This document shows positions 1 to 64,000 of a DNA stretch of 64,000 nt, one piece after another. The DNA lies in NCBI GenBank assembly GCA_033439255.1, contig CM065885.1:248001-312000 (forward strand), read 5' to 3'. Within the stretch, counting starts at the first letter, position 1, and each line of letters begins with the position of its first letter. The notes below the pieces were generated by a model, which was not told the origin of the DNA, did not search any database, and saw nothing but the letters and a program-made list of their open reading frames with translations. Origin of the DNA: Hericium rajendrae (taxonomy: Eukaryota > Basidiomycota > Agaricomycetes > Russulales > Hericiaceae). The position numbers were made by a program, and so were the translations under genes.

Positions 1-1
1 C

Positions 2-1564
2 GAGATATTGGAGGCCATTCTGACAGAAAGAAATATCAGAGGAAATCTCGAACAGGAAAAGGCAGTGTGCATTATTGCTGAACACTACATACGAAAAGAT
101 AAAAACCAATTGCTGATGCACATTTCGGGAATCGGTGGAACAGGCAAAACACACGTCGTCAAAGCCGTAGTGGAGTTCTTCCGGCGATGTTCTAGTATTG
201 ATCAACTTATGTTGTCCGCCCCAACCGGCATTGCAGCTGTTCTCATCGGCGGTTACACAGTCCATGCACTCGGGTATTTGCCTGTTTATCAAAATAAAAA
301 TAAGACTGAAGAGTTAGCACAGATATGGAAAACCGTTAAGTACCTGGTGGTGGATGAGGTGTCAATGGTGTCGCCTAACATGCTGTTCGATTTGTCGGAG
401 CGCATTAAGGAAGGTAAGCGTGCGCGAGGCGGCACCAGCGACGCACCATTCGCGGGAGTAAATATGATCTTTACCGGTGATTTCGGCCAACTGAAGCCTG
501 TATTAGCGACATCTCTGCTGTCTCATAAGTGGACTACTCAGCTGGAAACAAATCAGGCACAAAACATGAAAGGTCAAAAGGAGCTTCTTGGTATCAGTCT
601 TTGGCGTCAGGTGAAACCAGTTGTCGAGTTGACTAAAAATTGGCGTCAGAGTTGCGACCCTACTTACGCTGCAATCGTCAATCGCGTTCGCATAGGTAAA
701 GCAACAAATCACTCACGATCGACTGGTCGATCCGACTACGACATCTTATCTCGTCGCACTCTAAACTTGCTTAAATCTCGAGATCCCCGTGCCATCGATG
801 ACTTTCGAGACGCCCCGATCATTGTAGGCACAAGGAAGTTACGAGATGCTTTGAATCAAAGATTAACGTCAGCTAAGGCTGAGCAGTTGAATAAGCCATT
901 AAAAACGTACGTCGCTCGTGACAAACAACACGGCAGATATCTCAAAGGTGAAACTGCCAGCCGTGTTCGTTCGCTCCGACCCGCTCTTACAGAAGAGTCT
1001 TACGGGCATCTCCCATTATTCATAGGCATGCGCGTGATGATAACGGATAACACAGACGTCCTTCACGGCATTGCCAACGGCGCGGAAGGTTATGTGGAGC
1101 ATATTGTTCCTGCACGAGACTGCGAAGGTGAAGAGTATGCTGCATGTGCATATGTGAGGGTTCCTGGCTCCGGATTCAAAATAGATGGATTAGATGCTGA
1201 CCTCGTCCCAGTATTTCCATCCACGACCGGCTTTAAATACCGTACGAGCGACCAGTCCATCCATCACATTACCAGGCAACAACTGCCGCTCGTTCCCGCT
1301 TACGCTTACACTGACTATAAGAGCCAAGGGCGATCGTTGACAAAGGCTATTGTCGACCTCACTGACTGTGGCTCTTTGCAAAGCGCATATGTCATGCTAT
1401 CCCGCGTGCGAACCCTCAATGGTCTCGCTATTCTCCGCTGGTTTCCTCCCAGTAAGATAGATCAGGGATTAACACATGAATTTCGCAACGAGTTCGAACG
1501 ACTGGCTCACCTCCGAGATGCGACAACCGTGTGGTACAATACTGAACACCCTTCAACCACTTGA
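2..1564 (+). CDS. Helitron-type PIF1 helicase, 3' part (5' end outside window)
   Basis: The frame is open from the window edge, so the true start lies upstream; about 520 residues are visible. Superfamily 1B helicase motifs appear in order: Walker A GIGGTGKTHV near residue 41, Walker B VVDEVSMV near 115, TGDFGQLKP near 153, a KNWRQS motif near 210, and the C-terminal YTDYKSQGRSLTKA and VMLSRVRTL motifs near 433 and 465. Seen: motifs and an uninterrupted frame. Known: fungal Helitron proteins end in a helicase domain of this kind, which unwinds DNA during rolling-circle transposition; cellular Pif1 is the alternative. The wording of the last motifs favours Helitron. The Rep nuclease part would lie upstream and cannot be seen. 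No convincing Helitron 3' end (hairpin then CTRR) was found in the next 350 bases. Confidence 0.8.
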   Translation, partial: EILEAILTERNIRGNLEQEKAVCIIAEHYIRKDKNQLLMHISGIGGTGKTHVVKAVVEFFRRCSSIDQLMLSAPTGIAAVLIGGYTVHALGYLPVYQNKNKTEELAQIWKTVKYLVVDEVSMVSPNMLFDLSERIKEGKRARGGTSDAPFAGVNMIFTGDFGQLKPVLATSLLSHKWTTQLETNQAQNMKGQKELLGISLWRQVKPVVELTKNWRQSCDPTYAAIVNRVRIGKATNHSRSTGRSDYDILSRRTLNLLKSRDPRAIDDFRDAPIIVGTRKLRDALNQRLTSAKAEQLNKPLKTYVARDKQHGRYLKGETASRVRSLRPALTEESYGHLPLFIGMRVMITDNTDVLHGIANGAEGYVEHIVPARDCEGEEYAACAYVRVPGSGFKIDGLDADLVPVFPSTTGFKYRTSDQSIHHITRQQLPLVPAYAYTDYKSQGRSLTKAIVDLTDCGSLQSAYVMLSRVRTLNGLAILRWFPPSKIDQGLTHEFRNEFERLAHLRDATTVWYNTEHPSTT

Positions 1565-1911
1565 ACGTGTCACATAGGTCAGTAACAGAGTGGTTCGGCT
1601 TTCAGAAACTGCAAGGGTGACCGTTCGAGGTCAGATTGAGTAAACGTGACCGACCTTGACAGACGGGCGTCAATCTCAATTACCAATCCCCTCTTCCTCC
1701 TTTCATCCATACCACCCTCCATCCCCTCCGACACCACCGCGGCATCCGTCCTATTCGTCGTTCCTTCGAATGATTCGGCAAACATTCAATCTGCTTCACC
1801 GACGCATAATAGTGAGTGCTGTACTGCCGCCTTTTGCCCACAGTCCTGATGCCTGTCGGACTGGTATCATTCAAACAGGCCCATTTTCACTCGCGAGAAG
1901 ATATGCGACGT
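1565..1911. other. Intergenic stretch, no gene seen
   Basis: Pyrimidine-rich stretches and no conserved coding frame. Several short overlapping open frames occur here but none resembles a protein. It separates the helicase from the captured-looking gene fragments that follow. Confidence 0.5.
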
Positions 1912-2389
1912 CAAGGCGAACATCCCGGCTGTCCCCAGCGGGGCGCCGAGCGGGCCGAAGGTGCGCGAGTGGGGCAAGCCCCAGGCGGGCGCTCCGCCGA
2001 GCAAGGCGCTCGGGAACGATGCGCAGCAGGGGTATAATAAGCCGGTTGGGAGGCGATGTCGGCGCATGACCGGGAAGAGGAGGACCGGATACTGGCGGGG
2101 AGGGCTGGCAAGTCGGATGAGGAGCTCGAGGCGGAGCGGAAGGAGGCGCGGAGACGGGACGAGGAGAACTCGTTTAGAGATGTAAGTGCTGTTCGTATCG
2201 GCATTTGGATGCGCTCATGAACTCGGATGTGGACAGCGTGAACGACGTTATGAACCCCGCGAACGTGCACGTATCCAAGCACTCGAGCGGTCCATCGCAC
2301 GTGACCATGCAACCGCCGATGCCGAGGCGCGCGACCGCACGGAGATGCGCGCGCGGCTCGACGTCTGGGACGACGAGGAGTCGGACAAC
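1912..2389 (+). pseudogene. RBM25-like splicing factor fragment
   Basis: Coding stretches match the central part of basidiomycete RBM25-like (U1-associated, PWI-domain) splicing factors. First a piece reading GPKVREWGKPQAGAPP (about 1,950-2,000), then an acidic/basic helix containing EELEAERKEARRRDEENSFR, a recognisable intron (GTAAGT at 2182 to CAG at 2236), and then RERRYEPRERARIQALERS and MRARLDVWDDEESD. The match stops abruptly near 2389, where the sequence turns into an unrelated reading frame. Neither the N-terminal RNA-recognition motif nor the C-terminal PWI domain is present. A fragment keeping its intron behind a Helitron helicase suggests DNA-level gene capture; this is inference. 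The family call rests on recalled similarity, not on a search. Confidence 0.6.
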
Positions 2390-3060
2390 CTGTGTTCATT
2401 ACGGAGAAGACGGCTACCATGTATGCCGAGCGTAGCGCGGTCGTGGCGGGACGCGATCTGCTCAGCCGACTCATCAAGGCGGAGAGCACGCGCATGGACG
2501 ACCAGGACGTCCTGTTGCGTAAGCCGCACACGCTCCGCACAAAACGACGAGGTGAAGCGTGAGATCTATCCTCCATGTCTCTGTGGTGATGCTGAATTTG
2601 CGCGACAGGATGGGTACGAACCGGGCGCTTTTCCGGCTGGCCACACATCTCACCATATAGATCCAGTTGGGCAGCGAGCTGCTCGACCAATGGACGGAGA
2701 ACTCTACTATGGACGAACTCAATGCACTTCTGCGGGACACAGATGCGCACAACGTACTCGCCACGTGTACGATCATCATAGACCAGTCATCACTATACCT
2801 CTGACAGAATTGTCAACGTCATCTGCATGCGCCGCGAGCAAAGCCATTCTCTCAAGCACATGCGTCGTCTTTCCGATGTCACCGTCGCCACTCCGTTCCA
2901 TTCACAGATCCAAAAGTTACCCGCACTGGTCTTCATTGTCGCTCGTATCGGTCTGATGCTCAGGTGAGTCCTTAGTGTCATCCGCTACTATCTTCGGAAA
3001 TTGCAGTCATACTGATTTATATATCGCCAGATGGGCGCATTTGTTTCTACACACGTATTG
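2390..3060 (+). pseudogene. Unidentified gene fragment fused behind the RBM25-like piece
   Basis: Protein-like stretches lie in changing frames. FITEKTATMYAERSAVVAG and DLLSRLIKAESTRMDDQ fall at about 2,397-2,515, LRDRMGTNRALFRLATHL at about 2,600-2,650, LGSELLDQWTENSTMDELN at about 2,665-2,720, and a last block ending KLPALVFIVARIGLML at about 2,900-2,965, followed by a GTGAGT donor. Regular amphipathic patterning suggests a helical protein. I do not recognise the family. The frames do not connect with simple introns throughout, so it is probably decayed. The abrupt junction with the RBM25-like piece near 2390 suggests two separately captured fragments. Confidence 0.35.
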
Positions 3061-3187
3061 ACTCCGATGTTTAAATCTTCTTCATCGACATCAAATTAAT
3101 ATGTAAACTGTTATTATACATCGAGCACGCAAATAAAGGCGCGTTAAAAAACCCCTCCGGGGAAAAAAGCTACCTCCATTCACACTA

Positions 3188-4277
3188 TCAGTTCTCTCCC
3201 ATGTCCTCTGCTGTTTCCTCCTCCCCGTCGATTTGCACCGCATGGACGACTGACATCTGCATACTGTTACTCTGCAGAACTGGCTGAGTGAAAAGTCTCT
3301 GCAAAATCATAGTCAATCGCACATTTCTATACCAACGCCGCGTGCTTACCGTTGGGAAGTCCTCGACTGCACATAGTCGAATCACCTGATTGAATGAGAA
3401 GTGCACCTTAACCACCGGCAGACCATTGGGTAGGCGAGAGCCCACAAGTTCAAATCTAAGCTGCACATCCAGAAGGTCGCCCTTAGAATATTGAAGGTGA
3501 TGCAAGCGCGCAAGACGACCATCCGGCTTCCGCTCCGCAAATATAGGCTTCGACACGACGCGCCACTTATTGACCACATCTGCAGCGCGCGTGCGACCCT
3601 GGGGATCGTCGACGAGTGTCAATGCCGACGGAAGATGCTGGTTCTCGGGAACAATCTACAATCACGATGAGAACGGGCTAATTCATAATGGTGCTTATAC
3701 TACTCGCACCTTTGTAAAGGCCCGCTGCTCCATAAACAGTTTACTGCTGTCGGATGCAACTGTAGACGGCACTACTTCATGCGTGACTATCGAGCGCTCG
3801 ATAAGTCGAACCATGTCAAGCAAGCACCGCCGCTGTATTTCGAACTGATCCGCAAAAGGACCGGGAAGGAGTTCGAGATGAAGAACAGCCTTGCACGCAT
3901 TTCTGCTCGTCCTGCCAACAACCATCTTCAATCACCACATCAAAAAAATGTAAAAAAGCAACTCACCCATCCCAATTGCCCGTCCACTGAAGGTTATGCC
4001 TCCCTAAAACTCCAATCGTTCTAACCTCAATGTCATAATATACGCCAGAATCTGACTGAAGCGGCATGTGACAGACCCTGAACTGACGCGACGGATCCCC
4101 TATTATCGGCATGCTAGCCACGAACATCCATTTAGTCAGTTCTTCGTAAGTCACGGGAACCTTGCGTCGGTCAGGCATTGTCTCCTTGTTCGCGGGATCT
4201 TGAAGGAGACGACAAACATTGCCGGGATACGCGTCTCTGACGAATCGAGCACCATCTGAAGCTGTATTCCGATTCAT
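3188..4277 (-). CDS. Hypothetical protein, four exons (about 309 aa)
   Basis: On the minus strand four exons join without breaking frame: 4277-3967, 3911-3710, 3655-3350 and 3298-3188. Each intron starts GTGAGT, GTGCGA or GTAAGC and ends in CAG or TAG. I chose the ATG at 4277 because the frame opens just upstream with no earlier in-frame ATG. A TATA-like TTATAAA lies on the same strand at about 4372-4378. The product has no signal peptide or membrane segment that I can see and ends in an acidic tail (EEETAEDMGEN). I do not recognise the family. It lies head-to-head with the next gene across about 720 bases that hold the tandem repeat and palindromes, so the two may share control. Confidence 0.6.
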
Positions 4278-4654
4278 CAACGACACCTACTTAGAAAACT
4301 TTCTGTACTCACTGAGAATGAAGGACATTGTGATTCAACCTTGAGGTGTAAATCCCCTACCCTCTCGCGCCCTTTATAACATGACTTCCACGGATCTATC
4401 GTGGTTTGTCGGCCTACAACTTTCTGCTTCCGTTGAGGACCTCTCTCTCAAATCATCCTAGTACTCGCCAACTAGGTGCACATCAGTCGACGGCGATAAC
4501 GCCGCATATCCATAGCATACTGCGCATCAAACGCCCACATTCCAGGCACGTTCTATGCCAGATCTATGCTGCGCATTTGATCCAATGCTGGCTATCACTA
4601 CCGTGGCGAAAATTTACCGGCACTGGCGGTCATAACGCTGCACAGTCGCTATCG

Positions 4655-4886
4655 ACCTCGGACTTCTGATGCCCGACCTCCGCATCCTCCAATACAATTC
4701 GGAACATACCTTAATCGAATGCCTTAACCTCGGACTTCCGATGGCCGACCTCCGTACCCTCCAATACACTTCAGAACATAACTTAATCGAAGGCATCAAC
4801 CCTCGGACGTCCGACCACCGACCTCCGTACCCTCCAATATATTTCGGAACATACTTTAATCGAAGGCCTGGACTTCGGACTGCCGA
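4655..4886. repeat. Three-copy 72-bp tandem repeat with CGG-N4-CCG palindromes
   Basis: Units begin at 4655, 4727 and 4799, with a partial fourth near 4867. Each contains a CTCGGAC..CCGA core, a CCGACCTCCG..CCTCCAATA block and a CGGAACATA..TTAATCGAA block. Exact CGG-N4-CCG palindromes occur at 4731-4740, 4804-4813 and 4876-4885. The repeat sits between two divergent genes, starting at 4277 (minus) and 4996 (plus). Confidence 0.8.
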
Positions 4887-4995
4887 GGCTCGAGTTCCGA
4901 GTTCCGCTCACAACGACACTCCTTCCTGTGGATGCCTTCATAAAAGTACGGCAATGCACACGACGATATTCTGTCTCACCTTGAACCTATCCACC

Positions 4996-6416
4996 ATGCC
5001 CCCGAAGCGAAGCCTCGACTCGATTGTCGCCGGAGACAGAAACAACAGACGCAAGACCACTCACCGGTGAGTATATCTTCCTCTTTACGTCTTATATTAT
5101 CTCTTCATTATCTTTGGCTATAGTGATAAACAGTTGCAGGATGAAGATGCTCCCGCCAACGACACCGAAGAAGAACAGTCTAGGTCAGTATCAATTCACA
5201 ACATCAGACGAACAACGGCTCACCTTGCAATCTTCCCGCAGGTCATCCTTGACCGTGAGTGAAGGCCCACAGCAGGCGCCTTCTCCGGGTATGCCGGCGT
5301 CGGACAATGCCGCAGCCATCAACGATCCCACATCTTATCCAACCGGCACCCGCAAGTCACCTCTGACCGGTCATGAGTGAGTTACCTTTGTACAAGTCTC
5401 GTTTTCGACTGCAACTGACTAACATTCCAGAGTAACCGTTCATGCCGCTGGGTTTTCCACCAATGATGATACAGCTGCTTCCAATAAGCGGGGTTCTGCC
5501 GATACAGGCCTTGCTGATACGAGTCGCGCGTCTGTGTCTTCTCCCCAGAACCGCACTGCGCCTTCCGGTACCTTCACGATCACCGTTGACGAGCTCCGAA
5601 ACATTCTCCAAGACAAGCCATATTTCAATGACAAGTGCATCCAGTAAGTTTGCTTGCTGTTACACGGTCGAGCACGATATTCAATTTAATGTCCCCTCAG
5701 ACGCACTCTCAACACCTTAATGTGGACCGATCCCGCCACGAACACATACTCCATTCACCGCTTGCCCGACAATCTCGTCTGGGAAAAGACACAAGATCAC
5801 AAAGCCTCTCCATCAAATACATTGCATGTCCGAGGTTCTGCATCCCCTTGCGTCGTGTGGATCGTAGGCGACGTTTCCAGTATGTGGTTCTTCGACAGCC
5901 GCGGCGATCCCGTCAGCCGCCCTGCAATATCTGTTAAACCCCTACTCGACTCCGCACTCACAATCGCCCGTCGCCACACGGGTTCCACCGCATCCGCTTC
6001 GTCGCAAACGATGGAAGAGGCCTTCAAACAGATTCGGGCATCCACTTTCTGTACGTACCGGAAACGAGGGCAGTCAGCAACAAGAGTGCGTAGCCAGACC
6101 TCATCAACTTTGCCTTCTATTCATCCTCATATTGCAGCCCGCAAAATTCAAGAAAATATTCAACGGCTGTGCAGCTGACCCCGCCCACCTTTATCCTGTA
6201 ACGGGCTTGACCGACCGCATTACTCCAGCGGATGTAAAGGAAGGTGATCTCGTTCTTATGGAAGCGTGCATAACGCGCTTCAACGAGAATGCGAACAAGA
6301 AGCCAGCCGTCGCCGCCAATTGGCGCAAGCTCTTCGAACTTCGCTCTGTCACCTTGCTCGCATGCCCTGTCGATGATAACGACAGCGATGCTGACAATAC
6401 CGGCGAAGACAACTGA
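4996..6416 (+). CDS. Hypothetical protein, six exons (about 380 aa)
   Basis: Exons 4996-5066, 5124-5183, 5242-5376, 5431-5643, 5701-6085 and 6138-6416 join in frame, with introns of 52-58 bp. The ATG follows a CCACC context. The N-terminus is basic (MPPKRSLDSI, then NNRRKTTH), like a nuclear localisation signal. A Ser/Pro/Ala-rich disordered stretch follows, then a folded C-terminal half from TFTITVDELRNILQ onward, with TLNTLMWTDPATNTYSIHRL and a WIVGDVSSMWFFDSRGDP block. The tail is acidic (DDNDSDADNTGEDN). No known domain is recognised. It is first of five rightward genes, and three palindromes of a 72-bp repeat lie 110-340 bases upstream. Confidence 0.6.
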
Positions 6417-6817
6417 TGACATATCAGTTAGCACTTAGAGAAGATTCAACGTCCACTCACCGGAAGATGATGCAACTCATCTTTGTACGACCCGATTCAA
6501 CTCTGCTCGTATTAGCGTGATTTCTTACTTTATTTTTTCATTTCTTACCTACTTCGCCATCTACATCGCATGTATATCAATTTATCTATCCTAATCAGAG
6601 AGTAAATTTGAATATTGCCACGAACCCTCTCTCCACCACTCTTAACTGAACTGAACAGTCCGTGCGCTTCACCCACGTGACCATACGCCGCTGTCTCCGT
6701 CCGAAATCACATTTCCCCACACGCCAACGTCCACCCGACTGCAAACTCTCCCATCGCCCTGCATATCTCGTACACGGTGCGCTTCTCCTTCTCCGATCTT
6801 CAAATCCCATATGTTAA
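6417..6817. other. Intergenic stretch between two cassette genes
   Basis: About 400 bases, AT-rich in its first half, with no coding frame I can support. It presumably holds the terminator of the upstream gene and the promoter of the next; no clear TATA box or palindrome was seen. Confidence 0.5.
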
Positions 6818-7277
6818 ATGTCAACCGCTATTCCCAAAGCCATGCCTGACACCATTATCAAGTTCCCCGCTATTGGCCAAATCCTCATCGACCGTGACGC
6901 GCAAGTTCGTCTTGTATCTGTCACCACCTACCTCATTCTAACGAAAGACCTTGCCCTATTTGCAGGCCTACATTATGCGCTGTTTGGCCCGACGAGACAA
7001 ATTGGTTATTTCTTGCGAAATGATGCAATCAAACACAGGGGAGAACTACTTTTACATTCCCACTCATCCCCTTGCGCCCACCAGCAAACTCGCTTTCCAA
7101 GACGCATTCGTCACTATCAAGAGTTACTCTCGTCCGGACAACCCTCCACATGTCGAGCTACATATCTCAGCTTCCTACAACTCCCATCATCCCATCCTCG
7201 GCAACTTTTACGAACGACTTGAAAGCCCTGTCGCCAATCACCATTTGTATCTAGGCCATTTATTACACCAGTCTTAA
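6818..7277 (+). CDS. Small hypothetical protein, two exons (about 135 aa)
   Basis: Exons 6818-6913 and 6966-7277 join in frame through a 52-bp intron (GTATCT to GCAG). The protein begins MSTAIPKAMPDTIIKFPAIG and continues into AYIMRCLARRDKLVISCEMM. Several blocks of alternating hydrophobic residues suggest a small beta-rich fold (ENYFYIPTHPLAP, HVELHISASYNSHHP). It ends LYLGHLLHQS. There is no signal peptide and no known motif. It is the second of five same-direction small genes; spacing on both sides (about 400 and 190 bases) suggests separate promoters. Function unknown. Confidence 0.5.
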
Positions 7278-7417
7278 TGAGTCTACCTACCTTCCACTTT
7301 TCGACGCTCGTCTAATATGATCCGTTTATTTTCTACATCAGCCAAAAACTTCCCGTGACTGTTCTGTCCTCTTATCTACTGCTCATACTTAGAATGCACA
7401 GCCCCTAACTCGCAATC

Positions 7418-7426
7418 TATATATAA
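7418..7426 (+). promoter_or_regulatory. TATA box of the third cassette gene
   Basis: CTATATATAAG lies about 45 bases upstream of the ATG at 7472. It is the clearest TATA box in the cassette. Confidence 0.5.
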
Positions 7427-7471
7427 GACACGCTTCATGCCTCAAATCCCTCATTCTCAGCTTCCCTCGCC

Positions 7472-8035
7472 ATGTGCTCTGACTGCAAGGTGGGCCGCAC
7501 GGTTCTCATGCCATCCGCGACGCTTACCTCTCGCTACAGCGCAAAAACATCCGCGCCCTCTACATCTCTGCCGCACAATGTGCACAATGGATACACGCCG
7601 AGGTTGTCCACCATGCCGAAAACAATCCGACGAGTGTCCCTTCACTCTCGTTCTGGCTCGGCAACGATAAGCCAATCTCCCGTGAAATCACCATCGTCGT
7701 GAACAACCACAAGCGTGTCCCTTTCGTCGCCTTCATGACGGAAGAACGCCGATCATCGCCAGCTTCAGCTCATATCGCACAACGCTTCCCTGGCCGTCAA
7801 TGGCACGGCGAATTAGTGCTATTCCGACGGGCCACAAATTCCAACCGCCTACTCAACATTCGCTCATGTGAAAATGCACTGGTCTCAAAGGCCATAGATC
7901 AGTACGTACTTCCTGTCCTCCAGACTTATCACCTCTGACACCTGTCGCAGGCTTACCGCTACACCGGCCGTCCGCCGCCGCCGCACTCTCGCTCTGCGCG
8001 AACTTCTCAGAAGGGCTGCAGAACTTATGAGTTAA
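7472..8035 (+). CDS. Hypothetical protein, three exons (about 154 aa)
   Basis: Exons 7472-7489, 7540-7901 and 7951-8035 add up to 155 codons without a stop. The tiny first exon (MCSDCK) is the weakest part of the model. The body reads NIRALYISAAQCAQWIHAEV, then SFWLGNDKPISREITIVVNN, then FVAFMTEERRSSPASAHIAQ, and ends in a basic, probably helical tail (PAVRRRRTLALRELLRRAAE). A TATA box sits about 45 bases upstream. The last intron is placed by a GTACGT donor and a CGCAG acceptor. Family and function are not recognised. It is third in the rightward gene series. Confidence 0.5.
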
Positions 8036-8182
8036 CAGTTAATAGTCATCTTTGTCTTGCCGTGTTTATCTTGCCGTCCGCGTAATACAATTATGCTATT
8101 ATCATCCGAACGCATACCTTGCGCAGCTATAATCACCGTCTGAGGATCGGTCAGAAATAACCCGAACGAAACACCCAGCCAT

Positions 8183-8283
8183 CGGACATCCGACAGCAAA
8201 ATAACCCGACTATCGGACATCCGACAGCATAATGACCCGGGCTCGGCACTTCCCCGATCACAACACACCCTCTCCGACGTCCG
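8183..8283. promoter_or_regulatory. CGG-N4-CCG palindromes upstream of the fourth cassette gene
   Basis: CGGACATCCG occurs at 8183-8192 and again at 8214-8223 inside a 31-base-spaced repeat. A degenerate CCGACGTCCG lies at 8274-8283. The next ATG is at 8369. The same CGG-N4-CCG pattern lies in front of the first cassette gene. Zn2Cys6 fungal transcription factors bind paired CGG half-sites, so a shared regulator is plausible but inferred. Confidence 0.45.
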
Positions 8284-8368
8284 ATATCAACATAACCCCG
8301 AACCGCCCTTACACCACTGACAGCCTGAAAAAAAAAGCCAACCACTAACTGTCACCTACCATCATACC

Positions 8369-8928
8369 ATGATGCACAACGACGTACGCTTTTGTTCCTT
8401 TGCTGTTTCTCTCTCTCTCATCAACAACGACAGGAACCCACCATCTGGAATGCTGTCATCATTCATCCTGACTTCCCCGGCGAACATCCGTTCACGTCGC
8501 GAGAGATATTGCAATCCTACTTCGACAGCTGCTCTCTACAAGTCACGCCATCGGGCGACATCCCCGACAGTGAATTGCACAGTATCTTGGGGCCTGGACT
8601 CTTAGTCAATTTTGCCAATCTGTACGAGAGCGGACCGCTCGCGCATGACTGGTATTACGCCCTCTTTGCCATTCATCCTGACCTCGCGTTCAATAAACCC
8701 GTCAATTCTATTGCATCTAGTGTCCGTCGGCCACCTTTCCCACACATCCGCGGACCTATTGTCGTGCTCAAAAATGGTCCGCTAGGTGGGCGTTGGAGCG
8801 CACTAGACCGCTTAGAACCTTCCGCGGTCACTAAATGTATCTGGTGGTATCACATGAGCGGTCGCGCTGTCGACGAAGTCCACGGAGAACGAGAGTTGAC
8901 TCGATTCTTACAGACGTTAAATAACTGA
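8369..8928 (+). CDS. Hypothetical protein, two exons (about 169 aa)
   Basis: A short first exon (8369-8383, MMHND) is spliced by a 50-bp intron (GTACGC to ACAG) to 8434-8928. The product reads EPTIWNAVIIHPDFPGEHPF, ILGPGLLVNFANLYESGPLA, HDWYYALFAIHPDLAFNKPV, GPIVVLKNGPLGGRWSALDR and LTRFLQTLNN. It is cytosolic-looking, without membrane segments or recognised catalytic motifs. Two palindromes lie 146-186 bases upstream. The stop is only 33 bases before the next ATG, the tightest spacing in the cassette. Family not recognised. Confidence 0.55.
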
Positions 8929-8961
8929 CGTCTTCGGTCGGCCTCCACCCTTCCCACACCA

Positions 8962-9957
8962 ATGCACACCATGCTACCCCCGTCCCCACCATATCCACTC
9001 GCCCGCTCGCCACTTGACAAAGTGGCCATTGACGTACATCTCCTACTCCTTGAAACATGTTGCTTCGAAACATTATCCATGCTGCGCGCCACCTCCCGTT
9101 ATTGGAAAGCCCGAATCGAAGCCTTCATCAACGGCCTCTGGAATACGACACTCTCCCAATTCGTCCACAACCCCGCCGCATTTCGTAACATGCTCGACTA
9201 CACTCACTCTATTGTTTCGGGCTCCCTCATCTTATACATTCTCCTCCACGCCACCTCCCTACGCACATGGACCCCCGGTGACATGGACCTATACTGCCCG
9301 ATGTATGCAGCTGCATATGTTCTTGAGTATCTCTGTCGACAAGAAGGATATCGCACGTATGGTTCCGATGACGACCTCAGCTCCCTCCCAATGCGCGACT
9401 ATATCGGAGGCATCCTAATAGTCATCAAATTATTCCACCCTTCGAGTGGAAAACATATCGACCTCATCTGCAGTTCACGTGCCAGTGCCAAATATCCCCT
9501 CACATTTTTTTGGGGCACGCCAGTCATGAATTTCTTTACGGGTACGTCATCTACCTTCTCAGTACAACTCTAACTTATCAGTCTGTCAGGTCACGACTTC
9601 TGTGTCGCATACCCACTCTGGACACTACGTGGCGTTGGGTGTATTCGACCCATCACCGAATGGGATCGCAGAATTAGAAAATGTGCGCTCAAATATGCGC
9701 GCCGAGGTTACTTCTTAACAAAATTCTCGACCGCACCATGGCTCCACACGACCGTTCGCAATCATGACATATACTGCCCCCATGCGTCCCGAGAGTTTCA
9801 CGACAGAGGCTGCATGTCCTTCACTTTCTCTTCCCGCCTATCACTCCCAGAACATCGACCTACCTGTCTTCCCATCTGGAGAATTGGAGGAGACCGATGC
9901 CCGTATTGTTCCAAGATCTCTGACACTGCCATTCTCCTACGCCATAACATTGCCTAA
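8962..9957 (+). CDS. Agaricomycete-type protein with YFL..CP..C tail (about 315 aa)
   Basis: Exons 8962-9541 and 9590-9957 join in frame. The N-terminus resembles an F-box-like helical segment (VAIDVHLLLLETCCFETLSM followed by RATSRYWKARIEAFI). The middle has WTPGDMDLYCP and IGGILIVIKLFHPSSGKHID, reminiscent of a nucleotidyltransferase-like fold often annotated as hypothetical in mushrooms. The second exon has DFCVAYPLWTLRGVG, RGYFLTKFSTAPWLH and a Cys-rich end (DIYCPHASREFHDRGCMSF, GGDRCPYC). I recall abundant Agaricomycete proteins with this CAYP..T..G order, without an assigned function. It is last in the series; the upstream gene ends 33 bases before. Confidence 0.55.
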
Positions 9958-9973
9958 CGTGTTTCTTCGCCGT

Positions 9974-10100
9974 AGCCTCATTGCTTAGCTTCCCGCACTT
10001 AATGTCTCTATATTCCTACTTCCGTCTTATACTTAAATTTTTAGATTAATAGAGCCTCATCGCTTAGCTTCCCGCGCTTAACGTCTCTATATTCCTACTT
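9974..10100. repeat. 48-bp direct repeat
   Basis: 9974-10021 and 10053-10100 are near-identical copies of a block beginning AGCCTCATTGCTTAGC and ending TATTCCTACTT, separated by 31 bases. It lies just behind the last cassette gene and may be a slippage duplication of its 3' region. Confidence 0.75.
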
Positions 10101-10974
10101 AGATATTGTACCGTACGACATCTTATCGTTACACTGACTACATTCCGTATAAAAACGTCATCAGCCAGCAATAAGCATGAACGGAACCAGGGGGTGCCCG
10201 GAGGGCCGTGGTATCGATACTCGTAAGAAATTGAGTTCCCAAAGCGTGAACCCACAGAACATAGACAAGAATGCGAACGAAGTCCTTCTATCTTAGATCC
10301 CCTTGTTGCTCATCAGTCACTTACTGTCACTGGATTGATACGATAATGAGCTTGCAGATTAATTAGGCCGAAATAGGCTGGAGAATGTGTGCAGCATTCC
10401 GAATGGCCTAGGGAAGGCGGCGCGCGGGGTCGTCGACGTCTTCTGCCCCTGATCTGCTGAAGAAGTGGAGTCATACGCTGTCATTATGCAGTGGAAAGAT
10501 TTGCGCATAGAATGGCGTTGCTCGAGCGTGAGCAGAATCCAAGAAGTCGACGCTCGAAACCCCGGCGTACGCGTCGCCGCTCGCCCTCAAGCAGCCTGGA
10601 GTCGTTCATAGAACATCATGTCGTGCTGGAGGAAGATAAGACGCCCGTACGCGTCCTTGTCAGTTCTTTCAGGCAATTAAGATAGCTAGAGTATCTGAAT
10701 ATCGTTTGAAGGTGGAACTTGAAATTGGATGGACTCGAGACTGTGACGAACGTGACGTGACGGACCGCGTCGCCGCCGACGCGTCTGCGGGCGCCTGTTG
10801 GGCGCTTGCTCCTTCTTGTCTTCCTCACCATCCAGTGCGTCTTGGTGGTGGTGACAGCCCCTAGTCTCCTATGCAGGCTTTACGCAGGAGGTGATCGTTC
10901 TGCTTCCTGTCCACTTCTATATATTTGACTTGACCTTGCAACGCATCGATCTGAAACCCTGCTGTACAGCTCCT
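10101..10974. other. Intergenic region with GC-rich ACGCGTCTG block
   Basis: No convincing gene. A block at about 10,776-10,812 (GACGCGTCTGCGGGCGCC..TTGGGCGCTTG) recurs in similar form near 14,402-14,422 upstream of the F-box gene and in part near 12,610. It therefore looks like shared upstream sequence of duplicated loci. A short open frame at 10,491-10,685 is Arg/Ser-rich and not supported. Confidence 0.4.
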
Positions 10975-12355
10975 ATGGAAGGCTTCCCTCTTCCGGCCGC
11001 GGCCACGCTTTGGGCCAATCATCCACGTTCTGAAGACCTCCGGAGCACTTACAGCTTCGTCTTGGAAGCGGAGAAATCTGCGGTATCTAAGCTCGAAGGA
11101 CGTTCTGTCTCTGCCGAAAGGACAGCTTTACATGCACTGAACGTCATTTGCGCGCGGCTTGTCGGATACCTTTTCCTCGAGCCTTTGAATGACGTTGCGC
11201 AGAACTATGTTCTCAATGAGGTTGAAGTCTGTCATCAACGCCACGGCACATCGGAGGGCGCTCTCAATGCTGCCATTTACGAGCTCGGTCTGTTTTATAT
11301 GAATAACTTTGTACGCCCGTGTAAGTCATGTCTCAGCGCGCAGTGTACTTGTTCTTATGTTCTTCAAGTCAAGAGGTCTCGATGGGGATGCACTCCACGT
11401 CGTTCCGGACCTGACACACCGAAGCCACCGCTCGACAAGAAGGAAGACTACACCAAGAAATATCTCACAAAGAGGCCAACAAGTCACACCGACGCAAAAT
11501 GTACTGTGCGTTCAAATCATAAATTTTATCGTTTTTCTGAGCCTCTCGTGACTCACTTCGTCAGGCTTTGATTCGCGATAATCACCGTTGCATGGTGTGC
11601 CAGAAATATGACGTCCACTCGATACTTGCGATTCAGGAGCTGCAGGTGGAGCTGGAGGCTTTGTTGCCAATGCTGAAGTATGGAAGGAAGGAGGTGTGGT
11701 GTGTGTTACACGATGCTGTCATATCATCTCTGATTCTTCCAATGTGGACCTCTCCAATAACGAGGAGGCATGTCAAATTTGCTGGTTCGGCCTTTGTGAA
11801 ATCTCACTCGTTTTGTTGTTAGCGCCCCTCTGCGACCTCTCTTTGGACCGTCTTGGCCAACTTTGGCGAGCCAAGTCTCGGCATGAACTTGACGGAGTCA
11901 ACGTTCACCGTCTCGACAACATCCTGACGCTCGGCGACATGGTACAAGATGCCTTCGATAGTCTTTGCATCTGGTTCGATAAAGCTGAACCTTCAGTATG
12001 CCCTCATCCTCTTCCTACCCACCTTTCTTAATATTGTTGCAGGATCCGAATGATCATCACTATTATCTTGGAACTTCATACAGGAAAACTTATTCGCGAT
12101 CATGCACTTCCCAACCGAAGTGCGATTTGTGAACCACGCGCCCAATCCAAACAAGTTCCCCTTCCTAACCCTCGGTACCTCCGCATCCATGCAGCGTGCG
12201 CTAAGGTCGGCTATATGTCTGGAGCGACTGAGTACATCGAGAATGTCTTGCGAGATATCGAGGAGGGATACGAACTGGCAGAGGACGGTTCGTCCGTAGA
12301 CTTGTTGACTCATGCTCTTCTCCGCTTAACGCCCGTCGGCGACTATGACACTTGA
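10975..12355 (+). pseudogene. HNH_2-type endonuclease-domain gene, decayed
   Basis: The N-terminal exon (10975-about 11,321) is open for about 115 residues and resembles the helical N-part of Agaricomycete HNH proteins. After two introns the HNH region reads ALIRDNHRCMVCQKYD (11,565 on), then CCHIISDSSNVDLSNN (about 11,712), HELDGVNVHRLDNILTL (about 11,880), HFPTEVRFVNHAPNPNKFP and PNPRYLRIHAACAKVGYMSG, ending LLTHALLRLTPVGDYDT at 12,355. These blocks follow the family order but lie in different frames: the change between the first two falls near 11,690-11,710, another just before 11,880, and another near 12,160. Introns do not explain all of them. It is probably a pseudogene. The usual TG after the Cys is replaced. 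The 3' end is duplicated at 16,797-16,910. Confidence 0.6.
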
Positions 12356-12770
12356 GCTTATCGTTCAATAGGCTATTGTTGCTCTCGATTTGCGACCGAA
12401 TAATTGTCTGCATATAGCCCAGATTAGGCCATTGGGATTAATCGATTAACGAGAAGACGAATGAGTTGCCCAGCACACCCTAGCAGTTGTACCTGGGGCT
12501 TGAGGTCCACATCCTACTAATGTCGTGAAGATCGTCGTCGGGAGCAGGATGAAAAGTCGGCCAGACAGAGCAAGCTTGGAAGAAGGAATAAACGTTGCCG
12601 CAATACTGGTTATACGCGTTTGTTGGGCGCTTGTGACGTCTTGCTTTTCAGCACCGGCCTTCTTCAACTGATAATCAGTTTTGTACTTCCGGAACTCTAC
12701 GAAAGATGTCTGCGCTTGATTTTGATTTCGGACTACAGTGTACACATCTTGTTCTATCAAACAAAAACCC

Positions 12771-14037
12771 ATGTCTAATACGCAACAGAATCAAAGGCTA
12801 CACACGCTCTCGCTCAAATCATCCAGATTTGGACGCGATACGTTCATATTTTTGAGTCGCGGCCTGTATGTGCAGATCATCGCAGGTGAGATTCATGGCA
12901 GCTTAACTGAGCAATGACAGTGGTTGACATCCTTTTTGAGGTCTCAATCAGGAGCTGATGCAGGCAGAAGCGAAGACAATATACCGGTGGTTACACTCGC
13001 TCACAAGAGACGCTTACTCTGGGACGACTGAGCATCAATTTGACCTACGCCCGATTTCAATCAAGTTGCACAATATACCTTTTCACTACAAGTATTCAGA
13101 AATAGGCAGCGTCATTCCTGAGGACTCGGCCATCTTGAAGCCTGGAGATTATGGGTGGTTCTGTATGTACGTGCTTCTTGTCAACAATGTATGCTGAGCC
13201 TTCCTGCTTTTCTGTACCAGATAAAGACGAAGATATCTGGGACGACGAGCCCTTTCCTCCCTTCGTTTACGAACCATCGACACGGTCTTCCTTTGCGGAA
13301 CACCTCGAATCTTCGAAGCCAGCACAGCTTGCCGCTCGGTTGAAACTAGTAGGTCGTCCATCCAGGACGATCTCTCATTTCTGCACTGAATGATTCCCCT
13401 GCCTCAGTATGAAATTGAGCCGTCGCGTGAAGAACGAGTTATCTCCCGCGATCGCACTTGCTTCTTTACCAGCCTTCCCCGAGAGAGTGCCAAATTGAAA
13501 GTTGCCTGGATCATCCCACCGGCATGGGCTCATCATGTGCTGCGTTCGGCCATTGACATTGTGCTAGACATTGCTGATTATATGATGATAGGCAGTTCGT
13601 AAGGGTCCCAATCCCCTGCCCTTCCAGGAAGAAGAAAATGCTGTCCTGCTGTGGGACAAATTGTGGCCTCACTGGCACAATAACGAGTTTGCAGTCGATG
13701 TAGAGGTACGCCTCCATATATCACTTAACTGAATCTTTTTTGGTCTCTAACGTATCATAACCTTCAGGACAATTATCGCATTGTGCGATTCCACAAGCTT
13801 CCTGCAGAAATTGATGATTTACTTCCATCTCATCTTCATTCGACGTCCTCGGACCATTTCTTGCGCAAACATTTCGCCTGGTGCTTGAGAGCGATTCTTC
13901 AGGGTGGCGACGCCAGCGAGGATCACTCTGATACCGCCATCATTGATTTTGTCAGGATATGGGGTTTCTTTTGCTCGGTAATCATTCGCAGAATCCGAGG
14001 CCACCCCAAAATGATGAACGTTGGCTCGAGCCCATAG
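12771..14037 (+). CDS. HNH-like family copy A (WIIPPAW type), six exons
   Basis: Exons 12771-12885, 12941-13162, 13221-13348, 13408-13536, 13591-13705 and 13768-14037 follow the same intron plan as copies B and C. Shared blocks: RDTFIFL at the start, QAEAKTIYRWL, a PGDYGWF block at an intron, SFAEHL, then ISRDRTCFFTS...WIIPPAW, ENAVLLW, HWHNNEFAVDVE and NYRIVRFHKLP. The RD..CFFT...WIIPP core resembles an HNH_2 motif (RD..C..TG...HIIP) with the His replaced by Trp, so nuclease activity is doubtful. After WGF the frame departs from copy B, while the homologous tail (IGREILRLEEHGLT) continues in another frame to about 14,100. This suggests a small indel near 13,970. Possibly a fading copy. Confidence 0.55.
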
Positions 14038-14722
14038 GAAGGGAGATTCTGAGATTGGAGGAACATGGGCTGACAATATTCGGCAGGTCGCCTGACTTGT
14101 GATAGCCGCAGATGAATCGTAGAGCACTCACGTTTCGCAAATCATTTTTAATGGATACTAATATGAAAGCGTGGTCATAATGCATGTTATCAAGACAGGC
14201 GGAGCGGGCGGGACGGTGATGCAACGAACCTCAGATTTACTTCGAAGAAAACCCTGAATAGGCGATAGTGATGTCGCAAGGTACGTATGCGGATAGACAA
14301 GGTATTTTGATATGCACTACTACATATGTAATTTTACTCCGTGGAGAGGCTCAAGCGCATTGAAGGGACTGAGCAGTGAGATGACGCGGCTGACGTGACG
14401 TCGCGACGCGTCTGTGGGCGCTTGTGTTATCTTGCGTTTTTCTTCCCCTCCAAGTTACCTGAACCCTTCTGATCCTCCCCACCATTGGCCGTCGCTTGTA
14501 ATAGCTCGTAAGTCGTCTTCAATGTTTAAACCCATAAATCGTGTCTACCGGCGCGTTGAGTGAGGGCGTCTTTGCGTTGTTCTACTTCCTTCTTCCTTCA
14601 TCTGGGTTGTTTATATGCGCGAGCGACGTAGGCTCTTGAAAGCCTGCTTGTATCAAGCGGTTGCTTCACCGACACTAACACATATCCAGACTTTTCCACT
14701 GTCGCCGTAACGACTTGGCGAC
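14038..14722. other. Intergenic region before the F-box gene
   Basis: The first 60 bases are the out-of-frame tail of copy A. At about 14,402 there is ACGCGTCTGTGGGCGCTTG, matching a block upstream of the decayed HNH gene. No gene is seen between these and the F-box start. Confidence 0.45.
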
Positions 14723-16606
14723 ATGCCATCCATGGGAGATGCCTGTAACATATCAGAGTCTGTCGCACTGCTTTCATTCTGCTCATCCGGCAAGTGCAAC
14801 TTACATATTTCACCCAGTCCTCAAGATTTCTGGTCTACCATGGTCCTGCGTCGACTTACTTTAACTGAAGGCATCTCGCCTCGGAATGATATCAGCACCG
14901 TCGCTAATACCCGACAGGCGTTGGACGACGAACTGTCAGCTATACGTGTCGCGATGTGCTCCGTTCTAACGCGCCGCAATGCGCTCTCCCCCATCTCAAG
15001 CCTCCCTCCCGAGGTCCTTGTCCGCATCTTCAAGTGCTATGCCGCAATTCAACCGCCCGCATCATATCGTCAACGCCCTCTTGGCTGGATTGAAGTCACA
15101 CATGTCTGTCGACTTTGGCGTGATACAGCCATACAATTTCCGTGTCTCTGGAGTAATATCTGCTTCAGGTTAGGTCCTCAGTGCGCAGAAAATATGCTGG
15201 CCCGTTCAGCAGCAGCGCCGGTCTCTATTCTTTGTCCCGTGCTTAAGCCATCTCCCTCAAGCATGAGTCTTGTCTCCGAACATCTTCACCATACTCGCTA
15301 CCTTTCTCTCGTAGGGGCTTCGATGGATCTTGTACAGCCATTCGTCTATGCTTTACCGTCCCCGTTCAAGACTTTGGAGAACTTGGAGATATGTTTCCTT
15401 CACGAAGTCGCAACAGTCAGAGGCGACAATTTCGAGCTGCCCGAGACTATAGCTGGATGTCGCTTGCCCTCACTTCGTCGCATTTCCCTCCATGGATTCT
15501 GGGTTCCTTGGTCAGCATGCATTCTCCGCAGTCTGACACACCTGGAGATTCAGTTGCATGAGACTAAGCCACGCAATCTTCCAGCAGATGCGTACTCGAA
15601 CGTCTCACATGAAGAACTGTTTTCTGTTCTCATGAACCTGCCGGCGTTGGAGGCTTTGATCCTTATCAATTGTCTTCCTTCAGGACCCTGGAAGAATCGT
15701 CGTGATGAGATCTTGCAGCTTCCTCGATTGAAGGTGCTTCAACTACAGGGCCCGTCTGCAGCTTGCTTTGGCATCGCAAACCGACTGCAGATACGCCCAT
15801 GCTGTCAAGTGCAACTTCGGTGCAATGACAAGACAAATATCACCGACATCCTCCCCTTCTTGGATGCCCACGTCAGCGGCGGGACTGATCTACCTCCTTG
15901 GCATACCTTGTTGCTCATACATGACCTCATCACCGGCTTTCGCCTGCAGATGTGGCGTCTATCCGATGCACTTCCCGTTGATGACGACTTTGACCTGGAC
16001 ATGGGCGCCGATCTAGCTATCTGGTTCAGCAGCCGGGAGCGCTCACTTCACCCTCTGAAGGTTCTATGCCGCGCATTACCACTCCAGACCATCCGGAATG
16101 TCCATGTTTCCATAGATGCCTTTCCCTTCAGCCACGACATCTTGATACGCGACTGGGTCGAAATTTTTGGACGATGCACGGAGGTCAATAGGGCCTGGGT
16201 CAGCAACGACCAGGCTATCTCTTTTTGTAAGGCACTCAGCATGACCACGGACGCCGAGCCTCGGTCCGTCGCGGAGCTGGATCGCAAGGATCGTAAGCAG
16301 AATCGTCTCTTCTTAGGCAAACTCGAGGCTCTTAAATTGTCGAACATGGATTTCCGTGTCCGAGGGGAGTACCTAGAGTCAGATCGGGTCTTCCACCGCC
16401 TGCTCATCGAATGGCTCTCCGACCGTCTGGAGATCAACGCTTGTCCGATACTAAACATTGACCTAGAGGAGTGTACGATTAAGAAGGAATGGGTGGACAA
16501 TCTGAAGCGGGTGGCGAACGTCAAATGGGACAATGATAGTGGTGGTTACAGCAGTGACAGTGAGGAAGAAGGTTGCTATGACTGCTATGAGGACTCGTGG
16601 TACTAG
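14723..16606 (+). CDS. F-box domain protein with LRR-like C-terminal region
   Basis: A single uninterrupted frame of 627 codons. The ATG at 14723 opens it; a second in-frame ATG at 14840 is equally plausible and gives the more typical N-terminus. Residues about 55-80 form a helix (ANTRQALDDELSAIRVAM). It is followed by the F-box: ISSLPPEVLVRIFKCY near residue 92, then GWIEVTHVCRLWRDTAIQFP and LWSNI. The rest shows the irregular Leu-rich repeats of this large Agaricomycete family (SLRRISLHGFWVP, SLTHLEIQL, PALEALILINCLP, LPRLKVLQLQG). The tail is acidic (DNDSGGYSSDSEEEG). Known role: F-box proteins recruit targets to SCF ubiquitin ligase through Skp1, and the LRR part binds the target. It lies between duplicated blocks A and B. 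Confidence 0.9.
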   Translation: MPSMGDACNISESVALLSFCSSGKCNLHISPSPQDFWSTMVLRRLTLTEGISPRNDISTVANTRQALDDELSAIRVAMCSVLTRRNALSPISSLPPEVLVRIFKCYAAIQPPASYRQRPLGWIEVTHVCRLWRDTAIQFPCLWSNICFRLGPQCAENMLARSAAAPVSILCPVLKPSPSSMSLVSEHLHHTRYLSLVGASMDLVQPFVYALPSPFKTLENLEICFLHEVATVRGDNFELPETIAGCRLPSLRRISLHGFWVPWSACILRSLTHLEIQLHETKPRNLPADAYSNVSHEELFSVLMNLPALEALILINCLPSGPWKNRRDEILQLPRLKVLQLQGPSAACFGIANRLQIRPCCQVQLRCNDKTNITDILPFLDAHVSGGTDLPPWHTLLLIHDLITGFRLQMWRLSDALPVDDDFDLDMGADLAIWFSSRERSLHPLKVLCRALPLQTIRNVHVSIDAFPFSHDILIRDWVEIFGRCTEVNRAWVSNDQAISFCKALSMTTDAEPRSVAELDRKDRKQNRLFLGKLEALKLSNMDFRVRGEYLESDRVFHRLLIEWLSDRLEINACPILNIDLEECTIKKEWVDNLKRVANVKWDNDSGGYSSDSEEEGCYDCYEDSWY

Positions 16607-16796
16607 GAGGGCAGATACCTCGGAGTGTCCGCCGAGGCTTAGCGCATGTTTTTCTTGGTACGCCCTTGTCATCGTATAGCCAAAGAATCGCTTTATAACT
16701 TCTTTGTCAGGGAATCAAGTCTCAAAGTCAATCTGGTCGTAATCAAATGCAAGTGAAACTGCACGATACCTTGGCTGTGCACGGTACATCGGGAAA

Positions 16797-16910
16797 GTCT
16801 TACGAGATGTCGAGGAGGGATACGAACTGGCGGAGGGCGGTTCGTCCGTAGATTTGTTGACTCATGCTCTTCTCCGCTTAACGCCCGTCGGCGAATATGA
16901 TGATACTTAA
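16797..16910 (+). pseudogene. Duplicated 3' end of the HNH_2 gene
   Basis: This matches 12,245-12,355 closely, including the codons for LRDVEEGYELAEGGSSVDLL and the final LLRLTPVGEYDDT plus stop. Nothing upstream belongs to the gene. Downstream sequence also parallels copy A's leader (CATTGGG..ATCGATTAACGA). It marks the left edge of a segmental duplication that carries copy B. Confidence 0.8.
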
Positions 16911-17171
16911 TGTTCTCTCAACTTTCACACATGCGCTATCGTTGCTTTCTACTCGCTATGAAGGAGTCACTATCTACGTGAATTGGCCCCATTGGGGTAG
17001 CATCGATTAACGACAGAAGGAATAGACGCCGCGGCGACACGAGTGTGGGACGCGCCGCGCTATGGCTGATATGGTTTTCTCTCCTCAGCTTTCACCCAGA
17101 ACAATACTTCCCACCAGCCAGACGAACATCAATTTCATCACTGAAGCAAGTTCTCTTCCCTAATACCAGAC

Positions 17172-18482
17172 ATGTCATTGCCTGTCCATAAGCTTTCGGC
17201 GAAGTCCGCCAAGTCAGGACGCGACACATTCATATTTCTTGCATATGGCTCGTATGTGCGGCTCATCGCAGGTGAGAATTAAAGGCGGATTTCATCCATG
17301 CGACGATGTTACCTTGCTGAAATTATGTTGGAGGTTTCAACCAGGGATCAGTACAGGCGGAAGCTGTTGCAGTCTATCGATGGCTGCGTGTGCTTATGCG
17401 GGACACGCTCAGAGAGAAATTTTTCGAATTACGCCCAGTTTCACTCGTGAAATGTGAACAACCATTTCGCTACAAGTACTCTTCGGAATTAGGCGATCCT
17501 GTTGCCGAGGATGAAAATATCATGAATCCAGGAGATTATGGCTGGTTTTGTATGTGCGCTCTTGTCACGAAAACATCAAATGCTGACTATACTACCACTG
17601 CCAGGGACAGGAGAAGATGTCGGGAATCCTGATCCCATCGTTCCATTCTCCGACAGCACGTTATCACAGGATTCCTTTGCAGATCTCATCACAGACGTTG
17701 CAACAGATGCTCAACTACAGCTGGTAGGTCGTTTAGCAGTCATCCCGCCTCGCTGTCCTGAACTACCTTCTTGCCCAGTGCGAGTTCGATGCATCACGCG
17801 AAGAACGAGTTGAAGCGCGTGATATTAATTGTTTCTTTACGCGCCGTTCCGGAAAGCATGAATTGAAAGTTACATGGATCATCCCGCCAGCATGGTTTTC
17901 CCAGGTGCCGTGCGGTATGTCATTTTGTTCCACTTATATCACTGATGTATGTCGACAGGTCGACAACGCAGGTGAAAATGCCTTGCCTTACCAGAATGAC
18001 GAAAATGCTATTCTACTGTGGAAAGCACTAGAAAGCCACTGGAACAACAATGAATTTGCAGTCGACGTCCAGGTATGCCCTTTGATTCTTCAGCTGGAAT
18101 ACTTGTTGTCTCTAATGTACCACTTTAACTTTAGGATAACTATCGCATTGTGCGTTTCCGAAGCCTTCAAGAAGAGGACAATGTCCTTCCGCAGCATCTT
18201 CCCCGAACGCCGGGCCCAGCCATGGACAACTTTCTGCGCAAACACTTCACCTGGTGCCTGAGAGTCAATCTTGAGGCCGGAGACATCAGCGAAGATGACG
18301 ATTACACCGATGACGCCTTTACTTCTTTCTGTGAGGATATGGGACTTACTTTTATTGAAGACGACAAGAAGAAACCGAGGGCATCTCCAAACCACACAGG
18401 CTGGCAGATGGACATAGGGAAGGAGTACCTGGAATTGGAACTGATGGGGCTGACAACACCCGATGACGGTGTCGATATTTAA
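17172..18482 (+). CDS. HNH-like family copy B (WIIPPAW type)
   Basis: The start MSLPVHKLSAKSAKSGRDTF at 17172 leads through six introns with clear GT-AG ends. Exons encode FLAYGSYVRLIAG, then a block from GFNQ to VYRWLRVLM, ELRPVSLVKCEQPFRYKYSS, a PGDYGWF block, DSFADLI, then REERVEARDINCFFTRR with VTWIIPPAWFSQ, ENAILLWKALESHWNNNEF and NYRIVRFRSLQEEDNVLPQ. It ends PDDGVDI at 18482. It is the most intact of the three copies. The core aligns with an HNH_2 motif in which the central His is Trp, so a nuclease role is uncertain; a DNA-binding or structural role is possible. Directly behind it lies a piece of an RNase Z gene, as behind copy C. Confidence 0.65.
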
Positions 18483-18599
18483 CAGAGACGGCCCATCCTA
18501 AATTGTAAAGGGCTCGGCTCATGTTTCGGAAGCCATTCCGACCCAATGTAGGGTCGTGGCCAGAATTTACACAGACTGTTCGAACCGTCGTACTGAAGC

Positions 18600-18875
18600 G
18601 GCTCCGGCAGAACGCTTGGTGTCATCTACCACGCCTCCGTCGCCTGCCGCTCGACCTCGCACAGGACCTTCGAGCGCTGGTTCTTCCCGGGCGCCGACGC
18701 CCGCCACGGCGCCGGGAATCTGCACGCGCCGCGCATCAGCATAGTATCAGGACACAGAGCACCCAAGCCACCGACAGACAACGCACCGTCAGCCAAGGTG
18801 GTTCAGCACGACACTCTCCGCATTACAGCGCCCCGCGCACACGCCCGCCTGCGCGGGCGTCGAGGTGCCCCGACG
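18600..18875 (-). pseudogene. RNase Z 3' fragment behind copy B
   Basis: This is closely similar to 33,910-34,180, the 3' part of the RNase Z gene on the minus strand. It covers the region coding for the HFGW..FPAPW..R..VLREVERQA segment and its intron, in the same orientation and at a similar distance behind the HNH-like gene. No other RNase Z exon is present and stops interrupt the frame. It shows that the duplication that made copy B included part of the RNase Z locus. Confidence 0.75.
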
Positions 18876-19427
18876 TCGCGTGCTATCCACAGCCGCCAGC
18901 CACTGATCTTTGTGAATCAAGACCACGCAAGCTGTGATGGCTCAGCGCCTGTTCGCAACGCTGAGTAGCATTTAAGGACTAATCTACACTCATATCCTTC
19001 AAGTTCCACATTTCACCTCTACTCTATATTGGGTGACTTCCCGTAGCCATCTGGAATAGTTTGCAGAATAGATTTTGGCCGCATTTGGTTTGCCGAATGA
19101 TGGCCGAGAGCCAACCAAGCCTTTGGGTCACAAAACGGCGTTTCCAGATGTCGAGTCTGAAGGAGGGGGATCCCCCCCTCTTCCAGAGCAATATCTGTAT
19201 CAGTATAGATATTTTACTCTCCGCCAACCCTCCGCTCGCGCATTTGGCCTCTGTGTCAATGCTCAGCTCTTACTCCGCCTCTCTCCGCTCTGCACATCTG
19301 TATCTTGGCTCAGACACTGCGACTGCGTACGGGCTGCAACTGCTCCGACAATAAATTCCACTTCTCGTTCGAAGCCCGCACTAGTTATCTGCACACAATC
19401 CAGATCCTGCGGGAAGTCATCCATTAT
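18876..19427. other. Intergenic stretch left of the retroelement
   Basis: No gene seen. A CTCTATATTGGG sequence near 19,021 and short open frames without protein likeness. The last 12 bases (19,416-19,427, GTCATCCATTAT) recur at 32,148-32,159 just beyond the right end of the retroelement. Confidence 0.5.
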
Positions 19428-19753
19428 TCGTGATTAAAATTATATTTTAATCTGGGCTAATCGTACTGCACGCTCCGGATTGCCTGAGTCTTTCTACTCG
19501 CTCTCCGCGAGCAGCTCCATCTTGCGAGCATGTCTCCGCAGGTGTCCGCCCCCGCGTCGAGCCTCACCGCTGCTACGTCGTTTGCACCCGCACGTCTGTG
19601 CACATATTGCCACTTGTGTTTACCTCCGCACGTCCGTGCGCGCACTTTTGCCTCCGTCTCTGTCAGCTATATAAGAGCAGCCGCGGTCAGTCAGCAATAC
19701 CTGCTTTCTGCTCGCTACTGTCACTTGCATTCCAGTGCACATTATTTCGAGTA
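19428..19753 (+). repeat. Split direct repeat A1 of the tyrosine-recombinase element
   Basis: 326 bases, about 98.5% identical to A2 (31681-32006). It begins TCGTGATTAAAATTATATTT and carries a TATATAAGAG box near 19,671, which may serve as the element's promoter. Confidence 0.85.
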
Positions 19754-19796
19754 ATATCGAAATCCTTGATTTCCGTCGAGTCCTTCAAACTCTCCA

Positions 19797-21086
19797 ATGT
19801 CCAACAATGCCTTACCTAACGGAGCAGGACAACCCAGCATTCAAGGGCCACCAACCCAGGACGGACAACCTCCGTCCTTACAGTCAGCACCTGGGTTGGC
19901 AACACCATATGCCGAACCCACATTCGACGTGGAAATTGTCAAGTCCTGTACCGACGCAGTCGCAAGTTTTTGTACCGACGTCTGCAGCCGGGTCGAAGCG
20001 ATCTTCGACATACACGACGCCCTCAGAAGTGTCGTGCAAATCCCGAAAGCGACGGTACTCCAGGCATGTCAAGCCTACATCGGCATGCTTGACAGCTGGG
20101 AACATTCGCAGCGAGCCGCGCACGAACGCGGAACCGAAGCAAATGCACCTCCAGGTGCCAGTAGCTCTGCAGGACCTGGCGAGCCCACAGTCACACAAGC
20201 TACTGAGGTTGAGTCAGCGGCGCCGGACTGCGATACTCGCTCGTTTGTCGCGGCAAAGTGCCGTCACGCAGAGTCTGACGATGATAGCGATGACGAGGAA
20301 CGACGCGCGCGCAGGAGGCCGCTCGATTTCGCAGAACTCCCCTGGTTCGAGAACGAGAAAAATGACTCCCCCTTGCTCTCCGAACCGCTCGAACAAACCC
20401 GACGACTTATTCTGGTCTTTGCGGAGGACCAGCGCCGATGGAAGATTTTCTTCACCAACCGACGAGACTGCCTGCAATTCCCTGATGCGGAATGGGCGAA
20501 CATTATCGCCAGACGCGCGATCAACCTCGACGCAGTCCACTCGTCCATGTTCAGTGTCGCCCTCGAGTCGAAACACAAGGAAAAGGTCGGTCGGCTCTCG
20601 ATCGCCATCGATGATGTCATCCCATCCAAAACAATTAAAACGCATGGAGATTGGCTCGCAGCCTGGGAGCGAACCTCAGCGGCCATCTCTTTCGTTTTCA
20701 GGCATCGTTCATCCGAGCTCGACGGCTACCGCAGCCACATCTCCCAACTGTTTACCGTCCTCGGCCCTTCAATGCCCGACCCGGTCCTCAACTATGACAG
20801 AGGTGTCAGGCTCTGAACTGCCGCTCGACGCAACTTGCTACTCACAGATGTCATCGCTTTCCTCGACCTCCAGATGCATTACATCACCATTGGTGCACGA
20901 TCAACTAACGCCGCGCCGCAACCAAGCGGATCTTGCACTTCAGGCAAGCCACGCAAGCGTGATCCCTGTCGCCGTTGGAATGATGCCAAATGTCCCAACA
21001 CCAACAAAGATTGCAATTATCTCCACTGCTGCTCCAAGTGCATGTCACCCGGCCACACCGCCAGCAACTGCACCGGGCGCCCGTGA
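19797..21086 (+). mobile_element. Gag-like region of the tyrosine-recombinase element
   Basis: It starts MSNNALPNGAGQPSIQGPPT at 19797. It is rich in Ser, Ala, acidic and Arg residues, with a helical central part (LDAVHSSMFSVALESKHKEK). It ends in a Cys/His knuckle (CNYLHCCSKCMSPGHTASNC, about 21,012-21,071) of the kind that binds nucleic acid in Gag proteins. Part of a fossil element. Confidence 0.7.
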
Positions 21087-21100
21087 TTCAGATGTGCCAA

Positions 21101-24100
21101 CATCTGAGAAAAAGGATTTTTATATAGCAGCAAGTCCTATTATGGGCTCTATCACTGAGCTATAGAGGCTATGAGGCAGAACTGCCTAGCTATGAAGGGC
21201 TATGAGGGCTATGGTAGGCCCTGTAGCACCAGGTGTCAAATACATAGGGTGTCATAACCTCTATAGCCAGAGGTGTTAAATGTATAGGACTATCATACTT
21301 ACTTAGGGAGACTATAGATATTATGGCTACTATATTCATTATTGTCAGCTAGCTAGGTCACCCAAAACATTGAAGCAAATTTTTTTAATATTCAAGATAC
21401 ACTATCACAGGCAAGGGTACTACCCTAACTATCTAGTAGGTAACAACTCTGGGGCCATGACAGCGTAGTGGACAGCTGTCACAAGCAATCAGAGGGCAGG
21501 CGCGCACTGTCCGGGCGCATGAACGAGTGCGGGCAGATGCGCACTCATGCGCGATTGCGTGCGTCCGCAGTGCGCATCCTCCGGGGCGTGCATGAGCAAG
21601 CAGGCTTGGCGCGAGCATGCGCGCCGTGCGTGCACTCGTGTGGACGTGCACACCCGCGTGCTCGCGTGACGGTACGTACGCACATGCCCCGGGGTATGCG
21701 CGTGCAGTTGGGACCCTCGGTCCTCGCGCGCTCGCTGGGCCGAGCGTGGTCCCGCACTCACGTGCGGGACTGCGTACACACGCTGAAGGGGCCGTTGGAG
21801 TGGGGAGACTAGGTCTCCCACCCTCTAGAGGTTGGGTCAGCAGCGGTGTGTAGCCGAGGGCTTAGTCAGCATAGCCCACATCCATAGCATGTCCTTGTAG
21901 CTAGGTTGTCATCAGCATTCATCTGCATTCCTTCGGGGCATAGCTAGAGTCCCCTGGGCCCACTCCACCGTCCGGGGCTGATGCGCGCAACCGGACCTCG
22001 TGCGGGCTTGCGAACTGTGCGTGGCTGCACGCTCAGATGTGGGAGTGTGTGCACGCGCTGGTGAGGCCGTTCGCGCGCGCACGGCGACGTGTCGTGTCCG
22101 CGAGCACGTTGCCGATGGCGCGGGGCGTGCTGGTGTAACGGGGCAGCATTACTTTTGTAGAGTTTCCTAGCCTTATGCTATGCATGTACCTAGGGTTAGG
22201 GGTCAGCCCAGATATGGTGCTGGGCTCGCTTAGTAATATGAAAATCACTTCTTCTCATCCACTACTTGGCTCGAGCACATACGCTCCCTCTCGCCTTCGG
22301 GCACTCTCCCTTTTCAGGGTTTCTCTCTTTCTCTGGCACCTCTCTCCCTCGTGCCCTGTTGCCCAGGGTCCCTCGTCAAGTAAGCAGGGACGTAGGACTC
22401 TCTGACTTTCTGGTCGTGTGCAGAAAGGTTGCCTTCTGTGCGTAGGCAGGCTGACCTGGAGATTAGCCTTGCTAGCACACAGTCTCTCTATTACTCTTGC
22501 CTTTCAGTCCTCCAGACCTCTCGGGCAAGGGTGCTCTCTCCTGACTCGAGCACCAGCTCATCACACGCATCACACCATAGCAACCCTCGCCAGCTCCTTC
22601 GGGGCAGATTCACGACCCTTGTAGCAGTTCTCCTGTTACAGCTGGTGCATCCACACCATGCGGGGGTCGGGCGCGAGCCTGTTGAGGATGCGCGGAGTTG
22701 TCGTGGGCGTGCGAGGGGCGCAGTGGCCGCAGCAGGCCGGGCAAGGGACCTAAAGTCGCACCTCGTTGCCGTAGCAACGAGGTGCGGCGGTGGTGACAGT
22801 GGCGGGGGCATCGGGGAGATGGCATGGTGGGCTCGGGACGTGGGCGCGGGGTGTCGGGGCCTCGTGCGGGCTTGCATGCCGCGCATCGCCATGCGTGATC
22901 GCGCGCGGGAGTGCGTGCACGCGCTGGTTGGCCTGTCCGCGGGAGTGCTTGGCCGGGCGCGCCTAGGCACGTGTCGTGGCCGCGGGCATATCGTCAACGG
23001 CGGGGAGGTGGTGGTGCGCGGGACTGGTGAGCTGATGAGCCCGCACGAACCTGTTGAGGATGTGCGGGCGTTGTTGAGGGGAGTGCGAGGGCACGGGCGA
23101 ACGACATCACACCCCGTTGCTATGGCAATGAGGCGCGACGACGTGGACGCGGACACCATCGTCGGCGAACAGGCCAATGGGAGACGGGAGACGGGAGGCT
23201 CGTGGGCGTGGACGTGGACGTGGGCGTGGGGGTTCAATGAGCTGTCGAGCTTGCGCGTACGTGGCCGGGTCCTTGCGCAGCTGTTGGTGATGCACAAGGG
23301 TGTCGAGGCTGCCGGCGGCGTGTCCGAAAAGTGGATGGGGCGCTGGCGACGTGGCGCAGAGAAAGCGACGGGGAGACGAGGTCGGGGGTTTTTGGGGACT
23401 GAGGCGTCGCGGAGGTGAAAGAAAGAGAGTATCGCTCGTCAAGAACGAGCGATACTCCCTTTGTTAGTACGAACAATAAGAATAAAGGCTAGTTTTACTT
23501 ACCTGGTATCCTTCTATGCCCCTTCGAGACCCTCCTGCGTGTGATCCAACGAGTTGAAGCGAAGAGGAACGACGGAGGAACGAGGAAAGGGAGGAGAGTG
23601 GTGGTAAGGATGGTATCAGAGTCAAACTTCGACATGCCTTCGGTGCTTCAGCTACCGAACGCGTGCGAGTTCGAATGTTTCGAGCTTAACAAATCAAATC
23701 AAATGCTTTAAATTCTCAAAAAAAGGTTACAGCCAGAAGTCATTTGTTACATCGAATCTTATGAGATGAGTATCTAAGTAAGCTACTGTAAGCTACTGGG
23801 TAACGAAGTGAACTTAGGAAAATCTGGCACTTAGCCTCTGACGTGAGTGCTCGGCACCGTGCGGCCCGGTCTCGGCAGCCACATTTGGCGCTCCGCTGGC
23901 CACGTCTATATAAGGCCTGCACGACGCGCTGTCTCTCTCTCTTCCCTACCACTACCATCTTTCGTCTTTCGTCTTTCGTCGATCTCTCCTCTTTTGCTTG
24001 ATCTCTCTTATGTTCGGTAAGTTATCATGCTATTGTTACGTTGTGTTATTGTTCACCAACCCTATTGTTACTTGTAGACTTTTCATTTTCGCTTTTATCT

Positions 24101-24767
24101 CCTTAGGTAAGCCTTATGTTTCTTTTATATCCTTATCTTGTACCCTAATGTGTTGACTTTGGACTTGTAGATGATTTTCGCTTTTTTTTTTCCCCTTATC
24201 TTTTATCTTAAAAGGTTTATCTTATCTTATCTGAAGCTTTATCTTATTGTCTTATCTTATCTTCAAGATTTTATATCTTATCTTATCTTGCTTGCTTTAT
24301 CTTTTAGTATATCATAGAATTGTATTAAATTTAAATTTAATATTGTTTGAAATATAATGCTTTTGATTTTCGATGTTTTGAATGTCTCAATTATGTAATT
24401 GAGTTCTATTATTATTCTATTCTATAATAAATCTATAGTAATCTCTGATCAGCATTGTGAGTAGAGATAATATAGAATAGATAGCAGTTTTAGCTAATTA
24501 GATATGATATGATATATAATATAGCTGATATAGCTATGATAGCCATCATATGCTATGGTAGCTGTAGTAGTCATGATAGCTTATGCTCTATGCTATGATA
24601 GCTATGATAGCTACTATAGCTACTGCCTTATACTATGGTAGCTATGTAGCCCTATGTAGATTACCTTGCTGCTATGGGATGACTATGAAGAAAAGGGGAC
24701 TGCTATGGCCCTATTAGAACTATGTAGGCTACATAGTGCAATATACCTCTGGTGTTTTTCTCAGATG
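21101..24767. mobile_element. GC-rich inverted-repeat element inserted between gag and RT regions
   Basis: Both ends carry the same 13-bp inverted repeat: CATCTGAGAAAAA at 21101-21113 and its complement at 24755-24767. Both subterminal zones are dense in GCTAT/ATAGC iterons (about 21,125-21,320 and 24,500-24,735). The middle (about 21,430-23,420) is very GC-rich, with internally repeated blocks and two strong hairpins: 22758-22785 with 12-bp arms and 23427-23457 with 13-bp arms. A TTATC-rich tract lies at 24,185-24,310. No transposase gene was seen, so it looks non-autonomous. No clear target-site duplication was found, so the ends are provisional. Confidence 0.5.
22134..22640. mobile_element. 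Solo LTR (fossil) with 5-bp target duplication
   Basis: 507 bases beginning TGTAACGGGG and ending CTCCTGTTACA, so the ends form the TGTAAC/GTTACA inverted pair typical of LTRs. It is flanked on both sides by GCTGG (22129-22133 and 22641-22645), a 5-bp target duplication. No internal retroelement sequence is attached, so it is a solo LTR, probably left by LTR-LTR recombination. It sits inside the GC-rich insertion, which sits inside the tyrosine-recombinase element. Confidence 0.85.
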
Positions 24768-24843
24768 AAACCCACGGCACCATCGTCGACTGATCTGGGC
24801 ACTCGATGACAGTCTCTCGTATACACCAGCTACAGATTGGTCT

Positions 24844-25545
24844 TTGACTGCACCTCCACTTCCTTCGCCTCCAACAAATGAACTCGAAGATTGTGTTGTG
24901 CAACAGCTGTTCGCTGAGCATGCCGATTTATTTGCCATCCCATGCAAAATCAACCGGCGCACATTCGAAAACTATCTCGGCACTCATCCCAATACTCCGT
25001 TCATCGACTCAGTCTGTCGTGGTCTGCGTGACGGCTTCTGGCCGTCGGCTATCACTGATAGGCCTGGGTACCCCCGGACATGGGACAATTCATATCGCAA
25101 ACTCACATCCGACGCTCATCGGCAGTTTGCCGTTGATCAATGCCAAAAGGAAATCGACGTCAGACATTTTTCGGCTGCCTGGGATGCCAACGAACTCTAC
25201 CCGGGCATGTACAGCATGCCGATAGGAGTTGTTCCCAAGCCAAACTCTGACAAGCTTCAACTGATCACGGACCACAGCGCTGGGAAATTCTTGCTCAATT
25301 CGATGATCCCAAAGCCTTCATTCGATGAGAAAGTCCAGCTCGATAATGTGCAAGATCTCGGACGCGTTCTTCTTCATGTTCACGCCAAGCATCCAAATAG
25401 GAAACTCATTCTATTCAAATCCGACGTCGCCGAGGCCTACCGACAGATGCCAATGCATCCACTCTGGCAGCGTTACCAGGTTGTGTCTATCGGAAACCGT
25501 CGCATGGTCGACTGGAGCAACGTCTTTGGCGGATGTTGCTCTGGG
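24844..25545 (+). mobile_element. Reverse transcriptase, first part, of the tyrosine-recombinase element
   Basis: The region begins with a pre-RT segment (AIPCKINRRTFENYLGTHPN). It continues with the RT fingers and palm: MPIGVVPKPNSDKLQLITDH, then LILFKSDVAEAYRQMPMHPL, where the Asp of the first catalytic motif is seen, and QRYQVVSIGNRRMVDWSNV. The next element is inserted at 25,546. Part of a fossil element. Confidence 0.8.
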
Positions 25546-25859
25546 CACCAGTCCCAGCTATGAAATTATATTATGTACCAGCAACTTGCCTGAAGTGTAT
25601 TACAAAAACCCCAGCAGTTGCTGCCCGGGGCCTTGCCATGTACATTATAATTCACTCGTATTATAATCTAGGTCGGGGCCGCTTACCGGGCCGTACACTA
25701 TGCACTGCCGCGCGCTTAGCACGGCTACTCGCTCGGCACCGTGCCCGCTTTGCCTCGGCACCATCCACCGCCCTGCGCGCTTCCCGCCTCGGCTACGCGC
25801 TCACCGCCTCCCGCCCCGCCCGCGCTCGGCTATGCGCCCGTGCGCCTCCCGCCCTCGGC

Positions 25860-26200
25860 TATGCACCTGCACCTGCCTCCCGCCGCCGCTCGCTCCCCGC
25901 CGCCGCTCCTCCCCGCCGCTGCCGCCGCTCCTCCCTGCCGCCGCCGCTCCCTCCCTGCCGCCGCCGCTCCCTCCCTGCCGCCGCCGCTCCCTCCCCACCG
26001 CCGCCGCTCCCTCCCCGTCGCCGCCGCCGCTCGCGCCCCGCCGCCGCCGCTCCCTCCCCGTCGCCGCCGCTGCTCGTGCCCTGTCGCCGCCGCTGCTCGT
26101 GCCCTGTCGCCGCCGCTGCTCACTCCCCGCCGCCGCTGCTCGCTCCCCGCCGCCGCTGCTCTCGCTCCCCGCCACCGCCACTCGCTCGTTCCCGCGACGC
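25860..26200. repeat. CCGCCGCCGCTCC-type low-complexity array
   Basis: At least fifteen imperfect copies of a 12-18 bp CCGCCGCCGCTCCCTCCC unit. All six frames stay open by composition, which explains the long Pro/Ser/Arg and Ala/Gly/Arg open frames here. Confidence 0.85.
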
Positions 26201-28977
26201 ACGTCACCAGCACCGCAGGTGCTGCTGCCGTCGTCGTTGCTGCGCTGCTGGCGTGGTGCTACGCACCGCGCGGCGCCATCGGGCGCGCCGTCGTTGGGGC
26301 ATCCTGCATGAGCGCTGGGCATCGCGCGGGCACTGGCATTCCGCGGGGGTGCTGGGGCCCGAGCGCGAGTGCGTGGGGGGAGCGGTGCGGTGCGCCGTTG
26401 CTGTGCTGCGCATGCCGGTGCCAGGGTGCCGCACGTCGCGCACGGGTGTTGCGGACCCGTCGCGAGCGTCAAGCGACACTTGGGGGCGTTGAGACCACGG
26501 GCGCGCAACGCGCGATGCGTAGAGGCTGCGGCTACGCACGCCGGGTGTTGTCATGGGCGTGGGTGCTGGCGCCGTGCAAGCGCACGTGTCGGGCGCGCGT
26601 CCACGTTGTCGTACACGGGGGCACACGTGTCCGGGGCGTCTTGTACGCGGTTCTGCGCGTGTCCGGCATAGGTGGAGGTGGGTGGACGGCTATGGTGGGC
26701 TGTGGAGGGCATGGTCAAGAGGTGTGGAGCACGGCGGATGTGCGGCGGACATGCCAGAGGATGAGGGCGAGCGGAGAGCGAGGCGAGGTGCGCGAAGAGC
26801 GCAGAGGTGCGCAAAGAGTGAGGGAGGAGGATGGGCAGGATAGGGAGGAGGGTGCAGAGGGAGAGGGAGAGGACGAGCCGTGCGCCAGCTGTGGCATGGC
26901 TCAGAAATCGCCGAGCGGCGGTAGCAGCCCGAGAAGCCCGAGCGACGAGGAGGAGTCAAGTCTTGTGTGGTCCAGAGACCGCATAAGACATAAATTTTAT
27001 GGTAAATACGTACCGATAGCAACATAGAATACATATTAGAAAGTTTGAGTGAATCTTAGCAATTTCAGAGTCAGAAGGGCGAAAATACGGTAGTGTTCGG
27101 TAACCCTAATGCATAGTTCAGGTGCTGCAGGCTTCAGCCCTTCGAAATTGGATAAACGACTTATGCGAAACATTTCCACATGCTATACATCATATATTTT
27201 TGAAAGCACAAATATTTTAGTGAAGATTTGAGACCTCCAGACTCGAAAACCTTGTAGAATCTGACCTGAAATCACCGAAAAACATCAATCTCACCCAGAT
27301 CCTATAGATCTGGGCCATATAAAAATCTAGTAAAGTACAATTACATAGCTATAGTATGGCTCGATACATCATAGCAGACCGATAGATGGTAGGAGGGAGG
27401 TACGCTAAGAAATCGCGACTCGAATCGGATGTCCGGCGTGCCCGAGACGTCGATTCGAGCTCGACGCGTTTGGTAGTATTGACAAGCGCCATCCATTTTA
27501 GACGTGCTTATCAGTGCTTCGCACACAGGGCACTTTCAGTCCGTTCCATTCATACCAAACTTTGTATATACGTTATTACATTGTATCTACAGCTACTAGA
27601 TTATTCGTAGAATTTAATCAAATTTCTGCGCCTGGAAAATCGTGTTCGAATTTTGGCCAGCCTCGTTCGGTGCCCTGTTCGGCAATTGCCGATCGGTGCC
27701 ACAAGGCTCGTGGCCTCTCCTCTCCTTTCCTTCCTCCTCCCATCAAGCGAGGATACTGTAGGGCTCAATTGCCCACGAACTCGTAAGTTTTTTCTATTCT
27801 TTCTCGTACTCGCAAGGTATACTAACGAAATTGTCTTATTCCAGCCTGCCAACGCGCTGACGTGGCACACACACAGCCAGAACGACACACTCCTGCCCCC
27901 GTCCGCACATCCCCTCCCCTCGCACTCGCGAACGCGCGTCCGGCATCGCCTGCGCACTCGCGCACTCGCGCAATGTGACGCACCGCCCACCTGACAACGC
28001 TGCACACGCCCTAGCAACCGCACGTTGGCGCCAGGGCCCCCAATCTCGACCACCACCTCCCTCGCGCTTGCAAATGCGCGTGCGACGTCTCCCAGCGCCG
28101 TGAAAGGCATCCCACCGGCTCGCACGGCACCACGCTCGCAAGCGCGCATCGTCAAGGTCTCGAAGTCGCGCGGAACGACTGCCGCGGACTCCCCCACCCC
28201 CACATCATCTGCCCCACCCGCACGCGCATCTGCATTTGCGCCAGACCACACCGACGCGCAAGTGCCCGGAATCGAGGTGCACGGACCAGCAGCAACGACA
28301 CGGGGGCGCAATTGCCACGTACGCCATCAAGACATCATTCCCCGCCCGCGCCCCACCCTCTCCCACACGTACACCATCATGTCGCGTGTCGGGAGCATCA
28401 GCACCGCGTGCGTGCGCTTCAACATTGCCACCCACACATTCCAGCATCGTGCCCGGTGCCAGCACCCCTCCCGCGTGCCAGCACACCGCCCCCGCGTCCC
28501 AGCCCCATGTCCCGCGCACTCCAGCACCATCCTCCGTGTCCGCGCACTCAAGCGCCATGCCCCGTGAGGCCGCATGCCATGCCCCGCGCCACCGACACGC
28601 CAGGCCCCGCGCCTCCGTGTCCGCGCGTCCCAACCCCTGCCCCGCGCGCTCCAGCGCCGTGCTTGCGTGGCAATCGAGCACCCGCAATCCCCGCACATAG
28701 CCGCACCCTGTGCCCATGCGCGGCCAGCCAGCGGGGCATGCGGCGGATGCGTGACCAGGCAGTGGACGGCACGTGCTGGGCGGAGCGGGTGCCAGCGGCA
28801 AGCGGGCAGGCAGCGCCCGCGCCGATACCCCGATCGCACGGCCACGTGCACGGTTTGCAGCCCGCGCACGGCGAGTAGCACGCGGCTCGTGCGTGCAATG
28901 CATGCATAGCCGCAGTGTGGGAGTGGGAACGGCACGCGCGGGCGCAGTGGGTGGCGGGACGATAGGCACCGGCGGGC

Positions 28978-29085
28978 GCGAAGGAAGCGCCGGCGAGCGC
29001 GAGGGAAGCGCCGGCAAGCACGAGGGAAGCGCCGGCAAGCGCAAGGGAAGCGCCGGCAAGCGCGAGGGAAGCGCAGGTACGCGGG
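28978..29085. repeat. 21-bp minisatellite
   Basis: Five tandem copies of a unit close to GAGGGAAGCGCCGGCAAGCG, with a few substitutions between copies, inside the long-TIR element. Confidence 0.85.
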
Positions 29086-29384
29086 AGCATCGGTAGGCCC
29101 GTAGCCGAGAGCAACGAGTGCGCCGCGGCGGTAATGAGCAGTAGCGACGGCAGCCGAGATCCTTACGATCTCGGCTGGTATGTTTTTTTATGCAATGTTA
29201 TATGTTTTTCGTGGCCCCTGGGCTATCCCAGGTGCCGCTGTACTGCATTATAATGCGGTTTAAGTGGCATGAATTATAATGTGGACGGTAAGGCCCCGAG
29301 CAGCAACTGCCGGGGTTTTTGTAATACGATTTAGGCAAGTTGCCTTATATAATGTATTTCAGTGACTGGGACACCTCCTCTGGG

Positions 29385-30428
29385 AATATTTGGTGTGCCT
29401 TTATGAGCCTGGTCCTTTGGATCGGTGTTCATATTTGGCTCATCAACGACTTGCTCACTTACTCTGACGATACTTTCTCATGGGAGTTCGTTGAAAATGT
29501 TTCCTGGTACGCACCCTATGGTCGCTGGATGCCGACCAAACAAGCTCGCCTCCTCCGCCTGTGGGACATTCTTGGCATCCCCCATCAATCTCCCAAGCAA
29601 ATTTGGGGTTCCCCCCTCGATATAATTGGCTTCGAAGTTGACCCCAACCTTATGCATATCACGCTCTCCGCAGAGAAGTGCGCTGCATTGGTCAGTACGA
29701 TCCGTGATTTCATCACGATCTCTTCGGCACGCCATCGACGCTCCCTACGCCAGTTTCAAGCATTGGTGGGTTGGATTCAGTGGTCTTTCAACGTGCTCCC
29801 TTTGCTTCGGCCCAGCCTTTCCAACCTGTATGCCAAGATGCATGGCAAAACTAATTCCAATGCCTTGGTTGAAGTTTCGGTCGGACTTTGTACCGAGCTC
29901 GCTTGGCTGGCCAACCACATCGAGAAGGCATCCGGTGTTTTTATGCTCGATTCACTCACATGGACAGCATGTGATGCTGATCTAATTCTATATACCGATG
30001 CTTCTTTCGATGGCATCGCATTCTGGTCACCCTCTCTTTCGTTAGGTTTCCATTCACGCATTTCCGACCCCGCCGACAGCATTTTTTACTGGGAAGCCCT
30101 CGCCGTCGTCTCGGCAATTGATTGGGCATCGCGGCTCCTAGACGCGCGGCCTCATCATCTCCTTGTCTATTGCGACAACACCAACACCGTGGACATGTTC
30201 AATTCCCTCCATGCTCAACCACGCTACAACTCGCTTCTCAAATTTGCTGTCGACTGCCTTTTGCATGCTGGCATTGACCTCCGTGTCATCCACCTCGCTG
30301 GCATTGACAATGGTGTCGCTGATGCCCTGTCCCATTTCCAAGAACCTCGCACGTCCGCGCTCCATCCAGGTCTGCACACCTCCACCTTTCAACCCCCTCG
30401 GGATGCGATGGGGGCTTCCGAATTATGA
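29385..30428 (+). mobile_element. RT second part and RNase H of the tyrosine-recombinase element
   Basis: The RT part shows IWLINDLLTYSDDTFSWEFV, with the catalytic YSDD-type motif. It continues with connection-domain motifs (FQALVGWIQWSFNVLP). The RNase H part starts with YTDASFDGIAFWSPSL, then YWEALAVVSAIDWASRL and VYCDNTNTVDMFNSLHAQP, and ends HLAGIDNGVADALSHF, so the Asp, Glu, Asp and final Asp positions are visible. Part of a fossil element. Confidence 0.85.
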
Positions 30429-31417
30429 ATCTACCTTTGCGCTCGACCAGACAACCCGTTCGGGAATGCTGGTCACCAGAGCGCCTCGTATGCGAGCGTG
30501 CTATCACGCTCGGGTATGCTCTTCACAATTCCTCTCTTTTGGCTTACTCTTCAGCCCTGCAGTCCTACCTCGCTTTCTGCAGAACGCACGAACTTCCCAT
30601 CGACCCCACGGAGGACACCCTCTCCTTCTATGTCATCTACACGGCATCCCACATCCACCCCTCCTCGGTTACCAACTATCTCTCCGGCATTTGTAACCAA
30701 CTCGAACCTTTTTTACCGAACATCCGTACCGTACGTCGCTCTCAACTTGTCACCCGCACATTACGCGGTTGTCACAAAATTCATGCCGCCAAACCCACAC
30801 GCAAATGTCCGCTTACGCGCACGCAACTCGCTGATGTATTAACAACCTACTCCTCTTCCGATGACTATGACGACCTCCTCTTCACTTCGATCCTCGCCAC
30901 TGCCTTCCATGGTCTCATGCGCCTCGGCGAACTCATTTGGCCTGACCATCTCGCCCTACAGGACTGGCAGCGTGTCTCCCCACGTGACTCCGTTCGTCTA
31001 CTCCCAAATGGTTTCAGTTTCTCCCTACCCACCTCCAAAACTGACCACTCCTATTCGGGTCACGAAATCATTATTGCCGGCACCAACGCTCCCTCCGACC
31101 CCGTGCCCCCTTTCCGACGTTATCTCGCTGTGCGCGACCGCTCTTTCCCTTTGCTACCACAACTCTGGACCCGTGCTTCGGGCGCTGTTCCCACACACTC
31201 ATGGTTCATGCGCCGTTTACGCGCGCATTTTCCCTGGGACATCAGCAGCCATTCCCTTCGCGCCGGTGGTGCCACTACCCTTGCAGAAGATGGTATCCCA
31301 CTGGATTACATCCAGCTCCTTGGTTGGTGGTCATCCGACACATTCCAAATTTACATTCGGAAAAACCCTGTTATCTTAACAGCTTTATTATTTCATACTG
31401 CCCACCCTCTCACCTAG
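30425..31417 (+). mobile_element. Tyrosine recombinase of the retroelement
   Basis: About 330 residues. The N-terminal SAM-like helices read AYSSALQSYLAFCRTHEL and FYVIYTASHIHPSSVTNYLS. The catalytic domain has the first Arg in ATAFHGLMRLGELIW, then ISSHSLRAGGATTLAEDG with the H-x-x-R box, then LLGWWSSDTFQIYIRKN with the His/Trp and Tyr positions. Known: such recombinases integrate the circular DNA of DIRS-order elements instead of a DDE integrase. It overlaps the preceding region by four bases. Part of a fossil element. Confidence 0.88.
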
Positions 31418-31514
31418 ACAAATTCTTCCTAGGCCAATTTGCAGTCTCCCTGATCCTCTCCTATCCTTTCTCACACCCCCTTCTCGCACCACTCTACTTC
31501 CTCACTTAGCTATA

Positions 31515-31563
31515 GGGATCGGTTCGCAGTAGCACGATAATGCCATGTTCCATCTTGGGCTGC
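31515..31563 (+). repeat. Split direct repeat B1
   Basis: 49 bases (GGGATCGGTTCGCAGTAGCA...) matching 32092-32140 with about two differences. Confidence 0.8.
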
Positions 31564-31680
31564 CCGTATTTCCCGCACGTGCGCGCGGGCGGCCGCGAAC
31601 TCCCTATTTTCTGGTGTGCAGCGACTTCGTCGCTTTCTCTCGAAAAGAGCTCCGTCCGTGCTTGTGTGCTGAGCGATTAG

Positions 31681-32006
31681 TCGTGATTAAAATTATATTT
31701 TAATCTGGGCTAATCGTACTGCACGCTCCGGATTGCCTGAGTCTTTCTACTCGCTCTCCGCGAGCAGCTCCATCTTGCGAGCATGTCTCCGCAGGTGTCC
31801 GCCCCCGCGTCGAGCCTCACCGCTGCTACGTCGTTTGCACCCGCACGTCCGTGCGCATATTGCCACTTGTGTTTACCTCCGCACGTCCGTGCGCGCACTT
31901 TTGCCTCCGTCTCCGTCAGCTATATAAGAGCAGCCGCGGTCAGTCAGCAACACCTGCTTTCTGCTCGCTACTGTCACTTGCATTCCAGTGCACATTATTT
32001 TGAGTA
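31681..32006 (+). repeat. Split direct repeat A2
   Basis: 326 bases, about 98.5% identical to A1 at 19428-19753. Confidence 0.85.
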
Positions 32007-32091
32007 CCACTCCCCCCCACCCATTTCTTTTTCTTCTTTATTCTGTTTTCTCTTATATAACGTACATTTTTTTTTTCATGTATTATCGTTC

Positions 32092-32140
32092 GGGATCGGT
32101 TCGCAGTAGCACGATAATGCCATGTTCCATCTCGGGCCGC
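32092..32140 (+). repeat. Split direct repeat B2, right end of the retroelement
   Basis: 49 bases matching B1. It completes the B1-A2-B2 order. The next gene's ATG is 62 bases further on. Confidence 0.8.
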
Positions 32141-32201
32141 TTGTGTGGTCATCCATTATCCCATTATTCAATCGAGCATTCAACCCATCAATCAAACCTT
32201 C

Positions 32202-33487
32202 ATGGCTACTCAAGGTGTACCGTACGAGCCGTATGAGCGTTCGAAGAAGTCCGTGAAGTTGCAACACGATACGTTCGTATTTCTGATGCGTAACCCGTAT
32301 GCCAAAGTCATCGCTGGTGAGCCGCGAGCGTTGATCTTTACCTATGCTGCCATGTCAACAGCTGTTTCCAGGTTTCAACCAGGTGTTGATGCAGGCAGAA
32401 GCCACCACAATTTATCGATGGCTGCGTTTGGTCACATCTTTTACAAAGGGCTTCCAATTACGTCCGGTTACACTCGAACATGGTGACATGCCTTTTCGGT
32501 ACAAATTTGGTCCGGTAGGCGAACCCGTTATGGCGGACGCAAATATACTCCAACCCGGGAACTACGGATGGTTTTGTATGTATGCAATTACAAGGACAAC
32601 TCTCGTATGTTGACTTTATCATACAACAGGGGAAGGACAGGACTTGGACGACCCAAACCCCGGTGTTCCCTTCATCGACGGCGTCTACGATCAATCTTCT
32701 TTTGCCGACCTCGTCGGCCAGAAACCGACAGCCAGGGAGCTGGAGCTGGTGAGTGATCTAGTGACCTCTCTGCTTGCTTACCTTGAATTGCTGCCTTGCG
32801 TCAGTACGAAATGGAGAAATCGCTGAAAGAGGCAGTTGAAAGGCGTGATTTCACTTGTTTTTTTACGAACACTACTCGCGCAGAAAGCAAATGCGATTTG
32901 GATGTTGCCTGGGTGATTCCTCCACCATATTCTGTCGAGGTGCTGCTCTACCAGCGAAACTTATTCTGTTCATGCCACTGACATATGTTAAAGGTTGCAG
33001 GCGAAGAACCCGAATATTTTCAAACATACCAAAATGCTGTTCTGTTGAGGAAAGATCTAATTCCTCATTGGTACAAGAACGAGTTTGCAGTTGACGTTGA
33101 AGTATGCATCTATCTTTTGACGACTCGATATGTGTAGTCACTGATCGGTCGCGCAACTTTAAGGATGCAAATCACATTGTCAGATTCTGCGAGCTTCCGT
33201 CTGAGATCGACTCTTTACTCCCACAGCATCTTTCCTCCACCCCAGACGTAGTCACAGCGTCTTTTTTGCGCAGACAGCTCGCATGGTGCCTGAGGGTTAA
33301 TGTCGAGGGCGGCGATATCAGCGAGGACTTCTCCGAGGAAAAGATAATACATTGGTATCAGGATATGGGAATGGCTGCTTTTGACGACTATGTGATGCTT
33401 GAAAGGGCTCCTGAGGACGACAAAGAATGGGATACGCAATTGGGGAAGGCAGTCCGTGATATGTTGAAGCGCGGGCAAGACAACTGA
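32202..33487 (+). CDS. HNH-like family copy C (WIIPPAW type)
   Basis: It starts MATQGVPYEPYERSKKSVKL at 32202 and follows the same six-intron plan as copies A and B. It contains HDTFVFLMRNPYAKVIAG, then a block from GFNQVLMQAEA to IYRWL, FQLRPVTLEHGDMPFRYKFG, SSFADLV, RRDFTCFFTNTT, VAWVIPPPYSVE, QNAVLLRKDLIPHWYKNEF and HIVRFCELPSEIDSLLPQHL. The end is DMLKRGQDN. The core is WVIPPPY here against WIIPPAW in A and B, so the Trp in place of an HNH His is common to all three. Its promoter has been shortened to about 62 bases by the retroelement on its left, so expression may now depend on that element. The RNase Z gene follows in convergent orientation. Confidence 0.65.
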
Positions 33488-33803
33488 GGTTGATAACACT
33501 CAAGCCTGTCTTAGCTACAGATAGATCATAGTTGTGAATAATACCGGGTTCTTTGCTTCGCAAGTCACTGTCACCGATTGTCCACTTGAAATGAAGACTG
33601 AAAAGGAAGCCTTTGTACGTACTGTTATACAAGAACGTAGTCTTCATAGACGCGATGGCATCATTAACGGCTCACGCAACTCGACAGCAGCCTAATAACT
33701 GAGTTTGATCTACGATTTTGACCCCACCAGGACGACGAAGAGATCAACGTGAGCTATCGAATACTCTGCACAACAAGCGATATGAAGACTACAGTCGGTT
33801 TCG
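33488..33803. other. Convergent intergenic stretch
   Basis: About 315 bases between the stops of copy C and the RNase Z gene. No gene seen; it presumably holds both 3' ends. Confidence 0.6.
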
Positions 33804-35240
33804 TTAGCCCGCAGCGTCATTCCGCGGCGGCGGCACCGATATACTCAAATAATCATACGCCGCAATCGCCTTCCGCCGCGTCGTGCCCTCGAGCAACGCC
33901 AACGTCGCAGACGGCAGCACGCTCGGCGTCGTCTGCCACGCCTCCGACGCCTGCCGCTCGACCTCGCGCAGGACCTTCGACCGCTGGTTCTTCCCCGGCG
34001 CAGACGCGCGCCACGGCGCCGGAAACCTGCACGCCCCCACCACATCAATCAGCACACACACCACCCAGTCCTCCAACAGAGACAACGCACCGCCAGCCAA
34101 AGTGGTTCAGCACGAGACGCTCCGCGTCCCAGCGCCCCGCGCACACGCCCGCCTCCACGGGCGTCGAGTGCCCCTGCTCCGCCGTGCGCCGCGCGACGCG
34201 CTCGGGCGTCTGCTTCACGGCGGCCGTGGGGTCGAGGACCGGGTTGATGTACGCGTCGGTCGCCTCGTGCACGAGGAGCGAGACGCGCCCGGGCGTGGAC
34301 GCGAGGAGCGGCGTGAGCGCCGCGGCGGAGTGCGTGTCGCCGAGGACGACGATCTTGCGCGCCTGTGCGCCCGCGGGCTCGTGGAAGATGAAGCCGATGC
34401 ATGGATCTTGCGGGGAGGTAAGGATAAGTATGGGTTATGGGATGCGTGGGGTTGGGCCTACCGCGGTGGACGATCGGGCCGGCTTGGACGGTCACTGTGC
34501 CCCGGGAGCTGCTTCCGCTGGCGAAGTCGCGCCAGAACCCGTCCGCGTCGCACAGGATGTCCTGCCCGGGGAACTCTTGGGGATGCCGGACGTCTGCGGG
34601 CTCGCAGGGCGTCATCGGATCCCCGGGTTTGAGCAGCTCGTGGACGGCGTACGCCTCGGCTGGGTGCACGCAGGTCAGTGTGAGGATCGTGCGTACGAAC
34701 ATGCGCAGGCCCGCTGGTCCGTAGATGTTCATTCTCGGCTGGATGGAAAGGAGGCGGTCGATACTGGTCACTTTGTGAGGTGTGCGCGTGGAGACGTACT
34801 GTTGTGGACTGTGATGGCTCAGTGTCCGAGTTTTGAAACCCAAGTATATTACGGAGGAGCGTAGGGATGCCCATGATGTGGTCCGCTGGCAAGCAAGGCC
34901 CAATTATGCGTGAAATTCCAGAGTGCGTCCAGGAAAAGCCCCACATACCGTGCATGTGAGTGACGAAGATATTAGTGAGCTTCGGTAGCTTCAACAGGCG
35001 CATGCCAGGATGATTAGGCTGAAGCGCAAATTGGCGTAGTGTTCCCTCCGCGCAGTCGACCACTAGAACCGCATCCAGTGTCATGAGAAGGCAGTCAGAA
35101 CGTCATAAGAGATGCGTACTCCATAGCGAGCCGTCCCCGACGATGTCCAGGACAAGACTGGAGCAATTTCGGGAATCAGAGGGGCCGCTACCGCCAGATG
35201 TCCCGAGGAAGGTAACATTCATCCATTGCGATTGGGGCAT
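33804..35240 (-). CDS. Ribonuclease Z (tRNA 3'-end endonuclease, short ELAC1-like form)
   Basis: Reading leftward from ATG at 35240: MPQSQWMNVTFLGTSGGSG, the SRNCSSLVLDI strand, then after an intron VDCAEGTLRQF. Next is THMH|ADHIMGIPTLLRNIL across a splice site, giving the metal-binding HxHxDH motif of metallo-beta-lactamase RNase Z. Then come PRMNIYGPAGLRMFVRTIL, VVLGDTHSAAALTPLL, SLLVHEATDAYINPVLD, EQGHSTPVEAGVCAGRW and LVLNHFGWR. A last exon reads VLREVERQASEAW and stops at 33804. Introns have good GT-AG ends. Known role: cleaves the 3' trailer from pre-tRNA, in the nucleus or mitochondria. A 3' fragment of this gene is duplicated at 18,600-18,875. All key motifs are present, so it looks functional. 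Confidence 0.88.
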
Positions 35241-36216
35241 GGCTGGAGTGCAAGTTCAGCAAGTGTGGGGAGCGGAAAACGATGCGATGACCTGTGTCTT
35301 CTGGATGCAGTATGCATGCATATGTCAGCACATCCTCGATAGCGTATCACTCAAAAGCTCACCAGAGAAGTGTAAATGTATATCTCTACGACTACAGGTC
35401 GTAGTCAAATACCTGTTGAGGCTGAACTGGTGTACTGTGCACGAAGGCAGACCGCGACGATTGCCAGGAAGGATTTGTAAGACGGTCCGCCCAGTCTACG
35501 ATTGGTAGGCCGACAGTTCAGTTAAGATTCACATACTGTGAGATACAGATGCTCTGTAGATCTGCATTGACCACTTACGAATCGGTTCAATGCCGAGTTG
35601 ACCAGCATAAAAGTTAAACGCCGTCATGGACAGGATAGACCAGCGCCTATTGTCGCGACCGGCGCTCAATAAGCTTACGTAAATGCGCAGAGGCTCCCTC
35701 GAGTGAGAGTCGAGTCCCACCGACTTGTGAACCACAACGTATCTCCATGGAAAGACAAAGCTGGGACGGAGACCTTTAGGCGATGATATATCTTATCTGT
35801 ATGCATCTCACCAGAATTTTCGATTTCCTGTAGACCTTGCACAGCGCTCGTCACGTACACGTACAGTACTTACAGTAAGTACTTTTCAGGACTCGAAGGC
35901 GTTCAAGCCTAGAGGTTGCGATTAATCCTTGAGGTCTCAAGCATCATGATACTGTAAGTGGCTGGCATGTGTGATTGAGCACGAGCGAACAAGAATGTAT
36001 ACGACGATATCTGTCGTCCTTTACGCATTGTCTGTCCCATGGGACCTCCACTGACCGAAAACACGGGCGCAGAGTCAGCTTCTCGCGTAATACTTTATAC
36101 AGACATGGACAGCTAAGATCGCGTATGCAGATTGACAGAGGATGTTCCTGAGCGATGAGAGGGTCGATAACATAGAGCCAGATGAGACAATCGAAAGACA
36201 GAGCGGCGCGCGTCCA
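35241..36216. other. Intergenic region, no gene seen
   Basis: Nearly 1 kb between the RNase Z start and the PCNA stop. Several short open frames lie on the minus strand (35,529-35,860) without family likeness. It should contain the RNase Z promoter; no clear TATA box was found. Confidence 0.5.
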
Positions 36217-37618
36217 TCAGTCGTCTCCGATCTTGGGCGCGAGGTAGTATCGGATCCAGCCTTGGCCGAAGGTATACGAGACCTAGTTTATCCACCAGGT
36301 AAGCGTGGAATAGAGAAGGGTCAGCGAGACGTACAAGGAGAGGAACGTCGTTTTTGAGCATGAGTTGCACGGTGTCCGAGAGAGCGGAACTTTTCGAAAA
36401 GTTGACGAGGTATTTAAGGGAGAATGTGAGCGTGACGTGCTGCGTCATCTCAATGCTCACGCCTCCGGACACGCCCTCGTCTTCGTCGGTGCTCTTCTTT
36501 GCCTTTTTCTTGGCCTTGCCGTTCTGGTGAAAGACTAGGATGAGCGAGAGAGTTATGCCAGCAGACCCGGACTCACCGTCTTCGTTGGCGCCTTCTTCCG
36601 CTTCTTCTTGTTTTCCGAGTCACTCATCTCTTCCTCGCCTTCGCTTTTTTCCTCTTTCTCATCTTTCACCTTGTAGTCACCGTCGGCATCCTCCTCCTCC
36701 TCAGCCTCCTTTTCCTCTTTCTCTTCCTCCTCCTCCTCGCCCTCGGCGCCCTCCTCTTTCTTCACCTTTTCCTTCTTGACCTTCGGCTTCTTCTCTTTCT
36801 CCTCATCTTCTTCCTCCTCTTCGCCTTCTTCCTTCACATCCTCCATCTCCTCGTCCGAGTCCTGACCATAATCGGCGTAGCGCTGACGCGCAGCCTCAGT
36901 CTGCTTGAGCAAGATGCTGCCATTCGCAGCCTCGCCGTCGCTGACGAAGCGGACGCCCTCCTTCGAGACCTCGATGCGCACAGACTCGCCGAGCTGCGAG
37001 AGATCGCGCACGATGCGCGAGAACTCGGAGGAGGGCATGGTGACGCGCGCCTCGTAGTCCGTGTCCGGGATGCCCAGGGTGTCCGAATCGATGTCCATCA
37101 GCTTCATATCATATTCAGCGATGCGGTCCGCGTCTGTGCACGGGTAAGTCGCCAGGCTAAGCAGAATGAAGGAGAGGACGTACTGCGCGCCTCGTATGTG
37201 AGGCTGAGGATGTCGCCGTCGTCGGTGGCCTTGAGTGTGCAGGTGTCGTCGTCCTTGGCGCATTTGAGGACTTTGGTGAGCGAGCCGAGGTTGACGCCGA
37301 GGGGTAATGGGCGGTCGCAGCGGTAGCGCTTGAAGCCTGTCGCTTTCAGGAGAACAGAGACGAGGGCGACGTGGGAATTGTCCATGGCTTGGAGGTTCTG
37401 CGACGCGTCCGCGGTTGAGCAGCCCACCGAGAAAGCGGATTGATCAGTCACTTACGATTCCGTCGTCATTGCATTCAAAATTCGCGTCTTGCACAAGTTC
37501 TTTGATAGCTGGATGCGACGTGGGATTTGTCAGACCCGAGCAACGACGGACGATGAACCAACCTACCATCAAGCAGACGCTTGAGCGTCGCGGCTTCATT
37601 GAGCTTTGCTTCCAACAT
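36217..37618 (-). CDS. PCNA: PCNA sliding clamp with a long charged insertion
   Basis: The minus-strand start [17 protein letters not shown] at 37618 is followed by [59 protein letters not shown] and [40 protein letters not shown] comes next, then [20 protein letters not shown], and the typical end [19 protein letters not shown] with stop at 36217. Introns are short GT-AG types. Known: the homotrimer encircles DNA and tethers polymerases. Odd: after [12 protein letters not shown], where other PCNAs have about ten loop residues, there are about 130 Glu- and Lys-rich residues, split by one intron. The frame stays open through it. Canonical MluI boxes lie upstream. Confidence 0.93.
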
Positions 37619-37696
37619 GACTGTGGTTGGCAAAGGAGGGAGGGCGGAGTGGCTTGAGAACGAGGCAGGAGGAGGAGGAAGACGGTCAACGATTCG

Positions 37697-37893
37697 ACGC
37701 GTCCTTCTGAGCGGAGTCTCAATTCCTCACGGACGCGCATGTCACGTATCGTCACACCGCGTATGTCACGCGCCTACCGTGACATGCGCCCTTGTTTGCT
37801 CGTTGCAAGCAACCGCCACCACCTCCAGGCATGGCCTTGCCTTTGTTTTCGTTCCTTCGCACTGGTAGAAAAAGTTAGCACTGGTGCACGCGT
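37697..37893. promoter_or_regulatory. Two MluI cell-cycle boxes upstream of PCNA
   Basis: ACGCGT occurs at 37697-37702, 79 bases before the PCNA start, and at 37888-37893. In yeasts the MBF factor binds this box and drives G1/S expression of replication genes, PCNA among them. Between them lie repeated GTCAC/GTGAC words (about 37,738-37,785). The region is shared with a rightward gene further on. Confidence 0.55.
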
Positions 37894-38048
37894 CAAAACG
37901 GCCTATTATCAGCTACGTATCCGAGAAGTTACGGCTACTTTGCCTCGTGTCCATGCAACCGATCCGGACTGAACCATAATAGGCGGCTACGATCCCTGGT
38001 CACCTGTATTGTTCTCCCTGCCCGGCGCCCTCATATAGCTCTTCTTTA

Positions 38049-38623
38049 TTGGCCCTTCTCACTACCCGACAGCTCTTTCTACACGCAAATGCTGGTCTCC
38101 GAAATGTCCGCTTTCTCTTTGACTTACCCGCATCCGAGACGTCTGCTGGTCATGCGCGCCCTACATCGGAAGGTTTACCGCCGAGCCTGTCTGCGTCAGG
38201 CCCATCATTGACCATAGAGCCTCCTGTGGATAACCGCGCGAAGGACAAAGCCCACATCCGCGCCGTCCGCCTGCGTCTGCTCGAAGAGGAGCAGCGAAGG
38301 GAAGAGGAGGCCGCGATGTACATGACGGACGTGCGTCTCGCATTTCTGTCTCCTTTGTCCATATCACTGACCACTCCTCTTACGCAGGAGGAACGAGAAA
38401 TCTTGGAGCAGTGCTTTGCCTCTGTGAAGACAGAGTTTGCAGATCTTGACGGTCTGTCCTGGTTGACGCAACCACCTGGTATCAGCCTCGGTCTGGGCCT
38501 TGGCATTCGACGTCCCGCCTCTCCAGATGAGAATGTCAGACATGGTATGCAACTGCTTTGTTACACCTCCCATTGACTGACGCCGTTGTCCCAACAGTAT
38601 TCGTCCCCCCGGCACTCATCTAA
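38049..38623 (+). CDS. Small hypothetical protein with charged helix (start unresolved)
   Basis: The well-supported part is three exons. One runs to about 38,330 and encodes HIRAVRLRLLEEEQRREEEA ending MYMTD. A second, 38,388-38,545, encodes EEREILEQCFASVKTEFADL, LSWLTQPPGISLGLGLGIR and RPASPDENVRH. A short last exon encodes VFVPPALI with stop at 38623. Splice sites are GTGCGT/GCAG and GTATGC/ACAG. The frame opens at about 38,049 without an ATG; the ATG at 38089 is in another frame, so an upstream exon or a different start is needed. The product looks cytosolic, with one long charged helix. I do not recognise the family. It diverges from PCNA. Confidence 0.45.
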
Positions 38624-38656
38624 AGGCCCGCCACATCCCTCCCCCAGAAGCCTGTC

Positions 38657-38885
38657 TTATGATGCGCTTGCACTCTCGGTCGCGCGCTCGACGGCCGCGA
38701 CCATCCGCGCACCGCGCATGCAACGCACGGGCCTGTCGCCAATCCAGATGTGCGCGTGCCCAACGGTCACGCAGAACTCATACCTCGCCACATGCGCGAC
38801 CAAGCGCCGGCGCGTGAGCGCAGACTCGTACTCGGTGAAGCGCCAGCCGTCGTGGTAGATGTGCAGGCCGACCGTGGAATAAATC
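38657..38885 (-). CDS. C-terminal exon of an unidentified gene, possibly a remnant
   Basis: The minus frame reads IYSTVGLHIYHDGWRFTEYE, then HVARYEFCVTVGHAHIWIGD, and ends RATESASAS with stop at 38657. A plausible acceptor (GTAG) precedes it near 38,886. The patterned hydrophobic residues look like real protein, but upstream is a tandem duplication rather than recognisable exons. Family unknown. Confidence 0.3.
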
Positions 38886-38983
38886 TACGCTGATTTTGTA
38901 CCAGTATGTATTGCATTGTAGCACTAATGTTCAGTCACCGTGTGTCGCCTTCGTCCGAAATCCCCGCAGGGTCAATGGTTGTG

Positions 38984-39345
38984 AGAGCTCGACGGCATAA
39001 ATAAGTGAAGAGCGGGATACCACCGCCAGCAGCTTCTGCCAATGTCGATATATATAAATTAACCTTCGCGCCAAAATCACCCGGATACCTGTACACACAA
39101 GACTTTCGACTCCCAAAAACATACCTGAAAGCTCGGCCCGACGCAGGATCAACGTAAATAATGAGCTCGGAAAAAGCTCGATAGCATGAATAAGTGAACG
39201 GCGGAATACCACCATCAGCATCTTCTGCCAATGTCGATATATATAAATTAACCTTCGCGCCAAAATCACCCGGATACCTGTACACACAATACTTTCAACT
39301 CCCAAAAACATATCTGAAACCTCGGCCCGACGCAGGATGCGTGAC
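38984..39345. repeat. 189-bp tandem duplication
   Basis: Two copies offset by 189 bases share long identical blocks, for example TCTGCCAATGTCGATATATA at about 39,034 and 39,223, and CCAAAATCACCCGGATACCT. They differ at about ten positions. A minus-strand frame stays open across both and gives a repeated YRYPGDFGAKVNLYISTLAE, but no gene model supports it. Confidence 0.8.
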
Positions 39346-39503
39346 ATCGAAACAGTTTCTTAAATTTCTTTAGAGCGTCCATGTCTTCGCATCGGTTTAT
39401 CGTCACTGGGCGACATCCCCGCACCGCTCGTCGCGTCCTCGCCTTTGTCGTCCCTGTACCTGTTCATGAGTACATTACCACCCACGCACATCGGATCAAA
39501 GAC

Positions 39504-41193
39504 TCACATCGGCACATGCGCATGCGCGCGGAAGTCGACGACGACGTGGGACGAGGGCGCAGACGCCTGCGTCAGCGGGATGGCGGCGCGGAAGCCTGTG
39601 CTCGGCTGGTCGGTGCTGCTGCGGGATCGTGCGTCCGCTTCAGCGTGGATGGGGAGAGATGAGATGGGGGCGCTCACTATGTGATGGGGCCGGTGAGGAA
39701 TGTGGAGAGGTTGCGGTGGAGGCGCGTCGCGGCGATGACCCTGGGCAATAGGAATAGGATCTAGTGGTTAGCTGCATGTTGGTACTTGGGAGTGATGGAT
39801 GCTCACATGATGAGTGCTGTTGCATGTATGACGGTGTTGTTTTGAGAAGAGTCGAGGGAAGATGATGTTAGCACTCACCTGCAATCGGTTGATAGATCTG
39901 CAATAGCTGGTAAGAAACCTTGTGCACGCGATAGACTAAACTACTTACCAAGTTCATCGCTCCTAATCATGGAATCGCGGTGTCAGAAAGGTGCAGACTG
40001 GAAATTCAGCAGTCTTCCGTACCATTGAGATCCAACCACGTAAAGACCTGTCAAGCGGAAGCATTGCGATGAGACTGGAATTAACGACTCGCAGAAGGTA
40101 GGTGAGACGCACGAGCAAGGGTATCTCCGCAGCCATCAAGAACACGACCCAAATCACGCTCTGTCAAGAGTATCAGTCCTGCTCATTGCCACCTGCATCG
40201 AATGAGATGTGCAGACCTGTACAAGAATGTACTTCCACAACCGCCCCTCGCTGTGGATTCTGAACAGACCGACGAGCATGATGGGCAGAATAATCGCATC
40301 GGAGGTGACGGCTGCCGTCGCGTACCATCGGCCGGTAGTAGGATCGTCGGTCGACGAGCAGGCCCTGCTGGTTTGGTCCCATGCTATCGCGCCGCTGGTC
40401 TAAATAGCAGTATGAATCATGGCAGACACCAATCCTAGAGGCTAGTTACCCGTGTTCCATTATACAACTCGACAATGCTGCCCGCGAGCCAGGTAGCCAC
40501 GACGGGAACCACCACGTAGATCTTTCGATTCCACACCGCGATGCTATGGAGCATAAGCTCAGACTATGATATCATTTGTGGTAGAAATTGAAAAGGAGAA
40601 CATACGTTCGCAGAGCCAGGAGCGCCGATGCTGTTATCAATGAAAGATCGCCAAAGAGCTACGGAGAGCCTTAATCAGTGTCGATTGACTGAGAGGGGAA
40701 GCGAACTCACTGTGGTCGAGATCAACCAGGCCTTGAATAACATGCTCAGATCAACATCGGATCGATTGTAATAGTCCGGAGAACGCACCCCGCAGTTGAT
40801 TTCAGTGTTGACATTTAGCCCTATCAAATACGACAGCCCGGTTGCAAGTGCGAACAGGCGTGTTACAGCATACAACTACGGAGACGTTCGTTAGCGCCTT
40901 TAGATGAACAGTAATGGCTGACTTACGAGAATGGGCCAGCGAAATGGCCGTTTCCCGCTGTAAAATCTCCATTCGTAATTGAAAGTGGAGAATATCTCCC
41001 AGCTGCGGGAAACGTTAGACCATTAGATAACACTGAAGAAAAAGCAAATGCATCACATTATCACGCCCGCGCAGAAATGAGCAGCTTTGACGAAGCCCGC
41101 TACAAAGAGCGTTTGGCAAACGTAACACAGAAATGAGAAGCAGAACGCACCAGAGTCCTCCGCGATGACGGTAGGGTCGTGCCAATCGACCAT
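39504..41193 (-). CDS. Multi-pass membrane protein of an Agaricomycete-expanded family
   Basis: It starts MVDWHDPTVIAEDSGA at 41193. Exons then encode VKAAHFCAGVI, WEIFSTFNYEWRFYSGKRPF followed by RWPIL, LYAVTRLFALATGLSYLIGL with NVNTEINCG, AWLISTT, TIAVWNRKIYVVVPVVATWL, TTGRWYATAAVTSDAIILPI followed by MLVGLFRIHSEGRLW, SVIWVVFLMAAEIPLLV, and finally VIAATRLHRNLSTFLTG. About seven hydrophobic segments are visible. The GKRPF/Y-RWP loop and the final ATRxxR segment are features I recall from a large group of mushroom membrane proteins with no assigned role. There is no signal peptide. The last exon is uncertain: a stop occurs at 39677, or splicing may extend to 39504. Confidence 0.65.
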
Positions 41194-44100
41194 GGTACAA
41201 ATGCGAGAGGCGGGAGATCGACCAGAAAGAGTTACTATCAATCGCAAGTCAATCTAGCCGAGCAAGCGCGTCTTATGAGGGAAGGCTCTCCACGAAGACA
41301 TCGCTGGATTCAGACACCGCAGATGGATGGCTTCGCCGAAAGGCGCCGCCACCGCTGATGTTTCTCATAGCTTGACAGTGGATCAGCTTCGGTGACATGA
41401 GCACACGGATCCTGCATCCACCGTTAATGACGATGGGAGCAGAAGGCGTCGGAGCCCAATGAGCAAAGATGCATGGCTTCGATGAGCTCTGCTTCACTTC
41501 TCAGGCGGTCCGTCTCGGAGAGGGCACTTGATCAGATCTCCAGGCCGCAAGAACACATGCGCCGCGAGGATAGAAGACCGGGCTTCATGTTTCAGAGAGC
41601 AGGGTGCTCCTCTACTGTATGGTGAGGAGATAGGCCGCCTCTTATACCTCAATGGGTAAAGAAACCGGACACGCCGTCAGAATGGCCACAACCTGTCATG
41701 ATCATGATAGTAGACCGAAGTGACTTCTTGACCAGCCTATCCATCGTACAGGCCTCCGAGAAACATCCACGGCAACCTCTCTGCAGCTCTTGTCAAGTAT
41801 GACGACGCACCAAGATATGGCACGTCTGCGCAGAGCTCGAGTCCTTCCTTCTGATCCAGTGGACGTGGAATTGTTCTGAGTATTCTGAGCGCACTGACTC
41901 CTGGCAGATGGGACATAGTCGTGGACCAAATTCTGTCAATGCCTACCATAGGCTATTCTTGATCTTCCTATCTTAAAACCCGATTCGAGATCAGCATCGA
42001 GCATTCGAAAACTCACCTTACGACCGCCAGGGCAAGCACTGAGCGCGAACATCAAATCGACACCAGGATTTGCACAAATAGCACTCTTCCAGTCGTAAAG
42101 AGAACGAGGTGAGTTGACCATGTAGTATGAAACTGAACGAGGATGGGCGAGTTGTTTACCGACTCGTCGACATGCAGTGGTGATGACCTAGTGAATCGAC
42201 GGTGCCTCTGCGGGCGCTTATCACGCGCGCTCATAGTATTAGGCGCCCATCGCAAGTGCGACCGCCATCACCGCCATCCAGCTTGCACTGCGCATAGTTG
42301 CGTGGACCTCAGACGACGAGAGACAGACAACATGCTACTCACTGTATGACACAAGGTTCCAGGAATCTTCAAATTATGTGGCCATCTCAATGATCACCGC
42401 TGATTTATTTGAGACAGATTGGGAGCCCCGAATGATCACAGTGAGAGTGCTGATGCGATGAACAGACATGGGTGGGTCCGACTCGGAACAGGAAGGTATG
42501 TTTCTCATCTCTGATACTTTACGAAGTGTATTCCGATTGATGTAGGCAGGCACGCGTCTTAACTTTTCGCACCGTGACGAACTGGTTCTGTATCGAATCT
42601 TTCCACTGAAGCCCAACCTGTCCATCTTCCGGCTTTGGCGTGAGATACAGAAAGATGGGAAGTGGTTCAAGTCAGGATCACATCTGTTCCTCTCCGACCC
42701 GTCCAGCATCGTTGTACTTGCTTTATGTCTATGAGGACGGCGACATCGACATGGTCGTGGATTTTTTCGAAGATGTCATCTCATCTGCACACAGGTTCCT
42801 TATTCTCTGGCTCTGCGATCGCTCATCTTAGTTCACAGATATATGATTCGCTGATCCATCTCCGTCATCGTCTATCATAGCATCTCAGTCGGCCATAGCT
42901 GCGGTGAGTCCTGTCTATCTATCTTATTCTGTATCCAGCTTCTTATCCGCTCCGATTTCAGTTCTATGTTGTATTGGAATCATGTGCTGTAAGCGCATCT
43001 TACGCTCAAAAGCAATCCTATGGCTGATGTTTTGATATTATGTTCCTCATGATGTTTTATACAGGCTGACTATGCCGCGTCGTTACGATATACTTAGCGA
43101 GTTGTCCACCACTGGCATCTTGCTCACTACTCGTCCGCACATATATCATGCGTGCCCTGTCGTGTGACCATCTTGGGCGCTCTGGGGACGCATCAAATCA
43201 GCGGATCAAGGCAAGTCTACCTTCCTTTCCGTTGAACACTTGCATCAGGACTCACGTACAGATTGCAATTGAGAGGAACAGACTTTCTTATAGCTTCCGG
43301 CTGCTTGGAATAAAGTGGAACATGCCGCCGTGAAACCATATGTCCTGATAGAAATGCAAGAGAAAACTTACTGGGCACATGTGCACATCAAGTGGATGTC
43401 GCCGGGTCTATCAGGACCGTCGCTCAGGGGCGACACTTTACGGCATGCCAACAAGTACCGAGAAATGGTCAACGCAGGGTCATGGCACGGTCTGTGCCGT
43501 TTATGCCGAGCGTTTGTGGACAATTGAATGACGGGTCGAGCGCAGCGGCCCGGCCGGGACGCTGATCACGACGCCCCATTCCACGCATCCTTTAAGTATG
43601 GGTTACGGTTCCAACAAACCTACGACTGCCTTAAATCCATTCGGTTGGAGAAGGCACTACTATGCGCACGACGTTTACAATGATGGACCAGGGCCGACAG
43701 ATAATGCGGATGCAACCTAGTGATTTCTGACATGGTCAGCTGGTACTGATGTCTAGGCGAGGACTCTATGGCTGACTGTGGCTGGCAACTTGGGCCAGGT
43801 GAGTGAGAAAGGCTTTGGGACTCGGAGGAAGGGTGCGCGCGGTGCCGAGAGATCCATTCATATGATGATTTGAAATGCCCCACAGTCACTTCCCCAGCGC
43901 GTTGGGCTCCTGTGTCATGGAGTATCCGGTCAGTCGGCGTTTGAGTCTTCTTCGCATCATGAACGGCAGCGTCAAGGAAGCGAGGAAGCATGCTTAAGTA
44001 GAGTCAGTCGATCATCATCATCTCCCGTGTCCTCTGAAACATGCAGGCCGAGGGTGGAACAGCAAATATTGCGGGGCAGTCGGAGTTGTAAGAGCGGGGT

Positions 44101-44220
44101 AAACGAACACTACGCCTTCCAAATATGGGGTACGCCTGACCCCCTTCCACGGACCGGGCGGTCAGGCACATGAACCACAGACGCCATCGACCACGCGCTG
44201 TCTCATCGCCAGAAGCTTGT
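41194..44220. other. Three kilobases without a confident gene
   Basis: Scattered protein-like scraps. On the minus strand at about 41,737-42,255 short frames may be decayed exons. On the plus strand at about 42,548-42,736 a frame reads RLNFSHRDELVLYRIFPLKP and KDGKWFKSGSHLFLSDPSS after a possible acceptor, which could be one exon of an unknown gene. Nothing links these into a model. The right end must contain the transporter promoter. Confidence 0.4.
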
Positions 44221-44230
44221 TGTATATAAA
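44221..44230 (+). promoter_or_regulatory. TATA box of the sugar transporter gene
   Basis: TGTATATAAA lies about 78 bases before the ATG at 44308. Confidence 0.55.
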
Positions 44231-44307
44231 AGCAATCAGCGAATCATGGGGGCGCCCGAGAGCGTCCACCTCTCTTCCTTCTGTCTATCATTCAAGAGAC
44301 AGCGACC

Positions 44308-46431
44308 ATGGGCCTCCCAGTCGAGTCTCTTTTCCAGAACATCCGCGTCTATTGTGCGTATCCAGCTCGCCTTCGACTTTCTGAGATGCTGATGGGCTTC
44401 GCGTGCAGGGCTCGCGTTCATTGCCTATTGGGGCATTGTTCTCTTCGGATATGATACGTGCGCACGCCTGCGGACGCGTCGTGGACGTCTTGCTGATCTG
44501 CATCCGATAGAGGCGTAGCAGGAGGTGTCGTCAACTCGAAGTACTTCCAAGTCGAGTTCGGCTTCAGGCCAGCAGAGGGACCTTTCGACCAACATAAAAT
44601 CGACAACTTCTCGTCCAATGTTGTCTCCGTTCTTCAGGGAGGCGCGTTCTTCGGCGCCTTGGGGAGTGCACCTATGTCAGGTATGCATGCATGTCATCAC
44701 TTGCATTGTGTCGCCGCTTAGCCTCGCGATTTGTGCTTGACAGCCTACATCGGACGCAAGTGGACACTCATCGCTTTCACTCTCATTTTCACGCTTGGAG
44801 CCGTGAGTCATGCATGTTCTTGCCTATCCACCAATGAGCTTAGACCTCGGCGTAGGTCCTGCAAACAGTAGCTGGCGGTAGCCGAGGCTTGGGTTACATT
44901 TACGGTGGTCGTGTCGTGTCGGGTTTCGGCATCGGTGGTATTTCCGCTATCGCCCCTGCTTACGTTTCGGAGTGCTCCCCGAAAAATGTGCGAGGACGTA
45001 TCACGGGGTGCTTCCAGATCATGGTTGCAGTCGGCGTCATGATCTCCTACTTTATCAACTGTGAGTTATTCATGCTCAGGTTGTGCATTGCTCGAAACTC
45101 ATGATTCAAATCCTAGACGGTATCAGTCTGCACATCACAAGCGGGCCGGAGATTTGGAGGATTCCTTTTGGCTTCCAATTGGTACCGGCGGGTATCATGG
45201 CCTTCGGGCTGCTCACTGTTCGGGTATAAAAGCCGACTTAGTATTCAGACAACATGCTGATTCAAGACACATCTAGGAATCTCCGCGCTGGCTTGCTTCT
45301 GTCGGCCGTGAGGACGAGGCACTCGCGAACCTCGCGTATTACCGCAGAAAACATCCCGAGTCCGATGAGATCCGGTCGGAACTTGCTGAAATCGAGGCTG
45401 CAATTCTCGAAGAACGCCAGGCAAGGGCGGACCTCGGCATCAAGGAGGCGTTCCTTGGGAAGGGCAACTGGATCCGCTTCGCCATCGCCTTCTGGATTTT
45501 CGTTCTCCAGCAGTGGTGCGGACAGAACTCGGTCAACTACTACGCTCCGCAGATCTTTGCTTCGGTGCGCATTTTCCGACTCATCCAGCAAAATGTTACC
45601 TCATGCTATCTACACAGATTGGCTATTCGAGCAACACGAGTTCCCTCCTGGCATCCGGTATCTACGGTATCGTCAAGGTTATCGCGACCGCGATCTTCAT
45701 TTTCTTCTTCGTCGAATCGCTCGGTCGCAAGAAATCGCTCTTTATCTCGGCAATGGGCATGGGTGTCCTCTTTTTCATTGTCGGTGCGCTTTTGAAGGAG
45801 TACCCGCCCCCGACCGATCCCAACGCTGCGCCGCCCCCGGCTTCAAAGGCGATGGCCGCCATGCTCTATATCTATGTTGTGTTCTATTCGATGGGATGGG
45901 GCCCGCTCCCATGGGTATATGTTGCCGATATATTCCCCACGCGGACGAGGCACTATGGGCTAGCGATGGCGTCGGCATCTCAATGGTTGTGGAGTACGTC
46001 CGTTCTCGTTGTCACTATCTCATCTTACTGACTGGATGGGAAATAGACTTCGTGCAGTCGAAAACTACACCTACGATCCACACAAACCTGGGCTATAAGA
46101 TGTTTCTCATGTTCGCCACGATCAACATTGGGGCCATGGGCACATTCTCGCTGTATGTGCTTCTCGGAGATCAGCGCAAGCTCAGAGTACTCATGTCATA
46201 CATATCACCTTCAGGCTCATCCCTGAGACCAAAGGCCGCAGTCTGGAAGAGATGGACGTTATCTTCGGATCTGTTTCAGCAGAAAAGCGTCGCGAGGACA
46301 TCGCGAAACAGGAACACGGTATATCTGCCTCACTATATTTCATCACCGTTCAATCTAAATCCACTTTCGCAGAAATGGAGCACGAGAAGCACGAGATCTC
46401 ATCGGAGCGGTCGCTCGACCACAAGATCTGA
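44308..46431 (+). CDS. Major facilitator sugar transporter (hexose/quinate type)
   Basis: It starts MGLPVESLFQNIRVY at 44308, with many short introns. Exons encode LAFIAYWGIVLFGYDTG, VVNSKYFQVEFGF, SVLQGGAFFGALGSAP, IGRKWTLIAFTLIFTLGA and LGYIYGGRVVSGFGIGGISA followed by IAPAYVSECSPKNVRGRITG. ESPRWLASVGREDEALANL, FVLQQWCGQNSVNYYAPQIF, SLGRKKSLFISAMGMGVLFF, GWGPLPWVYVADIFPTRTRH and PETKGRSLEEMD follow, ending SLDHKI at 46431. The GRKW, GR..G.G, PESPRWL-like, YYAP and PETKG signatures are those of the MFS sugar porter family with twelve membrane helices. The QNSVNYYAP wording is closer to quinate/hexose permeases than to disaccharide ones. Plasma-membrane uptake by proton symport is expected. 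It looks intact. Confidence 0.9.
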
Positions 46432-48577
46432 GGCGTGTACTTACTGTAGATTCTTGCATACCCGCCTATCGGGCTTAGTCGCGTCTGGATCCTATTGCCC
46501 TCATTACGCTTACGACACTCACCTGCTGCTATGACTGTATTCTATGTGTATTCTATTATTTGGCAATGTCATTCTGGATTTCAGGCTTTGATTGCTCACT
46601 GGTTACCCTGAATCCGGAAGGTACTGTATTCTGTCTTCGGAAGCTGAATTACGCGTCCGAGTCATCAGCAAAACAGTCCGAAGCGCCCAAGAGCGTCAAG
46701 ATATGGTGGCTGTCTGGTTACGGTTCATTTTCGTGAAAACTCCGCCATCTCGGATCAAAATATTCTCGGCCCGCACGTTGAGTCAAAGTATCGGGTAAGC
46801 ACCCTCTGTCACCCTTAAACTTGTGTTTAAGCTTGAGCTGAGAGTTATATCCTTAAGGGCGCAACATCAGCTGTATCCTCTGAGTCTCACTACCCGGTAC
46901 CCAGTGTCTCGATGCAACATGACATGCCAATATATGGCTGGTTTGTGTCCAAAGTGCGAGTATATCCCTCCAGGAAGGGCTGTCTTTTGAACTTGATTTC
47001 ACAAGCCATAATTAAAATGAATCAAGTTTCATTACGATTCACGAAGGTACAGGAAGTGATTGACGAGTCCTAGCAGCTCGCGGTGTGCGCTCTCTGCACC
47101 CCATACCCATTACGCCTGTCGTCTGCGCCTGCATGTTACCCGCACACCCACTCCCGTACCTAGACACGGCCGGTTCATGCTGACGCTCACGCCGCGCGCT
47201 CCTGCATGCCGCTGCCCACCACGCTCCCGTACCTGCGCCTGCACGCCGCCTGCTCGCTCGCTCGCCCATCCCAATGCACCGCCGTCCACGCTCGTCACCA
47301 CACATCCACCGTTCGCCCCTGTATTGGCGAGGCACGCGCCACGCTCCACACGCACCCTCACTGCCTGCCCGCCGTCTCTGCCCATCCGCGCCGCTGTCTA
47401 CGCACTGCAGCTCACCTGTCCTGCATCGCTCCCCACTGTACGCTACCAATTTCTGACACGGGTAGTCACGCATTGGGACGGAGTGCTACCGCGAACGTAG
47501 GCACTGCGGGCGCACGCATACGGGATCATGAAGGTGCAGATGCCCGCACAGCACATGAGTGCGGTCATGCAGGCACCGATGCCGTCGTTACACCGGGTAG
47601 CACATGGAATGTGGCGGTGGGCACGATATCAAGCGAGAGGGTCGAGAGGGTGGCTAGGATGATCTGTCGCATTGATCGCGACGATCAGGCTTAGGGCGTA
47701 TGAGTGACCCGCGGTGCGATCGTACGGGACGCACCTACAGCCACGAAGAGCACTTCGCCGCCCGCGACGCTCCATGGTCGTCTAACCCAATCCCTCCCCC
47801 ACGTTGGCCAACACTTCTATTATCGTGACGTGCATCTATCCGTCTCCGCCGCTCGCTTTTCCTTCCTCAGCTAGGAAGGGAGTGGGCGTGCGGAACAGCG
47901 AAAGATGGTCGGGGAAGAGGGCTGGTGGATGCTGGGCATGCACGTGGAGTGGTGAGAGCGTGGTTCCCGGCAATGATGCATAATCCGAGAAGTACGAGTT
48001 GACGTGGATGGGGGGTTGAAGTCACCTCAAATTTTAGAGTAAGGCTCACTCACCAGGCGAACTGAACATCGCAGCATCTGACTTTTGAGGGTGTAGCCAT
48101 CGTTGGCCAGCGACGTAGGTTTTCCCTGATGCACGCCGTTGTGCTGGAGGTAAGTATGCGACGACGGGCCTGCCCTGGCAGTCATCAGTCATCTGGCAGT
48201 CATTGAGTTCGAACTCGACGGAGTCGCGCCCATTAAGCGCCTGCCGCGCCAGATTCGAGCACCCTTCCAAACGTTTGCTGTAGAATGTTCAAATGTGCTT
48301 TAAATTAGCTGAAATCTGGTAGACAGGTACTTTCGATATATGTCTCCCATAATATCACGTTGGAATCTCTTAGACAATTCTCGCACTGTCGATAATCGGT
48401 AGTTCGTGAGCAGGTATGGGCGGCCTAATATGATTATGTAATCACGTTGAACACAGAACGCGACGCGACTTCGAGGCGCTTTGGACGCGACTTTGGACCT
48501 GTTCTCTTCTTGTTCTTGTTCTCGATTTCATTCCTTCGCCTCTCAGTCCTTACTGGATATCACATTATATATCTATT
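46432..48577. other. Two kilobases without a confident gene; GC-rich Pro/Thr-coding tract
   Basis: 47,060-47,690 is a C-rich, low-complexity tract where several frames stay open by composition (Pro, Thr, His, Arg), similar in style to the GC-rich insertions further left. A minus-strand scrap at 48,046-48,270 has no family likeness. No gene is called. Confidence 0.5.
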
Positions 48578-51003
48578 ATGCCAGAATATCGCGAGGTTCT
48601 GGCTAGTACTCACAATTTCTCGCTGGTTCGAGAGCCTTTCTCCTGGTCAGAAGGAGCAACTACGACTGCAAGCCATATGGACCGATGCAACTGGTCCTGA
48701 ACAGGCACAGATGAAGAACTGCCCTGCGAAGAGGGGTATGCCTTATGTTCTTAACCACTTCTCGAAGGTCCGGCGCGGTAGCAAGGATGCTCAACAGCCC
48801 ATCTATCCGCCGGGCTGCAGTTCCTTGAGCGGCCTTCACTTCAAAGGTGCCCATTTTTCACCCAGAAGTGTCATTCTGGATCTAGACAAGAAGTGGTTGC
48901 AAGTAAGTACATCTCTATGCCCTACCATTCATTACAGTGGTCTCATTCTTGCAACTATCAGGTCCAGCTACATACACACACCATGACCCAGGTGTACACC
49001 CGCTCGCAATGGCATAAATCTGTGTGCCAAGTGCCTTCCGGAGTGAGTAACACCTTAATATTCTGACTCTTAAGTGACTGAGTTGTTCTAAGGAACGAGG
49101 CTTTCGCGTCGTATCGGGTTAGACTTCGGCGAGTATGTTGTCGCCTTTATTACAGCTGACAATATCTTCACGGTATGTTCTTATCTTATCTCGAGTCTTT
49201 AATATCTAGCTCGCTCACTTGCAGCGGTTGCACAGCCTCACTGGGCCGACACTATGAAGGACCTTCCGGTTCGTCACGTTGATGTATGGGGTGACTGGAA
49301 AGGCTTCCTCAAGAGCGTCGCAGAGTGGATGCATATGCGACGTCAAACGACTCGGCATCGCAATGGCTATGCTGTCACGATTATCCGAACTGATGGTGGA
49401 AAGGTGTTTGGTGGGGTCGGTGTATACACCATCCTCGAACTTTTCTTCTTGGCTGGTAAGCGTTTTGGTATAACCGAATCTATCATCTAATAACCTGGAG
49501 TAGGACTTTCTGTTCATCTGACAGAGAGTGAAGTCTTTGACTGCCCGTCTCGTGTGGCCAGGCTCTGTTGTGCTTTCTGGACATGGGCTAATCTTGCTCA
49601 TACAACATTCGAGTAAGTCGTGATATTTGCTCTTAGTGATTTGATAGTCTGAGCATTTGCTCTATATAGAACGTTTCTGCAACCTTGCTACAAGGGATAT
49701 GTCCTTACCGCGACTACAGAGCAACGTTTGCGATATGCTCAAAAACTATCAGTATTTGGAAAGGAGAGGGTTCTCGTCTCTGCCCGAATGCATAAGATGA
49801 GTAAGGAATACGAGGTAAGTGTCTCCTGGTTGTCAATGCTTCCTTTAATCTATTCATACTTTCCAGAATGTATTAGCACATCATGGGACTAAGGATGGCA
49901 CATTCGTCCGTAATCATTCTACCGGTTTGTATGATGTCTTTGAACCGACATTGATCGAGCCTGCGCTGATGCAACGAGAGCTCAACCTTGGCCATCTGAT
50001 CTTTGGAGCAGCAGTTTGGCATGACATACGCAATCAGATTCCAATTCTGATGGTTGCTGCTACTACAGAAGACCCGTTAACTGCAGCATTTCGATCAATT
50101 GGTGTGTTTCTTGCTGCATCTTCACGTTTACTAGCTTCAATGAGCATCATAATTGTATAGATCTGCTTGACTCGTCGACAAATCTCAACATGCCTTTATA
50201 CCAACCAGGACTCTTTCTGCCTGAGAAGGAGCGGATTCGCAAAGTACTCTACATTCGTTTATTTCAGGCCAACAAGGCGCTCTGGACTATAGCTCCTGCC
50301 TTTCCAGAGAATGCAATTCCACCTGTGTCGAGCAAAGCGTAGGTGCCATGAATTGCTTAGTTGACATATCATTTGACTAAGTTATCTACAGGTCTTCTCG
50401 TGCAGCCACATGTTGTGCGACTGCATCTGCCACCGAAATTGATGCCATAAAGCGCAAGAAGAGGACTTGGAATTACGTGGTTAAATCCACACTAGGCCCG
50501 ATGATTGGGCCTCTGGAGTATTGCGGGATCGCCCATATGATAAAGCCACAAGGTGGTGTAAAGAAGAAGCCCAAGAAGCCTAAGAAGGACGATGTGGATC
50601 GCTCATCGGAGGATGACCCACCACCATCGCTTGTAAGTGCCTTGCGATGTCGAGGCTTTAAGGTCAAACTAATGAAATGATGTAGTTAGCGATTTGTCGC
50701 AATGACCCTCAACTTCCATCCTCATACCGCCATAGGCAGATCGCTGGACGTTTGTATATCAAGGAAGGTGGATATGGCCGTGGCAATAAGGATCAGATCA
50801 AGCGTTTTGCAAGTAAGATGGGTCCAGGCGGATGGACTACAAAGCCAAAGAAGAAGTCGGCAAAGAGTAAAAAGGAAGGAGCTGCGCCGATCAAGCCTCT
50901 CTCAGTTTCGACTTTGCAGAACAGTCCGGAGAAAGGTACATCTCTCAAGAGAAAGCGCACACGCCTTTCTGTGGACAAGAGAATGGCCCTTGGTCGTGTT
51001 TAG
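48578..51003 (+). CDS. Large basidiomycete hypothetical protein with basic C-terminus
   Basis: About eight exons. Early exons: MPEYREV at 48578, then WFESLSPGQKEQLRLQAIWT, PYVLNHFSKVRRGSKDAQQP and SVILDLDKKWLQ. Middle: HVDVWGDWKGFLKSVAEWMH, AVTIIRTDGGKVFGGVGVYT, RLCCAFWTWANLAHTTFE, LSVFGKERVLVSARMHKMSK and DVFEPTLIEPALMQRELNLG followed by HLIFGAAVWHDIRNQIPILM. Late: YQPGLFLPEKERIRKVLYIR, a Lys/Pro-rich block (GVKKKPKKPKKDD), GRLYIKEGGYGRGNKDQIKR, then a basic tail ending RMALGRV. The first exon join is uncertain. I do not recognise the family. The basic tail suggests nuclear or DNA-bound function. It is convergent with the integrase gene at 54.5 kb, with a retroelement fossil between them. 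Confidence 0.55.
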
Positions 51004-51199
51004 ACATTTACTAGATTAAGATACACACTATTGTACACACAATTCAATACCTTCTTTCAAGCGCAAGGCCTCCCTCTCACGGAGTGACTATTTGTCTCTG
51101 GCCATCGCACCATGAGCATCGTCGTCTCTGTGTCTGCCCCTGGCTCTGCCTTCCGCGCACGTTCGAGCACCTCCTGCAGCTCCTTGCATGCTACAACAT

Positions 51200-54030
51200 T
51201 ACTGAGTCTCTCATTCTCGAGGTGGAGCTTTTAGCGCACCTCCTTGAGATCCTTGACCTGAGGCATGAACTGTGCGGCTGTGTGCTGGCTTGCAACCAGC
51301 TATGTCTTGGTGTTCTGCAGCGCAGTACCCGGATAGAGGTGCGGGAACGCGCATAGTAGGGAACGAGGCGAGAGGCGGAAAGCGGCGAAGCGCAGCTTGG
51401 AGACGGCTACCGTCGAGTTCTGTGAGTCGGTACGATCCGTTCTGCGAGCGGCGGACGACAATGAATGGGCCAAGGTAGTGGCACTTCGACTTGCGGCTGA
51501 GGTCGGTCTCGATGGCCGAGTTTCGTACGAGGAGGGCGCCAGAGCGTGCGAATAGCAATGAGGTCAGCAGTCTCGAGGGGCATGGAGATGTCAGGGATGA
51601 GGGAGGTGGCTTGCGGGATGTCGGATGGGAGAACGGGCTCGACGCCATGGGCCATGTAGCAAGGGGAGTGCCCGATTGACTTGTACATGGCACGATATGC
51701 CCAGAATGCATGCGCTGTGAGAGTGGGCACTTTGAGGTGCTGCCGTCGCACGCCTTGATGATGGACTCGCGGATCGTGCGGTGCGAGCGTTCGACGATAC
51801 CATTAGCACGGGAGCGCGTTCACATTGAACGTCACGGCGACCGTCGGCCCCGCATTCCTGCTGCACGTCCCTGACACCGCGACCCCCTTCGCGCCCCAGC
51901 TCGGCGTGACCGCCCCCACGCGTGCCGCGAACGCGGTCAGCGCGCTCGCATAACTCCACGTGAGGTCGACCGCGCTCAACGGGCTACCGTCGCCGCGCGC
52001 GAACTGCTCCGCGAGCGCGCCGTCCGCGGGCATGTACTTCTGCACGACCGCGACGAACCCGTCCGCGAAGCTCTTGATCGCGGCGGTCAGCATGCTGTAC
52101 GTATCCGAGCCCTTGGTGTACGACCCCACAGCCAGGCCGGCAGAGAACTGCTGGAAGAACGCGAGCGAGGTGCCCGTGATGTCGATGGACCCGACGGAGT
52201 CCCAGGTCAGCAGCGCGTCGTAGAGCTGCTCCGCGACGGCGAGCGTCGTGAGGTACCACGGGTTGCTGCCCTGGTAGACGTCCTCCGGATACCGCCCCGT
52301 CGCGACCACCGCGTTCGCAGCGATGCCATCATTGAGCGCATAGACTGACCGGAACGACTTGACGTACACCTTCAGACTTGCAAGTGCCTTGTCCGAGCAC
52401 GGCTGGAACGTCGCCGCCTCGCATCCCGCAGCGATGTCCCATGTGTGGATTGACATCAGCACTGTGTACACGTCGATGCCCGAGCAGCCGCCGCCCGTGT
52501 TGGCAGTGACGTAGCTTCCGCCGGGATTCCAGTACGACTGTAACGCAACGGGCATCAGTACGTCCACGATGTGGAGACACAAACGCAGCGCCACACCTGC
52601 AAAAAACACAGCAGGTTGTCCGCCTGCTTGTTATAACCGCTCACGCCGGACGGATGCGCATCGCGAACGCGGAGCCCTCGCGCAGCGCGCGATGCTGCAC
52701 GGCCGTCGTCCAGAATGACGAGCTGGAGATCTCCCACAGGTCGAACCTGCACACGCGTCAGCTTCCGCCGACTCGACATCCACCCCACGACGTGCTCACG
52801 TCATCTGGTTCCAGTCCGCCGCGACGTAGTCGAGGTCGAGCTTCATGATCGGCCAGAGCGTGTCGACTACGTAGGACCCGTTATTGTTGTCGAGCAGCTA
52901 GTTCGCATACATGATGATGGCCGTCGCGCGGAGTGCCGGACCGTCTGCACCACTCATCAGCCCCACATCTGTGCACACTGAGATGCAGACGCACCACGCT
53001 GCGGGCGGCCCCAGGAGCCGGTGAACGCTGTCTCGTCGATGTTGAACTTCGGCTCGCCGAGCCCGCCGGTGCTGACACTCCTGCTCGGGTTCATGACCTG
53101 CTGCAGGATGGCCTCCATGCTGATGAACTCGTCGACGAGCGTGCAGTGCATTGTGTCGAGTTCGAGCACAAGCTGGTCCGCGAGCGCCTTCAACATGAGC
53201 GACGCCGGGAAGGTGAGAGTGCGCAAGTGAGTACGCGCGCAATGAGGCCAGGAAACACGACGTACCTTTGCACCGGCCGATTTCGGTGGAATAGAAGCCC
53301 TTGTGTCCAAGGTTGTCGCGACGCAAGCGAATGAGCAGGATGCGCTGGGTCAGAGGAATGACTAGCTGATGCTTGCCATCGTTGTGTCGTCGCCAGAGCC
53401 AGTCATCATGCACGAAAAAGCAGCACGCCTTGTTGAGGAATCATGGCAGCATTCAGTTGGATATTGGGGTTGTTGAGCATGCCGCATATGTATTGAGCAT
53501 CTATCTCGACTGTGAAATTCTTGAGGCCGACCATATGAATGCGCAGAGAACGCAGGGCTCGGAATAGGTTGTAGAGTTCGATCTTGGCTTGTAATTAGTA
53601 GCTCTGGCGGTCGTTCCATGAGATATAGAACCTAACCAGGCAGGGAAGCGTACATCATCGGTGCCGACTTGTGAGAGAATTCACCCGACTGCGACGATGG
53701 ATGAGTCCACTGAGAGAGAGAGAAACTTCGCGCCCACACTCGTAGTCAGGAGAGCTGCATATAGCGGTCTTGAGTTGGTTGATGGCTGAGTTGTGCTCGT
53801 CGGTCCAGATGAACTCGACACCCTTCTTATCACGAGTGAGCATGAGATGGCAGAAAAATTGGCCATCCAGATGGGCCCTGTACTGCGCAGCATACGTCAA
53901 TGTCCATGGCATCTTTAGAGGTAACAGGATGCTTACTGTACCACGGGTGCATGTCCAGGGTCCTGACAAGGCTTGCGAGTCCCTGGTAGTCGCTGTAGAA
54001 GATATCCCGGTGAGATGTCTTCTATGTGAT
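51200..54030 (-). mobile_element. Ty3/gypsy retroelement fossil, badly broken
   Basis: Minus-strand pieces of a Ty3/gypsy pol region. A reverse transcriptase/RNase H part (about 53,380-53,970) includes KKGVEFIWTDEHNSAINQLK. A zinc-binding part (about 53,270-53,400) reads DNLGHKGFYSTE. An integrase C-terminal part (about 51,360-51,800) includes YKSIGHSPCYMAHGVEPVLP and KCHYLGPFIVVRRSQNGSYR followed by LTELDGS. Between the last two a glucoamylase gene piece is lodged. LTRs were not identified. Several breaks are present and the element looks old. Confidence 0.8.
51815..53215 (-). pseudogene. Glucoamylase (GH15) gene fragment lodged in the Ty3 fossil
   Basis: The minus strand encodes the catalytic domain of fungal glucoamylase from an internal point: SLMLKALADQL, VSTGGLGEPKFNIDETAFTG with SWGRPQR, GPALRATAIIMYAN, and SGYNKQADNLLCFLQ. 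It continues with SYWNPGGSYVTANTGGGCSG, GIAANAVVATGRYPEDVYQG with SNPWYLTTLAVAEQLYDAL, and LAEQFARGDGSPLSAVDLTW. It stops at GPTVAVTFNVNA, exactly where a starch-binding domain would begin. Introns remain recognisable (for example near 52,600). The N-terminus with its signal peptide and the starch-binding domain are absent. Known: the intact enzyme is secreted and releases glucose from starch ends. This copy cannot make it. Flanks on both sides are Ty3/gypsy coding sequence. Confidence 0.85.
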
Positions 54031-54535
54031 TACCTAATCACGAGATGACCTTGCGACCTGCTCACAAACAGGCAAATATCAGCAGTGCGAGAATTCACTA
54101 AGAAAAACGGAAGATACATTCCGGTAGAGTACCATTCAAAGGCACTGTACACCGAGTTTCATGTAATTTAGAGCAGAATTGAGCCCACTACATCATACTT
54201 TTGGACGGGTGCTCGAACCTCATTCAGATGGGCGCTTAACAGGCCAGATTTGCTTCCGCATTTCCTTATTAGCACGCACTTAGTATCTTCATCTCTTGCA
54301 GAGCAATGGTTGGCCAAAATGCAAAAACCCTTCAGGTATGTTCAGGTGGAAATTAAGCAGTCTGTACTCAATACTCTTAATAGATCATTACACACACGTC
54401 GATGATATGCAAGCATCAAAAACTTCAACAGCATGACGAACGACGAAGAGAGACGGGACAATGACAGCAGGTTCGTAACCTGTTCTTTGGACTTGCAACA
54501 ACTGTGAGCCAATACATGCATTACTATCTAATTAT
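54031..54535. other. Intergenic stretch, no gene seen
   Basis: AT-rich, between the Ty3 fossil and the stop of the integrase gene. No coding frame or terminal repeat was recognised. Confidence 0.5.
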
Positions 54536-56357
54536 CTAGAAGAAGAAGTCAACAGATTCGTCCTCAGAAGTTTCTGACCCCTGTGAGTCGCTTTCTTCAG
54601 CATCATCCACATTCCCATCTACTCCGTTGGTACTCTGCAGACCAATTGCCTGATCACCTCGACGACAGGCCTTCAGATCTAACACCTGGATTTGATCTTC
54701 TTTGGGAATAGGTGTGGTGTGGTCGATCGGGTGTGGTCTTTCGGAGATGGATGATTGAACTGTATGCTCTTCTTCGAATGCGTGAAAACATCCTAGAAGG
54801 TCAGCATAATTGTTCCAGATGTTATCGCGATCGCTTGGTGGAAGAGCTAGCTCCTCAATAAAATTTTTGGCAAGCTCTTCAAATGGTTTGGGGACCAGCA
54901 GGAACACGGGGTGATCATGCGGTGCATACACGTCTCGTATTTCGTCGAGCATTGCTAGATCCACTTGCACCTATGATCATACGGTAAGCCTGATATCATA
55001 ATAATGTTCGAATCCTAGCTTACACCAAAATCCAGAGATTCAAAGTTTTCAGGGTGCCTGAAGATATCGTTAGGACGGCCGTGCGGCAAAACCTTGTGTT
55101 TGTCTCGACGTGGCTTTGACATGTTGAACCGCTCTCTAAACAGGTCTAGTTCCATTTGAATCCAGGGTATGAATACATAGTGGAAAACCATCCTACATTT
55201 TGAAAGTAAATCTCCAAAGGTCTGGCTCTATTGTAGGAACTCACCGCTCGAGTGGATCATCTGGGTTATAGATTCCTTCCTCCAGGCCATACGTTAGGAC
55301 GTCATGAAATCCTGGTGCCCATTGACGTCGGACCTGCCGCCATTTGATCTCAGGTTTGACATTGCGATGCCCGCCCATGAATCGGTGTTGCAGTGAGTCT
55401 GCAAGGGACGGATCATGTCGATGGCGTAAGATGGTATGTCCATTTGCGATACCATTATTCTCTGTTCCTGGGTCGCTTTGTGTAATGAGAGGCATGGCTT
55501 GAAGATCAAAGGTGAGCATATAATTGTTGAACAAATTCTTGAGGTAACACACCACCAAGCTCAGCCACTGCCTCGCAGTAATATGAAAAGATCAGACGCG
55601 GGTTTTTGTTGGTCCACCATGCCTTCAACCACATCAGCCGTCCGGAGAATGGCTCGATTGCAACGTGCAGGAAGACTTGAAAGGCACGCCACTTGTCGTG
55701 TTGATCTACACACCAGATATCGTTCACGCCAGCGCACCAGAATTGCTTGCGGATAAGACGATGTGAACGGCGCTGTAGGACTTCATCGCGATGATGGATG
55801 TTCATGTAGTCAAGGATGAGTTGTCTAACTTCACATATAAGCATGTTTCATTCTAAATACCATACACAGACGCACCTAGGGACCATAATGTGCTCTTCTT
55901 GGAGCAGAGTATGACGCATGTCATGAGAGCCTTGTGCAGGAAAGCGTGCTCGCACGCGTTCAATAGCAGGGCGAATGCTTTGTACGGTATGGCGTTGTCC
56001 TCTTGCTTCTACTACGCCCCATTGCATGCGCCTCTTCTTAAGCAAACTCAATCTAACAGGATCTGATCGTTGATCAAAGAAGCAAGAAGCAAAGAGAAGG
56101 ACTTACGACACCTTGAGTTGATGATCCTGCCAAAGTAGACCAACTATCTCGTCATTCTTGTAACCATAATTGACATACATTTCTATCAGCGGGCAAATCT
56201 CGTCATCGGGAGCTGCAAAACAAGGCATAGTAAGTCGTGTTTGGTCGCCAGCAATGAGAATAAAGTCACTAACGTGGTTTGCTATGACCATTATTTCCTG
56301 CAGGGTTTGGCATGTTGAGAACTTTCTATTCCAGAATGCCGTTGTCCGTTCGACCAT
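54536..56357 (-). CDS. Stand-alone rve-type DDE integrase/transposase
   Basis: It starts MVERTTAFWNRKF at 56357. A helix-turn-helix-like segment follows (CPLIEMYVNYGYKNDEIVGL, then LKVSLSLLKKRRMQWGVVEA). The integrase core reads RLIRKQFWCAGVNDIWCVDQ|HDKWRAFQVFL (first Asp), FSGRLMWLKAWW, PLITQSDPGTENNGIANGH (second Asp) and NVKPEIKWRQVRRQW (Glu, about 40 residues later). Later exons encode FIPWIQMELDLFRERFN and VLPHGRPNDIF, then an acidic end (SEDESVDFFF). All exons join by short GT-AG introns with no break seen. No reverse transcriptase, capsid or LTR is attached. Known: such solo integrase-core genes are frequent in Agaricomycetes. Whether it is a DNA-transposon gene or domesticated is open. 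Confidence 0.75.
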
Positions 56358-56582
56358 TTAAAAGATGTCTGGCAGACAAATCATGCAAGTCGTCAGATCC
56401 TCGTCTTCAGTGTGCGCATCTGGGGTCCGAGTCTGTAAGTGGGGTCTCTGCCTCTGCCTCTGCCTCTGCGATTCAATTATGGCTTCACGTCTTAACTTGT
56501 TGCCTTTCTCAACTCTCTCAAAGCTCCGTAGGACGCTCTTTTGACTGCTGGCCTTCCACCATCCTTTCTCTGTTCACTCAGA
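56358..56582. promoter_or_regulatory. Divergent promoter between integrase and zinc-ribbon gene
   Basis: Only 225 bases separate the two start codons. It contains a CTCTGC tandem (GCCTCTGCCTCTGCCTCTGC, about 56,449-56,468) and CT-rich tracts. Co-expression of the pair is plausible. Confidence 0.45.
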
Positions 56583-58247
56583 ATGGAGTTCACTAAGAAG
56601 AAAAAATCCCAGAAAGCGATAGAATGTGATCGCTGTGAGGCTTTATTCCCGCTTGACACTCTTTTCACCTGGATCCCCGGCAAACCTCAGGGTCGAGCAT
56701 GCTGTCCGAAGTGTACAATCTACTACAAGGAAAAGGCAGAAAAGGAGGATAACTCCTCACTTGGTGTGTGACAATATCGCTGAAGATATACCAGGCTTAA
56801 TATCTTCTATCCTGAAATACGCACAGAATTTACAACAATATCTGATCATGCCTTAGTTCATGCCTCAAATGCAGCTCAAAGGGGCCGTACGTTCTTTCTT
56901 TCTGTCTAAAAGCCAAAGCGGTTAAATTGACTACTGCATTTAGAACCACATCTTCCTACTCGTCGCCTCCCTGCTCAGCAACATAGCGGTATGCACGTGA
57001 AGCAGGTGGTAGGATATGGAGGATCATCATCCTTGCCGGTCTCTCGGGTCACATCCGATGGGAGTGTTGGCTACACCAAACATCACGAGCAGTACCTATA
57101 TCATCGTGACACGATGGCGAAGAAAAGCAGTGGCAAGGCATCAAAGACGGCGGTCATAATTCACTTTCTGATGCATCACCTTAAAGAAGAGGGAAAGTCT
57201 GGTTCTCTTATAGTAGGGGTGCGTTACTCTGCTCTCATTTTGAGTGTTCAGCATCATGATGATGAATCTCAGAATATTGAAGAAAGCGCTAAAGTTCCAG
57301 CAACCATGTCACGTGTTGAGCTGTATGATTTTGCGATCGAGCTCTTGATGCCAGCATGGCTGGAGTGGTCTGAGGGGTGCAAGATTGCTCCGGAGCAGTT
57401 GCGCCTGTATTTGCCTCCCAGGCTGCTTCTATACCCTACCAAGGAGACCCCAGGCGATGAAGACGATCCTTTGGTCCGCACGCTTTTCACGAAGAATGAA
57501 AAGTTCGCTCCGTCGGCAAAAGTGTCCATCTTGCTGATGGTTGATACCGAGGCGTACCATGATGCATTAGAGTGGTTGGCACGCAGTGACAGAGCAGCAG
57601 ATAGCCGTCAAAGAAAGGTAAATCTTCCTCTTAGAAACATGTGTTGCGAATGGATATTGACTTCTAGACTTGATATAGATTGCCATCAAGAACGAAGATA
57701 GCGACGAAGAAGATCTAGCTGCAGATTTCGATGAAACGCCAGAACAAAAGCCCATCGGTGATATTGTATGGTGACGTTCCTATTCTGACTCATACCAAAG
57801 GCTGATTGTTGTTCTAGCTTTGGGACGCAGCAGGTGTGGATAAATCACGTAAAGGCAAAGCAAAAGCAAAAGGCCTATCAAAGTCAAAAGCAATGAAAGC
57901 AAGGCCCGTGTCCAGCCACTCGGTAACTCAGCCTCGTGTTGTGTCTGAGTCCCAAAGGCAGCAGTCATCACTGACGATCAGGATCCCTGCCAAGCATCGT
58001 GTAAGTTCATAATATGGTGGCCCCCCATTATGCTGCGTCTCTAACTGGATTATCCAGCTTGTCGGAACGTCTTCGGAGGAGTCGTCATCTGAGGATGATA
58101 TCGCCGAGTCAAATGTGGATGTTCCAGAGAAGTCTACAGGAGCGTGGAAGCCCTTGTCTCTGCCGCAGATTGTTCCACGGCTGGATTTCCCACTGCCAAA
58201 CATTCAAGCCATTGCCCAATCTCTTCGAGCATCTGCTGCGATTAGCT
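56583..58247 (+). CDS. Zinc-ribbon-like partner gene, 3' end cut by hAT insertion
   Basis: It starts MEFTKKKKSQKAIECDRCEA at 56583, followed by GRACCPKCTIYY; the CxxC...CxxC pair suggests a small zinc ribbon. Later exons encode FLMHHLKEEGKSGSLIVGVR and MSRVELYDFAIELLMPAWLE followed by WSEGCKIAPEQLRLYLPPRL. VRTLFTKNEKFAPSAKVSIL, an acidic segment (NEDSDEEDLAADFDETPEQK), a Lys/Ser-rich segment (KSRKGKAKAKGLSKSKAMKA) and PLSLPQIVPRLDFPLPNIQA come next. The frame runs into a hAT terminus at 58248, so the native C-terminus is lost or replaced. The exons between about 56,760 and 57,080 are uncertain. The gene diverges from the integrase gene, which suggests a functional pair. Family unknown. Confidence 0.5.
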
Positions 58248-61200
58248 TAGGGTGGCCGAAGAGTGGTGGGGTAACTTTACCCACTGTAAATTTACCCGGT
58301 AAATTCCCCGTAATTTACGGTCATTCCTAGACGGGTGTGATTTTGGACGGTCAAATTAGGTAAATGTCGGGCTATTGGTACTATAGATATATGTACAGAT
58401 GTCTGAGAAGCCAATAGAACCCGGATGATGCTTCCTTGTTCGCTGATGGCCAAGTAAGTATAACGAAGAAACAAAGTGTCTCGTCTGGCGGACAGAATTT
58501 ATATGGACAGTATGTGGCACAGGTGCCCGGTGACGTCGGGCTGTCGCGGCAGGGTTGCTCCCTGCACATCTACCAGCTTCTCGCTCATACACTACCAGCT
58601 CAACATCACTCTTTATCTCGCACACTCTTTCATATCATGGCAGCCAACTTGACTGCTATTCACCGACTACAGATGTACTTGGAGAATCTACCCGAGATAC
58701 TTCCAAAGCCGGTCATACCACAAGTTGATTTGCGCGGTTTTAGCTACGATGCCGAGTTTGCGCAGGAAGAGGGTATTGAAGGTGCAGCTAATAGGGAGCT
58801 TGAACTCCGACTTAAAACCTGGAAAGCGAATGATGTCTTCAAGATTACTGAGCGTGGACCAGGCATTGAAGCCCTCGCTGACGTTCTGAAGACCCTACTC
58901 GATGAAGTGCCAGGCTCTGCGATAATAGAAAAATGGGTCTGGGATGCGATTACCGCCGCGGAGGCTGTCTATGCAGCTGCTGGTTCTCCCTTAGTGTGTA
59001 ATTAAACAGCTTTATCGGTTCTAAATGCTCACCATCTGTTTATAGCCATCTGCAGAGACAATTTCTCTTGCTGTGTTCAGCAATGGAGGAAAGCGAAAGA
59101 AGCCGGAGAAGAAGATGAAACGGCCAGCCACTAAACGGCTAGATGCCTTCGATGACGCTAGGTGCCAGGATCTGGAAGAAGTGGTGCCCGACCGAAACAG
59201 TGGTGCACGACAGCATCCTCTGATTGCAGAGGCGTCACGTCCCTGCACACTCATTGTACCCATCGGCAAAGAGGACGACCTAACAAAGGAACGTCGCCGC
59301 TGTATCGCCAGCAAGGAATGCAACACTACGTGGTCAAATTCGAACCGTCAGCGCATCTTCGCACATGCAGCCAAATGCGGGTACCTACCAGCAGATGTGC
59401 GGCGTAAGGCTGTCGAGGAGATGGCAAAGAAGTCTGATGGGAATGCCATCGCTAAACGCGGTGCAGCTGCCGTTGAAGCTAGTAGCGATCTTGAGGAGTC
59501 CAGCTCGGTCGAGCATGCACCGAAGCGGCTCAAGGCTGGCGTTGCAGCACCGAAAGGGCTCAAGACATCTGACGGAATGCAGAAATTTGTCAATGAGGGC
59601 AAAAAGCAGCTGAAGCAAAAGGCGGACCACTATCTCATGCTTTACCTTGTCTGCAGTGGAATTGCCATCCGTACGGTGAAGTCCAAGCATCTCCTTGCCT
59701 TCGCCCAGACTCTGTGTTCTACCTATATGCCGCCTTCGAAATCGACAATTCTTGAACGTCTCATCCCTGATGAAGCAGCGCGTGTCACCGTCGCAACATC
59801 AAAGTATCTTCGTAATCGTTGGAATCTCACCATTTCGTATGACGGAGGCAAAATTCGGCGACCAACTGGCATATATTCCATCAATGTTTCCACCGGAGAA
59901 CGGCGTACCTACTTGATGGATCTGGTCGACGTGTCTCGCGTCAGTCATACGGCTGAATACTTGGTTGAGATCGTGAAACCGGTGAGTACCGTACATGGTA
60001 AATAAGCACAGAATGACATACTGATTATATTTCCAGGTTATCGAGCTAATAAATCCATGGCGATTTTCAGCTGTTGTCTCCGATAACACGGGGAATACGA
60101 AAAAAAGCCGAAAGTTGATATGCGATGAATTCCCGAACATAATAAACCTGCAAGACCCGTGTCATACGATAAATCATGGCATTGGCGCAATCTGTGTCTT
60201 ACCTGAATTTTCGGAGGTCAGTCTTTGCTACTAATATATCTTCTGGTTAATGCTTACCTTAAATCTGCTCTAGCTCATCTCCATTGTGCGTGAGATCATT
60301 GCTTTCATGCACGAGTCCACATACACAATGGAGCAGCTCGATTAAAAGCGAGCTATGCTTGGTATCAAACGTGGGCTTGAAGCAATCGGGAAGACTCGTT
60401 TCAGCTCCCTGTACTGGGCCGTGCAGTCATTGGAGCGAAACCTACCTGCATTGCGGGCACTCATTAGTGATAAAGCCCTGGGTATTGACATCAAGGTCAG
60501 TCCATAGACAAGTCAGGTTGAAAGAGCGAGACACTTATCTTGTTTATACAATAGGGTCGAAACGAATTATTCACTGAGGGCAACTATCGCACCTTCATCT
60601 TTCAAGGACAGCTTGTCAAGTTCATGGCTGTAACTGCGCCGTTTGCCAAAGCAATCCAGTGCCTCGAGTCTGCACATTCGACACCAGCAGACATTTTTGT
60701 ATACTGGCTGGCAATTGCGTCACATCTAGAAGACCTGTTTCAGAGTAACTCAGTTGGTTTGTCTGCCGAGACGATCGAAAAGATCAGGACTATCACCAAT
60801 CGACGCTTCGATGAGATCGTGAATGGCTCATCATGCGGAGACATTTATTTTTCGGCATTTATCCTGGACCCTCGTGAGTGAATATCCGGTAACATCGAGA
60901 GATCAGACCCTTACAGTATATCCTCTAGGCTATCGTGATGCCCCGATCTATGTCAAGGAACGGCCTGCGACCCAGGTATTTGGAGGCGGGGACCATGCAG
61001 ACGACAGTGGTCCTGCCGGCTTGACCGACGCGCTTCGGGGGGAAATAGCAAAGCGCGTGGGCCTAGCGCTGCAGACTCTGCTAAAGAATGAGTACGGCGA
61101 TCTCGTGGATAAATGTCCTGCACAGCCGGTTGGAAAGGAGAGCGCTGAGCTCACCGCCGTGATGAACGAGCGCAACCCGTCTCTTGCTCATTTATCACCA

Positions 61201-62246
61201 CTCGAAGCTCTCACGAAGTTGCGAGCACAGCTGATGCTGTATATGAAAGGCCAAGGTCCTTTTACTGCTGAGGCTATGAGAGGAAATGGGAAGACGAGCA
61301 TGCGAGCGTTGTGGAAGAAGATGGCGAGAAGATATGGCGGCGATGTGGATGTTCTGTCGGTGAGTTCCCTGATCAATCGTGCGATTTGGGACGGCGTTTG
61401 ACAGGTTCCATTCCGACAGGCACTCGCTGTCAAGATCTACTCCATTGTGCCTAACTCCATGGCGGAGGAGCGGACAATGTCTACGGTCACTTGGTTGAAC
61501 AGTCCTCAGAAGAATCAGACACAAGTCTCGACACTCAAGGACCAGATTTCTATTCGTCAATTTCATGAGACGGACTCCCTTGTATGTCTTGTCATTTTTG
61601 CTTATCTGTGTACTCATCTCAAGCATGCATACAGGACATGGCGCCGCAGTACAAGCCCGTCTTAAAGTGGTTCGAGCTTACTAGTACCGTGGCTGCGCGC
61701 CCGACGAAAGGCGCAGGCGACTCGCAAAGCCCGATAACTATCGACGCCGAGGACGATAATTCAGCCTGGATTGATGAACCCGATAGCGATGCAGTTGAAT
61801 CCGCGGAGGTGGGCCAAGTGGATCAACGCTGGCTCAATCCCCAGGATCCCTTGTATCTCGCAGACCATGATAACGGCAGTGAAGAGCAACGCACGGCTCT
61901 ACTGTCGTCAATCCGCGGCATCATTGATATTGGTTCACCTTACCTTCAGACATTCCTTACCGACACTTTCTCGCAGGCATCTTCGAGTGTCTCGGGACCA
62001 CAGAAGTGTCAGGAGAAGGTCGAAATTGCGGCGGGCCTTGACTGGGGCACATGGAACTCTTAATTTACTTTAGCTATATGTCATTTACTGTCATTTACTG
62101 TCTTTTACTGTCTTTCTGCAGTAAATTTATGCTAATTACAGTCTGGGTCAATTTACGGGAAATTACAAGAGTAAATCTGAGGCTTGATCCTGTTCACGGA
62201 AATTTCCCGGTAAACTCTGACTCGATTCGAAACTTCGGCCACCCTA
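58248..62246 (+). mobile_element. hAT DNA transposon (3,999 bp)
   Basis: Perfect 14-bp terminal inverted repeats TAGGGTGGCCGAAG at 58248-58261 and 62233-62246. Subterminal TTACCCGGTAAATT/TTTCCCGGTAAA motifs lie near both ends (58,282-58,320 and 62,150-62,220), and a TGTCATTTAC tandem at about 62,079-62,115. The interior encodes a hAT transposase. Flanking 8-mers (GATTAGCT and GTCTAACC) do not match, so a clean target duplication is not seen. It is inserted in the partner gene of the integrase. Confidence 0.85.
58637..62063 (+). CDS. hAT transposase with one in-frame stop
   Basis: The start MAANLTAIHRLQMYLENLPE leads through about eight introns. Exon 2 has a BED-like zinc finger (CIASKECNTTWSNSNRQRIF followed by AHAAKCGYLP). 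The catalytic part begins KYLRNRWNLTISYDGGKIRR, continues with TYLMDLVDVSRVSHTAEYLV and AVVSDNTGNTKKSRKL, and includes INLQDPCHTINHGIGAICV. An insertion helical domain follows. The C-terminal dimerisation motif reads KIYSIVPNSMAEERTMSTVT followed by WLNSPQKNQ, and the acidic end stops at 62063. One TAA codon interrupts exon sequence at about 60,343 (EQLD*KRAML). Unless it is read through or spliced around, this copy makes a truncated enzyme. Other exons look open, so inactivation appears recent. Confidence 0.8.
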
Positions 62247-63636
62247 GTCTAACCATTGGGTTCATATATCTGTATTTGGACGAATGAGACAATGTGAGAG
62301 ATGTCATGAAAGAGAGTATTTAGCTAGAGCTCATCAAAATCAAAGAACTTTGAATGCACAAGTAAAAATTTAGCTTAATCAGCAGAATAATCTATCTACT
62401 GCACCTGAGGCTTTTGTTATACATGATAATTTCAACAATACTGCTCAGCTTGATGCAAATAATCCTTTTTCAGATCTGGTTATATCTGCTGAAGATTAAA
62501 CCTTGCTATAAAAGTGTCATAAAAATTTAATGAAGATTGAAATGAAAACATATCTTCACTGTTAAAAAAGATAGTTTGATCTTAATGTTATGTGCTAAAT
62601 GTTGTGCAAAAAATAATTCTACCAAATATCAGAATAGCAATAAGATGTATCCAGGGCCAGGTGCACCAAATAATTTGCCTGAATTGACACAAATGAAGAA
62701 AATGCTTATTTTTCCTATACATTCAATGATTCAATTATAGCAAGTATATAGAGGACAAACCAAATATTGAGATCATACTTGCAATTTTCCATGTGATAAT
62801 ACAATGTTTCATAACAGATTGCCATTATTGCCTAAAATGATATTATTGTTATGTGAAGAACTGGCACTAATGCTGACTCTGAGCAAATATTTCAAGACTT
62901 TCAAATCTGCAGACATTCAGTTCAACAATGGCTTGAATATCTGAAAGACAATCATCTAACATTTAGAAATAATTGCATAATCATTAATTATAATTGTCTT
63001 AATCATGCAGTAGTATGAGTAAAATTTGATGAATATTCAGGTTTGCTTCATGGTATTATTTATACATAAAATAACTGATACATGTTCTAATAGGACCTGA
63101 TCATAACATATCTGGATTCATCCTAGATGTGTTTTTATTATTTTTATAACATCAAAGTGGAAAAAAGGTGGTAGAACTCTTTCTGGAAGTTAGATGCCTC
63201 TTACATTAGCATGAGCTATCACCATTCACAAAAGTCAAGGATTGACTTTGGATAAGGCAGTCATTGATCTTGGAGATAAGGATTTTTCTTCTGGTCTTTC
63301 ATTTGTTGCTATCTCTCGTGTTCGAACTTTAAAAGGTTTAGCATTTAGGTCTAGATTTGATCATACTTGACTTCAAAAACCTCAAAGTTCAGCTACCTTA
63401 GATGCTCTTACTGAGGATACTTTATGCAAAAATAACCTTCCTTTAGACAATGACTGGTATGGTATTGACATGAATGAGTACTTTGAACAGTTTTATGATT
63501 ATGATCACTAGCTACAAATGATGTACTTATCAAATATTCTTCAAGTCAAATATTGTAATAAACATTGTATTTTTAAATTCAAATTTAGCAAGCTCTCCAT
63601 TCTCAGGTGGACATTTCCACCTGTCATTGAACCTAG
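62247..63636 (+). mobile_element. AT-rich Helitron remnant with intact 3' end
   Basis: Plus-strand scraps follow the order of a Helitron protein with large parts missing. A Cys-pair block precedes PGPGAPNNLPELTQMKKMLI (about 62,650-62,710). Then VQQWLEYLKDNHLTFRN (about 62,920-62,970), KFDEYSGLLHGI, and the helicase end AITIHKSQGLTLDKAVIDLG with FVAISRVRTLKGLAF (about 63,210-63,345). The protein remnant ends near 63,510. Stops and deletions are frequent and the composition is strikingly AT-rich compared with the helicase at 8-1564. The Rep nuclease and most of the helicase are absent. A canonical 3' terminus follows at 63605-63636. Confidence 0.75.
63605..63636 (+). other. Helitron 3' terminus: hairpin, 10-nt spacer, CTAG
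   Basis: AGGTGGA (63605-63611), a four-base loop and TCCACCT (63616-63622) form a perfect 7-bp stem. Ten bases later comes CTAG (63633-63636) followed by T. This is the terminal structure known for Helitrons, which insert between A and T. Confidence 0.75.
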
Positions 63637-64000
63637 TACTATAGATGGACCTCGGGATGACCACACGCTGTGCGGACCTCCAGGAGCAGCACCCCTCTGA
63701 AAGTTTGCTCTACCAAGCTCAATTCTGCTCGGTGAATCGGGTCGTTGGTGCATAATGGTGCATAACTTATAGGCTTATAGGGTATGACAGGCATACAATG
63801 TAGGTCAGATATTTTTCATGTAGTCATGAATGTGCAAAATTCATATTTAATATAGTTAAAAATTCTTTTTAACGCTTGAGCTCTAAGTCTCCACTTTTTA
63901 CTACTCCTCCTCCTCTTCGCTCTGCCCCCCTTGTTTCTCCTTCTCTTTGACATCGTGTACTTTTTTCTTCAACAAATCTCCATCTGTTTCCTTCTCGCTC
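63637..64000. other. Right edge, no gene seen
   Basis: About 360 bases, AT-rich in the middle with pyrimidine-rich CTCCTCCTCCTC DNA at the end. No frame with protein likeness. Confidence 0.5.

Follow-up and report, generated by a model that had tools for sequence, protein, structure and literature searches.

A large DNA transposon of probable IS3EU type carrying a DDE transposase and an alpha-kinase gene in Hericium rajendrae

The present analysis of a 64,000-nucleotide stretch of the Hericium rajendrae genome (the window, C8:248001-312000) has revealed the left portion of a mobile element which is, with high confidence, a large DNA transposon of the IS3EU superfamily with a DDE transposase, an alpha-kinase gene and cargo. 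The whole element occupies C8:294702-339190 (44489 bp), and its in-window portion runs from 46702 to 64000. The assignment to IS3EU was made through the termini, the duplication length, the gene content and the Pfam rva_4 match, with IS3EU taken from its published description. A preliminary description of the window had proposed either an undescribed DNA mobile element or a domesticated recombination system. The mobile element is supported by the inverted termini and target duplications found at two sites. The word "undescribed" is unsupported, because the termini, the duplication length and the transposase plus alpha-kinase content match IS3EU, and a domesticated recombination system is likewise not supported. 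The searches covered a genome of 46.8 Mb in 19 contigs; the match counts given below are lower bounds, and adjacency was judged within this one genome.

Results

Ends of the element and its sister copy

The left end of the C8 element was found at window position 46702 and the right end lies outside the window at C8:339190, giving a length of 44.5 kb including nested insertions. Its left terminal inverted repeat (46702-46732, plus strand) starts with TATGG and is perfect over 31 bp (74 bp at 80%), and the right partner ends at C8:339190. The 6-bp target-site duplication TCAAGA precedes the left end (46696-46701) and is repeated directly after C8:339190. A near-identical sister of 30813 bp is present at a different insertion site, C11:555905-586717. 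The right-end inverted partners at C8:339190 and C11:586717 were located by whole-genome searches, and the stretches read extended to 334000 on C8 and 585000 on C11, with 160 bases at each right end. The junctions are TCAAGA/TATGGTGG...CCACCATA/TCAAGA in the C8 copy and ACATCA/TATGGTGG...CCACCATA/ACATCA in the C11 copy, both with TATGG..CCATA termini and the 31-bp perfect inverted repeat. Hence the pair is one element at two sites, each with its own 6-bp duplication. When window positions 46702-58247 were compared with C11, 11500 bases could be aligned, of which 21 are substituted, and nine gaps were counted. Similarity starts at 46701, one base ahead of the terminus, and over the 200 bp preceding each copy 47 of 200 positions are identical in ungapped comparison. 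Nested insertions are among the causes of the length gap between the copies (44489 vs 30813 bp). The window gave no Rfam match. The preliminary description had suggested terminal repeats beyond 62.2 kb as one option, and this direction proved to be right.

Transposase gene

The transposase gene, with an rva_4 DDE integrase core, lies at 54536-56357 on the minus strand. Six exons (56357-56107, 56052-55876, 55824-55553, 55497-55245, 55192-55024 and 54970-54536), predicted from the DNA, encode 518 amino acids with no internal stop. The spliced product scored 54.9 bits against the Pfam family rva_4, 'Integrase core domain' (cut-off 26), and the core exon alone reached 13.9 bits, under the cut-off. 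The earlier reading of an open integrase core gene was therefore correct, and so was its count of about 40 residues between the last two of the D, D and E residues: in the sequence, 40 residues separate the D of SDPGTEN from the E of KPEI. The C8 and C11 transposases differ at two amino acids and both are open. When the genome was searched with the core from the second place on C3, at least 11 matches were returned, comprising two pieces each at C8, C11, two places on C3 and C14, together with a distant match at C7:286730 (28%, E 6.2e-5). A C-terminal rva_4 fragment near C7:79 kb scored 17.1 bits, under the cut-off. The window core is 51-53% identical to the cores of the other lineages. AlphaFold modelling of the core was too poor (mean pLDDT 35.8), none of the 20 pattern matches was confirmed in a viral_contigs scan for transposase relatives, and the PDB profile search gave no match.

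Alpha-kinase gene and nested insertions

A gene diverging from the transposase across 225 bases had been described as a small zinc-ribbon gene. The arrangement was verified (ATG at 56583, 225 bases from the transposase start) and the size was not, as the gene is the front end of an element-borne alpha-kinase gene, whose kinase domain lies past a hAT-like insertion. The 5' part, with the N-terminal zinc ribbon, occupies 56583-58247 on the plus strand and is interrupted by this insertion. In C11 the gene continues past the break of the window copy and its downstream exons are those of an alpha-kinase (PF02816); the 3' part of the C8 gene was found just beyond the window at C8:312243-312578. Two joined exon pieces each from C11 and the two C3 places scored 28.6, 25.4 and 22.6 against PF02816 (cut-off 21.3), and one kinase exon of the C3 element taken by itself scored 15.6, under the Pfam cut-off. 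A 2-nt indel shifts the frame between the C11 and C8 kinases.

The first nested hAT-like element (58248-62246, plus strand) has TAGGGTGGCCGAAG ends and is missing from the corresponding C11 site. Its end accounts for the repeat expected by the preliminary description around 58.3 kb, which is not a terminus of the large element. A second copy in opposed orientation lies at C8:313226-317223, and the 3-kb segment between the two is inverted relative to the C11 sister (its start, 62247-64000, minus strand, is in the window). Across the inversion, the second copy keeps an exact 8-bp duplication (GTCTAACC/GGTTAGAC), and in the duplication of the first copy one side is longer by three bases. Gapped identity of the two copies is 99.9%; their 1070 ungapped differences arise because the lengths differ by one base. 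One ORF gave a weak Pfam match (E 0.047, under the cut-off), two other ORFs gave none to E 0.1 and one gave none to 0.5. The label hAT-like is based on the 8-bp duplications and this weak match. From the C8/C11 comparison, the C8 kinase gene is seen to be split later, by two such opposed insertions and the inversion.

Linkage of transposase and kinase

A kinase-exon search with the second C3 place as query returned five places with E values of 0.01 or less, which are the same five as those of the close transposases. The alpha-kinase is thus present at all five close-transposase places (C8, C11, two on C3, and C14), and the idea that the three genes of the window are chance neighbours was dropped at this result. 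The distance between transposase and kinase is 3.2-8.8 kb by match coordinates, the C8 value including the nested insertion. The kinase lies on the strand opposite to the transposase at C8 and C11, and on the same strand at both C3 places and C14. C8 and C11 are a recent pair and C3 and C14 an older one, so the five places represent three lineages and not five independent events. Under uniform placement, the chance that a site picked at random has a kinase within 10 kb is 0.0034 with 8 kinase places, or 4e-8 when cubed, and with 50 kinases the value for three lineages is 1e-5. Pfam-supported kinases on C2 and C16 and a weak relative on C9 have no transposase match nearby.

Comparison of C3 with C14 gave dN/dS values of 0.11-0.18 for three kinase exons and 0.05-0.28 for four transposase exons. 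These low ratios are those of purifying selection, and therefore both genes have been kept by selection. Synonymous divergence between C3 and C14 is unequal, being 0.51 for the kinase (145 of 286 sites) and 0.32 for the transposase (83 of 264 sites), so the modules do not have a single shared history; this suggests that modules were exchanged between elements.

The same divergence values would also fit a kinase that is a chance neighbour or a dead passenger outside the working set of the element, as would the split C8 gene, the frameshifting indel between C11 and C8, and two C7 rva_4 places where the few kb read contain no kinase. This explanation is rather unlikely in the face of a kinase at five of five close-transposase places in three divergent lineages, the kinase dN/dS of 0.11-0.18, and the same pairing in other fungi according to the accessible text of Kojima (PMC12730594).

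Related elements on C3 and C14

Two further elements were delimited, at C3:568730-587273 with GCGCAA on both flanks and at C14:935001-958341 with GTCGTG on both flanks, each a perfect 6-bp duplication. Their termini read TAYGGAATCC (TACGG/TATGG) with inverted repeats of 25 bp, and in the comparison of C3 with C14 the outermost similarity stops at these repeats. A blind scan for termini plus duplications found one pair in the C3 stretch and one in the C14 stretch. It returned nothing from the two remaining stretches supplied, from window positions 1-46000, or from 20 base-shuffled versions of the C3 stretch used as control. At the fifth transposase place (C3:3142 kb), no ends were found within the 20 kb read around it. 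Hence, a 6-bp duplication and TA..TA termini (TAYGG..CCRTA) are common to all four elements whose two ends were read (C8, C11, C3 and C14), and the sizes of these elements range from 18.5 to 44.5 kb with nested insertions counted. A stop or a change of frame is now present in the transposases of C3 and C14; their greedy-splicing models were partly wrong and were set aside.

The alternative of a domesticated host integrase beside host genes, with C8/C11 as a plain segmental duplication, would suit an open, intron-containing gene of low copy number (close relatives at five places), and is highly improbable against a block that opens at an inverted-repeat terminus and is closed by its partner on both contigs, with its own perfect 6-bp duplication at C8 and at C11 (the observations on which segmental duplication was dropped), and C3 and C14 elements built alike.

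The C3 and C14 elements also carry a TET-like gene, located outside the transposase-kinase interval, with an HxD...H...R pattern which we take to be 2OG-oxygenase-like. All of its Pfam matches fall short of the cut-offs: the C3 copy matched Tet_JBP at E 0.016 and the C14 copy matched 2OG-FeII_Oxy_3 at E 0.003. The TET label is tentative because it is based on these sub-cut-off matches and the pattern. The C3 protein gave at least 64 matches in the genome, some being pieces of one place, with none inside C8:294702-339190 or C11:555905-586717. A PDB profile search returned a single chance match (E 2.1), and AlphaFold modelling of the domain was too poor (mean pLDDT 37.5).

Cargo and debris between the genes

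A large gene with a basic tail (48578-51003, plus strand, stop at 51003) is convergent on the transposase, as noted in the preliminary description, and has no Pfam match. In a one-exon search, its sole relative found besides C8 and C11 was C7:2150493, which is over 1.8 Mb away from the transposase matches on C7 and near no transposase match of the genome; the gene is therefore most simply taken as cargo belonging to the C8/C11 element. The proposal of a conserved three-gene order holds in part: integrase and kinase stay together at five of five places in this genome (on the same strand at three), and the convergent gene does not accompany them. A glycosyl hydrolase family 15 gene fragment (51803-52630, minus strand) was probably captured from the host, of which its relative at C3:2207015 (85% amino acid identity) is a sign. 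Repeats at 48226-48445 and 54025-54239 are mutually inverted (69% over 165 bp) and recur on C6, C2, C7 and C3. They were rejected as an element end, being a few-copy repeat found elsewhere in the genome, and the terminal repeat sought around 48.3 kb was this repeat instead.

The integrase gene had also been said to lack all retroelement parts. This needs correction, as between the genes there are fragments which we take, from their motifs, to be Ty3/gypsy-like; the label rests on these motifs since Pfam to E 0.1 gave no match on the stretches 51211-51819, 53655-54029, 51407-51802 and 51300-51563. Derivation of the unit from an LTR retroelement remnant, with the integrase domain turned into a separate gene, would draw on this nearby debris and on the C7:286730 protein, which matches rva_4 and, under the cut-off, rve, and is very improbable for a unit whose ends are inverted repeats with 6-bp duplications and to which neither a long terminal repeat nor a reverse transcriptase could be assigned.

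Discussion

In IS3EU families, 6-bp duplications and TA..TA ends are described in the accessible text of PMC10045372. Kojima 2025 (PMC12730594, accessible text) reports 6-bp duplications, inverted repeats of more than 30 bp and TAYGG..CCRTA ends for rust IS3EU families, and in the TET+ IS3EU elements an opposed transposase and alpha-kinase with a TET/JBP gene between them. The elements of H. rajendrae resemble these in the DDE integrase-like transposase, 6-bp duplications, TAYGG..CCRTA ends and inverted repeats of about 30 bp, and in C8/C11 also in the kinase opposed to the transposase. On the other hand, kinase and transposase are on one strand at both C3 places and C14, no TET/JBP-like match was found in the C8/C11 elements, and the TET-like gene of C3/C14 is not between the two. 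Against the >30 bp of the rust families, the inverted repeats here are 31 bp perfect in C8/C11 and 25 bp in C3/C14, and the elements measure 18.5-44.5 kb with nested insertions. The TET+ elements are named from rusts and Tuber indicum, and none is named in the Agaricomycotina section of that paper.

Styx of Zymoseptoria (PMC10853768) is similar in its IS3EU-like transposase, 36-bp inverted repeats, extra coding genes and the 6-bp duplications used in its search. It differs in its length of 7927 bp in about half its copies, and in its three other genes, which have GATA, CCHC and DUF3577 domains, with no alpha-kinase in the accessible text. Starships, as presented in the accessible text of PMC13066641, are also fungal elements of tens of kb or more with inverted and direct repeats; their captain is a tyrosine recombinase, whereas the linked recombinase here is of the DDE type. 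The IS3EU superfamily is thus already known, and the transposase/alpha-kinase pair was noted by Kojima 2025. In our literature search, whose scope excluded Repbase and most subscription journals, pairing of IS3EU or a transposon with an alpha-kinase was found only there, briefly, and nothing was found on alpha-kinase, integrase and transposon together in Agaricomycetes. New in the present study are the large size, the same-strand kinase variant and a selection on the kinase about equal to that on the transposase.

By analogy with the family, the transposase (54536-56357) would presumably bind the 31-bp terminal inverted repeats and pair them, cut at TATGG..CCATA, and join the cut ends to the target DNA at positions staggered by 6 bp, leaving the 6-bp duplications. 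This transposase is the presumed mover of the element, and the alpha-kinase gene travels with it and would serve the element. The kinase target can be speculated to be the transposase, host chromatin or silencing proteins. It is possible, at somewhat less than even chances, that the alpha-kinase is a working component selected with the transposase and acts by phosphorylation, either to license transposition or to disarm the silencing of the host.

The "solo integrase" and the "small zinc-ribbon gene" can now be placed together in a single mobile element, for which the ends, the target duplications and a recent jump have been described. This raises the testable question of why an alpha-kinase accompanies the IS3EU transposase. 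An alpha-kinase family is reported to be highly expanded in rust fungi (PMC4469406, accessible text), and that expansion may be partly transposon-borne. If the kinase is indeed a working component, many alpha-kinase expansions reported in basidiomycete genomes would be transposon genes.

Rearrangement of the kinase gene

The alpha-kinase gene of the window element was found to be split by a 3-kb inversion on contig C8, which is bounded by two hAT-like elements lying in opposed orientation (window 58248-62246 and C8:313226-317223) and sharing 99.9% identity. The order before this inversion is that seen in the near-identical sister element on C11.

Repeats, termini and related genes

A 220-bp repeat is present in the window as two mutually inverted copies (48226-48445 and 54025-54239), 69% alike over 165 bp, and was also located at C6:124141, C2:1530224, C7:79357 and C3:577816. 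An additional left terminus resembling that of the window element lies on the + strand at C15:928198; the two share 84% identity across 98 bp and agree at all 20 terminal positions compared. A second, distant rva_4 transposase was identified at C7:286730-287008 (Pfam rva_4, 115.5 bits), and no alpha-kinase match was found within the 8 kb read near it. Immediately beyond the left end of the window element is a sugar-transporter gene (window 45390-46031; Pfam Sugar_tr, 94 bits). Towards the right end of the window, AT-rich surroundings contain a helicase-like fragment (63215-63367; Pfam matches below cut-offs), presumably of PIF1/Helitron type.

The genome search gave 64 matches to the TET/JBP-like or 2OG-oxygenase family in this genome, C3:569408-569974 and 63 others. 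Between the related elements C3:568730-587273 and C14:935001-958341, synonymous divergence is unequal among the kinase, transposase and oxygenase-like modules, which thereby look as if they had been exchanged.
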